Source: an uncultured bacterium (GTDB lineage Bacteria > Bipolaricaulota > Bipolaricaulia > RBG-16-55-9 > DRJF01). Taken from it: a stretch of DNA of 45,018 nt. Shown piece after piece: positions 1-45,018 of this stretch. Each line of letters begins with the position of its first letter. The first letter of the stretch is position 1. A model generated the notes under the pieces. That model searched no databases, had not been told where the DNA came from, and saw nothing but the letters and a program-made list of their open reading frames with translations. Position numbers and translations under genes: made by a program. Location: the NCBI GenBank assembly GCA_913053845.1, contig CAJXGD010000016.1, positions 1 to 45,018 on the forward strand. Reading direction: 5' to 3'.

Positions 1-1796
1 TAGTGCGCCTTGGCATAATCCGGGTTGAGCTCCAAGGCACGCTGATACTGCTCTTCCGCTCGCTGAGTCTCACCTCGGTTCCCCAATAAGAACCCGTAGT
101 TGTTGTGTGCTTCGGCATAATCCGGGTTGAGCTCCAAGGCACGCTGATACTGCTCTTCCGCTCGTTGAGTCTTCCCCTGGTTTTGCAATAAAACCGCGTA
201 GTTATTATACACTTCGGCATAATCTGGGTTGAGTTCCAAGGCGTGCTGATAGTGCTCCTCAGCTAGCTGAACCTTACCTTGCTTCTCTAATAAGAGCGCG
301 TAGTTGTTGTGCGCTTCGGCAAAATCCGGGTTGAGCTCCAAGGCGCGCCGACAGTGCTCCTTCGCTTGCTGAACCTCACCTTGCTTTCCCAATAAGACCG
401 CGTAGTTGTTGTGTGCTTCGGCGTTTGCAGGGTAGATACGGAGATGCTTTTCATAGGCTTGTCGAGCTAGTCTAACTGAGCCATTGAGGTCCAGGAACGC
501 AGCAAATTGGAGCTGAGCAATCCCCCAGTAACCCCTAGCTTTATTTCGCTTCGCAGAGAGTACGCGGAAGATCTTGTCTTGCACTTCATCCCATCTCCCC
601 TTACCATCTAACTTGCCGGGATGGATCGCTATAAGACCCGATTCTCTGATTTGCAATGTTCCCCATCCTTCCAGTTGCGCCAGTGTTCGCTTCAAGTGTT
701 GGCGACGACTTCCCGGAATCCAGTTCCCCAGCCCGATCTGGTTGTGAGCCAAGCGTTGTGCTAACCCGATTACCAACGGACGCCAGGGAGGGGAATTCAA
801 GTCATAACAAATGGCGATTGCCCGAATTAGAGGCTCTATATACTGATTCTCCTGAACCATTTTATTATAGTTGTGATCCAAATAAGTATTATTGCCAAGA
901 AAATCTGAAGCATCATCCAACTGCACAATATTGTCACGGCTGTGCTTGTTAGCAAGATAATCAATTATAGCTTGGTAAGTTTCACATTTTCTCGCTAGGG
1001 TCTGAACAGCCGGCTTAGACAACCTGATCCCGATCTCGCACGCACTTCTCTCAATAAAGGCCTTGATATTCTTGCCCCTCTCTTCACTCTGAATATCAGG
1101 CAAATTGTAGACCTTCCAGAAGGTGTTGTGGCTGTCGTAACCCGTACGCTCTAGCTCTCCATTATCTGTTCTAGCGGTCGCTATGATCCAAAGGTGGCGA
1201 ACTTTGGAGGACAGCCCAACCTGGAGGTCAACTAATCTTCTTTGGCGTTCAACGATGCTACCCTGCGCTGCTCGGCTATCTCTAGACGGGAACAAGCGGG
1301 GCAAGTCATCTATGATCAAGACTATGTTTCCGGTTGATCCACTATAAGAGTTCGGCAGTGCTTCCAGGTGTTGAAGCTGGAAGATAGCGTCAATGCTATG
1401 ATGGTTGCGTTTAAGCAGTTCCAACATCTCACGTGTTTTCCCTAAGCCAGACCTTCCTACAATGAGAATATTGCACCCTTGACCAAACAATCGGTCTAAC
1501 CCTTTCTTCACTGCTGGTCTCATCGTGTGAGCATAATTAACGATGGGAAGTCTTGCGTATAGCTCCTCCACAGCGACCTCGATGATAGGTTCGATAGATT
1601 CACTCGTTGGGCTGATTTTTGGCTTATGACTGGAACGTTTGCGAATCCATCGCAAGAGGATGCGCAATGGAGTCAGGATCACACTGCGAAGTAGGAAGAT
1701 GATGGAAGCACCGACTAAAAAGACGATTAAACCGATGATAATCGGATCGCGATGCGCGGACAGAAATTGCAGAGCCCGCTGTGGCCATTCTCCCAT
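1..1796 (-). CDS. Membrane-anchored P-loop (STAND-like) ATPase with C-terminal TPR repeats, partial
   Basis: The reading frame is open from an ATG at 1796 to the left edge, about 598 codons, so the C-terminus is missing. Residues about 18-40 form one hydrophobic membrane segment followed by a basic stretch. Walker A is GRSGLGKT (residues 114-121) and a Walker B-like strand, NIVLIIDDLPRLF, lies near residue 155. From about residue 447 to the edge there are at least five 34-residue TPR units with the core AxNNYxxLLxxQGxxxxAxxxY and ALELNPDYAEAH. An in-frame stop lies at 1817-1815, which fixes the start to the ATG or a TTG at 1808. The layout (membrane anchor, NTPase, helical arm, TPR sensor) resembles STAND signalling ATPases, some of which act in defence, but no effector domain is visible here. 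The gene is AT-rich (about 30% GC in 841-900), unlike the rest of the window, which suggests transfer. The exact role is unknown. Confidence 0.82.
   Translation of the reverse strand, partial: MGEWPQRALQFLSAHRDPIIIGLIVFLVGASIIFLLRSVILTPLRILLRWIRKRSSHKPKISPTSESIEPIIEVAVEELYARLPIVNYAHTMRPAVKKGLDRLFGQGCNILIVGRSGLGKTREMLELLKRNHHSIDAIFQLQHLEALPNSYSGSTGNIVLIIDDLPRLFPSRDSRAAQGSIVERQRRLVDLQVGLSSKVRHLWIIATARTDNGELERTGYDSHNTFWKVYNLPDIQSEERGKNIKAFIERSACEIGIRLSKPAVQTLARKCETYQAIIDYLANKHSRDNIVQLDDASDFLGNNTYLDHNYNKMVQENQYIEPLIRAIAICYDLNSPPWRPLVIGLAQRLAHNQIGLGNWIPGSRRQHLKRTLAQLEGWGTLQIRESGLIAIHPGKLDGKGRWDEVQDKIFRVLSAKRNKARGYWGIAQLQFAAFLDLNGSVRLARQAYEKHLRIYPANAEAHNNYAVLLGKQGEVQQAKEHCRRALELNPDFAEAHNNYALLLEKQGKVQLAEEHYQHALELNPDYAEVYNNYAVLLQNQGKTQRAEEQYQRALELNPDYAEAHNNYGFLLGNRGETQRAEEQYQRALELNPDYAKAH
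11..470 (-). repeat. Tandem 102-bp TPR-coding DNA repeats
   Basis: Four units with a strict 102-bp period share the core TCCGGGTTGAGCTCCAAGGC (plus-strand sense), at about 20, 122, 224 and 326. A fifth, diverged unit lies near 420. Units one and two are almost identical over more than 45 bp. The period equals 34 codons, so the array encodes TPR units of the ATPase and is not a CRISPR or satellite array. High nucleotide identity indicates recent duplication or gene conversion. Confidence 0.85.
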
Positions 1797-1906
1797 AATT
1801 GTAGACAAGTATAGTCAGAGCCCAAATACACAGCAACTTGGGAAGCTGTCCATCTCCACCCCTAGTCGAAACCATCCCAATCCAGGGGGACAGATAAGCC
1901 GCTGGC

Positions 1907-2006
1907 CTACCTTCGCTGGGCCACGATCATGGCGGCGACGATCAGCAGCGCGCCGAGCAGTTGCCCGCTCTGCAGCCGGTCGTCAGAGTGTGACCACCTC
2001 TCGCGT
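1907..2006 (-). pseudogene. Possible C-terminal remnant of an EamA/DMT-family transporter
   Basis: Read on the minus strand, an open segment ends with the residues QLLGALLIVAAMIVAQRR and a TAG stop. This resembles the last membrane helix and basic tail of EamA-type drug/metabolite transporters. An in-frame stop lies just upstream (about 2009) and no further transporter sequence is found, so this would be a decayed fragment. The match is short and from memory. The rest of 1797-2128 shows no other gene. Confidence 0.3.
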
Positions 2007-2128
2007 CAGTTGCCGAGCGGGTGATCTCAGAACGACACAAGCGCCAGAACTGTCGTGCACTGCGCGAAACCACAAAAACCGCACCGACAAGCCCGGTCAA
2101 CTGCACGCATTGTCAGGCACAGCGTGCT

Positions 2129-2395
2129 TTACATGAGTCCCGTTAGCTGCGCGCTTACCCGCCACTGACCGATCATCTGCTCCAACTCCGCGATGCGCGC
2201 TCCATCTTTATACGGATTCCCATTGCCGCTGAAGGCCCGCTCAGCATATTGCAAATGTTCCTTGCGCCATCGCCCGATCAGCGTCGGGTGAACCTGATAC
2301 TCCCGCGCTGCTTGGACAAGAGGCTTGCCCGCCTCGATCTCGCGCACCACTTGCAGCTTAAACTCTCGGGTGAACCTCCGTCGCTTGACTGCCAC
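2129..2395 (-). pseudogene. Truncated IS3-family transposase OrfA (HTH subunit)
   Basis: The protein begins at a GTG (2395) with AGGAGG seven bases upstream. It starts VAVKRRRFTREFKLQVV, continues through the helix-turn-helix (QAAREYQVHPTLIGRWRKE) and reaches the start of the leucine-zipper region (ARIAELEQMIGQ) typical of IS3/IS150-type OrfA. After MIGQ the sequence leaves the family pattern (WRVSAQLTGLM, stop), the zipper is lost and no OrfB follows. The element is therefore dead. No clear terminal inverted repeats were found. It lies beside the AT-rich ATPase gene and marks an unstable spot. Confidence 0.75.
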
Positions 2396-2549
2396 TCCTT
2401 GACCTCCTTCACGAAAACCGCTCAGGATGCCCCGCTGCTTGCGGTGGGGAGGAATGAGCGATCTTCGTGAAGCTCTCCGCCCAAAGGGTGGAGCATTCAA
2501 GCCCGATCCCAAGTAAAAATTGTTTCCGTTATCCTGCAGTTGAATCCGT

Positions 2550-2577
2550 TTGACAGATGCACACTAAACGTTATAAT
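2550..2577 (+). promoter_or_regulatory. Sigma-70 promoter of the aldehyde dehydrogenase operon
   Basis: TTGACA (2550-2555), a 16-bp spacer and TATAAT (2572-2577) match consensus perfectly. The -10 box ends 11 nt before the ATG at 2589, so the expected transcript starts about 5 nt before the start codon. There is no room for a Shine-Dalgarno sequence, and the mRNA should be essentially leaderless. Confidence 0.85.
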
Positions 2578-2588
2578 GCAGAGTTGCT

Positions 2589-4052
2589 ATGAAGGAATAC
2601 AGGCTCTATCTCAATGGCGAATGGCTGGAGACAGAAGGGCATTTCGAGGTGGAGAACCCCGCCAAGGAGGAGGTCATCGCCCGCTGCGCCGTGGCCCAAG
2701 AGGATGAGGTCCGGCAAGCGGTCGAGGCCGCTAGAGAGGCTTTCCCTAGCTGGAGTGGGAAGTCCGCCGAAGAGCGTGGGGAACTCCTGACCGCGGTCGC
2801 AGACCAGCTCATAGAGGAGATGGATGAGCTGGCGGGCCTCGAGGCGCAAGAGACCGGCCGATCCATCAAGGAGATCCTCGCCCACGATCTCCCCGCTACT
2901 GCCGACCTCTTTCAGTATTTTGCCGGCATCGCTCCCGCCGTCTTTGGGGAGACTATCCCCGTGCCGGGCGAGTATTTGAACTACACACGGCGGGAACCCC
3001 TGGGCGTGGTCGCAGGGATCACCCCCTGGAATTTTCCTCTTTGGTTGGGAGCTTTGAAGATCGCGCCCGCGTTGGCAGCGGGCAACACGATGGTCGTGAA
3101 GCCCGCTTCGCTCACACCACTGACGATGCTGGAGCTGGCCCGGATTATGGAGGAGGTCGGCGCGCCTCCCGGGGTGTTCAATGTGGTAACCGGCCCCGGC
3201 GCTCAGACCGGCCAGCTCTTGGTGGCCCACCCCGGTGTGGACAAGGTCTCCTTCACCGGCGAGACCCGCACCGGCACCCAAGTCATGACGGAGGCAGCCA
3301 AGCACATCGCCCGCGTCTCCCTAGAGCTGGGGGGGAAATCCCCCAACATCGTTTTCGCCGACTGCGACTTCGATAAGGCGGTCTCCTTCGCGCTCTTGGC
3401 CATCTTCTTCGCTCAGGGACAGATGTGCACCGCCGGATCCCGGCTCCTGGTTGAGAAGAGCATTCATGAGCGGTTTGTTGCGGCGCTGGTCGAGCGGGCC
3501 GTGAAGCTGGTGATCGGCGATCCTCTGGAGATGGAGACGGAGTTCGGGCCACTGGCGTCCAAAGCTCAACTGGAGAAGGTCGAGCACTACGTGACGCGTG
3601 CCGTGGCAGAGGGCGCTCAGCTCGTGCTAGGAGGGCAGCGGCCCAAGGGAGCGCAGTTCGAGCGCGGCTATTACTTCGAGCCCACCATCTTCGACAACGT
3701 CCGGAACGACCAGACGATCGCCTGCGACGAGGTTTTCGGGCCGGTGCTGTCGGTCATCCCCTTTGAGGGCGAGGAGGAGGCCGTGCGGCTGGCCAACGAC
3801 ACGGAGTACGGCCTGGCCGCCGGGATCTGGACCCGTGATCTGGGCAGGGCCCATCGGGTGGCCCATAGCGTTAAGGCGGGGAAGATTTGGATCAACTGTT
3901 ACAACCTCTTCCCGCCCGCCGCGCCCTTCGGCGGCTTCAAGAAGAGCGGCTTCGGCCGTGAGCTGGGCCTGCACTCCCTACTCGATCTCTACACTGAAGT
4001 CAAGGACATCCAGATCGACTTGAGTCGGGATTACTTCGATTGGTTCATCTAG
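2589..4052 (+). CDS. NAD(P)-dependent aldehyde dehydrogenase
   Basis: This 487-residue protein has the standard aldehyde dehydrogenase length. It oxidises an aldehyde to a carboxylate through a thiohemiacetal. Visible landmarks are the cofactor-site segment ITPWNFPLW (144-152), the general-base Glu in LELGGKSPN (E246), the nucleophilic Cys in GQMCTAG (C280) and the late motif EVFGPVL. It resembles betaine-aldehyde/medium-chain enzymes, but the substrate cannot be read from sequence. It is the first gene of a four-gene operon: the Fe-alcohol dehydrogenase starts 16 nt downstream, suggesting sequential alcohol-to-aldehyde-to-acid oxidation. The gene has no Shine-Dalgarno sequence and an almost leaderless promoter. 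Confidence 0.93.
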   Translation: MKEYRLYLNGEWLETEGHFEVENPAKEEVIARCAVAQEDEVRQAVEAAREAFPSWSGKSAEERGELLTAVADQLIEEMDELAGLEAQETGRSIKEILAHDLPATADLFQYFAGIAPAVFGETIPVPGEYLNYTRREPLGVVAGITPWNFPLWLGALKIAPALAAGNTMVVKPASLTPLTMLELARIMEEVGAPPGVFNVVTGPGAQTGQLLVAHPGVDKVSFTGETRTGTQVMTEAAKHIARVSLELGGKSPNIVFADCDFDKAVSFALLAIFFAQGQMCTAGSRLLVEKSIHERFVAALVERAVKLVIGDPLEMETEFGPLASKAQLEKVEHYVTRAVAEGAQLVLGGQRPKGAQFERGYYFEPTIFDNVRNDQTIACDEVFGPVLSVIPFEGEEEAVRLANDTEYGLAAGIWTRDLGRAHRVAHSVKAGKIWINCYNLFPPAAPFGGFKKSGFGRELGLHSLLDLYTEVKDIQIDLSRDYFDWFI

Positions 4053-4068
4053 GAGGGAGGGGGAAGAG

Positions 4069-5205
4069 ATGATCTCAGAGAGCCTTTTCAGCTTCCAGCT
4101 CCCCACTAAGATCTTGTTCGGGGTGGGGGCCTTAGCGAACCTGGGGACGGAGCTGGACGAGCGTGGCTGGGACTCGGCGCTGATCGTCACCGACCAGGGC
4201 GTTCGGGCGGCGGGGCTGCTGGCGCGCCTGGAAGCGCAGCTGCAAGCCTGCGGCGCCCAATATGAGGTCTATGATGGTGTGGTCTCCAACCCCACCGTCG
4301 CGGTGATCGAGGCCGCGCAGCCCTTAGCCCAGAAGCAGCAGGTGCTGATCGGCCTAGGCGGGGGCAGCTCCATCGACACGGCCAAGGCACTCAACCTCTT
4401 GCGGACGCATGGAGGGCATGTTTTGGATTGGGAGGGCAACGAGACGGTTCCTGGTCCCTGCGGGCCACTTATTGCCATCCCGACCACTGCCGGTACGGGG
4501 AGCGAGGTCACCTGCATCGCCCAGGTCAGCGTGCCGGAGAGAAAAGAGAAGCTGCCCATCATCAGTCGCTACCTAGCCCCCGATATCGCCCTCGTCGATC
4601 CCCAGATGAGTGCCAGCATGCCCGCCCGTCTCACCGCGGCGACCGGCATGGATGCCCTCACCCACGCCATCGAAGCCGCGACCACCCTAGCGGAGCAGCC
4701 TTTGGCAGATCTGCTGGCTTTTCAAGCCATCCCGCTGATCAACACCTTCCTGCCCCGCGCAGTCCAGGATGGCGCCGATATGGAGGCCCGGGCGCAACTG
4801 GCCTTCGCCAGCACCATCGCCGGAGCGGCCTTCAACAACGGCTGGGTGGCCCTGGCTCACGCGGTGGCCCACGCGCTGGGCGGGCTCTACGACCTACATC
4901 ACGGCCTCTGTTGCAGCCTAGCCTTGCCGCTGGCCATGGAGTTTAACCTTGAGGTCAAGCGGGAGAAATACCTGAGGATTGCGGAGTTGCTGGGCCAGAC
5001 CACTGCCGAAGCGGGGATCGCCCGAGTGAGAGAGCTAGCGCGCGAGATCGGTATTCCCTCAGGCTTGAGGGAGCTGGGCCTCAGTGCTGACGAAGGCGAG
5101 CTGGAGAAGATCGCCCAGTTGGCCCTGAGCGACGGCTCGATCTTCTTCAACCCCCGGGAGGTCGGCGAGGAGGAGATGAAAAGATTAGTTCGCGAAATCT
5201 TTTGA
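4069..5205 (+). CDS. Iron-containing alcohol dehydrogenase
   Basis: This 378-residue protein belongs to the group III (Fe-dependent) alcohol dehydrogenases. The nucleotide-binding motif GLGGGSSIDTAKAL (95-108) and the metal ligands D195 and H199 (GMDALTHA), H264 (ALAHAVAH) and H278 (DLHHG) are all present with spacing like FucO. The start ATG is preceded by GGAGGGAGGGGGAAGAG. It lies between an aldehyde dehydrogenase and an SCP2 protein. The likely role is NAD(P)H-linked interconversion of an alcohol and the aldehyde used by the upstream enzyme; the substrate is unknown. Confidence 0.92.
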   Translation: MISESLFSFQLPTKILFGVGALANLGTELDERGWDSALIVTDQGVRAAGLLARLEAQLQACGAQYEVYDGVVSNPTVAVIEAAQPLAQKQQVLIGLGGGSSIDTAKALNLLRTHGGHVLDWEGNETVPGPCGPLIAIPTTAGTGSEVTCIAQVSVPERKEKLPIISRYLAPDIALVDPQMSASMPARLTAATGMDALTHAIEAATTLAEQPLADLLAFQAIPLINTFLPRAVQDGADMEARAQLAFASTIAGAAFNNGWVALAHAVAHALGGLYDLHHGLCCSLALPLAMEFNLEVKREKYLRIAELLGQTTAEAGIARVRELAREIGIPSGLRELGLSADEGELEKIAQLALSDGSIFFNPREVGEEEMKRLVREIF

Positions 5206-5221
5206 AGGGGAGGTACAATCA

Positions 5222-5623
5222 GTGGGCTTTCCATACAAGGACCCCAAGCAGGCCCAGGAGTTCGTCTTAAGCTTTGTGGAGCGATTGCGAGACGTCGAGG
5301 AGATCTACCGAGGCTGGTCGGCGCTGCATATGGTGATCGGCGTCCATATCAAGCAGCCGGAGGTCAACTTCTGGGTGGACACTCGCGAGGGCGACCTGGT
5401 GGTTCAAGGGGAGCAGCCCGGCGAAGAGGGTGCCTCACTCACCCTGACGGCTGAGCTCTTCCACCGGCTCTACACCGGCCAGGAGAACGCCACGCTGGCC
5501 TTCGTCAAAGGGAAGATCAAGCCCAAGGGTAAGGTCAGTGGGATCATGCAGCTCACCCGGACCATGCCCAGTGCCGCCAAAGTCTACCGGGAGTACCTCA
5601 GCGAGAAGGGGCTGAAGCCGTGA
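5222..5623 (+). CDS. SCP2 sterol-carrier-domain protein
   Basis: A 133-residue protein beginning at GTG with GGGGAGG upstream. The fold signature of the SCP2 family is visible as VNFWVDTREGDLVVQGEQP, then a helix LTAELFHRLYTGQENATLAF, and KGKIKPKGKVSGIMQL. SCP2 domains bind lipids or other hydrophobic ligands. Stand-alone bacterial copies occur beside oxidoreductases, where they may hold a hydrophobic substrate or cofactor (inference). Its stop codon overlaps the next gene's GTG start (GTGA), so translation is probably coupled. Confidence 0.8.
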   Translation: MGFPYKDPKQAQEFVLSFVERLRDVEEIYRGWSALHMVIGVHIKQPEVNFWVDTREGDLVVQGEQPGEEGASLTLTAELFHRLYTGQENATLAFVKGKIKPKGKVSGIMQLTRTMPSAAKVYREYLSEKGLKP

Positions 5624-6750
5624 GAATCACCGCCGTCAAGGTCAAGTTCTTGGAATATCCCCTCAAGAGTGCCTTCTATCCCGTCTGGCTCCCGGGCTAT
5701 GCGCAGACGTTCCACCGGCTCAACCTGGTGATCTTGGAGACCGACGAAGGGATCACCGGCTACTCAGCCGGTCCGGCCTTCGGGACCGAGGCGGCCGGCT
5801 TGGAGAAGCTGCTGTCCCCTTTTCTGCTGGGCCGCGACCCCTGCAACGTGGAGGAGATCGTGCAGATCCTCCGCTCGGCCACCTTCTTGGGCCTACGCCT
5901 CTGGTACATCGAGCCGGCCCTGTGGGACATCCTGGGCAAGGTCGCCGGCCTACCCGTTTATAAACTACTGGGCGGCTACCAAGACAGGATCCGGGCCTAT
6001 GCCAGCACCGGCGAGCTAAGGGAGGTTGAGCAGCGGCTGGAGTACGTGGAGCAAGTCCAACAGTTGGGGATCACGGCGGTGAAGCTGCGCTTCCACTCGT
6101 CGGACTGGCGTGAGGATCTGAAGGTAGCCCGTGCGGTCCGCGAGCGCTTTCCGGAGATGGAGCTGATGGTGGACGCCAACATGGGCTGGCGGGTGGCCGG
6201 CCTGGGTCAGGCTCCCCGCTGGGAGGTCGCCACCGCCGCCAGGGTCGCTCAAGAGCTGGCGGAGCTAGGGGTCTTGTGGCTGGAAGAGCCCCTGGATCAG
6301 CATGACTACCAGGGCTACCGCCTCCTGCGGCAGAAGGTGACCCTTCCCTTAGCAGGTGGGGAGTTCAACTCGGACCTGCATGAGTTCCGCGAGCTGGTGC
6401 GCCAGGAGTGTCTGGACATCCTGCAGCCCGATGCCACCATCTCCGGGGGCATTCTGATGGCCAAGAAGATCGCGGTGCTGGCCGAGGCTCACCATCTGGG
6501 CTTCGCACCGCACACCTGGACCAACGGGCTGGGTCTGGCGATCAACTTGCAGGTCATGGGTGCCGTGCCGAATTGCCAGTGGGTCGAGTGGCCCTACGAG
6601 CCGCCGGGTTGGACACCTGAAGCCCGTGACTTTCTCCTGAAAGAGCCCATCCAAGTTGCCAGCGACGGCACCATCGAGATCCCTCAGGCGCCGGGGCTGG
6701 GCGTGGAGATCGCCCCCGAAGCCCTCGAGGAGTACGGTAGACTCATTTAG
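5620..6750 (+). CDS. Enolase-superfamily enzyme (mandelate racemase/muconate lactonizing type)
   Basis: This 376-residue protein starts at a GTG overlapping the SCP2 stop by 4 nt. It has the N-terminal capping domain and a C-terminal barrel with metal ligands D185 (MVDANMGW), E222 (WLEEPLD) and E248 (GGEFNSD). Acid/base residues are the K155-L-R157 pair, D271 (LQPDATISGG) and H298 (FAPHTW). The family abstracts a proton alpha to a carboxylate in dehydration, racemization or cycloisomerization. The second position of the usual K-x-K pair is Arg, so the sub-family is uncertain; an acid-sugar dehydratase is one possibility. Operon context links it to the dehydrogenases upstream. Confidence 0.85.
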   Translation: MRITAVKVKFLEYPLKSAFYPVWLPGYAQTFHRLNLVILETDEGITGYSAGPAFGTEAAGLEKLLSPFLLGRDPCNVEEIVQILRSATFLGLRLWYIEPALWDILGKVAGLPVYKLLGGYQDRIRAYASTGELREVEQRLEYVEQVQQLGITAVKLRFHSSDWREDLKVARAVRERFPEMELMVDANMGWRVAGLGQAPRWEVATAARVAQELAELGVLWLEEPLDQHDYQGYRLLRQKVTLPLAGGEFNSDLHEFRELVRQECLDILQPDATISGGILMAKKIAVLAEAHHLGFAPHTWTNGLGLAINLQVMGAVPNCQWVEWPYEPPGWTPEARDFLLKEPIQVASDGTIEIPQAPGLGVEIAPEALEEYGRLI

Positions 6751-6785
6751 GGCTACCCAAGCATCCCCGCTGTAGTATGCAACAC

Positions 6786-7856
6786 CTAGCCTGCCAACAC
6801 GAAATCGCTCTCCGGACCGATCCGGACCACCGTGTGGGCGATCAGCTTGGCGGCATTCTCCAGATCAGCTAGGCTCACCAACTCGCAGGGGCTGTGCATA
6901 TAGCGATTGGGGATCGAGATCAGCCCGGTCGCCACCCCGGCGCGGCTGAGCTGAATCGCGTTGGCATCGGTACCGGTGCCGCGAGGCGCGGGCACAATCT
7001 GGTGCGGTATTTTTTCTGCACCGGCAGTCTCGAGCAACAGGTCAAAGATCAGTGGGTTGACGTTGGCCCCGCGGGCGATCATCGGCCCTTGGCCCAGGGA
7101 AACGTCGCCCAAACGCTTTTTCTGCTCTCCCATCGTGGGGAAGTCTGAGGCGAAGCCCACGTCCACTGCCAGTCCCACTTGGGGGTCAACGTTGTAAGCG
7201 CTGGTGCGCGCGCCGCGCAGGCCGATCTCCTCCTGGCTGGTGGCCACCGCGTAGATTTCAGCTTGGGGCTGCAGCTTGGCCAAGAGACGCGCCGCCTCCA
7301 GCACCACGAAGGCGCCGCATTTATCATCGAAGCCGCGCGCGACGGCCAGCTCATTGCGCAAGCTCTCGAAGCCATAGGCCAGCACCGCCGGATCGCCGAT
7401 GGAGACCAGCTCGGCGGCTTCTGCCTTGTCTTTGGCGCCGACGTCAATCCAGAGGTCTTCGATCTTGAGCGCCTTGGTGCGCTCCTCCTCCTTGAGCAGG
7501 TGAATGGGCTTTTTACCGATGACCCCGGTGATCTGACCGGTTTTAGTCCGAATCCAAACTCGCTGGCCCTGCAAGATCTGCGGGTCCCAGCCACCGATGG
7601 GGCTGAAGTAAAGATAGCCCTGTTCATCTATGTAGGTGATCATCAGGCCGATCTCGTCAATATGGCCGGCCAGCATCACCCGAGGCCCTCCTCCGGCACC
7701 CACCACGGCATAGGCGTTGCCGTGCTGATCGGCATAGGCGCGGTCGGCGAAGCCCTCCGCTTCCTTGAGCCACACCCCGGTTGCCTGCCCTTCGAATCCG
7801 GAGGGGCTGATCGTGCTCATCAAACGCTTGAGAAAATCCAACGATGGTTGATTCAT
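6786..7856 (-). CDS. M42-family metallo-aminopeptidase
   Basis: The protein has 356 residues from ATG 7856, chosen because AAGGAG lies just upstream; an open frame continues further back into the previous gene. Co-catalytic metal sites are visible: His in LAGHIDEIGL, bridging Asp in GFDDKCGA, the Glu pair in TSQEEIGLRGA, Asp in LAVDVGFASD and His in RYMHSPCELV. M42 enzymes form tetrahedral cytosolic particles and trim N-terminal residues from short peptides; some relatives are annotated as glutamyl aminopeptidase or endoglucanase. It is the last gene of the peptide operon, 8 nt after the gamma-glutamyltransferase stop, so it probably degrades imported peptides to amino acids. Confidence 0.92.
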   Translation of the reverse strand: MNQPSLDFLKRLMSTISPSGFEGQATGVWLKEAEGFADRAYADQHGNAYAVVGAGGGPRVMLAGHIDEIGLMITYIDEQGYLYFSPIGGWDPQILQGQRVWIRTKTGQITGVIGKKPIHLLKEEERTKALKIEDLWIDVGAKDKAEAAELVSIGDPAVLAYGFESLRNELAVARGFDDKCGAFVVLEAARLLAKLQPQAEIYAVATSQEEIGLRGARTSAYNVDPQVGLAVDVGFASDFPTMGEQKKRLGDVSLGQGPMIARGANVNPLIFDLLLETAGAEKIPHQIVPAPRGTGTDANAIQLSRAGVATGLISIPNRYMHSPCELVSLADLENAAKLIAHTVVRIGPESDFVLAG

Positions 7857-7864
7857 CTCTCTCC

Positions 7865-9439
7865 TTAGTAACCTTGTGCGCAGCCGTCGCTGCGCGGCTC
7901 GGAGCCACCCCATAGGCTGCCGCTTGCCGGATCAATGATGATAGCCTGGGCTCCACCAAAGCTGCCATCTCCCGCGATCAGCTCGTGCCCTCTGGCACGC
8001 AGGCCTTCCTGTGCCTCTGGAGAGACCCCGGCTTCCACAGCGACCTGCCGGCCTTCAAAGAAACGAAAGCGCGGTGCCTCGATGGCCTCCTGCAGGCTCA
8101 TGCCTTGATCTAGCAAATTGCACAAGAGTTGCAGATGGCCCTGAGGTTGCATGAAGCCCCCCACCACGCCAAAGCTCAGCCAGGGCAGCTTATTTTGAAA
8201 GGCCATCGCGGGAATGATGGTATGATAAGGGCGCTTGCGCGGCTCCAAGCGATTTGCCTGCTGGGGATCGAGCGAGAAGAGACTGCCGCGGTTCTGCAGC
8301 ACGATGCCGGTATCGCCCACGGTGATTCCCGATCCAAAAGGCATAAACAAACTCCCGATGAATGAGACCACGTTGCGTTGCTCATCTACCACGGTGATGT
8401 AGGCCGTATCGCCTTCCGGTGAGCCATAAGTCACGTTGAGACCGGCATTCTCACCGACGAGCTTGCGTCGCTGCGCGGCATACTCTTGGGATAGCAACTG
8501 CTCTATAGGGATATCGGCGAACTCCGGATCGGCGATATAATGCCGACCATCGGCGAAGGCCAACTTCATCACCTCGATGAGCTGGTGGAGATATGCCGCC
8601 GAATTATGCTCCAGCTGAGAGAGTTCAAAGCCTGCCGCGATATTGAGCGCTAACAGGGCGATCAGGCCCTGCCCGTTGGGAGGAAGCTCATAGACGGTGA
8701 CGCCGCGGTAGTCGGTGTGGATGGGTTTTACCCAATTAACCTGGTGCTCCTTCAGATCGCTCAGCGAGAGCAGACCGTCATGTTTTTGGAATTCGCGCAC
8801 GATCTCTGCGGCGATCTCGCCCTCGTAAAACGCTCCGAGGCCCTCGTGGGCCAGCAGCGCGAAGGTGCGTGCCAGTGCAGGATTCTTGAATATCGTGGCG
8901 GGGCGAGGCGCCTGACCATTTGGCAGATAGGTCTTGGCTGTGTTCTCCTCACGGGCCAGCTTGGCGGCTAAGCTCTGCCAACGCCGGCCGATCCTCTCGG
9001 AGACGGGGAAACCATTTTGAGCGTAGTCAATGGCCGGTTGGAGCAGTTGGTCCAATGAGCGAGTCCCAAAGCGCTTCAGCAGCACCGCCCAGCCTCGGGG
9101 TGCACCGGGAACGGTCACGCTCCAGATACCCTCGGTCGGCATCTCGGTAAAGCCCCGCTGGCGGTAGTCTTGCAGAGATGCTTGTGCGGGTGCGCGCCCA
9201 CTGGCATTGAGCCCATAGAGCTGTCGCTCTCGGGCCTGATACACTAGCGCGAAGAGATCTCCGCCTATGCCGATGCTCATCGGCTCGACGACGTTCAGCA
9301 CTGCGGCGGTCGCGATCGCGGCATCCACAGCGTTGCCTCCGCTTTTTAGGATCTCCAGGCCCGCTTGGACCGCCAGCGGCTGGCTGGTGGCGATCATCGC
9401 CTGGGGACTCATAGTTGTCGGACGGTTAAAGCCTTTCAC
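7865..9439 (-). CDS. ggt: Gamma-glutamyltransferase (Ntn hydrolase)
   Basis: The 524-residue protein starts at GTG 9439 (VKGFNRPTT), with GGGAGG seven nt upstream. The frame is open further back but overlaps the permease gene. The autoprocessing/catalytic threonine is T345 in GDTAYITVVD, where most family members have DTTHxSVVD. GGNAVDAAIA, the NGxGLIAL segment and the C-terminal GGFMQPQGHLQ and GGAQAI blocks are typical. The enzyme cleaves gamma-glutamyl bonds, as in glutathione. No signal peptide is seen, so it may work in the cytoplasm. It sits between peptide permeases and an aminopeptidase. Confidence 0.92.
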   Translation of the reverse strand: MKGFNRPTTMSPQAMIATSQPLAVQAGLEILKSGGNAVDAAIATAAVLNVVEPMSIGIGGDLFALVYQARERQLYGLNASGRAPAQASLQDYRQRGFTEMPTEGIWSVTVPGAPRGWAVLLKRFGTRSLDQLLQPAIDYAQNGFPVSERIGRRWQSLAAKLAREENTAKTYLPNGQAPRPATIFKNPALARTFALLAHEGLGAFYEGEIAAEIVREFQKHDGLLSLSDLKEHQVNWVKPIHTDYRGVTVYELPPNGQGLIALLALNIAAGFELSQLEHNSAAYLHQLIEVMKLAFADGRHYIADPEFADIPIEQLLSQEYAAQRRKLVGENAGLNVTYGSPEGDTAYITVVDEQRNVVSFIGSLFMPFGSGITVGDTGIVLQNRGSLFSLDPQQANRLEPRKRPYHTIIPAMAFQNKLPWLSFGVVGGFMQPQGHLQLLCNLLDQGMSLQEAIEAPRFRFFEGRQVAVEAGVSPEAQEGLRARGHELIAGDGSFGGAQAIIIDPASGSLWGGSEPRSDGCAQGY

Positions 9440-9458
9440 GTATTCCTCCCTTGCTTTG

Positions 9459-10367
9459 TCAGTTCTCCTCCTGATACTCGCGCACGTCCAAAATGTCCCG
9501 TAGACCATCACCCAAGAAGTTGATACTCAGCACGGTGACCATAATGGCCAAGCCAGGGAAGACTCCCAACCACCAAGCACTATAGATGAAGCTGCGCGCA
9601 TCGCTCAAGATCGAACCCCAGCTGGGGGTGGACGCCTTGACCCCTAAGCCCAGGAAGGAGAGCCCGGCCTCGGCCAGGATAGCATAGGATACGCTGACTG
9701 TGGCCTGGACGATAATCGGTGCCACCGCGTTTGGCAAGATATGTTTCCATAAAATGCGCCGATCAGGGGTGCCGATTGCTTGTGCTGCGCTGATATAATC
9801 CTCCTCCCGGATGGAGAGCACTACACTGCGGGTAAGGCGGGCGAAGTCATCGAAAAAGGCCAACGAGACGGCCACGATGACATTGACCAACCCAGTGCCG
9901 AAGATTGCGACTAGATAGACGGCGATAATGAAATTGGGAAAGGCCCACTGCAGATCGATGTAGCGCATGATGAGCATGTCCAACCAGCCACCATAATAGC
10001 CAGCCAGGAGTCCCAGGAGAACGCCCACGATCAGGGCAATGGCCACGGTAGAAATCCCGACGATCAAAGAGACCCTCGCACCGTAGAGAATGCGACTGAA
10101 GAGATCGCGTCCTAGGGAGTCGGTTCCCAGCAGGTGTTGTGCGGAAGGCGCTTGGAGCATCTGGAAGTTCTGGGCGTTGGGGTCATAGGGCGAGAGATAG
10201 GGAGCGAAGATCGCCGCGATGGTCAGTCCTAACAGGACGACCGCGCTAGTAAGGGCTTTCTTGTCTCGCGTGAGCGAGCGCAGCCAGCGACCTTTACGAC
10301 CGGCTGGTAAAGCTACCGAGCCCTGAGTCTCAACTGATTCAACTAGGATTTTTGTGCCGTCCGCCAT
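9459..10367 (-). CDS. Peptide-type ABC transporter permease, DppC/OppC family
   Basis: A 302-residue membrane protein with an N-terminal cytosolic tail, a helix at about 40-60 and five further helices. The DppC-type block DPNAQNFQMLQAPSAQHLLG and the LGTDSLGRDLFSRILYGARV motif precede the permease domain. The EAA loop is recognisable around EEDYISAAQAIGTPDRRILWKHILPN. It pairs with the DppB-type permease 12 nt upstream and the solute-binding protein to import oligopeptides. No ATPase genes follow. Confidence 0.93.
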   Translation of the reverse strand: MADGTKILVESVETQGSVALPAGRKGRWLRSLTRDKKALTSAVVLLGLTIAAIFAPYLSPYDPNAQNFQMLQAPSAQHLLGTDSLGRDLFSRILYGARVSLIVGISTVAIALIVGVLLGLLAGYYGGWLDMLIMRYIDLQWAFPNFIIAVYLVAIFGTGLVNVIVAVSLAFFDDFARLTRSVVLSIREEDYISAAQAIGTPDRRILWKHILPNAVAPIIVQATVSVSYAILAEAGLSFLGLGVKASTPSWGSILSDARSFIYSAWWLGVFPGLAIMVTVLSINFLGDGLRDILDVREYQEEN

Positions 10368-10379
10368 AACACCCTTCTC

Positions 10380-11324
10380 TCAATAGTGGATCTTAGGATT
10401 GATGTAAGTGTAAAGGATATCCTCAAGCACGTTGATAGAGACGAAGATCGCCGCGATCACCAGGAGGGTACCTTGGACTAGCGGGTAATCTTCCTGGAGA
10501 ATGCTGATGATCAACAGACGGCCCAACCCTCTGATGGCAAAGACGTTCTCCACGATGACGGTGCCGGCCATGAGCAGAGCAAAGGCGATGCCGATCACAG
10601 TCATGACCGGCATGAGCGAGTTGCGGAGCGCATGCTTCAGAATAACCCAATTCTCGTGAAGTCCTTTGGCACGTGCCGTCCTGATGTAGTCCTCCTGCAT
10701 TACTTCCAGAAGTGCCGATCGCGTCATCCGAGCGATGATGGCAGAGAAGGCTGTGCCGATGGCAGTAGCAGGCAAAATCAAATGCGAAAACCAGGGCCAC
10801 AACCCCTGTGAGGGGGACACGTAACCAATCGCAGGCAACCAATGCAATTGGACGGCGAAGAGCATGATCAAGAGGATCCCCAACCAGAAGTCGGGCATAC
10901 TCAAGCCCAGAAAAGCGGCCAAGGTGAAGCTGTGATCGAGGAGTGAATGTTTCTTGACTGCAGAGATGATCCCGGCAGGCACGGCCAGGAGCAGGGCGAT
11001 GACAAAGGAAAGCGTGGCCAGGCTCATCGTGCGCGGAAATGCCTGTTGGATAAGCTGACTGACCGGTTGATGGCTCCCATAGAGTGAGTTACCTAAGTTA
11101 CCTTGAAAGATCCGCTCAAACCAGACCAGGTACTGAAGATAAAGGGGCTGATCCAGACCTAGTTGGTGCCTGATTTTGGCTGCAGCGGCCGGATCGCCTT
11201 CAACTCCCAAGCTGGCCAAGATGGGGCTTCCGGGGATGATCCGCAGCATGAAGAAGACCAATGTGGCCACCATCCACATGACGACTAGGCCGTAGAAGAC
11301 TCGCTTGACGATATAGGACCCCAT
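10380..11324 (-). CDS. Peptide-type ABC transporter permease, DppB/OppB family
   Basis: A 314-residue, six-helix permease. It has the family N-terminus (YIVKRVFYGLVVMWMVATLVFF), the block RHQLGLDQPLYLQYL and the EAA loop (MQEDYIRTARAKGLHENWVI). GGGAGG lies about 14 nt before the ATG. It forms the heteromeric channel with the DppC-type protein. A 12-bp stem-loop separates it from the upstream binding-protein gene and may lower its expression. Confidence 0.93.
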   Translation of the reverse strand: MGSYIVKRVFYGLVVMWMVATLVFFMLRIIPGSPILASLGVEGDPAAAAKIRHQLGLDQPLYLQYLVWFERIFQGNLGNSLYGSHQPVSQLIQQAFPRTMSLATLSFVIALLLAVPAGIISAVKKHSLLDHSFTLAAFLGLSMPDFWLGILLIMLFAVQLHWLPAIGYVSPSQGLWPWFSHLILPATAIGTAFSAIIARMTRSALLEVMQEDYIRTARAKGLHENWVILKHALRNSLMPVMTVIGIAFALLMAGTVIVENVFAIRGLGRLLIISILQEDYPLVQGTLLVIAAIFVSINVLEDILYTYINPKIHY

Positions 11325-11371
11325 TAGGCCAGTTCACCTCCCCATCCCAGGCTCATCAATCTATCTATAAG

Positions 11372-11418
11372 GATCTCCCCTTCTAAGGAACCCAGCTATT
11401 CTCCTCGAAGGGGAGATC
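11372..11418 (-). promoter_or_regulatory. Intergenic stem-loop between binding-protein and permease genes
   Basis: GATCTCCCCTTC (11372-11383) and GAAGGGGAGATC (11407-11418) form a perfect 12-bp stem with a 23-nt loop, extendable through a small bulge by outer TAAGG/CCTTA pairs. No T-run follows, so it is not a classical terminator. Stem-loops in this position commonly protect the binding-protein mRNA and reduce permease expression; that role is inferred here. Confidence 0.65.
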
Positions 11419-11437
11419 CCCTTAAACACCCTCACAG

Positions 11438-13240
11438 CTAGCTTGTCTTCTTGTTGATAGTGGTGCGATCGAGGTCGACCAAACCTGGGATGCGACTCAC
11501 CGCTGGGTAGTTCACCTCCTTGCGATAGACAAGGATGTCCATCAGATGGAAGAGGAAGACGCACATCACCTTGTTGGAGGTGATGAAGTTGGCCTGCTGG
11601 ACTAGCGTCTTCCGGCGGTTCATATCCGTCTCGATCCGCTCCGCTTCGGTGAGCTTGTCCACTTCTTGGTCGGAGAAGTAGCCGAAGGACATCTTCTGCT
11701 TGTCGCGTGTGGGTCCGTTAAACTTGGAGGTCGTCTCACACCAATCGACCAAACCATCATCGGGATCGTAGTCGCCACCACTGCCGATGCGGAGCAGATC
11801 GAAGTTCATCTTGTCGAAGTTGTCGATCAGGACAGGCCACTGTTGGATGACCAATTCGACGTTGATATTCAGGCTTTTCTTCAGGATGTTCACGATGACC
11901 TCACCTTCACGCTTGCCAGCCGAATTCACGTTCAGCTTCAGGGTGGGAAAGCCCTTTCCATTGGGGAAGCCGGCCTTTGCTAGCAACTGCTGCGCTTCTG
12001 CCGCGTCAAAGCGCTGAGAACTGGTCGCGTTGATCGTCTGGTCGAAGTAAAAGCGCATGGCGGGGTTGATCGTGCCGAAGGCTGGCAGACCCCGCCCGAA
12101 GAGGGCTCGCTTGATGAGGTCGTTGCGATCCATCGCTTTGGCGATTGCCAGCCGAACCATGAACCCTGGCTCTTTGGCCAGCTCGTCGAAGGGTTTATTA
12201 AAGTCGGTGACCTTGAAGGGATCCCGCCAGGGGTTGACCCAAAGTGCCTGAAAACCAGGTCCGGGGAGGATGGAGACGACGATATCCGGGTTGGCGACGA
12301 AGCCATCGATCAGCTCCGGAGCAGGTGGGTTCCCGCCGATCAGTTGGATGTCACCGGCCGCGATAGCGGCCGCCAGGGGCGCGGGTTCAGGGACGGGGAT
12401 AATCTTCACCTTATCGAGTTTAGGTCGGGTGGGATCGTAGTATTTGTCGAACTTTTCCAATACGACACCCTGGCCCAGTTGGTGGGAGGTTACTTTGAAT
12501 GGCCCTGTGCCCACTGGTGTAAGTCCGTACTGTTTAGCCCCCATTGACTCAAGTGCACCACGACTGACGATGGTCATCGCCCGCCCGCTAGCCCGTTCAA
12601 GCGTCTTGACCAAGAACGAGGCCTGAGGAGCGTGCAGCTTAAATTTGACCGTGAAGTCATCAACCTTCTCTACGCTCTCTATATCGTCCAACAACCGGTA
12701 TTCGATGGACTGCTTGGGATCCTTGGAGCGGTTGAAGGTGAAGATCACGTCGTCAGCGGTGAAAGGATCACCGTTGTGGAAGGTAACGCCTTGACGAAGC
12801 TTGAAGACATACTCTTTACCGTCGGAAGAGACCTTCCAATCGGTAGCTAGGTCCCCCTCGGCGATCAAGTCCGGGTTGATATGGGTCAAACCACTCAGGA
12901 CGTTCGATGTGATCTGGAATTCCAGGACCTGATTGATCTGAGCCGGATCGAGCGTGCTGATTGCATTTGTGCCAGCCCACCCCGCCGTCAGCTCACCACC
13001 ACTTCCGGCAGCAAAGACCTCGCTCCCACCTCCTAGACCGGGAAGCAGATGCCACATGGAAAGTGCTCCTGCCGCGGCCAGCAGCCGCAGCACCGTACGC
13101 CGTCCCATCTTGGGACCGCGCAGCTCTACTTGGCTGAGTCCGAACAACGGGTCTTGGGGGTCGAAATCGTAGGCTTGCTTGATTTCCTGCTCGATGCGTT
13201 CCCGCTCCTCTTCTGGAAACCGGTCAAATTCACTGGACAA
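11438..13240 (-). CDS. ABC transporter solute-binding protein, family 5 (peptide), with extended Tat-like signal
   Basis: A 600-residue protein starting at TTG 13240, with AAGGAGG seven nt upstream. Residues 1-44 form an acidic, probably cytosolic extension. A twin-arginine motif then follows (GRRTVLRLL, RR at 47-48), a hydrophobic stretch and a likely cleavage site near VFAAG (75-79). The mature part shows the family 5 signature: DLATDWKVSSDGKEYVFKLR, FHNGDPFTADDVIFTFNR and the C-terminal peptide-binding lobes. It captures peptides or similar solutes for the DppBC-type permeases downstream. A signal with 45 residues before the arginine pair is unusually long; M45 (13108) is an alternative start but lacks a ribosome binding site. 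Confidence 0.92.
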   Translation of the reverse strand: MSSEFDRFPEEERERIEQEIKQAYDFDPQDPLFGLSQVELRGPKMGRRTVLRLLAAAGALSMWHLLPGLGGGSEVFAAGSGGELTAGWAGTNAISTLDPAQINQVLEFQITSNVLSGLTHINPDLIAEGDLATDWKVSSDGKEYVFKLRQGVTFHNGDPFTADDVIFTFNRSKDPKQSIEYRLLDDIESVEKVDDFTVKFKLHAPQASFLVKTLERASGRAMTIVSRGALESMGAKQYGLTPVGTGPFKVTSHQLGQGVVLEKFDKYYDPTRPKLDKVKIIPVPEPAPLAAAIAAGDIQLIGGNPPAPELIDGFVANPDIVVSILPGPGFQALWVNPWRDPFKVTDFNKPFDELAKEPGFMVRLAIAKAMDRNDLIKRALFGRGLPAFGTINPAMRFYFDQTINATSSQRFDAAEAQQLLAKAGFPNGKGFPTLKLNVNSAGKREGEVIVNILKKSLNINVELVIQQWPVLIDNFDKMNFDLLRIGSGGDYDPDDGLVDWCETTSKFNGPTRDKQKMSFGYFSDQEVDKLTEAERIETDMNRRKTLVQQANFITSNKVMCVFLFHLMDILVYRKEVNYPAVSRIPGLVDLDRTTINKKTS

Positions 13241-13279
13241 CTTGGACCTCCTTGTTATGGCTTTAGGTTAGATGGATCA

Positions 13280-13293
13280 CCGGTTGCAACCGG
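13280..13293. promoter_or_regulatory. 14-bp perfect palindrome upstream of the binding-protein gene
   Basis: CCGGTTGCAACCGG is fully self-complementary and lies 40 bp before the TTG start of the solute-binding protein, in the gap after the GntR gene. It could be an operator or a transcript hairpin. No confident promoter was found beside it. Confidence 0.4.
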
Positions 13294-13343
13294 GCTAGTT
13301 ACTCCTCACCTCCTTTTTATATTTGTGCTTTAGCCAACATGTT

Positions 13344-14051
13344 TCACTCATTCAGATCTCTCTCCAGCATGTCAAAGTGTTCCGCCATCTTGCGAACGGC
13401 TTGCACCCCATCTTTCTTTTCAACGGCCTGAAAGATCTGCCGGTGTATCTCAAAAGTCCGCTGAAAGTGCTGGCCATCGGCACGATAGTACTTCTCTCTC
13501 AGCTCTCGGGGCAGTTGCCCTCTCATCACCTCTAAGAGAGGCTTCAAGGCATGAACCAATAAGCAATTATGGGTCGCCGTGACGATGGTCAAGTGGAAAC
13601 GCTGATTGGCCTGATTAAAGACATCGAAATCCTGAACTTGGGCAGATTGCTGCATTTTACTGAGCACTTCGGCTAGCGTTTGCAGATCCTGGGCAGAGAC
13701 CCTCTTGCAAGCTAGTTTCACTATTCCTTCTTCTAGCACCCGTCGGGCCTCGAACGTCTCTTGCAGGTTCTCGCTCTCCTCTAGCAGGGTGAGCGCACGG
13801 TACTCCTCCGCAAAGCCAGCCTTCAACACATAGGTCCCGGCCCCTGAACGACTCTCGATGATCCCTGCTAGCTGGAGCGCGCTAAGCGCCTCGCGCAACG
13901 AAGCGCGACTCACGCCCATCTGTTCCGCAATCTCTCGCTCAGGAGGCAGTTTATCTCCGACGTGATACTCACTTTGTCGAATGGCATCCAGGATCTGCTC
14001 GGCAGCATAAGTACTCTTCCTCTTCCTCTCTATTCGCTTGAACTTCGCCAT
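13344..14051 (-). CDS. GntR-family transcriptional regulator, FCD (FadR) subfamily
   Basis: The 235-residue protein starts at ATG 14051 (MAKFKRIERKRK). Residues 10-75 form the winged helix (GDKLPPEREIAEQMGVSRASLREALSAL), and the C-terminal part is an all-helical FCD domain with metal/effector-type histidines (FHLTIVTATHN, ...EHFDML). FCD regulators bind small organic acids or amino acids and usually repress catabolic genes. It is the first gene of the peptide operon and probably controls it and itself. The gene has no Shine-Dalgarno sequence. A -10-like hexamer ends 7 nt before the ATG, implying a leaderless mRNA, and an inverted repeat overlaps its -35 box. Confidence 0.9.
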   Translation of the reverse strand: MAKFKRIERKRKSTYAAEQILDAIRQSEYHVGDKLPPEREIAEQMGVSRASLREALSALQLAGIIESRSGAGTYVLKAGFAEEYRALTLLEESENLQETFEARRVLEEGIVKLACKRVSAQDLQTLAEVLSKMQQSAQVQDFDVFNQANQRFHLTIVTATHNCLLVHALKPLLEVMRGQLPRELREKYYRADGQHFQRTFEIHRQIFQAVEKKDGVQAVRKMAEHFDMLERDLNE

Positions 14052-14058
14052 GCAAGAT

Positions 14059-14087
14059 AGCTTAGTAGATAACAGTCCGATTGTCAA
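14059..14087 (-). promoter_or_regulatory. Promoter of the gntR-peptide operon
   Basis: On the minus strand, TTGACA (14087-14082), a 17-bp spacer and TAAGCT (14064-14059) precede ATG 14051 by 7 nt. The -35 box is perfect and the -10 box keeps the key T1, A2 and T6. The predicted start of transcription coincides with the start codon. Confidence 0.6.
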
Positions 14088-14110
14088 GTGGTCGGATAGC
14101 TCGTCCACTT
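14086..14110. promoter_or_regulatory. Inverted repeat, candidate GntR operator
   Basis: AAGTGGTCG (14086-14094) and CGTCCACTT (14102-14110) are inverted copies matching at 8 of 9 positions, with a 7-bp spacer. The left arm overlaps the -35 box of gntR. The position fits autoregulation, and the site lies between the divergent gntR and DsrE-like genes. Confidence 0.5.
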
Positions 14111-14223
14111 TGCCTCGCCCCTCTCCGGAGGGTGTAAGCTCCCTTACAGTATAGACAGTGGCCGGTGAGCTACAATACACGCTCACTCAATGCGCAAGTC
14201 ACTTGTGCCAGGGAGGGAGAAAC

Positions 14224-14580
14224 ATGGCAAAAGTTGCGATTGTCGTTCTAGCCAATACAGAGTCCCATGAAGGCCTGGGTCGGGTGGTCAACGCCTTGGT
14301 CACCGCCAAGGAGTTCAAGGAGCATCATGATGAGCTGCGGTTGATCTTCGATGGAGCGGGCACTCAAGGGCTCGCCTCGGTGGCCCAGCCGGATAGCAAG
14401 GCTCATGCCCTCTTTGAAGAGATCAGAGAGGCGATCACCGGAGCCTGTAGCTACTGCGCCGTGGCCTTTGGAGTCAGAGAAGCGCTCCGAGAGAATGGCA
14501 TTCCCCTGCTCGACGAGTATGCCCATCATCCCAGTCTGCGGACGCTCATCTCCGAAGGGTTTCAAGTGCTGACCTTCTAG
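14224..14580 (+). CDS. DsrE-family protein
   Basis: A 118-residue protein starting at ATG 14224 after GGGAGGGAG. It has an alpha/beta pattern beginning AKVAIVVLANTESHEGLGRV, and FDGAGTQG, ending with the cysteine-bearing block GACSYCAVAFGV (C-x2-C). This fits the DsrE/DsrF-like fold, whose members take part in sulfur transfer or are of unknown function. Other genes of a sulfur-relay complex are not present, although a TauE-type exporter follows in the opposite orientation. The function is not certain. Confidence 0.7.
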   Translation: MAKVAIVVLANTESHEGLGRVVNALVTAKEFKEHHDELRLIFDGAGTQGLASVAQPDSKAHALFEEIREAITGACSYCAVAFGVREALRENGIPLLDEYAHHPSLRTLISEGFQVLTF

Positions 14581-14680
14581 TCTAATCATAAGGCCGCAAC
14601 ATGCTTCCAATCCAGTAGGTGCTAGGTCAGTATATTTAGAGAGTGCTGGCGGGGGCTATGCCTACGCTGGAGATGGGCGG

Positions 14681-15463
14681 CTAGCGCAGGCCCTTCCAGA
14701 TCATATTGGCCGCGGAATAGAGCAAGACCAGCCCGAAGAGCTGGCGCACCCGCCGCTGCGGAATGCGGCTGGAGCTGAATACCCCTAGCTGCGCTCCGCC
14801 AATGATCCCTAGCATCAGCGGCAAGAAGTACATCCAGCGAATATCGCCTTGCAGCGCGTGCTGCATCGAGCCGATCAGCGCCGAAGGTCCCATCACGAAC
14901 AGGCTGGTGGCCACGGCGGTGGTGATCTCACAGCCCAGCAAGAGCAGCAGCGCCGGCACCATGATGATCCCCCCGCCAATGCCGAAAAAGCCCATGCTCA
15001 ATCCGGCCAGCAGCCCCACCAGCCCCACCAGTGGCCAGGAGTAGACTGGATCGCCCGCCGGTGATGTAGTCTGGCCTCGCAGTTTTAGCGCCAAACCCTT
15101 GGGTTCCTGACCGGTCAGCATGATAAAACCTACGCTGATCAGCAGCAGGCCGAAGGCCATTGAGAGACCACCGCTGGAGATGAAGGTGGTTAAATAGGCT
15201 CCCAGCCAGGCACCCGGTATGGTGGTCACCATGAGCGTCAGGCCCAGGCGAAAGTCAATTACTCTCCGGCGGGCATAGCCCAAGGTGGAGGAGAGCGAAT
15301 TGAAGATGATCACAGCCAGGCTGGTGCCCACGGCCAACTGGGTGGTAGACACATAGAAAAGGGCCAAGAGAGGTACCATGAAAGCCCCGCCCCCGATGCC
15401 GATCAGGCTGGAGATGGAGCCGATGACAAACCCGGCAACCAGCAGTGTGATAAACGTGACCAA
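14681..15463 (-). CDS. TauE/SafE-family membrane anion exporter
   Basis: A 260-residue protein read from TTG 15463, preceded by GGGAGG at 8 nt; the open frame extends 21 codons upstream without a ribosome site. It has eight or so hydrophobic helices. Both halves carry the family's internal repeat with a glycine motif (SLIGIGGGAFMVPLL and GFFGIGGGIIMVPALL). Members export sulfite, sulfoacetate or related organic anions across the inner membrane. The gene is divergent from xseA, with 89 bp between them. Confidence 0.85.
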   Translation of the reverse strand: MVTFITLLVAGFVIGSISSLIGIGGGAFMVPLLALFYVSTTQLAVGTSLAVIIFNSLSSTLGYARRRVIDFRLGLTLMVTTIPGAWLGAYLTTFISSGGLSMAFGLLLISVGFIMLTGQEPKGLALKLRGQTTSPAGDPVYSWPLVGLVGLLAGLSMGFFGIGGGIIMVPALLLLLGCEITTAVATSLFVMGPSALIGSMQHALQGDIRWMYFLPLMLGIIGGAQLGVFSSSRIPQRRVRQLFGLVLLYSAANMIWKGLR

Positions 15464-15511
15464 GCGACCGACCTCCCTAACTTGAAGTGCAGGGCGCAGT
15501 ATACCCGGTGG

Positions 15512-15541
15512 TTGCAGCCGGCTCAACGCTCAGGCTATGAT
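15512..15541 (+). promoter_or_regulatory. Promoter of xseAB
   Basis: A weak -35 (TTGCAG, 15512-15517), an 18-bp spacer and a good -10 (TATGAT, 15536-15541) lie 11 nt before the xseA ATG. No Shine-Dalgarno sequence is present in that gap, so this is another probable leaderless start. Confidence 0.5.
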
Positions 15542-15552
15542 GACTGGTCCTC

Positions 15553-16833
15553 ATGGCTCAGCAAAGCGACGAACTGACTAATCTGCCTCTCTTCGCCCGT
15601 TCGGAGATGCCGGTTTATACCGTCTCCGCGCTCAACGGGATCGTGCGCCGGCTGATCGAGCAACAGTTCCCGGTGATCTGGGTGGAGGGAGAGATCTCCA
15701 ATTTCAAGAAATATCCCTCGGGCCATCTCTATTTCAAGCTCAAGGACGCCGGGGCCGAGCTGCCGGCAGTGATGTTCAAGGGGCAAACGGACTCGCTGGC
15801 CTTCGAGCCGGAGGATGGCCAGCAGGTGTTGGCCTATGGCAAGCTGACCGTTTATGAGGTCAAGGGCAAATATCAGCTCAGCGTGCGGACGATGAAGCCC
15901 GCCGGCCTGGGCAAGCTGCAACTGGAGTTCGAGCGGCTCAAGGAGCAACTGCAGCGCGAGGGGCTGTTCGATCTGGCCCACAAGCGCCCTATTCCCGCCT
16001 TTCCGAGGCGTCTCGGAGTGATTACCTCCGGACAAGGAGCCGCTCTGCGAGATATTTTGAATATCATCTCGCGGCGCTATCCCCTGGTCGAGTTGCTGCT
16101 CTTTGCGGTGCAGGTCCAAGGCGAGGGTGCCTCGCTGCAGATCGCTCAAGCGATTGAGTCGGCCAATCGCTATAGTCGGCTGGCAGAGCCGATAGACACG
16201 CTGATCGTGGGCCGGGGCGGCGGCTCTCTAGAAGACCTGTGGGCCTTCAACGAGGAGCGGGTGGCGCGCGCCATCTACGCCTCAGAGATACCGGTGATCT
16301 CGGCGGTGGGCCACGAAGTGGATGTTACTATTGCCGACCTGGTAGCCGATCTGCGCGCTCCTACGCCCTCGGCGGCGGCGGAGCTGGCCGTGCCCCAACG
16401 AGATGAATTGCTGGGCCAAGCCCGCCAGTCGCTACAACGGCTGATCCGCAGTGAGCGACGGCAATTGGAAAGAAAGCGAGCGCAGCTAGAGACGCTGGTC
16501 CAGAGCTATGCTTTGCGTCGTCCCCTACGGCGCCTAGGTGACCTCCAGCAGCGGCTCGATGGGCTGAGCGCCCGGCTGCCGCGCGGCTTTCGCGAGGGTT
16601 GGCGTCGGCGCTTGGAGCGACTTGCTGGGTTGCAAGCACGTTTGGCGGCCGCAAATCCGGCCGGCCTGTTGCGTCGTGGCTATTGCCTGGTTGAGAAGGC
16701 GTCCGGCCGGCTGGTCCGCTCGGCGGAGCAGGTCAAGCCGGGCGAGCTTGTGAGAATTCAGCTCCACAGTGGAGCGCTGACCTGCGAAGTTCGGGAGGTC
16801 AATCTCAAGGGGGATCAACGTGACAGAACGTGA
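15553..16833 (+). CDS. xseA: Exodeoxyribonuclease VII large subunit
   Basis: A 426-residue protein with an N-terminal OB-fold (PVIWVEGEISNFKKYPSGHLYFKLKD split over residues 36-61). The catalytic core has RRLGVITSGQGAALRDI, IVGRGGGSLEDLWAFNEE and PVISAVGHEVDVTIADLVADLRAPTPSAAAEL, followed by a long arginine-rich coiled coil. Together with XseB it degrades single-stranded DNA from both ends in repair. The length is typical. xseB overlaps its 3' end by 14 nt. Confidence 0.97.
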   Translation: MAQQSDELTNLPLFARSEMPVYTVSALNGIVRRLIEQQFPVIWVEGEISNFKKYPSGHLYFKLKDAGAELPAVMFKGQTDSLAFEPEDGQQVLAYGKLTVYEVKGKYQLSVRTMKPAGLGKLQLEFERLKEQLQREGLFDLAHKRPIPAFPRRLGVITSGQGAALRDILNIISRRYPLVELLLFAVQVQGEGASLQIAQAIESANRYSRLAEPIDTLIVGRGGGSLEDLWAFNEERVARAIYASEIPVISAVGHEVDVTIADLVADLRAPTPSAAAELAVPQRDELLGQARQSLQRLIRSERRQLERKRAQLETLVQSYALRRPLRRLGDLQQRLDGLSARLPRGFREGWRRRLERLAGLQARLAAANPAGLLRRGYCLVEKASGRLVRSAEQVKPGELVRIQLHSGALTCEVREVNLKGDQRDRT

Positions 16834-17074
16834 GCCTGAGCGCGAGTCCGAGTCCGAGTTAGAATTGAATATCGAGGGGGCGCTGGCCCGCTTGGAAGAG
16901 ATCGTACAGGCGTTGGAAGGCGAAGGGACCCAACTGGATGAGTCGCTCAAGCTCTTTGCGGAAGGCGTCAAGCTGGCTAGCGCGATCAAACAACGCCTAG
17001 AGCAAAGCGAGCTCAAGGTGCGTCAGGTGCTGGAGGGCGCCGAGGGCTTTAACGTGGAGGATTTCTTGGCGTAG
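16820..17074 (+). CDS. xseB: Exodeoxyribonuclease VII small subunit
   Basis: An 84-residue protein starting at GTG 16820 inside the end of xseA. The core NIEGALARLEEIVQALEGEG and LDESLKLFAEGVKLA is diagnostic; the small subunit binds the coiled coil of XseA in several copies. The N-terminus is an acidic EREPERESESELELN stretch. Overlap suggests coupled translation with xseA. Confidence 0.95.
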   Translation: MTEREPERESESELELNIEGALARLEEIVQALEGEGTQLDESLKLFAEGVKLASAIKQRLEQSELKVRQVLEGAEGFNVEDFLA

Positions 17075-17093
17075 GAACCAGCTCAGTGCCCGA

Positions 17094-17123
17094 TTGACAA
17101 CACCCACCTCCCTAGGTTATGAT
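17094..17123 (+). promoter_or_regulatory. Promoter for the trxB-like/acyl-CoA synthetase pair
   Basis: TTGACA (17094-17099), an 18-bp spacer and TATGAT (17118-17123). The leader to GTG 17255 would be about 125 nt and holds no gene I can support, apart from a 6-codon ATG reading frame at 17133 that may be chance. Confidence 0.7.
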
Positions 17124-17254
17124 GGATTTGCCATGTGTAGCGACCAGACGTAGCAACCAGTGAGATCAAGCGCCCGCCTCTTCCTACTTTTCTTGCACTT
17201 TGGGCAGCGAGTTGTTTTAGCCCAGCGAGGAAGCGCGGGCCGAGGAGGATAGAT

Positions 17255-18226
17255 GTGGAAGATTTAGACCTGATCATCATCGGCGGCGGGCCGGCGGGAC
17301 TGACCGCGGCCATATACGCCGGCCGAGCCAAGCTCAGAACGTTGATGCTCGATAAACTGATGCCCGGCGGCCAACTCAACGAGACCACCGAAGTGGAAAA
17401 CTTCCCCGGCTTCGAGGAACCGATCCAGGGACCGGAATTGATGCGACGCATGCGTGTCCAGGCCGAGCGCTTCGGCACCAAGGTCTTGATGGAAGAGACG
17501 CTCACCGTCGAGTGGGGCTCTTCAGGAGAACCTCACACGGTGATCACCAATGAAGCTCACCATCAGGCCCCAGTGGTAATCGTGGCCACCGGCGCGGCCC
17601 CCAAACCACTGCCGGCCAAAGGGGCCCAAGAGCTCAAGGGGAGAGGGCTGTCCTACTGTGCCACCTGCGACGGTTATTTCTTTCAGGGCAAAACGCTCAT
17701 CGAAGTGGGCGTCGGGGATGCCGGCTTCACCGAGACGCTCTTCCTCACTCGCTTCGCTCAGGAGATCCGCATGGTTGTGCGCCATCCCAAAGACGATCCC
17801 CAGGCCATCCGGGCCAGCGACCGCAGATTGGTAGACAAGGTCATGGCACATCCCAAAGTTAAGTTCATCTGGAACTCCGTCGTGGATGAGCTCAAAGGTG
17901 ACGGCCAGTTGAAGTCTGTCGTGCTCAAGGATCTGGGCTCTGGCCAACTGATTGAGCAGAGCGATGTGGGCGGTGTTTTCGTCAATATCGGCCACGCGCC
18001 GGCCATCGAATTCTTGCACGATAAACTGGAGCGCGACCGGCGCGGCTATCTGGTCACCGATGCCCACATGCGCACCGCCGTGCCCGGCGTCTTCGCCATC
18101 GGTGATGTGCGGGCCCTCTCCGGGGTGTACGCTCAGGCGATCATCGCTGCCGGTGACGGCTGCATCGCCGCGCTGGAAACCGAACATTATTTGGAGGACC
18201 ATCAGTGGCCGTTCGAGGCTTGCTAA
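17255..18226 (+). CDS. Thioredoxin reductase-like flavoprotein, NADPH site atypical
   Basis: A 323-residue protein starting at GTG 17255 with GAGGAGG upstream. The FAD motif GGGPAGLTAAIYAGRA (10-25), the redox-active CATC (135-138) and the C-terminal GVFAIGDVR are those of low-molecular-weight thioredoxin reductase. The second nucleotide motif, normally GGGDSAxEEA, reads GVGDAGFTET (152-161). The HRR segment that binds the NADPH phosphate is replaced by VVRHPKDDPQAIRAS. NADPH use is therefore doubtful. Ferredoxin-linked flavin-type thioredoxin reductases of anaerobes show similar loss. No thioredoxin gene is adjacent. The next gene overlaps by 22 nt. Confidence 0.85.
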   Translation: MEDLDLIIIGGGPAGLTAAIYAGRAKLRTLMLDKLMPGGQLNETTEVENFPGFEEPIQGPELMRRMRVQAERFGTKVLMEETLTVEWGSSGEPHTVITNEAHHQAPVVIVATGAAPKPLPAKGAQELKGRGLSYCATCDGYFFQGKTLIEVGVGDAGFTETLFLTRFAQEIRMVVRHPKDDPQAIRASDRRLVDKVMAHPKVKFIWNSVVDELKGDGQLKSVVLKDLGSGQLIEQSDVGGVFVNIGHAPAIEFLHDKLERDRRGYLVTDAHMRTAVPGVFAIGDVRALSGVYAQAIIAAGDGCIAALETEHYLEDHQWPFEAC

Positions 18227-19887
18227 GAGGCGCGCCAGCAGTAGAGCGGAAGCAGTGGGCCGGGCGCTATCCCACTTTGGTCGAGTTCTTCGAGCATACG
18301 GTCGTGCGCTGCGGCGAGCGGCCAGCCCTCAAGGCCCCGCGCTTCACCGGCGGAGGCTACCGGGCGCTGAGCTATGATCGGCTCAACGAACTGGCCGAGC
18401 GCTGCGCCGCCGGCCTGCAAGCGCACGGCATCGGCAAGGGGGACAAGGTGGCCATCCTCTCGCGACCGCGCGTCGAGTGGGCCGCGGTCATGCTGGGGGC
18501 GCTCAAGCTGGGCGCGGTCGTGGTGCCGCTCGATCCACTGCTGGGCCAACGGGAGATTCGCCGCCTGCTGGCGGCCACCGAGGCCAAAGCGGTCATAGCC
18601 GCCGGCGACCTCATCGCCCTGACCCAGGGGGTCGGCTCGCTGATCCTGGCGGTCAGCATGGACCCCGGTCAGCCGGACAATCTGCTCTCCTGGGGGGAGT
18701 TCACCGCCCAGACTCGCCTGGGCCCTCAGCCTCCCCCTCCTAGTTTGGCCGACCTGGCCTTCTTTATCTGTACTTCCGGTACCACCGGCGATGCTAAGGT
18801 CGTGATGCTCACCCATGAGAATCTCAGCTCCAACCTGAGCGCCGTCTTCGATCGCCTGGGCATCACCCCACGTGACACGGTGATGACCATCGCCCCTTGG
18901 AATCACATCATGGGCCTGATCATCCTGCTGGCCTCCTTCTGGCAGGGGGCCGGGGTGGTCTACAGCGACGACTATCGCAATTTGACCCAGCTAATGAGGG
19001 AAAATCGCGCCACCCTTCTCACCGCGGTGCCCAAGCTCTATCACAGCATGTTCGCCAAGATCGAGAGCGCCATTCAGGAGAAGCCGCTGAGCCGTTGGCT
19101 CTATCAGCGGGCCCCGCGGCTGTTGGGACGCCGCTTGAAGCAGAAGCTGTTGGGGAGGCAATTTCGCTTCTTCGTCTGTGGCAGCGCCCCGCTGGCTCCG
19201 GCGGTCGCCGCCGGATTCCGCCGGCTGGGCCTGGGCATGATCCAGGGTTACGGCATGAGCGAGACCTCACCGGTGCTGACCTTTACCACTCCCTTGACCG
19301 AGAAGGCTGACTCGGTGGGGGAGCCGCTCGCCAACCTGGAGCTGAAGATCGCTAACCCCGATCAAGAGGGTGTGGGTGAAGTCTTGGTGCGGGGGCCGAA
19401 CGTGATGCGCGGCTATTACAAAAATCCGCAGCGTACTCGGCAGGTCCTGCAGCCTGATGGCTGGTTGCACACCGGCGATCTGGGGCTGCTCGACCGCGAG
19501 GGCTGGCTGACCATCCGGGGGCGCAGTAAGAACGTGATCGTGCTGGAGACGGGCAAGAACGTCTACCCCGAAGAGATCGAATGGGAGTTGTGTGCCAGCC
19601 CCTACATCGAAGAGATCCTGGTCCGGGGCGGGCAGCGTCAGGGCCTAGAGGTAATTTTGGCCTTTGTCTATCCCCAGCAGGAGGCGATCACCAAGCTCAG
19701 CGACCCGGCGGAGATCAAGAGGCTGATCTGGGAGGAGATCAAGCGTTACGGGCGCAACTTGGCCTCCTACAAGCGCATCAGGAGTGAAAAGGACCTGATC
19801 ATCGTTGATCAGCCGTTTGTCAAGACCAGTACGCTCGACATCAAACGCTATCTCTATCATGGCGAGGTGAGCAGCGACAAAGATTAG
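18205..19887 (+). CDS. AMP-forming acyl-CoA synthetase/ligase
   Basis: A 560-residue ANL-superfamily adenylating enzyme starting at GTG 18205, with GGAGG upstream. Motifs are the P-loop CTSGTTGDAKVVMLTHEN (usual form TSGTTGxPKGV, so P to A and G to V here), IQGYGMSETSPV, LHTGDLG, and GRSKNVIVLETGKNVYPEEIE of the C-terminal domain. It activates a fatty or other carboxylic acid to acyl-AMP and then acyl-CoA. A lysine that could be the catalytic one lies near the end (KTSTLDIKRYLY). It overlaps the reductase gene and, convergently, the lipid kinase gene by 47 nt. Confidence 0.9.
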   Translation: MAVRGLLRGAPAVERKQWAGRYPTLVEFFEHTVVRCGERPALKAPRFTGGGYRALSYDRLNELAERCAAGLQAHGIGKGDKVAILSRPRVEWAAVMLGALKLGAVVVPLDPLLGQREIRRLLAATEAKAVIAAGDLIALTQGVGSLILAVSMDPGQPDNLLSWGEFTAQTRLGPQPPPPSLADLAFFICTSGTTGDAKVVMLTHENLSSNLSAVFDRLGITPRDTVMTIAPWNHIMGLIILLASFWQGAGVVYSDDYRNLTQLMRENRATLLTAVPKLYHSMFAKIESAIQEKPLSRWLYQRAPRLLGRRLKQKLLGRQFRFFVCGSAPLAPAVAAGFRRLGLGMIQGYGMSETSPVLTFTTPLTEKADSVGEPLANLELKIANPDQEGVGEVLVRGPNVMRGYYKNPQRTRQVLQPDGWLHTGDLGLLDREGWLTIRGRSKNVIVLETGKNVYPEEIEWELCASPYIEEILVRGGQRQGLEVILAFVYPQQEAITKLSDPAEIKRLIWEEIKRYGRNLASYKRIRSEKDLIIVDQPFVKTSTLDIKRYLYHGEVSSDKD

Positions 19888-20791
19888 CGCTGCCCAGCAC
19901 CTGCAGGGCCCGCGCCTCGATCTGCACCAGATGTCGTCCCGGAGCCAGGATGAACGGCTCGCCGTCCAGATGTGCCGGCAGGGGACGGTCGGTCTCCAGA
20001 CTGAGCCATGACGCCTGGTGCAGATGGACCTGCTGGAGTTGTAGATGGCTACCCCGACGCAGCTTGGGCATCTGCCATAGGCGTTCAAGAATTGGCAAGT
20101 CTTCGATGAGGTAGCAATCGAGCCGGCCATCATCGAGCTCGGCCTGCGGGGCCAAACAGAAATTTCCCCCTTGAAAAGGGCCAAGACAGGCCCCGCTTAG
20201 CAGTGCCGGCCCCTCGTAGCGCCAGTCGGGGGTGCGAAAGACCAGCGGAAAGTCCTTGAAAGCAAGCGCTTCGCGCACTCCTCCCCACAGATAGGCCCAT
20301 TCACCCCTGAGTCGTTTCAGGCGGCTATTGCGCCAGGCGACCGCCCCATCGAGCCCCAAACCCAAGCCGTTGACAAAGTAGCGCTCGCCCAAGCGGCCCA
20401 GGTCCACCCAGCGCCCTGCTCCTGACTCCAACGCTCGCCGGATCAGCTCCAGTGCCGCCCAGGGTTGCGGGGGCAGGCCCAAGGCCCTGGCGAAATCGTT
20501 GCCGCTGCCCCAGGGTAGAATCCCCAAGCAGAGTTCAGGGTTGCCGGCACCCATCAGGCCATTGACGACCTCATTGACGGTGCCGTCCCCACCGACGGCA
20601 ATCACCGTCCGCGCACCGCGCTCGGCGGCCTCTCGGGCCAGCCCGCTGGCCTGACCGGGCCGGTCGGTCAAGCGATATGCACCGGGAATGCGCCCAGCGG
20701 CAAATTCTTGCAGCAGGCGCGGCAACCGGCGACGCACTCGGCCGCGTCCGGCGGCCGGGTTGATGATCCATTGGCATGAGCTGGGCTCCAT
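19841..20791 (-). CDS. Diacylglycerol/lipid kinase (DagK/YegS family)
   Basis: A 316-residue protein with ATG at 20791 and AAAGGAGG upstream. The catalytic signature is complete: INPAAGRGR near the N-terminus, VGGDGTVNEVVNGLMG and LGILPWGSGNDFARALGLP, followed by the beta-sandwich lipid-binding domain (FVNGLGLGLDGAVAW, LDDGRLDCYLIED). It phosphorylates diacylglycerol or a related lipid at the inner face of the membrane. Its 3' end overlaps that of the convergent acyl-CoA synthetase, so the two lipid genes may interfere with each other. Confidence 0.92.
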   Translation of the reverse strand: MEPSSCQWIINPAAGRGRVRRRLPRLLQEFAAGRIPGAYRLTDRPGQASGLAREAAERGARTVIAVGGDGTVNEVVNGLMGAGNPELCLGILPWGSGNDFARALGLPPQPWAALELIRRALESGAGRWVDLGRLGERYFVNGLGLGLDGAVAWRNSRLKRLRGEWAYLWGGVREALAFKDFPLVFRTPDWRYEGPALLSGACLGPFQGGNFCLAPQAELDDGRLDCYLIEDLPILERLWQMPKLRRGSHLQLQQVHLHQASWLSLETDRPLPAHLDGEPFILAPGRHLVQIEARALQVLGSANLCRCSPRHDRDSV

Positions 20792-20857
20792 ACTTTTTTA
20801 ACTGCCTCCTTTGACCGGATGCAATACAACCATCGAGCTAATCCAAGACAGGTCGGT

Positions 20858-20886
20858 TTGACAAGCGTGCGTCCAGACCCTAAAAT
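20858..20886 (+). promoter_or_regulatory. Promoter of tRNA-Leu(CAG)
   Basis: TTGACA (20858-20863), a 17-bp spacer and TAAAAT (20881-20886), ending 13 bp before the mature tRNA. Confidence 0.8.
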
Positions 20887-20899
20887 TAGCCCCATCCTA

Positions 20900-20985
20900 G
20901 CCGGGGTGGCGGAATCGGAAGACGCGTACGGTTCAGGACCGTATGGGCTATGCCCGTGTGGGTTCAAATCCCTCCCCCGGCACCA
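20900..20985 (+). tRNA. tRNA-Leu(CAG)
   Basis: The acceptor stem GCCGGGG pairs with CCCCGGC, and the anticodon stem TACGG/CCGTA encloses TTCAGGA, giving anticodon CAG. A long variable arm (class II) is present, as expected for leucine, with the T-arm GTGGGTTCAAATCCCTC-like segment. The 3' CCA is encoded. Confidence 0.95.
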
Positions 20986-21008
20986 CTGCCCTTCAGCTAT
21001 GATCCTGC

Positions 21009-21037
21009 TTGCCTCAGCTCGTTATAGCCGGTATGAT
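21009..21037 (+). promoter_or_regulatory. Promoter of the MFS gene
   Basis: TTGCCT (21009-21014), a 17-bp spacer and TATGAT (21032-21037). The leader to ATG 21100 would be about 55 nt. Confidence 0.55.
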
Positions 21038-21099
21038 ACGCCACCTGCGGGCCAAGGCCAAGTACGCTCGCAACTGAAGAAGGCGACGCGCAGCTAGCC

Positions 21100-22326
21100 A
21101 TGAGAAAACGTTCACCGCTGGCCATCTTACTCCTGACTGTCTTTATTGATCTATTGGGCTTTGGGCTCATCATTCCACTCCTGCCGCTCTACGCGCGGCA
21201 GCTGCAGGCTTCACCTTTTGAGATCGGCCTGTTGATGGCTTCATATTCGCTGATGCAGTTCATCTTCGCCCCGATTTGGGGGCAGATCTCCGATCGGGTG
21301 GGCCGCCGACCGATCATCCTGCTCAGCCTGCTGGGCTCGGTGCTGGCCTATACGCTCTTCGGCCTAGCGAGCTCGCTGCCGCTGCTCTTCCTGGCCCGCC
21401 TGCTGGCCGGCCTCTTCGGGGGCAACATCTCAGCAGCCCAGGCCTACATCGCCGACATCACCCCTCCGGAGGAACGGGCCAGAGGCATGGGCCTGATCGG
21501 TATGGCCTTCGGCCTGGGCTTCATCTTCGGGCCGGCGCTGGGCGGCTGGCTGGGCAGCTTTAGCTATCATCTGCCGCCGCTGGTCACCGCCGGTCTGGCT
21601 CTGATCAACGTCGCTTTCGCTTACTTCATGCTGCCCGAATCGCTCAACCGAGAGGCGAGGTCAGCACGGACCGCGTCATGGCGGGAGAGCTCGCCGCTGA
21701 CCCGCATCGCTCGCGCCTTCGAGCAGCCCCAATTGCGCTCGTTTTTGTGGCTCTTCGCCCTGATCGTCTTCGCCTTCTCCGTGATGGAGGCCACTTTGGT
21801 GCTCTTCTTGCAAGATATTTTCGGCTGGGGGGTATCACGCTCCGGTTACCTATTTGCCTACCTCGGCGTGGTGATCGCCCTGATGCAAGGCGGGCTGATC
21901 GGACGCCTGGTCAAGGCCTTCGGCGAGCGCCGCCTGGTCAGCGCTGGTGCGCTGATGATGGCCGCCAGCCTGCTGTTGGTCCCCTTCGCGGCGACAATCT
22001 GGGAGCTAGGGCTGGTCCTGACCCTGCTCGCCCTGGGCGACGGCATGGTCACCCCTTCGCTGAGCAGCCTCATCTCGCGCCAGGTCAGTGCAGAGGCGCA
22101 GGGCAGCACCCTGGGTGTCTCCCAATCGCTCTCCAGCGTCGCGCGCGTCTTCGGCCCCCTCTGGGGTGGACTTGCCTACAATATCTGGGGACCGGCTTGG
22201 CCCTTCCTCAGCGGCGGGGTGGTCATGGCGTTGGGTTTCTTGATGAGCCTCAAGCTGCTGCAGAAGTCGGCGCAAGGTCGCTTAAGCCAGTCTCAGGAAC
22301 CGTCCGCCGGCTCGCCTGGCCATTGA
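21100..22326 (+). CDS. Major facilitator superfamily exporter (TetA-like)
   Basis: A 408-residue protein with 12 predicted helices. The cytosolic loop 2-3 motif [14 protein letters not shown] and the antiporter motif ([21 protein letters not shown]) place it with drug:H+ antiporters such as TetA. The second half repeats the pattern more weakly ([14 protein letters not shown]). The substrate is unknown. It stands alone between a tRNA and pspA, and its own promoter is predicted. Confidence 0.9.
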
Positions 22327-22352
22327 GCGCACGAGTTGGTCTATGTTATAAT
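22323..22352 (+). promoter_or_regulatory. Promoter of the pspA-like gene
   Basis: TTGAGC (22323-22328), an 18-bp spacer and a perfect TATAAT (22347-22352). The predicted leader is about 38 nt and includes AAGGAGG before a TTG start. No obvious sigma-54 site is present, unlike classical pspA. Confidence 0.65.
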
Positions 22353-22396
22353 GCTCCTGAGCAGACGCTCAGCTAGCCGGAAGGAGGTCAGAGCTA

Positions 22397-23509
22397 TTGC
22401 CTGGCATATTTAGTCGCTTCCGAGACCTGATCAAGGCCAAGACCAACGCCGCCCTGGACAAGCTGGAGGACCCCGAGCAGCTTTTAGACGAGAAGTACCG
22501 GCAATTACTGACAGAACAGCAGCGGATCGCTCGGGCGGTACGCGACTCGATCGCCGATCGCAACTTAATTCAGGGCGAACTCGCAGAGCTGCAAGGGCAG
22601 ACAAAGAAGGTCCATGAGCGGGCCAAACTCTATCGCTTGAAAGCCCTCTCGATCGAGCAGCAAGCCGCTGCAGCCGAGCTGCCCCAACAGTCGGAGCAGA
22701 TCGAGAAATACAATCAAGAGGCCATTAGGCTGCTCAAGCAACGGCTGCGCCTGGACGAGCGCGTGCGGGCCTTGCAGGACAATCTGGAGCGTGCGGGCCT
22801 GCGAGTCAAGGCGATCAAAGAGAAGCAGATAGATCTGAAGGCCAAGCTGGACGACTTGCGGCTGAAGAAGGAGGAGTTGAAGAGCGAGTGGCGCCTGTCC
22901 AAAGCTGAGGAGCGCATCTCCGGGGCCTTAGCGGGGCTAGAGGGGGATTTCTCCGATGTGGACCTGACCTTACAGCGCATCGAGGAGAAGGTCAAGCGTA
23001 AGAAGGCGCTGGCTCAGGCATCATCGGAGGTGTTGGCTGGACAAGCGGAGCACGAGCCGGTGATCGAGATTGCTGGCGAGCCGGAGCTACGGGCCGAGGT
23101 GGCCCTGCAAGACCTGGACCGTGAATTGCTAGGCGGTGATCAGGCGCGATCCTTGGACGCCGGGCCGCAGGCCGGATCTCACCTGCTGGTAGCCGTCTCT
23201 GGAGGAGGCACTTGGGCCTTCCCGGCCGAGCTACGAGACCAGATACTTAACTCCCTCAATCGGGTGGATGAGCAACTAAGCGACTTGACCAAAGAGGGCC
23301 AACTCAGCCCCGAGAAATTTGCCGCCCTCTATCGCCAGATCTTTCAGATCATCAGGGAGCGAGGCCAGTTGGTCGGGCGTGACATCTCCCTGAGTGCGGT
23401 GAGTGGCGAGAAGGGTTACCCCAAGCCGGAGATCACCTTGCCCCCGGAAGATCTGGAATACGACGAAGCGCTCAAATTACTGAAAGGCGAAGGGTTAATC
23501 CCCGGTTGA
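22397..23509 (+). CDS. PspA/IM30 membrane-stress protein fused to a C-terminal PspAA domain
   Basis: A 370-residue protein that starts at TTG 22397 with AAGGAGGT at good spacing. Residues 1-220 are PspA/Vipp1-like: an amphipathic N-terminus (PGIFSRFRDLIKAKTNAALD, EDPEQLLDEKYRQL) and a long coiled coil. Residues about 265-370 begin HLLVAVSGGGTWAFP and end ITLPPEDLEYDEALKLL then GEGLIPG, matching the small PspAA domain that is usually a separate neighbouring gene. E. coli PspA is only 222 residues. PspA forms ESCRT-III-like polymers that stabilise membranes. No PspF, PspB or PspC is nearby. The linker (about 215-262) is acidic and low in complexity. Confidence 0.88.
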   Translation: MPGIFSRFRDLIKAKTNAALDKLEDPEQLLDEKYRQLLTEQQRIARAVRDSIADRNLIQGELAELQGQTKKVHERAKLYRLKALSIEQQAAAAELPQQSEQIEKYNQEAIRLLKQRLRLDERVRALQDNLERAGLRVKAIKEKQIDLKAKLDDLRLKKEELKSEWRLSKAEERISGALAGLEGDFSDVDLTLQRIEEKVKRKKALAQASSEVLAGQAEHEPVIEIAGEPELRAEVALQDLDRELLGGDQARSLDAGPQAGSHLLVAVSGGGTWAFPAELRDQILNSLNRVDEQLSDLTKEGQLSPEKFAALYRQIFQIIRERGQLVGRDISLSAVSGEKGYPKPEITLPPEDLEYDEALKLLKGEGLIPG

Positions 23510-23644
23510 GACCAGCAAAAGAGGGCTGCGGGGGAAGTGTCTGACATCATCGTATCTGAGAGAGCTCGCCAAAAGTTCCAGAGACTATATCCTTAATGAT
23601 CTACGTGGTCATGTACCAGCCTATATTTGCCTAATAGCGGATTC

Positions 23645-23674
23645 TTGACAAAGCTGATGCTGATAATCTATTCT
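23645..23674 (+). promoter_or_regulatory. Likely promoter of the restriction-modification genes
   Basis: TTGACA (23645-23650), an 18-bp spacer and TATTCT (23669-23674). The leader to ATG 23719 includes GGAGCGAGG. Confidence 0.5.
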
Positions 23675-23718
23675 ATGGCTAGATTATGAATCAGCAACCT
23701 GGAGCGAGGTCTGGATAA

Positions 23719-24636
23719 ATGGCTGCCATTAAAGGTGTACCCCATCCTTTCCCGTATCAAGGCAGCAAACGACAGTTGGCCAGTCAGATCGTGGCTTGTA
23801 TTCCTCATCGTACTTACAGGCTTATTGAACCCTTCGTTGGCTCTGGGGCAATCACCTTAGCCACTGCATACCTCCATCGCACTTCCCGGTTTGTCATCAG
23901 TGACCTTCATCAACCCCTGATAACCCTTTGGCATTCAATCATCTATGATCCTGACCAGTTGGCGGACCGATACGAAGACCTCTGGAACCGACAGCAAGGT
24001 CGGCAAAGAGAGTTTTATGATGAAGTTAGGGTTTTGTTCAACCAGACCCATGAGCCGCATTATTTTCTCTACCTTCTAGCTAGGTGCGTAAAGGCGGCCG
24101 TCCGCTACAATGCCGAGGGCCAGTTCAATAACAGCCCCGATAATCGTCGTTTGGGAATGCGCCCTAAAACAATGCGCCGGAATATCCTTAATAGTTCCCA
24201 ACTCCTTCGAGGGAAGCTCCAAGTGTTATGTCAGGATTATAGGGAGACGCTTAAAACGGCTGATTCTCATGATGTGGTCTACCTGGACCCTCCCTACCAG
24301 GGGGTGACAAATAGTCGCGACCGAAGATATTACAGTGGCATCAACTTTCAAACCTTCGTCAGAACTCTCGAAGATCTCAATTCCCGTCAGATTCGCTTCA
24401 TCATTAGTTATGACGGTCGCACCGGGTCGAAAGTTCATGGTCAACTCCTCCCCAAACATTTAGAGTTGATACACAAGGAAATCAAAGTGGGTCGCTCCGC
24501 CCAAGCCACGCTGCTGGGAAAGGAAGATACCACCGTTGAATCCCTATATCTTTCCAGGGTGCTAATCGAACGAATAGGTGCAATACCAGCAGCCCTCACA
24601 GCAGCCTTTTCTGAGAGCCTCTTTATAAAAACATGA
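23719..24636 (+). CDS. DNA adenine (N6) methyltransferase, Dam/D12 class
   Basis: A 305-residue protein. Motif X is FPYQGSKRQLASQI (11-24). The AdoMet site is EPFVGSGAITLA (37-48), ISDLHQPLI follows, and the catalytic motif IV is DPPYQG (190-195). It methylates adenine at a short site. Its stop overlaps the start of the HNH endonuclease gene (ATGA), so the two form a restriction-modification unit, methylase first. The GC content is lower than that of the flanking genes. The recognition site cannot be deduced; GATC is a common target in this class but is also abundant in the window. Confidence 0.9.
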   Translation: MAAIKGVPHPFPYQGSKRQLASQIVACIPHRTYRLIEPFVGSGAITLATAYLHRTSRFVISDLHQPLITLWHSIIYDPDQLADRYEDLWNRQQGRQREFYDEVRVLFNQTHEPHYFLYLLARCVKAAVRYNAEGQFNNSPDNRRLGMRPKTMRRNILNSSQLLRGKLQVLCQDYRETLKTADSHDVVYLDPPYQGVTNSRDRRYYSGINFQTFVRTLEDLNSRQIRFIISYDGRTGSKVHGQLLPKHLELIHKEIKVGRSAQATLLGKEDTTVESLYLSRVLIERIGAIPAALTAAFSESLFIKT

Positions 24637-25370
24637 GCAAAGAGCAATACACCAGAGAGATAATCGCAAAGGTGGAAACCATCCAAGGGAAACGCTCCCG
24701 ATTAGTCGTTGAGCACATACTCAAGCATGGCAGCATTACCACTGAGAATCTCAAGAATTATGGCTACGAGCACCCTCCAAGGGCGATCAAGGATGTTCGT
24801 GATCAAGGTCTCCCGTTAGAAATGTTCTGGACAAAAGACTCCACTGGAAAACGAATAGCAGGTTATCGTTTTGGTGACCCCTCCAAAATAAGGCATGACC
24901 GCCTTGGAGGTAGAGTCGTGTTTTCCAAGAAGTTTAAGAGCGAAGTTATCCACGCCAATACTTCTAAGTGCAGTATATGTAATACTAAGTTTGAAGTACG
25001 TTACTTCCAGGTTGATCATCGTATACCTTATGAGATATTAGGGGATAAGGATGATGATGTTAGAGACGTTGCTGATTACATGCCTTTGTGTGGTTCGTGT
25101 AATAGGGCTAAATCGTGGTCTTGCGAACACTGCGAGAATTGGCAGCAGCATAAAGATCCAAAGACATGCATGTCGTGTTACTGGGCAGATCCAACGCACT
25201 ATACGCATGTGGCAATGAAAGAAGTTCGCCGACTTGCTTTACTCTGGGAAGAAGCGGAAGTTTCAGAATACGACGCACTTTCCAGCCGAGCTGTCAATCA
25301 AGATGAAACACTACCAGAATTCGTGAAAAGTGTGCTACGGGCTCATCTAAAGCAGGGAAAACGTGGATGA
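24633..25370 (+). CDS. HNH-type restriction endonuclease
   Basis: A 245-residue protein. Residues about 20-85 resemble a winged-helix reader (SRLVVEHILKHGSITTENLKNYGY split). The HNH nuclease core follows: C113-x2-C116, FQVDHRIPYE with H129, and LCGSCNRAKSW with C153, C156 and N157. It is followed by two more CxxC pairs (C164/C167, C179/C182) that probably bind zinc. Coupling to the Dam-class methylase points to a type II restriction enzyme. A 60-bp stretch at 25021-25080 has about 37% GC against about 70% at 25981-26040 in the next gene, which supports horizontal acquisition. Confidence 0.85.
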   Translation: MSKEQYTREIIAKVETIQGKRSRLVVEHILKHGSITTENLKNYGYEHPPRAIKDVRDQGLPLEMFWTKDSTGKRIAGYRFGDPSKIRHDRLGGRVVFSKKFKSEVIHANTSKCSICNTKFEVRYFQVDHRIPYEILGDKDDDVRDVADYMPLCGSCNRAKSWSCEHCENWQQHKDPKTCMSCYWADPTHYTHVAMKEVRRLALLWEEAEVSEYDALSSRAVNQDETLPEFVKSVLRAHLKQGKRG

Positions 25371-25455
25371 CCCCGACAGACACAAATCGTTGCGCCGACG
25401 CACTTATCGCGTGCCGCTGAACCAGATGTTAGGGCGCGAGGGGAGACAAGATATT

Positions 25456-26358
25456 ATGTTGAGAGCGATCATCGTACACGGCGGGGCCGGGCGGGTACCC
25501 GGCGACGAGCTGGCGCCGCGCCAAGCTATACTGGATCAAGCGACCGGGCTGGCGCTCGATGCCTTGAGCCAGGGCCAAGCTCCCCTGCTGGCTGTCGAAC
25601 ATGCTGTTAATTTATTGGAAGATTCCGACCTGTTCAACGCCGGGCGCGGCGGGGCCATGCGCCTAGAGGGCTCGGTCAGCCTCGATGCTTCCTGCATGAC
25701 TTCCGAGCTGGACTGCGGCGCGGTGGCCGACCTGCGCGGCATCCGGCACGCCATCTCTATCGCCCGTCTGGTCATGGAGGAGACCCCTTATGTGCTGCTG
25801 GTGGGTCGGGCTAGCACCGAGTTGGCACTGCAATTCGGTCATCAACTGGAAGACCTGCACACCGAGCGTAATATTCGCCGCTGGCTGACCGCGCGCCAGG
25901 CACTGGAGCAACTGCCCTACAAAGAGCAACTGCGTCTGCTGCGCGGTCTGGCTAGCTCCGCTGAGGAAACGGGCCGTCATGGCACAGTGGGCGCAGTGGC
26001 CCTCTCCGATGACGGTCGGCTGGCCTGCGGTACCTCCACTGGGGGCATCGCCTCGCCGCTGACCCATGAGGGCCGCGTCGGCGATACGCCGCTGATCGGT
26101 GCGGGCACCTACTGCAACGAGTATGGCGGTGCCTCCTCCACCGGCGTGGGCGAGGCGATCACGCGGGCGACGTTGTCCCGTGAGGTGGTGCGACTGATCG
26201 AATCCGGCCTACACCCGCAGGAGGCCGCCGAACGGGCTATCGAGCGGTTTGCCGCCCAAACCGGCTCAGAGGCCGGGGTGATCGCCCTTGACCGTCGTGG
26301 CCGGCACGGGGCAGCTTACAATACCTCAATGATGCAAACGGCCTTTGCCCATGACTAA
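25456..26358 (+). CDS. Isoaspartyl peptidase/L-asparaginase (Ntn hydrolase)
   Basis: A 300-residue protein from ATG 25456 (MLRAIIVHGGAG), preceded by AGGGGAGA; the frame is open 31 codons upstream into the HNH gene. The autocleavage site precedes the nucleophile Thr in HGTVGAVAL. Substrate-site motifs TSTGG, GRVGDTPLIGAGTYC and STGVGEAI follow. Such enzymes self-process into alpha and beta chains and hydrolyse isoaspartyl dipeptides or asparagine. It is mature-length for the family. The next gene overlaps its stop by 8 nt. Confidence 0.92.
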   Translation: MLRAIIVHGGAGRVPGDELAPRQAILDQATGLALDALSQGQAPLLAVEHAVNLLEDSDLFNAGRGGAMRLEGSVSLDASCMTSELDCGAVADLRGIRHAISIARLVMEETPYVLLVGRASTELALQFGHQLEDLHTERNIRRWLTARQALEQLPYKEQLRLLRGLASSAEETGRHGTVGAVALSDDGRLACGTSTGGIASPLTHEGRVGDTPLIGAGTYCNEYGGASSTGVGEAITRATLSREVVRLIESGLHPQEAAERAIERFAAQTGSEAGVIALDRRGRHGAAYNTSMMQTAFAHD

Positions 26359-27562
26359 ACGGCCGGCTCGCTTAGCTCTGGCCCTGTTACTGACACTCCT
26401 GCTGCTGGTCATTCCCACCGCTGGGGCTGCGATCAGCCCTCCTCAAATCATTGCTATTAGCTTCCCCGCGCACATTCCCACCGGCGGGGTCGCCGTTGCC
26501 GGCACGGTCCTCTATCGCGCCGCGGCCGGCCGGCTCGGTCGAGCCCAATTCGACGTGCTGGATGGCGGCTTCGATCCCTTCACGCTGAGTCTGGACAACC
26601 GGCCGAGCTTGCAAACGCCCCTGCCGGATGGACCGCAGAGCTTCAGCTTTCGGCTGGCCTGCGATCCCCACCCGCGCCACGTGATTCTCAAACTGCAGCT
26701 CTTCGACCGGGCAGGCCGCGCCAGCCGCCCGGCCCACTTTGCTTTCTATTGCGACTCGCCACCAGCGGGGGATTTTTTGCAGGAAGAAGCGCAAGTGCGT
26801 CCCACCAGAGCCAAGATAGTGCTCAATTTCTACTTTCTCGACGATGGGGTCTCCACGATCACCCGCGGCACGCATTACGCCGATCCCGATGCCGTCTTGG
26901 CCCCGCTCGCTCCCGGGATGATCGCTGTGTTAAAGAGTCAGATTATCCCTGCGCTCGGCGGCATCTGGGACCAGTGCAGCCTGGCCTTCCGGCTGGGGGT
27001 GAGCCAGGTGGTCCGGCCGCAGAAACTGATCATCCCCGGGCAGGGCGGCCGCAACCTGGCAGAGCTATTCTTCGGCCAGTATCAGGGCGTCCAAGTGATC
27101 TTCGTCAACCCCACCTCCGGCACCGAAAGCCTGGACCTGCTAGATGTGCTGCGCCAGGCCGGAGCGCGCTTCGACCGGGAGTTGGCGGCGCAAGGTAGCT
27201 CGGCCAGCCGGGCACTGGATGTTTTTATCATCGGGCGCAAGGGCCTGCTATCTCGCTCCAATCCCTTGGCCTTTGGCGGGGTGGCGCAGATTCGCGGTCG
27301 GGTCAACGTGGTACATTGGCAGGCGGTATTTTTTAAGAGCCAACAACCGGCACAGATCCTCTTGCCCCAGATCGTGATTCAGGCGATGGCCCATGAGATC
27401 GGCCATAATCTGGGGCTATTTCATGTGACGCCGCAGCAGGACAGTCTCAACCTGATGATCTCTCAGCCAGAGCTGCCGCGTCTCTTCCCGCCCACGGTGC
27501 ATCTGCTGCCGGGGCAGTGTGCTCAGGTCGCCCCGGTGGTCGCGGCGCTGGCCTCGCCTTGA
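26351..27562 (+). CDS. Secreted metzincin-like zinc protease
   Basis: A 403-residue protein from ATG 26351; TTG 26345 is another option. A signal peptide is clear (RPARLALALLLTLLLLVIPTAGAA). An N-terminal beta-rich domain of about 120 residues precedes a catalytic region carrying HEIGHNLGLFH (H348 first), which is the full HExxHxxGxxH zinc motif. A possible Met-turn, SLNLMIS, follows about 17 residues later. No known subfamily (for example reprolysin or pappalysin) was recognised. It overlaps the asparaginase gene and may be co-expressed. The substrate is unknown. Confidence 0.72.
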   Translation: MTKRPARLALALLLTLLLLVIPTAGAAISPPQIIAISFPAHIPTGGVAVAGTVLYRAAAGRLGRAQFDVLDGGFDPFTLSLDNRPSLQTPLPDGPQSFSFRLACDPHPRHVILKLQLFDRAGRASRPAHFAFYCDSPPAGDFLQEEAQVRPTRAKIVLNFYFLDDGVSTITRGTHYADPDAVLAPLAPGMIAVLKSQIIPALGGIWDQCSLAFRLGVSQVVRPQKLIIPGQGGRNLAELFFGQYQGVQVIFVNPTSGTESLDLLDVLRQAGARFDRELAAQGSSASRALDVFIIGRKGLLSRSNPLAFGGVAQIRGRVNVVHWQAVFFKSQQPAQILLPQIVIQAMAHEIGHNLGLFHVTPQQDSLNLMISQPELPRLFPPTVHLLPGQCAQVAPVVAALASP

Positions 27563-27567
27563 GGACC

Positions 27568-28542
27568 TCAGCTCACCCGTAGCTCGGCCAGCAAGGGGCT
27601 CAAATCCACCGTAGGCCGTCCCGCCTCATCGGCGATGACCCGCTCGGCCGGGGTCTGCTGCGTATAAAAGGGAATGCGCCGGGAGATACGCTCTTCGTAG
27701 GTCGAGGTAGTCCGGTTGATCAGGAAGACCCCCACCGGAATCCGCTCGCCCCACTCGCTGGTACGGGCCACATAGCGTCCCAGCAGCTCGTGGGTCTGTT
27801 CCTCGCTCATCTCCGGCGTCAGCAGGGGATCATAGCCGGTATCAGCTAGTGAATAAACCCGTGGCTGCGCCCGGCCCGTCTCCGGGTCCGGTCGGTCGAG
27901 ACCGCCATACCAGTCTCTGGTGTTCAAATTATTATAGGTCGGACAAGGTTGCAGCACCTCGATGAACGAAGAGCCGTGGTGCTCGACTCCCTGGCGGATC
28001 AGTTTGACCAGCTCCGGCACGTTGAAGGCGTAGCCGCGGGCCATAAAAGTGTAGCCAGCGGCCAGCGCCAGCATCAGCGGATTGACTCCCTCGTTGGGGT
28101 TGGGCTGGGAGAGCCCCTTGGTCTGCATACCCAGCTTCAGCGTGGGCGAGGCTTGCCCCTTGGTCAGCCCGTAGACGCCATTATTAAATAGCACATAGGT
28201 GATGTCCAGATTGCGCCGCCCGGCGCCGATAAAGTGGCCGGCCCCGATGCCCAGTCCATCACCGTCGCCGCCCACGGCGATCACCAATAGATTGGGGTTG
28301 GCCAGCTTGGCCCCGGTGGCATAGGGCAGCACCCGACCGTGCAGGGTGTGTACCCCGTAGGCCTTGACATAGTGAGTGGTCTTGCCCGAACAGCCGATGC
28401 CGGAAAAGATGGCCGTGCGCTGCGGCGGCACGTTCAGCCCCGCCAGGGCCATTTGAATAGAACTTAATATACCATAGTCACCGCAACCGGGACACCAGTC
28501 AACGTGCACCTCGGTCTTAAAATCGCTGAGCTTATATGCCAT
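27568..28542 (-). CDS. korB: 2-oxoacid:ferredoxin oxidoreductase, beta subunit
   Basis: A 324-residue thiamine-diphosphate subunit. The Fe-S cysteines are WCPGCG (C17, C20), GIGCSGK (C51) and LQPCPTYN. The ThDP/Mg motif is VGGDGDGLGIGAGHF...NNGVYGLTKGQ. It decarboxylates a 2-oxoacid such as 2-oxoglutarate or pyruvate, forms acyl-CoA and reduces ferredoxin. The start overlaps korA by 11 nt. A separate ferredoxin (delta) subunit is absent, as in two-subunit archaeal-type enzymes. Confidence 0.95.
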   Translation of the reverse strand: MAYKLSDFKTEVHVDWCPGCGDYGILSSIQMALAGLNVPPQRTAIFSGIGCSGKTTHYVKAYGVHTLHGRVLPYATGAKLANPNLLVIAVGGDGDGLGIGAGHFIGAGRRNLDITYVLFNNGVYGLTKGQASPTLKLGMQTKGLSQPNPNEGVNPLMLALAAGYTFMARGYAFNVPELVKLIRQGVEHHGSSFIEVLQPCPTYNNLNTRDWYGGLDRPDPETGRAQPRVYSLADTGYDPLLTPEMSEEQTHELLGRYVARTSEWGERIPVGVFLINRTTSTYEERISRRIPFYTQQTPAERVIADEAGRPTVDLSPLLAELRVS

Positions 28543-30490
28543 GAGTCAACACCACCTTCTGGGAGGAAGAGTCGCCAGGTTTTGTGGCCAGCAACGCTTT
28601 GAGCGCCTCAGAGAGCTCATCGCTCAGGATGGGTCGTCCGTTGTACTTGACGATCAACTGCTCGATCTTGATGCCGGTCTGCTCGCGGATCAGGCCGGCC
28701 AATTGGCCAGAGTAATTGTTCTCCACGGCGATGCGGCGCTTGGCCCGGCGCAGCAGCGCCTCCAACGCCCTGGCCGGCAGGGGCCAGAGCAGCCGGACTT
28801 GCAGGAAGCTGAGCGAGTGGCCCTCGGCCTTGAGCACCTCCAGGGCTTCCAGAATCGCCCCTTTGGGTGAGCCCCAACTGACGATCATCGTCTCGGCGTC
28901 TGGGTCGCCAAAGAGATTGAACTTCTCGGCTTCGGGGATCTCCTGGGCGGCCGTCTGCAGCTTGCGAGCGCGCTTCTCCATCATCTGGTCGCGCACCAGC
29001 GGATCCTCGGTGATGTGACCGGTCTCATCGTGCTCATCGCCGGTGTTCCAGAACATCCCCCCGGCCTGTCCCAGCACCGTGCGGGGGGAGATGCCCGACT
29101 CGCTCCAGGCGAAGCGCCGATACTCTCCCTCGCTCGCCTCGTAGGCCCGCAGCCCCCGATCGAGGCGTACCCCCTCCAACTCGAAGGGTGGCAGCGTCTG
29201 ACCGGCACTGGACAGCGCCTTGTCCAACAGGTGGATCACCGGCGTCTGGTAGCGCTCGGCCCAGTTGAAGACGCGGATGGCATCGTGGAAGCACTCTGAC
29301 AAGTCGCCGGAAGCCAGCACCAGGCGAGGAAACTCGCCGTGGCCGGCATGCAGTACGAAGCGCAGGTCGCCCTGCTCGGTGCGGGTGGGCAGGCCGGTGC
29401 TAGGTCCGCCGCGCTGATAGAGGCTGATCACCAGCGGGACCTCGTTGATCCCGGCCCAGCCCAGCGCTTCGGTCATCAGGCAGAAACCGGGCCCTGAGGT
29501 GGAGGTCGCCGCCCGCGCCCCGGCGAGCGCTGCGCCGGTAGCTGCGGTGATCGCGGCGATCTCATCCTCCGTTTGCAGCACGATCAGGGCCGCTTGCTTG
29601 GCCGGTTCACCTGGAGGGCTCTTGAGGGGCACCAGTGCATGGGCGTCGAGATAGCTGCTCTCATCGGTGGCCGGGCTGATGGGGTAGTAGGCCTGCAACG
29701 AGCAGCCGGCGGCTATCTTGCCCAGAGCGACGGCCTCAGTACCGGTGAGATATATGCGCAGTTGATCGGTCTCGACCGGTTCCAAGTGCCGGGCCAGTTT
29801 CTCGCCGGCGAAGGAGTCGGCCACATATTGATAGGTCAGCTCGCAGGCGCGGCTGTTCAGCTTGATCACCTTAGCTTTGCCGGCGAAGACCGCTGCCAGG
29901 GCGCGCAGCAGGGGTTCGAGCGGATACTGCAACAGGGCGCAAGAGGCCGCCACGGCCAGCAGGTTGATCACCCGCTTGAGCGAGGAGAGCGCCGTGCCGG
30001 TCTCATCGGCCAGCTTCTGCAGCAGCTCGCGATAGGGTATGGGAAAGCAGTGGACTCCCCGGGCCTGGGCAGCCTGGATCATGCTGCCCAGCGTTTCATC
30101 CAGCCCTTGCTCATCGACCAGATAGTGAGCTAGGCTGGTGCGGGCACGCTCCTCCATCGCCGCCGCCCGCTCCAGCGGGGTCTCGGCCAGCTTGGGATCA
30201 TAGATCAAGCCCCCGGAGGCGCAGACCTGGCGAGCATGGAGGAAGACGGTCTCGGCGTCGAAGCTGACCAGCAGGTCGGCCTGGTCGCGCGGAGCGCCCA
30301 GCGCTCGGTCGGCGACTGCGACCTGATAATAGCTGTGCTTGCCCATGATATTGGAATAATACTCCCGCTGGGCATATACTTGTAAGCCCCCAAAGGCGCA
30401 AGCGCGCGCGAAGATATTGGCGGCCGAATCTACCCCGCTGCCTTGGGCTCCGCCGATGAGCCAAGTCAAACGGCTTTGCTCTGCTGGCAT
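28532..30490 (-). CDS. korA: 2-oxoacid:ferredoxin oxidoreductase, fused gamma-alpha subunit
   Basis: A 652-residue protein. Residues 1-190 are the gamma domain (WLIGGAQGSGVDSAANIFARA; REYYSNIMGKHSYYQV), and the rest is the alpha/pyrimidine-binding region with AYYPISPATDESSYL (the YPITP loop, with Ser for Thr). ATSTSGPGFCLMTEALGWAG and the CoA/transketolase C-terminal part follow. The fusion order and YPxxPxxDES form resemble the Sulfolobus-type broad 2-oxoacid enzyme. GAGGAGG precedes the ATG. Confidence 0.95.
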   Translation of the reverse strand: MPAEQSRLTWLIGGAQGSGVDSAANIFARACAFGGLQVYAQREYYSNIMGKHSYYQVAVADRALGAPRDQADLLVSFDAETVFLHARQVCASGGLIYDPKLAETPLERAAAMEERARTSLAHYLVDEQGLDETLGSMIQAAQARGVHCFPIPYRELLQKLADETGTALSSLKRVINLLAVAASCALLQYPLEPLLRALAAVFAGKAKVIKLNSRACELTYQYVADSFAGEKLARHLEPVETDQLRIYLTGTEAVALGKIAAGCSLQAYYPISPATDESSYLDAHALVPLKSPPGEPAKQAALIVLQTEDEIAAITAATGAALAGARAATSTSGPGFCLMTEALGWAGINEVPLVISLYQRGGPSTGLPTRTEQGDLRFVLHAGHGEFPRLVLASGDLSECFHDAIRVFNWAERYQTPVIHLLDKALSSAGQTLPPFELEGVRLDRGLRAYEASEGEYRRFAWSESGISPRTVLGQAGGMFWNTGDEHDETGHITEDPLVRDQMMEKRARKLQTAAQEIPEAEKFNLFGDPDAETMIVSWGSPKGAILEALEVLKAEGHSLSFLQVRLLWPLPARALEALLRRAKRRIAVENNYSGQLAGLIREQTGIKIEQLIVKYNGRPILSDELSEALKALLATKPGDSSSQKVVLTHGI

Positions 30491-30634
30491 TGCTACCTCC
30501 TCTTCATGCTCAACCCCAATTCGCCCTTCGCTTGCTCAAGAGAAGCTTGGAGATCAGCGATATGCAGGTCAAGATTAAGTTGGCATTCTAACACTCAGCC
30601 CTACCGGTCGCAAGCAGGCCGCGGCGGCGATTTT

Positions 30635-30664
30635 TCCAGCTCGACCAACTCTAGTGTATAATAT
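30635..30664 (+). promoter_or_regulatory. Promoter of the membrane regulator gene
   Basis: A weak TTTCCA (30635-30640), an 18-bp spacer and a perfect TATAAT (30659-30664). A short leader carries GAGGA before ATG 30682. Confidence 0.5.
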
Positions 30665-30681
30665 ATATTTGAGGACAGCTA

Positions 30682-31734
30682 ATGACAGAGGTGACTTTGG
30701 AGCGAGCTCAGGCTCAGCCGAGAGAGGATAGGGCTCACCTAGGGCGAGGGCGGTTTATCGGCATACTGGCCGGCATCATCGTCAGTGTGCTGGTGCTCGA
30801 TCTAGCCTTGGTGATGCACATCAGCAATCAACAGCGGGCACAGTTCGCTAAGCGGGCCGAATACCAAGTGCTGCGCTCGGCCAGCATGATCGTCTGGTAT
30901 ATCAAGCAAGGGGACACCGTCGGTTTGACCAACCTGCTCCAGTACTCGGTGATCGGCGATCAGCTCTACGCTCAGGTGGTGGTCAATGGCCAGGTGATCG
31001 CCGAGCGGTTGGCCCCCAAACTGGGACACCTGACACTCCCTATTGAGCCGCTCCCGGCGGCGACCGCCGAAGAGCACAGCGTGCACCGGCTCTTTAACGG
31101 CGAGTCCTATCTGGACCTACGGCTAGGGCTGACGAGCTTAACTTCCGGAGGCGGGGCTCAGTCGCGCCGTTCAGCCCCAACGATCAGCTATCTGCGCGTG
31201 GGCTATTCGCTCACCTCGGTAGAGCTGGCTCTCAGGCGTTCTTCCTTGTTCATCGTGGGCACCAGCACCCTGCTGCTCCTGGTCATCGGCCTGCTCTTCT
31301 GGCTGACGACCAGAATCTGGGGAGGAATCCATCTGAGGCCACCTGCGACAGCGCCCGGCTTGATTCCGGAGGGAGAACAGGTCCTCACCGCCAATGGTGG
31401 TGGCCTGGCCAGCCCGGAGCCACTGCGCCAGGTGCTGGAGCTGAGAGGAGGCCAAGTGACGGTGGACCGCCGGCGCAAGCTGATCGCCTTCGACGGACAA
31501 CAGGTGTCGCTTTCGCCCAAAGAATATAAGCTGTTTATGCAACTGGCCTCCGATCCGGAGCGCATCTTCTCTGACTCGGAGATCCTCGCTGAAGTCTGGA
31601 GCGCCAATAGCGCGGCCACCAGCAAGGATGTCAAACAGTACATCTACTTTTTGCGGCGCAAGCTGGGCGATGATCCCGAAGCGCCTGGCTTCATCGAAAC
31701 GGTACGAGGACATGGCTATAAGCTGGCTATATAA
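30682..31734 (+). CDS. Membrane-bound one-component regulator: two TM helices, extracytoplasmic sensor, C-terminal OmpR-type winged helix
   Basis: A 350-residue protein. TM1 covers about 25-47 and TM2 about 186-208. The roughly 140-residue loop between them lies outside the cytoplasm and looks like the sensor of a histidine kinase (YQVLRSASMIVWYIKQGD, YAQVVVNGQVIAERL). After a 45-residue linker, residues 255-350 form an OmpR/PhoB winged helix: VSLSPKEYKLFMQLASDPE, FSDSEILAEVW, KQYIYFLRRKLGDD and VRGHGYKLAI. No HAMP, kinase or receiver domain is present. ToxR/CadC proteins place the winged helix at the N-terminus, so this order is reversed. The target may be the exported protein immediately downstream. 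Confidence 0.85.
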   Translation: MTEVTLERAQAQPREDRAHLGRGRFIGILAGIIVSVLVLDLALVMHISNQQRAQFAKRAEYQVLRSASMIVWYIKQGDTVGLTNLLQYSVIGDQLYAQVVVNGQVIAERLAPKLGHLTLPIEPLPAATAEEHSVHRLFNGESYLDLRLGLTSLTSGGGAQSRRSAPTISYLRVGYSLTSVELALRRSSLFIVGTSTLLLLVIGLLFWLTTRIWGGIHLRPPATAPGLIPEGEQVLTANGGGLASPEPLRQVLELRGGQVTVDRRRKLIAFDGQQVSLSPKEYKLFMQLASDPERIFSDSEILAEVWSANSAATSKDVKQYIYFLRRKLGDDPEAPGFIETVRGHGYKLAI

Positions 31735-31756
31735 TTGGATTTCTATCTTCTCTCGA

Positions 31757-31785
31757 TTGTCTTCTATGACGTGATCTGCTATGCT
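31757..31785 (+). promoter_or_regulatory. Promoter of the exported-protein gene
   Basis: TTGTCT (31757-31762), a 17-bp spacer and TATGCT (31780-31785). It lies just after the regulator stop and about 55 nt before ATG 31840. Confidence 0.5.
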
Positions 31786-31839
31786 AGCAACCAGTCGAGC
31801 TGCCGCAGCGCAACCAACAAGAATAAAGAGGAGGAGCCA

Positions 31840-32385
31840 ATGAGACAAGCAAGCAAGTGGACCCTGATCGGACTGCTGATCTGGGCTTTGGCCAGTTGGG
31901 GTTTGGCCCCTACCGCACGGAGCCAGCTGAGTCTCTCGGCCGTGATTCAAGAGACTGCCCGCCAGCTTGATCTGGCACTGCAACAGTCCCTGTTGGCCTC
32001 GTCCGCGCCCACCCTGGAGAATGCCCAGGCACTGAGCCACCAACTACTCAACCTGCTCGAAGGGCAAAGCGGCTCAGACTACGATTCCCGCTATCCCATC
32101 GCCGGAGATCAGCTAGGGCTGATCGAGTATGCCAGCCAGATCGAGGCCGGCTTGCAGGATGCACGGTACCAGCATCGCTTCGACGTCACCGTGGACAATA
32201 TCATGATAGACTTCAAACTAGCCCTAGCCCGTACCCAGCAGGTGTTGCAGCTCACTGCGCTGGGAGATACACGAGAGAAGCTGAATGAGACGACCGCTTT
32301 CCTCTCCGCCGCCAAGGGGCGAGCCGATGACGTGCCGCCTCTGGGAGGCATCCTCTTCTTGGTGGCCCAGATCGCGCAACCGTAA
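31840..32385 (+). CDS. Exported helical protein of unknown function
   Basis: A 181-residue protein from ATG 31840, with GAGGAGGAG seven nt upstream; the frame is open back to 31735 but without a ribosome site. It has a signal peptide (WTLIGLLIWALASWGLAPTARS) with cleavage near residue 28. The mature part is amphipathic helices (VIQETARQLDLALQQSLLAS, ALSHQLLNLLEG, IEYASQIEAGLQDARYQ) ending with a hydrophobic GGILFLVAQIAQP. No family is recognised. Its place behind the membrane regulator makes it a likely target or periplasmic partner of that sensor. Confidence 0.7.
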   Translation: MRQASKWTLIGLLIWALASWGLAPTARSQLSLSAVIQETARQLDLALQQSLLASSAPTLENAQALSHQLLNLLEGQSGSDYDSRYPIAGDQLGLIEYASQIEAGLQDARYQHRFDVTVDNIMIDFKLALARTQQVLQLTALGDTREKLNETTAFLSAAKGRADDVPPLGGILFLVAQIAQP

Positions 32386-32393
32386 AGTTCAGG

Positions 32394-32418
32394 GCCAACC
32401 TCGACCAAGGGAGTTGGC
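32394..32418 (+). terminator. Weak hairpin after the exported-protein gene
   Basis: GCCAAC (32394-32399) and GTTGGC (32413-32418) form a 6-bp stem followed by TTGTT. This is a poor but possible terminator 9 nt after the stop. Confidence 0.3.
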
Positions 32419-32547
32419 TTGTTCGGCTGAGCTGACCCAAATGGCAAGCCGGTTCTACCTAATTTCGATCTCCCTTCTGTTGTATTTCGATTGACCTTCA
32501 TGCTAGAGAGAGCTTGTTAAGCGAGAATAGAGGGATCTAAGGTGAAC

Positions 32548-32679
32548 AGAGGGCTTGGCCAAGTTAGGCTGTGGGTGGTGGCTGCCAGGGTTTTGCCACC
32601 CTTTTCCCCCAAACCTCCAAAGGGTGGATTTTTCCCCAGCAGCTTGAGGACGCGGTTTGAGACAGTGGCCAAGCCCTCT
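32548..32679 (+). ncRNA. Candidate structured RNA (possibly 6S-like or an attenuator-type leader)
   Basis: AGAGGGCTTGGCCA (32548-32561) and TGGCCAAGCCCTCT (32666-32679) are perfect 14-nt complements that close a 132-nt region. Inside, GGGTGG (32573-32578) can pair with CCACCC (32596-32601). Alternatively CCACCCTTT (32596-32604) pairs with AAAGGGTGG (32619-32627), so the two helices exclude each other. GCTGTGGG near the 5' side can pair with CCCCAGCAGC on the 3' side. A possible weak promoter (TTGTTA, 18 bp, TAAGGT at 32538-32543) would start RNA close to 32550. No coding signal is present. The SRP RNA hallmark GGAAGNAGC-type loop is absent. The class is not identified. Confidence 0.45.
32596..32633 (+). 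terminator. Terminator-like hairpin inside the structured region
   Basis: A perfect 9-bp stem, CCACCCTTT (32596-32604) with AAAGGGTGG (32619-32627), is followed by ATTTTT. It has the form of an intrinsic terminator on the plus strand, and its left arm is also claimed by an upstream GGGTGG. Confidence 0.5.
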
Positions 32680-32701
32680 GCCGCCTAAAAAGTCAGAATA
32701 G

Positions 32702-32720
32702 CAAAAGCCTATCGCTTTTG
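32702..32720 (+). terminator. Small hairpin downstream of the structured RNA
   Basis: CAAAAGC (32702-32708), loop CTATC (32709-32713), GCTTTTG (32714-32720). Without a T-run beyond the stem it is at best a weak terminator. Confidence 0.25.
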
Positions 32721-32765
32721 TCAAGTGTTGGGGCGGCAGGCTGTCGCCAAGGAGGGAGTAGTCTG

Positions 32766-32840
32766 ATGCTCAAGCTGCGCTTCCTGGGGCCTGCTGGAGA
32801 TGCAGTGGGACCCAGAGCCCCTCTGGCTGGCTCAGGTTAG
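32766..32840 (+). pseudogene. 24-codon ORF, possible N-terminal remnant of an MBL-fold hydrolase
   Basis: ATG 32766 is preceded by GGAGGGAG. The peptide MLKLRFLGPAGDAVGPRAP recalls the first strand of beta-lactamase-fold enzymes (MLKLxFLGAAGxVTGS), then stops. The remainder of 32841-32936 shows no gene. This could be a decayed start or chance. Confidence 0.25.
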
Positions 32841-32936
32841 CAGACAACCCTAAGCTCACCTCCAGTTTTACGTACGTCACTTAGGTTAAGGCAACGATAC
32901 GATTTGGAGTACTTTTCTGCTGAGGCAATTCGGCGC

Positions 32937-32965
32937 TTGACTCCGGTGGCCTGCCTCCCTATAAT
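32937..32965 (+). promoter_or_regulatory. Promoter of tRNA-Leu(CAA)
   Basis: TTGACT (32937-32942), a 17-bp spacer and TATAAT (32960-32965), 11 bp before the tRNA. Confidence 0.8.
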
Positions 32966-32976
32966 AGATTTCACCG

Positions 32977-33063
32977 GCCGAGGTGGCGGAATCGGCAGAC
33001 GCGCGGGACTCAAAATCCCGTGCCCGCAAGGGCGTGTGGGTTCGACTCCCTCCCTCGGCACCA
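32977..33063 (+). tRNA. tRNA-Leu(CAA)
   Basis: The acceptor stem GCCGAGG pairs with CCTCGGC. The anticodon stem CGGGA/TCCCG encloses CTCAAAA, giving anticodon CAA. It has a long class II variable arm (TGCCCGCAAGGGCGT), the T-loop GGTTCGACTCC and an encoded CCA. Confidence 0.95.
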
Positions 33064-33076
33064 GAGGTAAGTCAGG

Positions 33077-34141
33077 ATGATCTATCGGATAAGAAGGCGT
33101 TTTCTACTAGGCATAGCACTGGTGATGGTGGTAGGCTGGCTGATTGGGGGCAGCGCTCAGGTCGTCTCGCCGCCGATCTTTCAGTTCAAGTGGGGCGGAC
33201 CGGGCGCCGGACCGGGCCAATTTAACGCTCCAGAGGGAATAGCCCTCGGTCCTCAGGGACAGGTCTATCTGCTGGATACCGGCAATAGCCGGGTGCAGCT
33301 CTTTGATGCTCAGGGGGATTTTCTATCCGAGTGGGGCTCGCTCTGCAGCCTGGGCTCAAGCGAGCCCTGCCTGGGCCGCTTCAAGGAACCGGAAGGGATC
33401 GCAGTGGGTCCCGACGGCACCGTCTACGTGGCCGACTCGGGCAACGATCGCATTGAGCTCTTCGACGCACAGGGTCGCTTCATCGCCCAATGGGGAAGCA
33501 GCGGCTCCGCCGACGGTCAGTTGAGCAATCCGGTCGGCCTGGCGCTGGACCGGCAAGGCGATCTCTACGTCGCCGACACGCTCAACCAGCGCATCGAAGT
33601 CTTCGCGCCTTCAGGGGCCTTCCTACGCGCTTGGGGCTCCAAGGGCAGTGAGGCCGGCCAGTTCAAGTTTCCCTCCGGGATAACGGTCAATCCCGACTCC
33701 GGCTCGGTTTATGTCACTGACAACGTCAATAATCGGGTGGAGCGCTTCGATCTGCAGGGCAACTTCCTCAGCAGCTGGGGCAGCCTCTGCGCCCTGGTCG
33801 GCGACAAAGAGAGGCCGGCGGGCACAGGCTGCAAGTCGCCCCAGGGCGAAGGCCAGTTCAAGCTGCCCTTCGGCATCGCGCTCGACAAAGCGGGCAACGT
33901 CTACGTAGTAGATCAGGGTAACCGTCGCATCGAAGCGTTCGATTCTCGGGGCCGCTACCTCTTTCAGTGGGGCAGCGCCTGCGAGCTGAGCTCCGGAGCG
34001 GGCTGTGTGGACCCCGACGGCTCCGGCCCGCTAGAGCTGGGTGACGGTCAGTTCCTCTCTCCCAAGGGGATAGCCATCACCCCCGACGGCACGATCTACC
34101 TGGCCGACTCGGACAATAACCGGGTAGAAGTTTTCAAATAG
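33077..34141 (+). CDS. Exported or membrane-anchored NHL-repeat beta-propeller protein
   Basis: A 354-residue protein whose ATG lies 13 nt after the tRNA CCA. Residues 7-28 are an uncleaved anchor or signal (FLLGIALVMVVGWLIGG). The rest is about six NHL repeats with the pattern GQFxxPxGIAxxPxGxVYVxDxGNxRIExFDxxGxFLxxWGS. Two blades carry cysteine-containing inserts (LCSLGSSEPCLG, ACELSSGAGC) that may form disulfides outside the cell. NHL propellers bind proteins, sugars or RNA; no catalytic domain is attached. It is probably transcribed with the tRNA. Confidence 0.88.
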   Translation: MIYRIRRRFLLGIALVMVVGWLIGGSAQVVSPPIFQFKWGGPGAGPGQFNAPEGIALGPQGQVYLLDTGNSRVQLFDAQGDFLSEWGSLCSLGSSEPCLGRFKEPEGIAVGPDGTVYVADSGNDRIELFDAQGRFIAQWGSSGSADGQLSNPVGLALDRQGDLYVADTLNQRIEVFAPSGAFLRAWGSKGSEAGQFKFPSGITVNPDSGSVYVTDNVNNRVERFDLQGNFLSSWGSLCALVGDKERPAGTGCKSPQGEGQFKLPFGIALDKAGNVYVVDQGNRRIEAFDSRGRYLFQWGSACELSSGAGCVDPDGSGPLELGDGQFLSPKGIAITPDGTIYLADSDNNRVEVFK

Positions 34142-34156
34142 AGCCGGGAAACCCGG

Positions 34157-35062
34157 TCAGCTCAGCAACTCCAGCGCCTCACTCGTGATCTCTGCGGGCG
34201 ATTTATCACTGACATCAATCCAGTGAATCTGCGGGTCGCGACGAAACCAGATCAACTGACGCCGCGCGTAGTGGCGCGTATGCTTTTCGATTTGGGTGAT
34301 GGCCTGGTCCAGCGAGCAGTACCCTTCCAGATAGGCAAAGAGCTCCGGATAGCCCAGCGTCTTGTAGGCCGGCATCCCCGGGCGCAAGCGACCGTGCAAG
34401 GCGCGAGCTTCGTTCAGCAGGCCACGCTCAAGCTGCTCTTGCAACCGCCGGGCAATCCGCCGATAGAGCTTCGCCCGCTCCAGGCATAGGCCAATCTTGA
34501 GGAAGTTCTTCAATAAGGGGCGCGTCTTCTGGTGCTGCCACTCGCTGATCGGTCGGCCGCTCAGCCGATAGACCTCCAGCGCCCGCACCAGCCGCCCGCG
34601 ATCGTGGGGGTGAATCCGCCCTGCCGCCTCCGGATCAATTTGCTTTAATTGCCCATAGAGCTCGGCCAGCGGCACTTGGCTCAAGGCCTGCCGCAGCCGG
34701 GGATCGGCCGGCGGTCCCGCGAAGAGCCCCGCGGTGAGCACGTGCAGATAGAGCATCGAGCCGCCCACGATCAGTGGCCTCCGGCCGCGCGCGCGGATCT
34801 GAGGCAGCAGCCGGGCCACAGCGCAGCGGAAATCCATCACGTTGTAAGGCTGGTCGAGCTCACAGATATCTATCAGATGATGGGGCACCTGGGCGCGCCA
34901 GTCCGGAGGTGGCTTGGCGGTGCCGATGTCCAGCCCGCGGTAGAAACCCCGCGAGTCGGCGGAGATGATCTCGCCCGGCAGCCTCAGGGCCAGTTGATAA
35001 GCCAGCCCTGACTTGCCGCTGGCCGTCGCTCCCAGAATGATCGCAGCGGGCTCTGCGCTCAA
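34157..35062 (-). CDS. miaA: tRNA dimethylallyltransferase
   Basis: A 301-residue protein starting at TTG 35062, which overlaps the rpoD stop (TTGA). It has the P-loop [12 protein letters not shown] (10-21), the [16 protein letters not shown] switch and [15 protein letters not shown], followed by the tRNA-binding [14 protein letters not shown] segment. It adds an isopentenyl group to A37 of tRNAs reading U-starting codons, next to the anticodon. It is the last gene of the pdxS-to-miaA string. Confidence 0.95.
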
Positions 35063-36090
35063 GAATGGTCTTCGCTCAGCAGGAGCTGGCGGAACTTCTT
35101 CAGCTCCTCTTTACGGCTGGGGTGCTTGAGCTTTTCCAAGGCTTTGATCTCAATCTGGCGCACCCGCTCGCGGGTGATATTGAAAACGCGCGCCACATCC
35201 TTGAGCGTGCGCGGATGGCCGTCTTCCAGGCCATAGCGCAGTTTGAGTATCTGCTGCTCGCGATCGCCCAGTTGTGCCAGCGCCTTGTCCAGCTCTTCGC
35301 TCATGAACATCTTGTAGGTCTCCTTGGTGGGAGAGAGGGCCTTCTTGTCCTCGATAAAATCGCCCAATGAGTCCTCGCCGTCCTCGCCGATGGGCCGCTC
35401 CAGCGAGGTGGTATACTGGGAGACGCTTTCCACCTGCTTGACCTTTTCCACCGGCATGGCCAGCTCGGCGGCCAGCGCCTGCAGATTTGGCACCTCACCG
35501 TGATTTTGCAGGTGTTCGCTCTTGACCCGCTGCAGCTCGCGCACCGTGTCTATCATGTGCACCGGGATGCGGATGGTGCGCGACTGGTCAGCGATCGCTC
35601 GTGTCACCGACTGCCGGATCCACCAGGTGGCATAGGTGCTGAACTTGTAGCCCTTGGTATAGTCGAACTTTTCGACCGCCTTCATCAGGCCCAGATTGCC
35701 CTCCTGAATGAGATCCAGGAAGGAAAGCCCCCGTCCGATATACTTCTTGGCGATGGAGACCACCAGGCGCAGGTTGGCCGTGATCAGGTGCTCGCGAGCC
35801 AGGGCATCGCCCTGCTCGATCTGCTGAGCCAACTCGACCTCCTGCTCGCGGGTCAGCAAGCTGATCTTGCCTATCTCTTGCAGGTACATCTTCACCGGGT
35901 CCCCACTTACCTCCTGCACCGCCACATCGCGGCCCTCGAGGTGCAACTCCCCCGCATCCTGATCCAGCTCCTCGCTGAGTTCCTCGGTGGGAAAGTCGGG
36001 CAGATCCTCAAACCGCAGTTCCTCATCGCCTGAATGGACGCCGTTGCCATTTGTGCTCAGGCCATTCCCATTGTTGAGGGGCTTATTCAT
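35059..36090 (-). CDS. rpoD: Primary RNA polymerase sigma factor (sigma-70)
   Basis: The 343-residue protein starts at ATG 36090 ([10 protein letters not shown]), with GGGAGG seven nt upstream. It has region 1.2 ([16 protein letters not shown]), region 2 ([49 protein letters not shown]), region 3 and region 4 with [19 protein letters not shown] and [16 protein letters not shown]. It lacks a long region 1.1; a short acidic leader of about 60 residues replaces it. It would recognise the TTGACA/TATAAT promoters seen throughout the window. It follows dnaG at 23 nt, the classic dnaG-rpoD arrangement. Confidence 0.97.
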
Positions 36091-36113
36091 TCGGTGTGAC
36101 CTCCCTTCCCTGC

Positions 36114-37943
36114 TTAGCTCAGGTGACCTGAGGGGGTTCGCTGCCAACCCACTTCGCGGAGCAGCTGAGCTTGCTCTTTGCTCTGCTGGAGTTGTTCCCG
36201 TTGCAACTGCTCGACCGCTTGCCGGTCACCGGCTAGCTGCGCCTGGCGGATCTGCCGTCGCAGCTCCCGCAACTGCCGTTGGGTCTGACGTAGGCGCTGC
36301 GCTTGGAGCAACTGGCTGATCGCCCTCTCCGGGTCGTCATCCAGCCGCTCACTGAGGGAAAGTGCCCGCAGCCGTGTACCATCCTGAGGGGTTAAGCGCG
36401 CCAGCCAGCGTTGCAACAGCGCCGGGCCCTCCGGCCCGGAGAGTCGCTCCGGACCCCCTTCTTCTTGATAAAGGGCGAAGAGGGTCGCGACAATCTCCCG
36501 GTAGCTGCCGAACTCTGCGGGGGTGAAGAGCTCCATCAGCCGGCTCACCGGGAGCTCTCCTTGCAGGATGAAGTAGAGCAACCGTTCCTCATACCCCTGG
36601 TGCTCCGGTCCACGCTGATCACCACCTTGCTGTACGGTAGGAGCCATTATACCGTGAGTTCTGGCGCCTTGCATCTCTCGTTCGATCTCCTGTTGCGGTA
36701 GATCGAGCCGGGAGGCCAATCCGCGAATCAGTTGATAGCGCCAGGGCAGACTGTCCAAGCCAGCGATAAAGCCGCGCACTTGGGCCAGAATCTCCTCCTG
36801 GCCGCGCACCCCGCGCCCTCGATGATCTTCGATCAGGGTGTCGAGATAGAACTGGGTGGCGGGCTGCGCTTGAGCCAAGATTTCTCTCAAGGCATCAGCA
36901 CCCTGCTGCCGCACCAGGCTATCGGGGTCTTGACCGGCCGGCAGCAGGGCCACCCGGGCTTCCAGACCGGCCTCAATGAGCTGCCGCAGACCGCGCCAGG
37001 CCGCCGCCCGTCCGGCGCTGTCCCGATCATAGAGAATATAGACCCGCTCCACATAGCGCCGCAGCAGCTTAGCCTGGCCGGCGGTCAGTGCAGTGCCCAT
37101 CGAAGCCACCGCCTGGCCAAAGCCCGCTTGATGTAGGGTGATCAGGTCCAGATACCCTTCGACCAGCAGCGCCTCATGCTCCCGGCTCAAGCCGGGCAGG
37201 GCCTGACTCAAGCCGTAGAGCTCTCGGCCCTTCTTGAAGAGCGGCGAATTGGCTATATTTAGATATTTGGGGGTCGTTTCCTCGGCGGAGAGCCTTCGCC
37301 CGGCGAAGGCGATCAGCTCGCCGCCCACCGAGCGCAGGGGAAAGATCACCCGGTCGCGCAGCCGATCATAGCGCTGCCCGGAGCGGGCCAGCGAGACCAG
37401 CCCCAAACGCTGTAGCACCTGCTGCTCGGCAGGGAAGGTGCGCAGCAACAGGTCCCAGCCGGGCCCGGCATAACCCAGGCGAAACTGCTTGACCGTCTCC
37501 GGTGTGAGGCCACGCTGCTCGGTCAGGTAGTCCCAGGCGCGCTTGCCCACCCCAGAGCGTTGCAGGTTGCGCTGATAGTACTGCGCCACCCGTTCGTTCA
37601 GCCCCGCCAGCCGCGCCCGCTCCGAGCCTGATCCGGAAGCGTCGGCTCGCCCCGGCGAGCGCAGCGCGACACCGACCTGGTCGGCCAGCCGCCGGACGGC
37701 TTCGGGGAAGCTGAGCCGCTCGATCTGCATGATAAATTGAAAGATATCACCGCCGGCGCCGCAGCCGAAGCAGTGGAAGAGCCCCTTCTCGCGGCTGACC
37801 GTCAGCGAAGGGCGTTTGTCTTCATGAAAGGGGCAGCGGGCTAGGTAGTTGGCCCCGCTGGAGTGGACGGTCACATAACGCGAGACGATCTCCACCAGAT
37901 CGAGGCGTGCACGGATCTCTGCCAACTCTTCCGGGGTGGCCAT
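36114..37943 (-). CDS. dnaG: DNA primase
   Basis: A 609-residue protein with an N-terminal zinc finger [14 protein letters not shown]...[11 protein letters not shown] (C-x2-H, C-x2-C). The RNA polymerase core includes [16 protein letters not shown], and the Toprim motif is [17 protein letters not shown] with [13 protein letters not shown]. The C-terminal helicase-binding part is rich in Arg/Gln coiled coil and ends [17 protein letters not shown]. It makes primers for replication. GGGAGGAG precedes the ATG. Confidence 0.96.
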
Positions 37944-37995
37944 CGCTTTCTCCTCCCGTTTGGATCCTTCCCCGCCCCTGTCTCGGGGAAGGGGG

Positions 37996-38628
37996 TCAGG
38001 GGGTTAGGTCGCCTTGCTCTGCATCACCCAGCCCGCTGAGAAAGGGATTCTCGCTTCGCTCCCGCGCCAGGGTAGTCGGCGGCCCGTGGCCGGGATAGAG
38101 GCGATACTCCCCGACCAGCATAACAAGTCGGCGCAGCGATTGCCGTAGCTGGCTGTCCGACCCACCGGGGAAATCGGTCCGGCCTACCGCGCCGGCGAAG
38201 AGTAGGTCTCCGGTAAAGAGCGCCCTTTCCGATTGCCAAAGCAAAGTCACGCTCCCCGGCGAATGGCCGGGCGTGTGCATCACGATCAGAGAAATATCGC
38301 CCACGGTGATCGTTTGGCCCTCGGTGATAAATTCGGGCCGTAGGGACGAGCGGCCGCTAGCCCCACTGAAATATTGGAAAAGCTCCAGATCGGCCCGGTG
38401 CAGCAGGATCTTCGCCCCAGTCTGCTCGGCGATCCAACGGTCGCCGCCGATGTGGTCCGGATGGGCGTGAGTGTTGATGATCAGCTCGATCTGCCGGCCC
38501 TGGATCAGCTCTGCCAAAGAATCAGCGGGCGCGCCGGGGTCGATCAGCAGGGCCCGGCCGCCCGACTCCAGCAGATAGCAGTTCGATTGATATTCCGTCA
38601 GCGCGATAGATTTAATTATCTTGATCAT
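37996..38628 (-). CDS. MBL-fold hydrolase, glyoxalase II-like
   Basis: A 210-residue protein with the metal motif NTHAHPDHIGGD (H-x-H-x-D-H), MHTPGHSPGSV and LFAGAVGRTDFPGG, which is typical of hydroxyacylglutathione hydrolase-like proteins. These hydrolyse thioesters or related substrates using two metal ions. Its start overlaps the comF stop by 17 nt. The true substrate cannot be read. Confidence 0.88.
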   Translation of the reverse strand: MIKIIKSIALTEYQSNCYLLESGGRALLIDPGAPADSLAELIQGRQIELIINTHAHPDHIGGDRWIAEQTGAKILLHRADLELFQYFSGASGRSSLRPEFITEGQTITVGDISLIVMHTPGHSPGSVTLLWQSERALFTGDLLFAGAVGRTDFPGGSDSQLRQSLRRLVMLVGEYRLYPGHGPPTTLARERSENPFLSGLGDAEQGDLTP

Positions 38629-39388
38629 CCCTAGGCTTAAATACAGTGCGTGCCAGTGTCAGGGCATAGATCTGACTATAGCCGGCTACAGCGAGAGCCT
38701 GGCTGCACTCGGCCAGCGTGGCCCCGGTAGTATAGACATCATCAATGAGCAGGATCTTCTCATAACGCGGATCATGTCGAGCGGCGAAGGCACCACTCAA
38801 GTTCTCGCGGCGCTCGCGGCCGCCTAGCTCCACCTGGAGGCGCGTCTCGCGCAGCTTGCGCAGCACCTTGATCACCGGCAGCTCTAGCCTACGACCCAGC
38901 CGACGGGCCAAGAGCTCGGTCTGATTGAAGCCGCGAGCTCGCCGCGCTCTAGCGGTCATGGGCACAAAGGTGATCGCGTGTGCCCCGGATATCTGGGGAT
39001 CGTGAGTGGCCAGCTCCAAGAGATAAGCGGCCAACTCACCGGCCAGGGCCCGTTCGCCGCCAAACTTGAAAGCCCGGATCAGCTCGGCCAAGTTGCCTTG
39101 ATAACTTCCAAAGGAGCGCAGCCGCTCAAAAGGCAGCTCTCCACCGGCGCAGCGAGCGCAGATATCGGCCCCATCGCCCTCCAGCGGCTCGCCGCAACGG
39201 GCGCACCAGGGGGCCACCAGGCGCGGCAAGACCGCTCGACAAGCTGAGCAGAGACAGACCTGTCCGTCCCATTGGGGCAGCTCGGCCTCACAGAGGGCGC
39301 AACTGGGTGGGTATAGCAAACTGAGCAGACTCCGGGCGATAGATTTTAGTGGCCGGCTGGAGCCGGTCAACCGGACCGGGGAGATCAT
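38612..39388 (-). CDS. comFC: ComF-family phosphoribosyltransferase-like protein
   Basis: A 258-residue protein with N-terminal zinc-binding cysteine pairs (CALCEAELP, LCSACRAV, CARCGEPL, CARCAGGE) and a PRT domain ending with the PRPP loop ILLIDDVYTTGATLAECSQAL. ComFC takes part in DNA uptake in competent bacteria, though it is widely conserved elsewhere. Its ATG overlaps the pdxT stop (ATGA). Other competence genes are not in the window. Confidence 0.9.
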   Translation of the reverse strand: MISPVRLTGSSRPLKSIARSLLSLLYPPSCALCEAELPQWDGQVCLCSACRAVLPRLVAPWCARCGEPLEGDGADICARCAGGELPFERLRSFGSYQGNLAELIRAFKFGGERALAGELAAYLLELATHDPQISGAHAITFVPMTARARRARGFNQTELLARRLGRRLELPVIKVLRKLRETRLQVELGGRERRENLSGAFAARHDPRYEKILLIDDVYTTGATLAECSQALAVAGYSQIYALTLARTVFKPRDDQDN

Positions 39389-39960
39389 GAGTGAGCCCTT
39401 TCGACGATCATCTGCGCGAAATACTCATGCAAGCGGGTCTCACCGCTCAGCTCCGGATGGAAGCTGGCCACCAGCACGTTGCTCTGGCGGGCGACCACCG
39501 GCTGCCCCTGATAGTCGGCCAGCACCTGGACCTCCGGTCCCAGCCGGATGACTTGGGGTGCGCGGATGAAGACGGCCTGCACCCGACCGATAGAGTTGAC
39601 TTCCAGTTCCGCTTCAAAGCTCTCGATCTGACGACCGTAGGCATTGCGGGCCACGTCAATGTCTATCAGCCCCAGCGAGCGCCCCAGGGCGGGCGAGGCC
39701 CGCTTGGCCAGCAGGATCATCCCCGCACAGGTGCCGAAGAGGGGAAAGCCGCGGTGCCCGCGCTGGCGAATCGGTTCAAAGAGACCGGAGTTGTCCAGCA
39801 AGCGGGCCAGCGCGGTGCTCTCGCCGCCGGGAATGATCAAGCCCTCCACCTCCTCCAGCGCTTGGGGGTTGCGCACGTCACGTCCAGCAATCCCGAGCTG
39901 CTCCAGAATATGCAGGTGCTCGCGAAAATCCCCTTGCAGCCCCAGCACGCCGATGGTCAT
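39385..39960 (-). CDS. pdxT: Pyridoxal 5'-phosphate synthase glutaminase subunit
   Basis: A 191-residue class I glutaminase: GVLGLQGDFREH, IIPGGESTALARLL, the nucleophile in FGTCAGMILLA and the catalytic His/Glu in ASFHPELSGETRLHEYF. It supplies ammonia to PdxS. Spacing to the pdxS stop is 9 nt. Confidence 0.97.
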   Translation of the reverse strand: MTIGVLGLQGDFREHLHILEQLGIAGRDVRNPQALEEVEGLIIPGGESTALARLLDNSGLFEPIRQRGHRGFPLFGTCAGMILLAKRASPALGRSLGLIDIDVARNAYGRQIESFEAELEVNSIGRVQAVFIRAPQVIRLGPEVQVLADYQGQPVVARQSNVLVASFHPELSGETRLHEYFAQMIVERAHS

Positions 39961-39969
39961 GCCCTGGGT

Positions 39970-40845
39970 TTAACGGGTTTGCATCCGCTCGTGCTCTTCC
40001 AGCTCTCCGACAGCTTTGCCTTTCATGGCTTCGCCTAAGTTCTCGGAGGCCTCGGCGACCTTATCCGGGTCCTGATAGTAGGTGGTGGCCAGCACGATGG
40101 CTTGAGCGCGCTTGGCCGGGTTGTCCGACTTGAAGATGCCGGAGCCCACGAAGACACCATCGCAGCCCAGCTGCATCATCAGCGCCGCGTCGGCCGGGGT
40201 GGCGATCCCGCCGGCGGCGAAGTTGACCACCGGCAGCTTGCCTTCGGCCTGGATGAGCTGGAGCACCCCTAGAGGAGCACCCCACTCCTTGGCCAAGCGG
40301 ACCAGCTCTTCCTCCGGTGTCTGGACGACCTGGCGAACCTGCTGTTTGATCAAGCGCATGTGCCGCACCGCCTCGATCACGTCGCCGGTACCGGCCTCGC
40401 CCTTGGTGCGGATCATCGCCGCGCCTTCGGCCAAGCGACGACAGGCTTCGGGCAGGTTGCGCGCCCCGCAGACGAAGGGAAGCTTGAAAGCCCACTTGTC
40501 AATGTGATTATGGGGATCGGCGGGGGTGAGCACCTCCGACTCATCTATATAGTCCACCGCCAGCGCCTGGAGCACCTGAGCCTCGGTGAAGTGGCCGATG
40601 CGACATTTGGCCATCACCGGAATAGTGACCGTCTTCATGATCTCTTTGATGATGCGTGGATCGGCCATGCGGGCCACCCCGCCGGCGGCGCGGATGTCGG
40701 CCGGCACCCGCTCCAGGGCCATCACCGCCACCGCGCCGGCCTGCTCGGCGACGCGGGCCTGCTCGGCGTTGACCACATCCATGATCACCCCGCCCTTGAG
40801 CATCTCTGCCAGGCCGCTCTTCACTCTGAATGTCCCTTTCTCCAT
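39970..40845 (-). CDS. pdxS: Pyridoxal 5'-phosphate synthase lyase subunit
   Basis: A 291-residue barrel protein with the conserved start [55 protein letters not shown] and [14 protein letters not shown]. With PdxT it makes vitamin B6 (PLP) from ribose 5-phosphate, glyceraldehyde 3-phosphate and glutamine. GGAGGAGG precedes the ATG and a good promoter lies upstream. It opens the string that continues to miaA. Confidence 0.97.
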
Positions 40846-40890
40846 CAGCGATCCTCCTCCAGAAAAACGCCAGATTCGAGCTATGTTTCA

Positions 40891-40918
40891 ATTATAACCG
40901 GCGCCGGGGGAATCGCAA
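40891..40918 (-). promoter_or_regulatory. Promoter of the pdxS-miaA string
   Basis: On the minus strand, TTGCGA (40918-40913), a 16-bp spacer containing GGCGCC, and a perfect TATAAT (40896-40891). The leader to ATG 40845 is about 40 nt and includes GGAGGAGG. Confidence 0.65.
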
Positions 40919-40973
40919 CCTAGCTTAGTTGGTGCGTCAAGGGATCATTAGCAGGGGTGGGCGTGGCCTCGGC

Positions 40974-41131
40974 TCAAAACATCTCGTCCAAGGGGATGCT
41001 CACACCGACCAAGAGCGGCGAGCTCAACACCTGACTTTTCTTATAACGCGCTGCCTGCCCAGGGTGAGTACCTTAATCATCTGTGTCTCCGGATCGACCA
41101 GCCAGTATTCTCTTACTTCTAATTGTAACAT
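40974..41131 (-). pseudogene. Frameshifted C-terminal remnant of a Uma2-family (DUF820) nuclease-like protein
   Basis: On the minus strand from 41131, the frame reads MLQLEVREYWLVDPETQ then MIKVLTLGRQRVIRKV. REYWLVDPE is the hallmark of the Uma2 C-terminal half. After a one-base shift, the rest continues QVLSSPLLVGVSIPLDEMF with a TGA at 40976-40974, matching the family's SPLLxGLxxPLxxLF end. The N-terminal half is missing. Uma2 genes often occur in many decaying copies. The rest of 40846-41208 holds only the flanking promoters. Confidence 0.65.
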
Positions 41132-41171
41132 ATCGCCCTGCGTAGTTCAAAGGCCGGCGGTCACCTCATGC

Positions 41172-41200
41172 TTGACAACTAAGATACCTTGTGTTACAAT
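41172..41200 (+). promoter_or_regulatory. Promoter of padR
   Basis: A perfect TTGACA (41172-41177), a 17-bp spacer and TACAAT (41195-41200). The -10 box ends 8 nt before ATG 41209, so transcription should start at or within 2 nt of the start codon. Confidence 0.8.
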
Positions 41201-41208
41201 GCTACGCT

Positions 41209-41574
41209 ATGGCTTTGGACAAATGGATCGCTCAGCTGAGGAAGGGCCTGCTGGAGATGGGCATCATGCTGCTGTTGCGCGAGGGCGCCCGCTATGGCCT
41301 GGAGATCATCCAGACCTTGGAGGAGCGCTCCGGCCTGGTGATCACCGAGGGGACGATCTATCCCCTGCTGGGCCGGCTCAAGTCCGAAGGGCTCTTGGAG
41401 GCCGAGTGGGTGGCTTCTGACGCCGGCCATCCGCGCAAGTATTACCGGCTCAGTGCGCAGGGCCGCCGGCAACTGCTGCGGATGATCCAGCATTGGCGTG
41501 GCTTCAGCGCCGCCTTGGATCAACTGATCGCCGAGAGTGAGGAGATGAGCTATGCCGAGCGCGCTGGCGGCTGA
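41209..41574 (+). CDS. PadR-family transcriptional regulator
   Basis: A 121-residue protein from ATG 41209. The winged helix is clear: MGIMLLLREGARYGLEII, ITEGTIYPLLGRLKSEGLLE and the wing GHPRKYYRLSAQGRRQL. PadR proteins usually repress membrane-stress or transporter genes and often regulate themselves. No Shine-Dalgarno sequence exists and the promoter predicts a leaderless mRNA. The stop overlaps the next gene by 23 nt, a standard padR plus membrane-partner pair. Confidence 0.92.
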   Translation: MALDKWIAQLRKGLLEMGIMLLLREGARYGLEIIQTLEERSGLVITEGTIYPLLGRLKSEGLLEAEWVASDAGHPRKYYRLSAQGRRQLLRMIQHWRGFSAALDQLIAESEEMSYAERAGG

Positions 41575-42223
41575 AGCCCAACGACTATTGGATGACTATC
41601 TAGCGCGGCTGGACCGTGCCCTACGCCGGGTTCCCCAGTCGCAGCGCGATGAGATTCGCGTGGAGATCGAGAGCCATCTGCGCGGCCGGCTGGCCGAATT
41701 GCCAGAGCCGGTGACCGCCGCTGACACGCTCGATGTGCTCTACAAGCTGGGCGAGCCAGAAAGCTATGTGCCGCTCTATCTGACCGAGAGCTATCTCAGC
41801 CAGGGATTTCAAAAGGCCTCGCCGCCGCTGCTGGCCAAGGGCGTGGGCCGCTGGTTGGGTTCGGCAGCGCTGAGTTACTTATACTCGTTCCCATTCTTTT
41901 TGCTTTATTTAGTTTCGTTTCTCCTGCTTGCATTGGGCATTGGCAAACTTATTGCTCCTGACGATGTTCGGGTTGCATACACCAGCAACAAAGGGAGAAA
42001 TATCTCAGTCGCGTTTAATTACCCTGCGGAGTCACAGGGCCTACATCCATCCTCAGCGAACTCGGCGGATGGCGATCCCTCCACTGATATCCAGGGACAC
42101 GAGCTGCTGGGGTCTTGGGCGGTTCCTGCCACGTTGGGACTAGGCTTCCTCATGGCGCTGGGCGCGACGGTGCTGTTGCGCCGGATGACCCGGCGAGCGC
42201 TGAGGAGGCGCTTTGAGGATTGA
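41552..42223 (+). CDS. HAAS-domain membrane protein, PadR partner
   Basis: A 223-residue protein from ATG 41552. Residues 1-80 are the helical HAAS/DUF1700-like domain (LDDYLARLDRALRRVPQ, IRVEIESHLRGRLAELPEP, LYKLGEPESYVPLYL) found beside PadR genes. TM segments follow at about 108-130 (LYSFPFFLLYLVSFLLLALGI split) and 188-208, separated by a loop of about 55 residues that may be extracytoplasmic. The N-terminal domain probably senses or sequesters PadR at the membrane (inference). The middle of the gene (41880-42050) is noticeably AT-richer than both ends. Confidence 0.75.
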   Translation: MPSALAAEAQRLLDDYLARLDRALRRVPQSQRDEIRVEIESHLRGRLAELPEPVTAADTLDVLYKLGEPESYVPLYLTESYLSQGFQKASPPLLAKGVGRWLGSAALSYLYSFPFFLLYLVSFLLLALGIGKLIAPDDVRVAYTSNKGRNISVAFNYPAESQGLHPSSANSADGDPSTDIQGHELLGSWAVPATLGLGFLMALGATVLLRRMTRRALRRRFED

Positions 42224-42320
42224 GCTGCCAGCTTCAACTATGCAATGCAAGGAATAATGTCTATCGGGACAAAGAGGTGACAGGTAGCTACGGGTCCCTC
42301 TGGGACAACCAGGCTGCCGG

Positions 42321-43022
42321 ATGATGAAATGTTCTGTGTGTGATACTGTTACTCAAATCCCGTGTATCTTCAGCGCGCTCGAGGGAAAAGGTGCCAAGCA
42401 GGTCAGGCAATGTTCAAGGAGCATCATGACGCGCCAAAATGAGTTGATCTTCCAACAGGGCAGCTCGGCCGCTGAGATTGCCCTGCTCTGCCGGGGCAAG
42501 ATGCAGTTGGCCGGTCGTACCTCATTAGGACAGCGTCTGTTACTGCGGTTCGTCCGTTCCGGCGAGCTCTTGGGCACGGCCAGCCTGGCGGGCCGGCCAA
42601 GATATGCTGTCTGTGCGCTGGCCTTCGAAGAGGCTCAGGTCAGGTTTATTCACCATGAGAATCTGGATCGCTTATGCGCATCCTACCCTCCAGTAGCTAA
42701 AGTACTGATCGGCCAACTGGCAGCGGCCCAGTATCGGGTCTGCCGCCAGGTGGGCCGGCTGGCCGGGGCCAACGCCCGCGAGCGGGTGGTGCAGCTCCTG
42801 CTGTCGCTCTGCGAGGCGTATGGCTACGAAGCGGAAGAGGGAAGCTGGCAGGTTGATCTGCGGCTGACCGAGAGTGTCTTGGGAGAGATGATCGGCCTCT
42901 CACGGGCGACAATTAGTCGCGAGCTGAGCCGATTGAGGAGAGAAGAATTGATCGAGCGGACAGGGCAGACAATCATGATTCAGGATAAGCACGAACTAAA
43001 ACGGATTATCTCCAGTCTGTGA
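42321..43022 (+). CDS. Crp/Fnr-family regulator with N-terminal cysteine cluster
   Basis: A 233-residue protein. The N-terminus MMKCSVCDTVTQIPCIFSAL holds C4, C7 and C15, close to the C-x2-C-x5-C of FNR, and C31 follows. The cyclic-nucleotide-type beta-roll spans about 30-130. The helix-turn-helix is near the end (LTESVLGEMIGLSRATISRELSRL split), with wing RREELIERTG. The residue aligned with the fourth FNR ligand (C122 in E. coli) appears to be Arg, although nearby cysteines exist. It may sense oxygen, NO or redox through an Fe-S cluster, but this is uncertain. Its neighbour is a promoter with tandem boxes, probably its target. No clear ribosome site precedes the ATG. Confidence 0.85.
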   Translation: MMKCSVCDTVTQIPCIFSALEGKGAKQVRQCSRSIMTRQNELIFQQGSSAAEIALLCRGKMQLAGRTSLGQRLLLRFVRSGELLGTASLAGRPRYAVCALAFEEAQVRFIHHENLDRLCASYPPVAKVLIGQLAAAQYRVCRQVGRLAGANARERVVQLLLSLCEAYGYEAEEGSWQVDLRLTESVLGEMIGLSRATISRELSRLRREELIERTGQTIMIQDKHELKRIISSL

Positions 43023-43031
43023 TTATAGAGC

Positions 43032-43066
43032 ACATTTTTCTGTGTCGAAGCCGACATTTTTCTGTG
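43032..43066 (+). promoter_or_regulatory. Tandem 13-bp direct repeats, candidate activator sites
   Basis: ACATTTTTCTGTG occurs at 43032-43044 and again at 43054-43066, exactly 22 bp apart, about two helical turns. The first copy is extended to CACA-N6-TGTG symmetry. Both lie just upstream of the -35 box at 43078, a position suited to an activator such as the Crp/Fnr protein encoded directly upstream. Confidence 0.6.
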
Positions 43067-43077
43067 CGCGGCGAGCA

Positions 43078-43106
43078 TAGACAAGTGAGGTGGGAGGGTA
43101 TATGAT
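43078..43106 (+). promoter_or_regulatory. Promoter of the small secreted-peptide gene
   Basis: TAGACA (43078-43083), a 17-bp spacer and TATGAT (43101-43106). The leader to GTG 43145 is about 32 nt and carries AAGGAGG. Confidence 0.65.
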
Positions 43107-43144
43107 GGAAGCATTCTACCATAAGGAGAAAGGAGGTGCACAAA

Positions 43145-43285
43145 GTGAGAAAAACCATTGCGGTGTTGCTGCTGAGCGCGATGTTGGTAAGCATAGGAGG
43201 GTTAGCTGGGGCAATGGCTTCAACTCCGGTACCGGTGGCGGCTGGTAACATGGCTCCGACTCCTGTACTGAATGGCAACGGCTAA
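43145..43285 (+). CDS. 46-residue secreted peptide, unknown function
   Basis: A small gene starting at GTG 43145 with AAGGAGG eight nt upstream. The product begins MRKTIAVLLLSAMLVSIGG and LAGAMA, a textbook signal peptide with cleavage expected after about residue 25. The remaining tail of about 21 residues is STPVPVAAGN then MAPTPVLNGNG, two loosely repeated TPV...GN halves. It has no cysteine and no known family was recognised. It has its own predicted promoter with upstream tandem boxes, and lies before a Tat-exported protein gene. It could be a signal, a precursor peptide or a structural peptide. Confidence 0.65.
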   Translation: MRKTIAVLLLSAMLVSIGGLAGAMASTPVPVAAGNMAPTPVLNGNG

Positions 43286-43335
43286 CAGTGGCGTCCTGGT
43301 GCCTTTTACCTGCTGGACGATCACGATTTGCTACG

Positions 43336-43351
43336 GTAACGCATGCGTTAC
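43336..43351. promoter_or_regulatory. 16-bp perfect palindrome
   Basis: GTAACGCATGCGTTAC is fully self-complementary, located between the small peptide gene and the Tat-protein gene. It could be a protein-binding site or a short RNA hairpin. Confidence 0.45.
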
Positions 43352-43382
43352 ATTTAAGATCTGCCCTTAAAGAGCAAGCAGT

Positions 43383-43427
43383 AGGGATATCCAGGAGTGA
43401 CTATGATAGTTGCTTCTGGGTATCCCT
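43383..43427 (+). promoter_or_regulatory. Stem-loop upstream of the Tat-protein gene
   Basis: AGGGATATCCAG (43383-43394) and CTGGGTATCCCT (43416-43427) form a 12-bp stem with one G-U pair. The loop contains a second small inverted repeat (ACTAT-G-ATAGT, 43400-43410). No T-run follows, so read-through with attenuation or mRNA protection is more likely than termination. A TATAAT at 43438-43443 may be a further promoter, but its start point would lie within the ribosome site. Confidence 0.5.
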
Positions 43428-43456
43428 AGTGTCCTACTATAATAGAGGAGGAATAT

Positions 43457-44014
43457 TTGATTATGAAGTATTCTGATTGTACCCGCAGAGATCTCTTCAA
43501 GCTGGGGGTAGGACTAGCAGGTGGGATGATAGCCGGAATCTATGCCCCAAGTGTTCAGGCTGCTGAGATAGATCTAAACGCTCTAGTCAACAAGCGGTTG
43601 GATCAATTGAGCGCGCAGCTAAAAGAGTTGTTCTCTGATAATCCCCAGCAATTCCTGGCGATAGTAGAAGCAGCCAGAGGTGCGTTTGCCGCTGGTCAGA
43701 CTCAAGGGATCAGCCAAAGCTTGGGGATACTCTCGACGTCCGCTTTTACATTCGCTCAGGCAGGCTTGTTGTCAGCTTTCCAGGTGGAGCGGCTGAAACT
43801 GGCCTTGACCTTGGTCATGGATGCCATTGTCCTCGCGACCCCCCTAGAGCAACGTAAAAAGTTGAGCATCTCCCTAGGTCTCTACCAAGCCGGCAAAGAG
43901 CAAGCTGTGGTTGGTCCATTCCTGGGAGATTGCCTCTCGACGTTCACAGTGTCAGGACCCCAGGGTAAGCATAAGCAATCCTTTAACTTGCAAGAGTGTC
44001 AAAGCGTCCTTTAA
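43457..44014 (+). CDS. Tat-exported protein of unknown function
   Basis: A 185-residue protein. TTG 43457 (MIMKYSD) is 5 nt after AGGAGG; ATG 43463 would be 11 nt after it, so TTG is slightly preferred. The twin-arginine signal is clear: TRRDLFKLGVGLAGGMIAG with a likely cleavage after SVQAA. The mature part is mostly helical (LNALVNKRLDQLSAQLKELF, IVEAARGAFAAGQTQGISQ, VERLKLALTLVMDAIVLATP) and ends in a segment with two cysteines (GDCLST, LQECQSVL). Tat export suggests folding or cofactor loading before transport. No domain was recognised. Confidence 0.75.
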   Translation: MIMKYSDCTRRDLFKLGVGLAGGMIAGIYAPSVQAAEIDLNALVNKRLDQLSAQLKELFSDNPQQFLAIVEAARGAFAAGQTQGISQSLGILSTSAFTFAQAGLLSAFQVERLKLALTLVMDAIVLATPLEQRKKLSISLGLYQAGKEQAVVGPFLGDCLSTFTVSGPQGKHKQSFNLQECQSVL

Positions 44015-44025
44015 GGGAGGTTCCC

Positions 44026-44091
44026 ATGCAGATCATACTCGTTGCAGTGGCGAGTTTATCCATATTGGCCTCGGGCTCCTGCATCAGATGA
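44026..44091 (+). CDS. 21-codon ORF, possible membrane or lipoprotein-like micropeptide
   Basis: ATG 44026 is preceded by GGGAGG five nt upstream and ends at TGA 44089-44091. The product MQIILVAVASLSILASGSC then IR is a single hydrophobic segment with a late cysteine. It fits neatly between the Tat-protein gene and the next gene. It may be a micropeptide, a coupling ORF or the broken start of a larger gene. Confidence 0.35.
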   Translation: MQIILVAVASLSILASGSCIR

Positions 44092-44131
44092 GAGCAGTCG
44101 TTAAGGCTAATAATTTAGGGAGGTGAGGGCA

Positions 44132-44914
44132 GTGCGTCCGATTCTTTGGTTGCTGGTAGCAGCATTAGCTATTTTGCTTGGTTGGCTAACCATCACTGGC
44201 CAAGCGCCACCTGCCAAGACGGGAGAGAAAGTCACTACACAACTAGCTCAATTGGAGCGAGGACAATGGCTGGTGGGACCGGGGATGCTCTTTGCCACTG
44301 TGCATCTCTCTACCTGGAGTGAACCTGGAGGCGAGCCTGTGAAGCGCAAGAAGGTGGTATTAATCAGCACTGCTACCAAAACCTTTCAGGGGCTGATCGT
44401 CGGAGTGGTGGGAGGCGCACACTGGTTGCGTCGTGGCCAAGAACTCTACCGACTCTTGCCCGGAAAGACAAAGGTAACGCAGGTGAAGGATCGGGCCGTG
44501 TGGCAAGCTCCCTTCGCTGGAAGCGCGCTCAGCGTCGCGGAATTCCTAGTAGGATTTCAGTTGGAACGCTATGATCTAGCTGGCAGCGCTTTGGTGCAGA
44601 GCGGCGAGAGGGAAATGACCCTGTTGGCTCGGCCTGATAGCCAGGCTCCTTACGCCCGGTTGGAGGTATATGTGGAGGCGCAGGGAAAGCTCCAGCATCT
44701 TAAGGCGTATGACACCTCCGGGAGGTTGCTTAAGACGGTGAAAATCCTGGCTTACACAGAGTTCCAACACACGCCACTTATCAAGCGGTTGGTTGTGGAA
44801 GATGTTCCAGACAGTTTACGAACGGAAGTGCTAATCCAAGGTCGGAAACCTCATTCCCTGCCCGATTTTGCCTTCACGCCTCAGACGATGTCCACACTAC
44901 AGATCGGTCGGTGA
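44132..44914 (+). CDS. Exported LolA-like outer-membrane lipoprotein-sorting protein
   Basis: A 260-residue protein from GTG 44132, eight nt after GGGAGG; GTG 44123 in the same frame would overlap that site. The N-terminus is a membrane signal (RPILWLLVAALAILLGWLTI). The body follows the LolA_like pattern: VVLISTATKTFQGLIVG, LYRLLPGKTKVTQVKD, FAGSALSVAEFLVGFQLERYDL and LEVYVEAQGKLQHLKAYDTSG. Such proteins are usually encoded with ABC or RND export systems and handle lipoproteins or other hydrophobic molecules. The partner may lie beyond the right edge. Confidence 0.65.
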   Translation: MRPILWLLVAALAILLGWLTITGQAPPAKTGEKVTTQLAQLERGQWLVGPGMLFATVHLSTWSEPGGEPVKRKKVVLISTATKTFQGLIVGVVGGAHWLRRGQELYRLLPGKTKVTQVKDRAVWQAPFAGSALSVAEFLVGFQLERYDLAGSALVQSGEREMTLLARPDSQAPYARLEVYVEAQGKLQHLKAYDTSGRLLKTVKILAYTEFQHTPLIKRLVVEDVPDSLRTEVLIQGRKPHSLPDFAFTPQTMSTLQIGR

Positions 44915-44922
44915 GAAGTGAC

Positions 44923-44947
44923 TGCTAACCCACCCCAAGAGTTAGCA
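44923..44947 (+). terminator. Hairpin after the LolA-like gene
   Basis: TGCTAAC (44923-44929) and GTTAGCA (44941-44947) form a perfect 7-bp stem with an 11-nt loop. There is no T-run, so termination is uncertain. Nothing else is recognised up to 45018. Confidence 0.35.
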
Positions 44948-45018
44948 TAGTATCGAGCGTTGGCGCTCTGAGCTGTATAGACGGATTACGCGCCAAGAAA
45001 CTGGTTCAGGTTGCGTTC

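Follow-up and report, generated by a model that had tools for sequence, protein, structure and literature searches.

The window analysed here is the complete contig CAJXGD010000016.1 (G000:C16; 45,018 bases), from a 2.3-Mb genome of an uncultured bacterium. Read from 5′ to 3′ on the forward strand, the locus of interest comprises genes for a PadR-type regulator, a HAAS membrane protein and a CRP/FNR-type regulator, two operator-like boxes, the gene for a peptide with a predicted secretion signal, a strong RNA hairpin, a gene for a predicted 183-aa exported protein, a 21-codon ORF, and a gene for a LolA_like protein. The contig ends after this last gene, at position 45018, and since the window is the whole contig nothing is visible beyond it. 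The original prediction began at 43023; the CRP-type gene and the PadR-HAAS pair further upstream also belong to the picture. Its description of a regulated locus of peptide-export type is a reasonable one, considering the gene order and the ABC-2 exporter present in a parallel locus of two other genomes (G009 and G014), but its redox and lipid components are unsupported, and nothing was found in favor of a lipid-linked product. An Rfam scan of positions 41000-45018 gave no RNA family match. A defence or phage origin was considered and rejected, as PADLOC and PHROGs returned no relevant match to the peptide or its partners.

The CRP/FNR-type regulator and its putative operator

The assignment of the gene at 42321-43022 (forward strand) to the Crp/Fnr family is borne out by matches to HTH_Crp_2 (PF13545, E 1.1e-16) and cNMP_binding (PF00027, E 8.5e-10). 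An FNR oxygen sensor carries three N-terminal cysteines and a fourth, central ligand. The window protein has cysteines in the N-terminal pattern C4-x2-C7-x7-C15, and when it is aligned by eye no cysteine falls at the usual fourth FNR site; against the Fnr model NF008365 it scores 51 bits with a cut-off of 228, its residue 3 lying on model residue 19. Redox control of the locus is unsupported, since the regulator offers N-terminal cysteines only. CRP/FNR-type matches occur in 14 places of the 2.3-Mb genome, where the family is expanded, and several are found in each of the 19 genomes of the order.

Downstream of this gene there are two identical 13-bp boxes (ACATTTTTCTGTG) on the forward strand, the first at 43032-43044, within CACA-N6-TGTG, and the second 22 bp downstream, at 43054-43066. 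None of 500 dinucleotide shuffles of the region contained a box pair with phasing as good, and no third copy could be found anywhere in the genome (2.3 Mb) when up to one mismatch was allowed. Since the tandem boxes, already recognized in the original prediction, are neither a product of chance nor present elsewhere, they fit a putative operator for one local, rather than global, regulator. As for the promoter, a candidate site is indeed present (TAGACA-17-TATGAT, 43078-43106, forward strand), but the call is weak: three consensus sites were found in the region versus 1.5 expected in shuffles, and an alternative −10 element, CATAGAC, can be recognized at 43077-43083. We also considered phased N6 palindromes as a common operator code, an idea that was dropped because the window gives only a weak signal (shuffle fraction 0.04) and there is no support for it elsewhere. 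In a genome of the same order but another family (G012), two GTTC-N6-GAAC sites are spaced at 22 bp, no better than in shuffles (0.40), and no significant phased repeat was detected there.

The peptide gene, its split frame and the predicted hairpin

The 46-residue secreted peptide described originally corresponds to an existing ORF with a Sec-type signal (43145-43285, forward strand; 46 codons from a GTG start, preceded by AGGAGG at 43131-43136), but this is only the front half of the peptide, whose C-terminus lies in the +1 frame (43272-43370). The signal, MRKTIAVLLLSAMLVSIGGLAGAMA-S, was read from the sequence, and the matching half is conserved in G012 (score 75 in the comparison of the signal half with the G012 peptide, reached by 0 of 5,000 shuffles). 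The +1 ORF in turn aligns with the C-terminal half of the G012 peptide (ITICYGNACVTFKI against IEICYQDICVRIKI; score 42, shuffle p 0.0004), and is the top match to the G012 C-terminus among 1,281 stop-free segments on both strands of the window. The distance from the stop of the C-terminal half to the RNA hairpin is 11-12 nt in both genomes, and the stretch of the precursor between the signal and the hairpin is not conserved with respect to G012. Outside the window the peptide motif was found only in G012 and in one antisense position in G090, inside a cysteine desulphurase gene, which was rejected as a chance match; only G000 (the genome of the window) and G012 are known to carry the peptide.

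Because a TGA precedes the +1 frame and a TAA ends the first frame, the shift is confined to the 14-nt overlap at 43272-43285. It may represent an assembly error, decay, or a programmed event, and with the frame shifted at this point this copy could yield the hairpin only through a bypass of the shift, or if the assembly is in error there. If the frameshift were instead a true mutation, the peptide gene would be a decayed remnant, and the working part of the locus would be reduced to the regulator and to the 183-aa and LolA-like proteins. The frame offset with its in-frame TAA agrees with such decay, as does the CRP gene of G012, which looks degenerate too; however, both halves keep open frames, the four hairpin cysteines are in register, and the box, the ribosome site and the RNA hairpin are intact, and we consider a remnant quite unlikely. 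The case also warns that small ORFs annotated with just one genome at hand may be halves of a peptide.

The 16-bp palindrome (GTAACGCATGCGTTAC, 43336-43351) is present as described, but it is not a separate part of the locus: it falls inside the hairpin codons of the +1 ORF, and its DNA is not conserved in G012, where the protein motif CYx[ND]xCV is kept. For these reasons it was rejected as an operator. Starting 11 nt after the peptide stop there is a strong RNA hairpin (43382-43428, forward strand; −41.8 kcal/mol, z −7.4), in which the stem-loop first given as 12 bp turns out to have a 22-bp stem, closed by a 3-nt loop. RNA hairpins of different sequence also lie 3′ of the small ORF in G012 (z −4.2), G014 (z −3.7) and G009 (z −4.0). 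No T-run follows the window hairpin; it could act as a partial terminator or as a 3′ stabiliser, favoring the first cistron. Its identification as a mobile repeat was rejected, since within the window only its own two arms match.

In a single-sequence AlphaFold2 model the +1 ORF folds as a β-hairpin with strands at residues 15-21 and 24-30 (block pLDDT ~77-85 in the strands, mean 74). Its four cysteines, C14, C20, C25 and C31, are laid out as C-x5-C-YGNA-C-x5-C, and in the modelled register, with a sum of 45, C20 is opposite C25 and C14 is opposite C31 (14+31 = 20+25 = 45), suggesting that two cross-strand disulphides are possible. The outer cysteine pair of the G012 peptide is out of register. 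A DsbA-like protein is present in G000, and VKOR was not found in this genome.

In its predicted secretion and in the two putative disulphides joining opposite strands, the peptide resembles the tachyplesin/polyphemusin/capitellacin type (PMC7761999, PMC6315362). The disulphides of capitellacin are Cys5-Cys18 and Cys9-Cys14 (PMC7761999); the turn of polyphemusin III (RRGCFRVCYRGFCFQRCR) is CYRGFC (PMC6315362), to be compared with CYGNAC in the window and CYQDIC in G012, each with a four-residue turn between the inner cysteines. The resemblance is one of form: unlike the animal hairpin peptides, the window peptide is bacterial, has x5 rather than x3 strands and is non-cationic, and no homology to those peptides was shown. 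A fold search with the hairpin model yielded nothing significant, with arenicin-3 among the matches at E 5.3.

The charge is also relevant to the possibility of a bacteriocin-like or signalling system, in which the hairpin would serve in antagonism or quorum sensing, with the exported proteins as immunity or receptor parts. Like bacteriocin and peptide-pheromone operons, the locus has a small structural gene first, followed by an RNA hairpin and by partner genes, and a local regulator. This layout points in that direction, together with the small secreted hairpin for which the model would allow two disulphides, the fast divergence of the precursor, and the ABC-2 exporter of the parallel G009/G014 locus. 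The regulator, however, is of CRP type, and where a bacteriocin operon would include a dedicated exporter and an immunity gene, no exporter, immunity family or receptor gene was found in the window, which ends at 45018. Furthermore, neither hairpin is clearly cationic in the manner of β-hairpin antimicrobial peptides: the window peptide has one Lys and no acidic residue (charge ~+1), and the G012 hairpin has 4 acidic and 2 basic residues (charge ~−2). As PADLOC and PHROGs also gave no match for the peptide or its partners, we regard a system of this kind as unlikely.

The putative exported partner proteins and the related loci

The gene that follows the RNA hairpin (43463-44014, forward strand) encodes a predicted exported protein of an orphan family. 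It is the Tat-exported 185-residue protein of the original prediction, but its length is 183 aa from the ATG at 43463, and 185 residues are obtained only from a TTG at 43457. The motif TRRDLFK followed by a hydrophobic stretch marks it as a putative Tat substrate, and TatC is present in G000 (E 1.0e-63); the Pfam TAT_signal model recognizes a single member of the family, which is not the window protein. Most members of the family carry an N-terminal signal, but Tat export does not hold as a defining feature, since RR signals are limited to the window and G003 members and the others look Sec-type. A profile built from 11 members matches 9 of 100 genomes, corresponding to 9 of the 19 genomes of the order and 0 of the 81 others of the phylum; members from the initial search match by construction, so that the informative part of this result is the absence. 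The family has no relative in Pfam, PDB or PHROG, and none among solved structures below E 0.4. A single-sequence model (mean pLDDT 58) has a four-helix core and a low-confidence C-terminal part, and a fold search with it retrieved generic helical bundles only, all above E 0.1. A cysteine pair near the C-terminus is common to most loci and is lost in genus g8. By eye, gluzincin-like metallopeptidase genes (HExxH-type) adjoin the 183-aa gene in G003, G006 and G010 (L036 31-1062; L035 4712-6751; L034 7411-8385), and in G001 a cysteine-rich exported 127-aa protein with no Pfam match is encoded directly upstream of the 183-aa homologue (L040 8130-8513).

The last gene (44132-44914, forward strand) encodes a LolA-like, predicted exported protein, as originally stated, with the start better placed at GTG 44132; its PF17131 score of 39.9 bits is above the curated cut-off of 30. 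The G012 neighbour is 39-43% identical (E 3.7e-41) and itself scores 29.6 bits with the same profile. The window gene differs from the LolA_like type in belonging to a putative peptide operon, with no Lol partner genes noticed nearby. The 21-codon ORF (44026-44091, forward strand) is also present and has a plausible ribosome site, but it is not conserved: the corresponding gap in G012, ~10 bp, leaves no room for it. Neither this ORF nor the palindrome is supported as a part of the locus.

Conservation of gene order in related genomes had been set beforehand as a test. A single short contig of G012 carries a CRP-type fragment, a 77-codon secreted peptide gene, an unrelated ORF, a 183-aa homologue and a LolA-like homologue, and thus keeps peptide, 183-aa and LolA-like genes behind a CRP-like fragment; this fragment matches HTH_Crp_2 below the cut-off (E 2e-4, 21.6 bits), is apparently frameshifted and looks degenerate. 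The core idea of a regulated secreted-peptide locus therefore survives this test, better than expected. A second test, of purifying selection on the small ORFs, did not refute it either: the peptide halves are conserved in G012 and the small ORF of the G009/G014 locus is under selection. The peptide, 183-aa and LolA-like genes occur together in G000 and G012; in G006, G010, G003 and G001 a 183-aa gene is present but the hairpin peptide is absent. Such differing neighbourhoods across genomes tell which parts are essential.

The parallel locus of G009 and G014 consists of a CRP gene, boxes, a tiny ORF, an RNA hairpin, genes for an ABC ATPase and an ABC-2 permease, and two genes of the 183-aa family, with no PadR-HAAS pair. 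Three boxes at exactly 23-bp spacing lie behind the CRP gene, at two promoters: a promoter-leader block of ~132 nt, which includes the 23-bp phased boxes and a stem adjoining the ribosome site, recurs ahead of the second 183-aa homologue with 80-91% identity (L037 4847-4979 and 7432-7564; L038 5534-5665 and 8102-8233). The tiny ORF (MVIIIIGDGWIIII[IV]IT; L037 4994-5047, L038 ~5677-5730) has 17 codons and is hydrophobic. Between the two genomes it shows 6 synonymous and 1 non-synonymous differences (pS 0.54, pN 0.025), and is under strong purifying selection; of 100 genomes of the phylum, none other than these two contains its core. The tiny peptide lacks both a signal and cysteines, and its homology to the window peptide could not be demonstrated. 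An Ile-rich attenuator leader was considered for this ORF; the conserved GDGW turn makes it less likely. The full-length CRP proteins of G014 and of the window share 31% identity, a value no higher than for other CRP paralogues, suggesting that the two arrangements may have arisen separately. A signal-peptide-only ORF (MKKARVIAVCTVGLVLALLLGGLPSI, L038 ~8230-8319) separates the second leader block from the second of the 183-aa homologues.

At the upstream end of the window locus, the PadR-type winged-helix regulator (41191-41574, forward strand; PF03551, E 6.4e-21) is followed by its partner, the HAAS membrane protein (41552-42223, forward strand; PF22564, E 6.5e-12). The pair is found directly upstream of the 183-aa family gene in three genomes (G000, G006 and G010); the window PadR is 60% identical to the PadR that precedes the 183-aa gene of G010 and 53% to that in G006, and the HAAS proteins are 43% and 40% identical, respectively. 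HAAS-PadR has been proposed as an envelope- or membrane-stress dyad (PMC11237479). As in that dyad, genes for a PadR winged helix-turn-helix protein and a HAAS membrane protein adjoin each other here and precede envelope genes, but no PspC, Toastrack or LiaF was found next to the window pair, and what comes after it is a CRP gene and a member of an orphan exported family. An alternative is that the locus is an envelope-stress module, in which PadR-HAAS and CRP sense membrane trouble and switch on envelope-maintenance proteins (183-aa and LolA-like), the peptide being an accessory or a signal. This is possible but doubtful in our judgment: it would account for the pair beside the 183-aa family in three genomes, for the stress role proposed for the dyad, and for the several genomes with a 183-aa gene and no hairpin peptide, whereas the boxes and the RNA hairpin center on the peptide gene, and G009 and G014 have a different small ORF at the same place, plus an exporter, without PadR-HAAS.

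Proposed explanation

To the reading that we prefer, a locally CRP-controlled operon for a secreted hairpin peptide and its periplasmic partners, we assign about an even chance. The CRP/FNR-type protein would bind the two phased boxes and control only the peptide promoter, and the first gene would give rise to a Sec-exported precursor of ~75 residues, the end of which would fold in the periplasm as a β-hairpin with disulphides C20-C25 and C14-C31 (numbering of the +1 ORF). The RNA hairpin 3′ of the peptide gene would keep peptide output above that of the downstream genes, and the helical 183-aa protein and the LolA-like protein, with its probable hydrophobic cavity, might transport the amphipathic peptide, protect it or position it in the envelope. 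Input from envelope stress may be added by the PadR-HAAS pair.

Counting in favor of a hairpin-peptide operon are the gene order of G012, the homology in two frames, the stop-to-hairpin spacing, the fold, the RNA hairpins, the unique boxes and the G009/G014 locus, as well as the restriction of the 183-aa family to the order, its place beside PadR-HAAS in two more genomes, and the DsbA-like protein and TatC of G000. Counting against it are the occurrence in two genomes only, the frameshift in the window, the degenerate CRP gene and missing phased repeat of G012, the 183-aa genes without the peptide elsewhere, the unconserved middle of the precursor, the missing VKOR, and the dissimilar peptide of G009/G014.

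An operon of this type would provide one of the least-known uncultured lineages with a secreted peptide system and an orphan exported family, and would show in bacteria a fold encountered so far chiefly in the defence peptides of animals; the locus also offers a clean pair for testing, a single regulator with its putative operator array. A more far-reaching version, in which the locus defines a new class of bacterial secreted peptides, with a tachyplesin-shaped, non-cationic, two-disulphide β-hairpin produced by programmed +1 frameshifting, a dedicated CRP-type regulator at its promoter and, to handle it in the periplasm, an orphan helical protein together with a LolA-like carrier, appears highly unlikely.

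Elsewhere in the window, inspection by eye identified a gene resembling DNA adenine methylases with an HNH-type gene behind it (23719-25370), perhaps a restriction-modification pair, and a membrane protein that carries a winged helix of OmpR type at its C-terminus (30682-31734), a possible one-component sensor.
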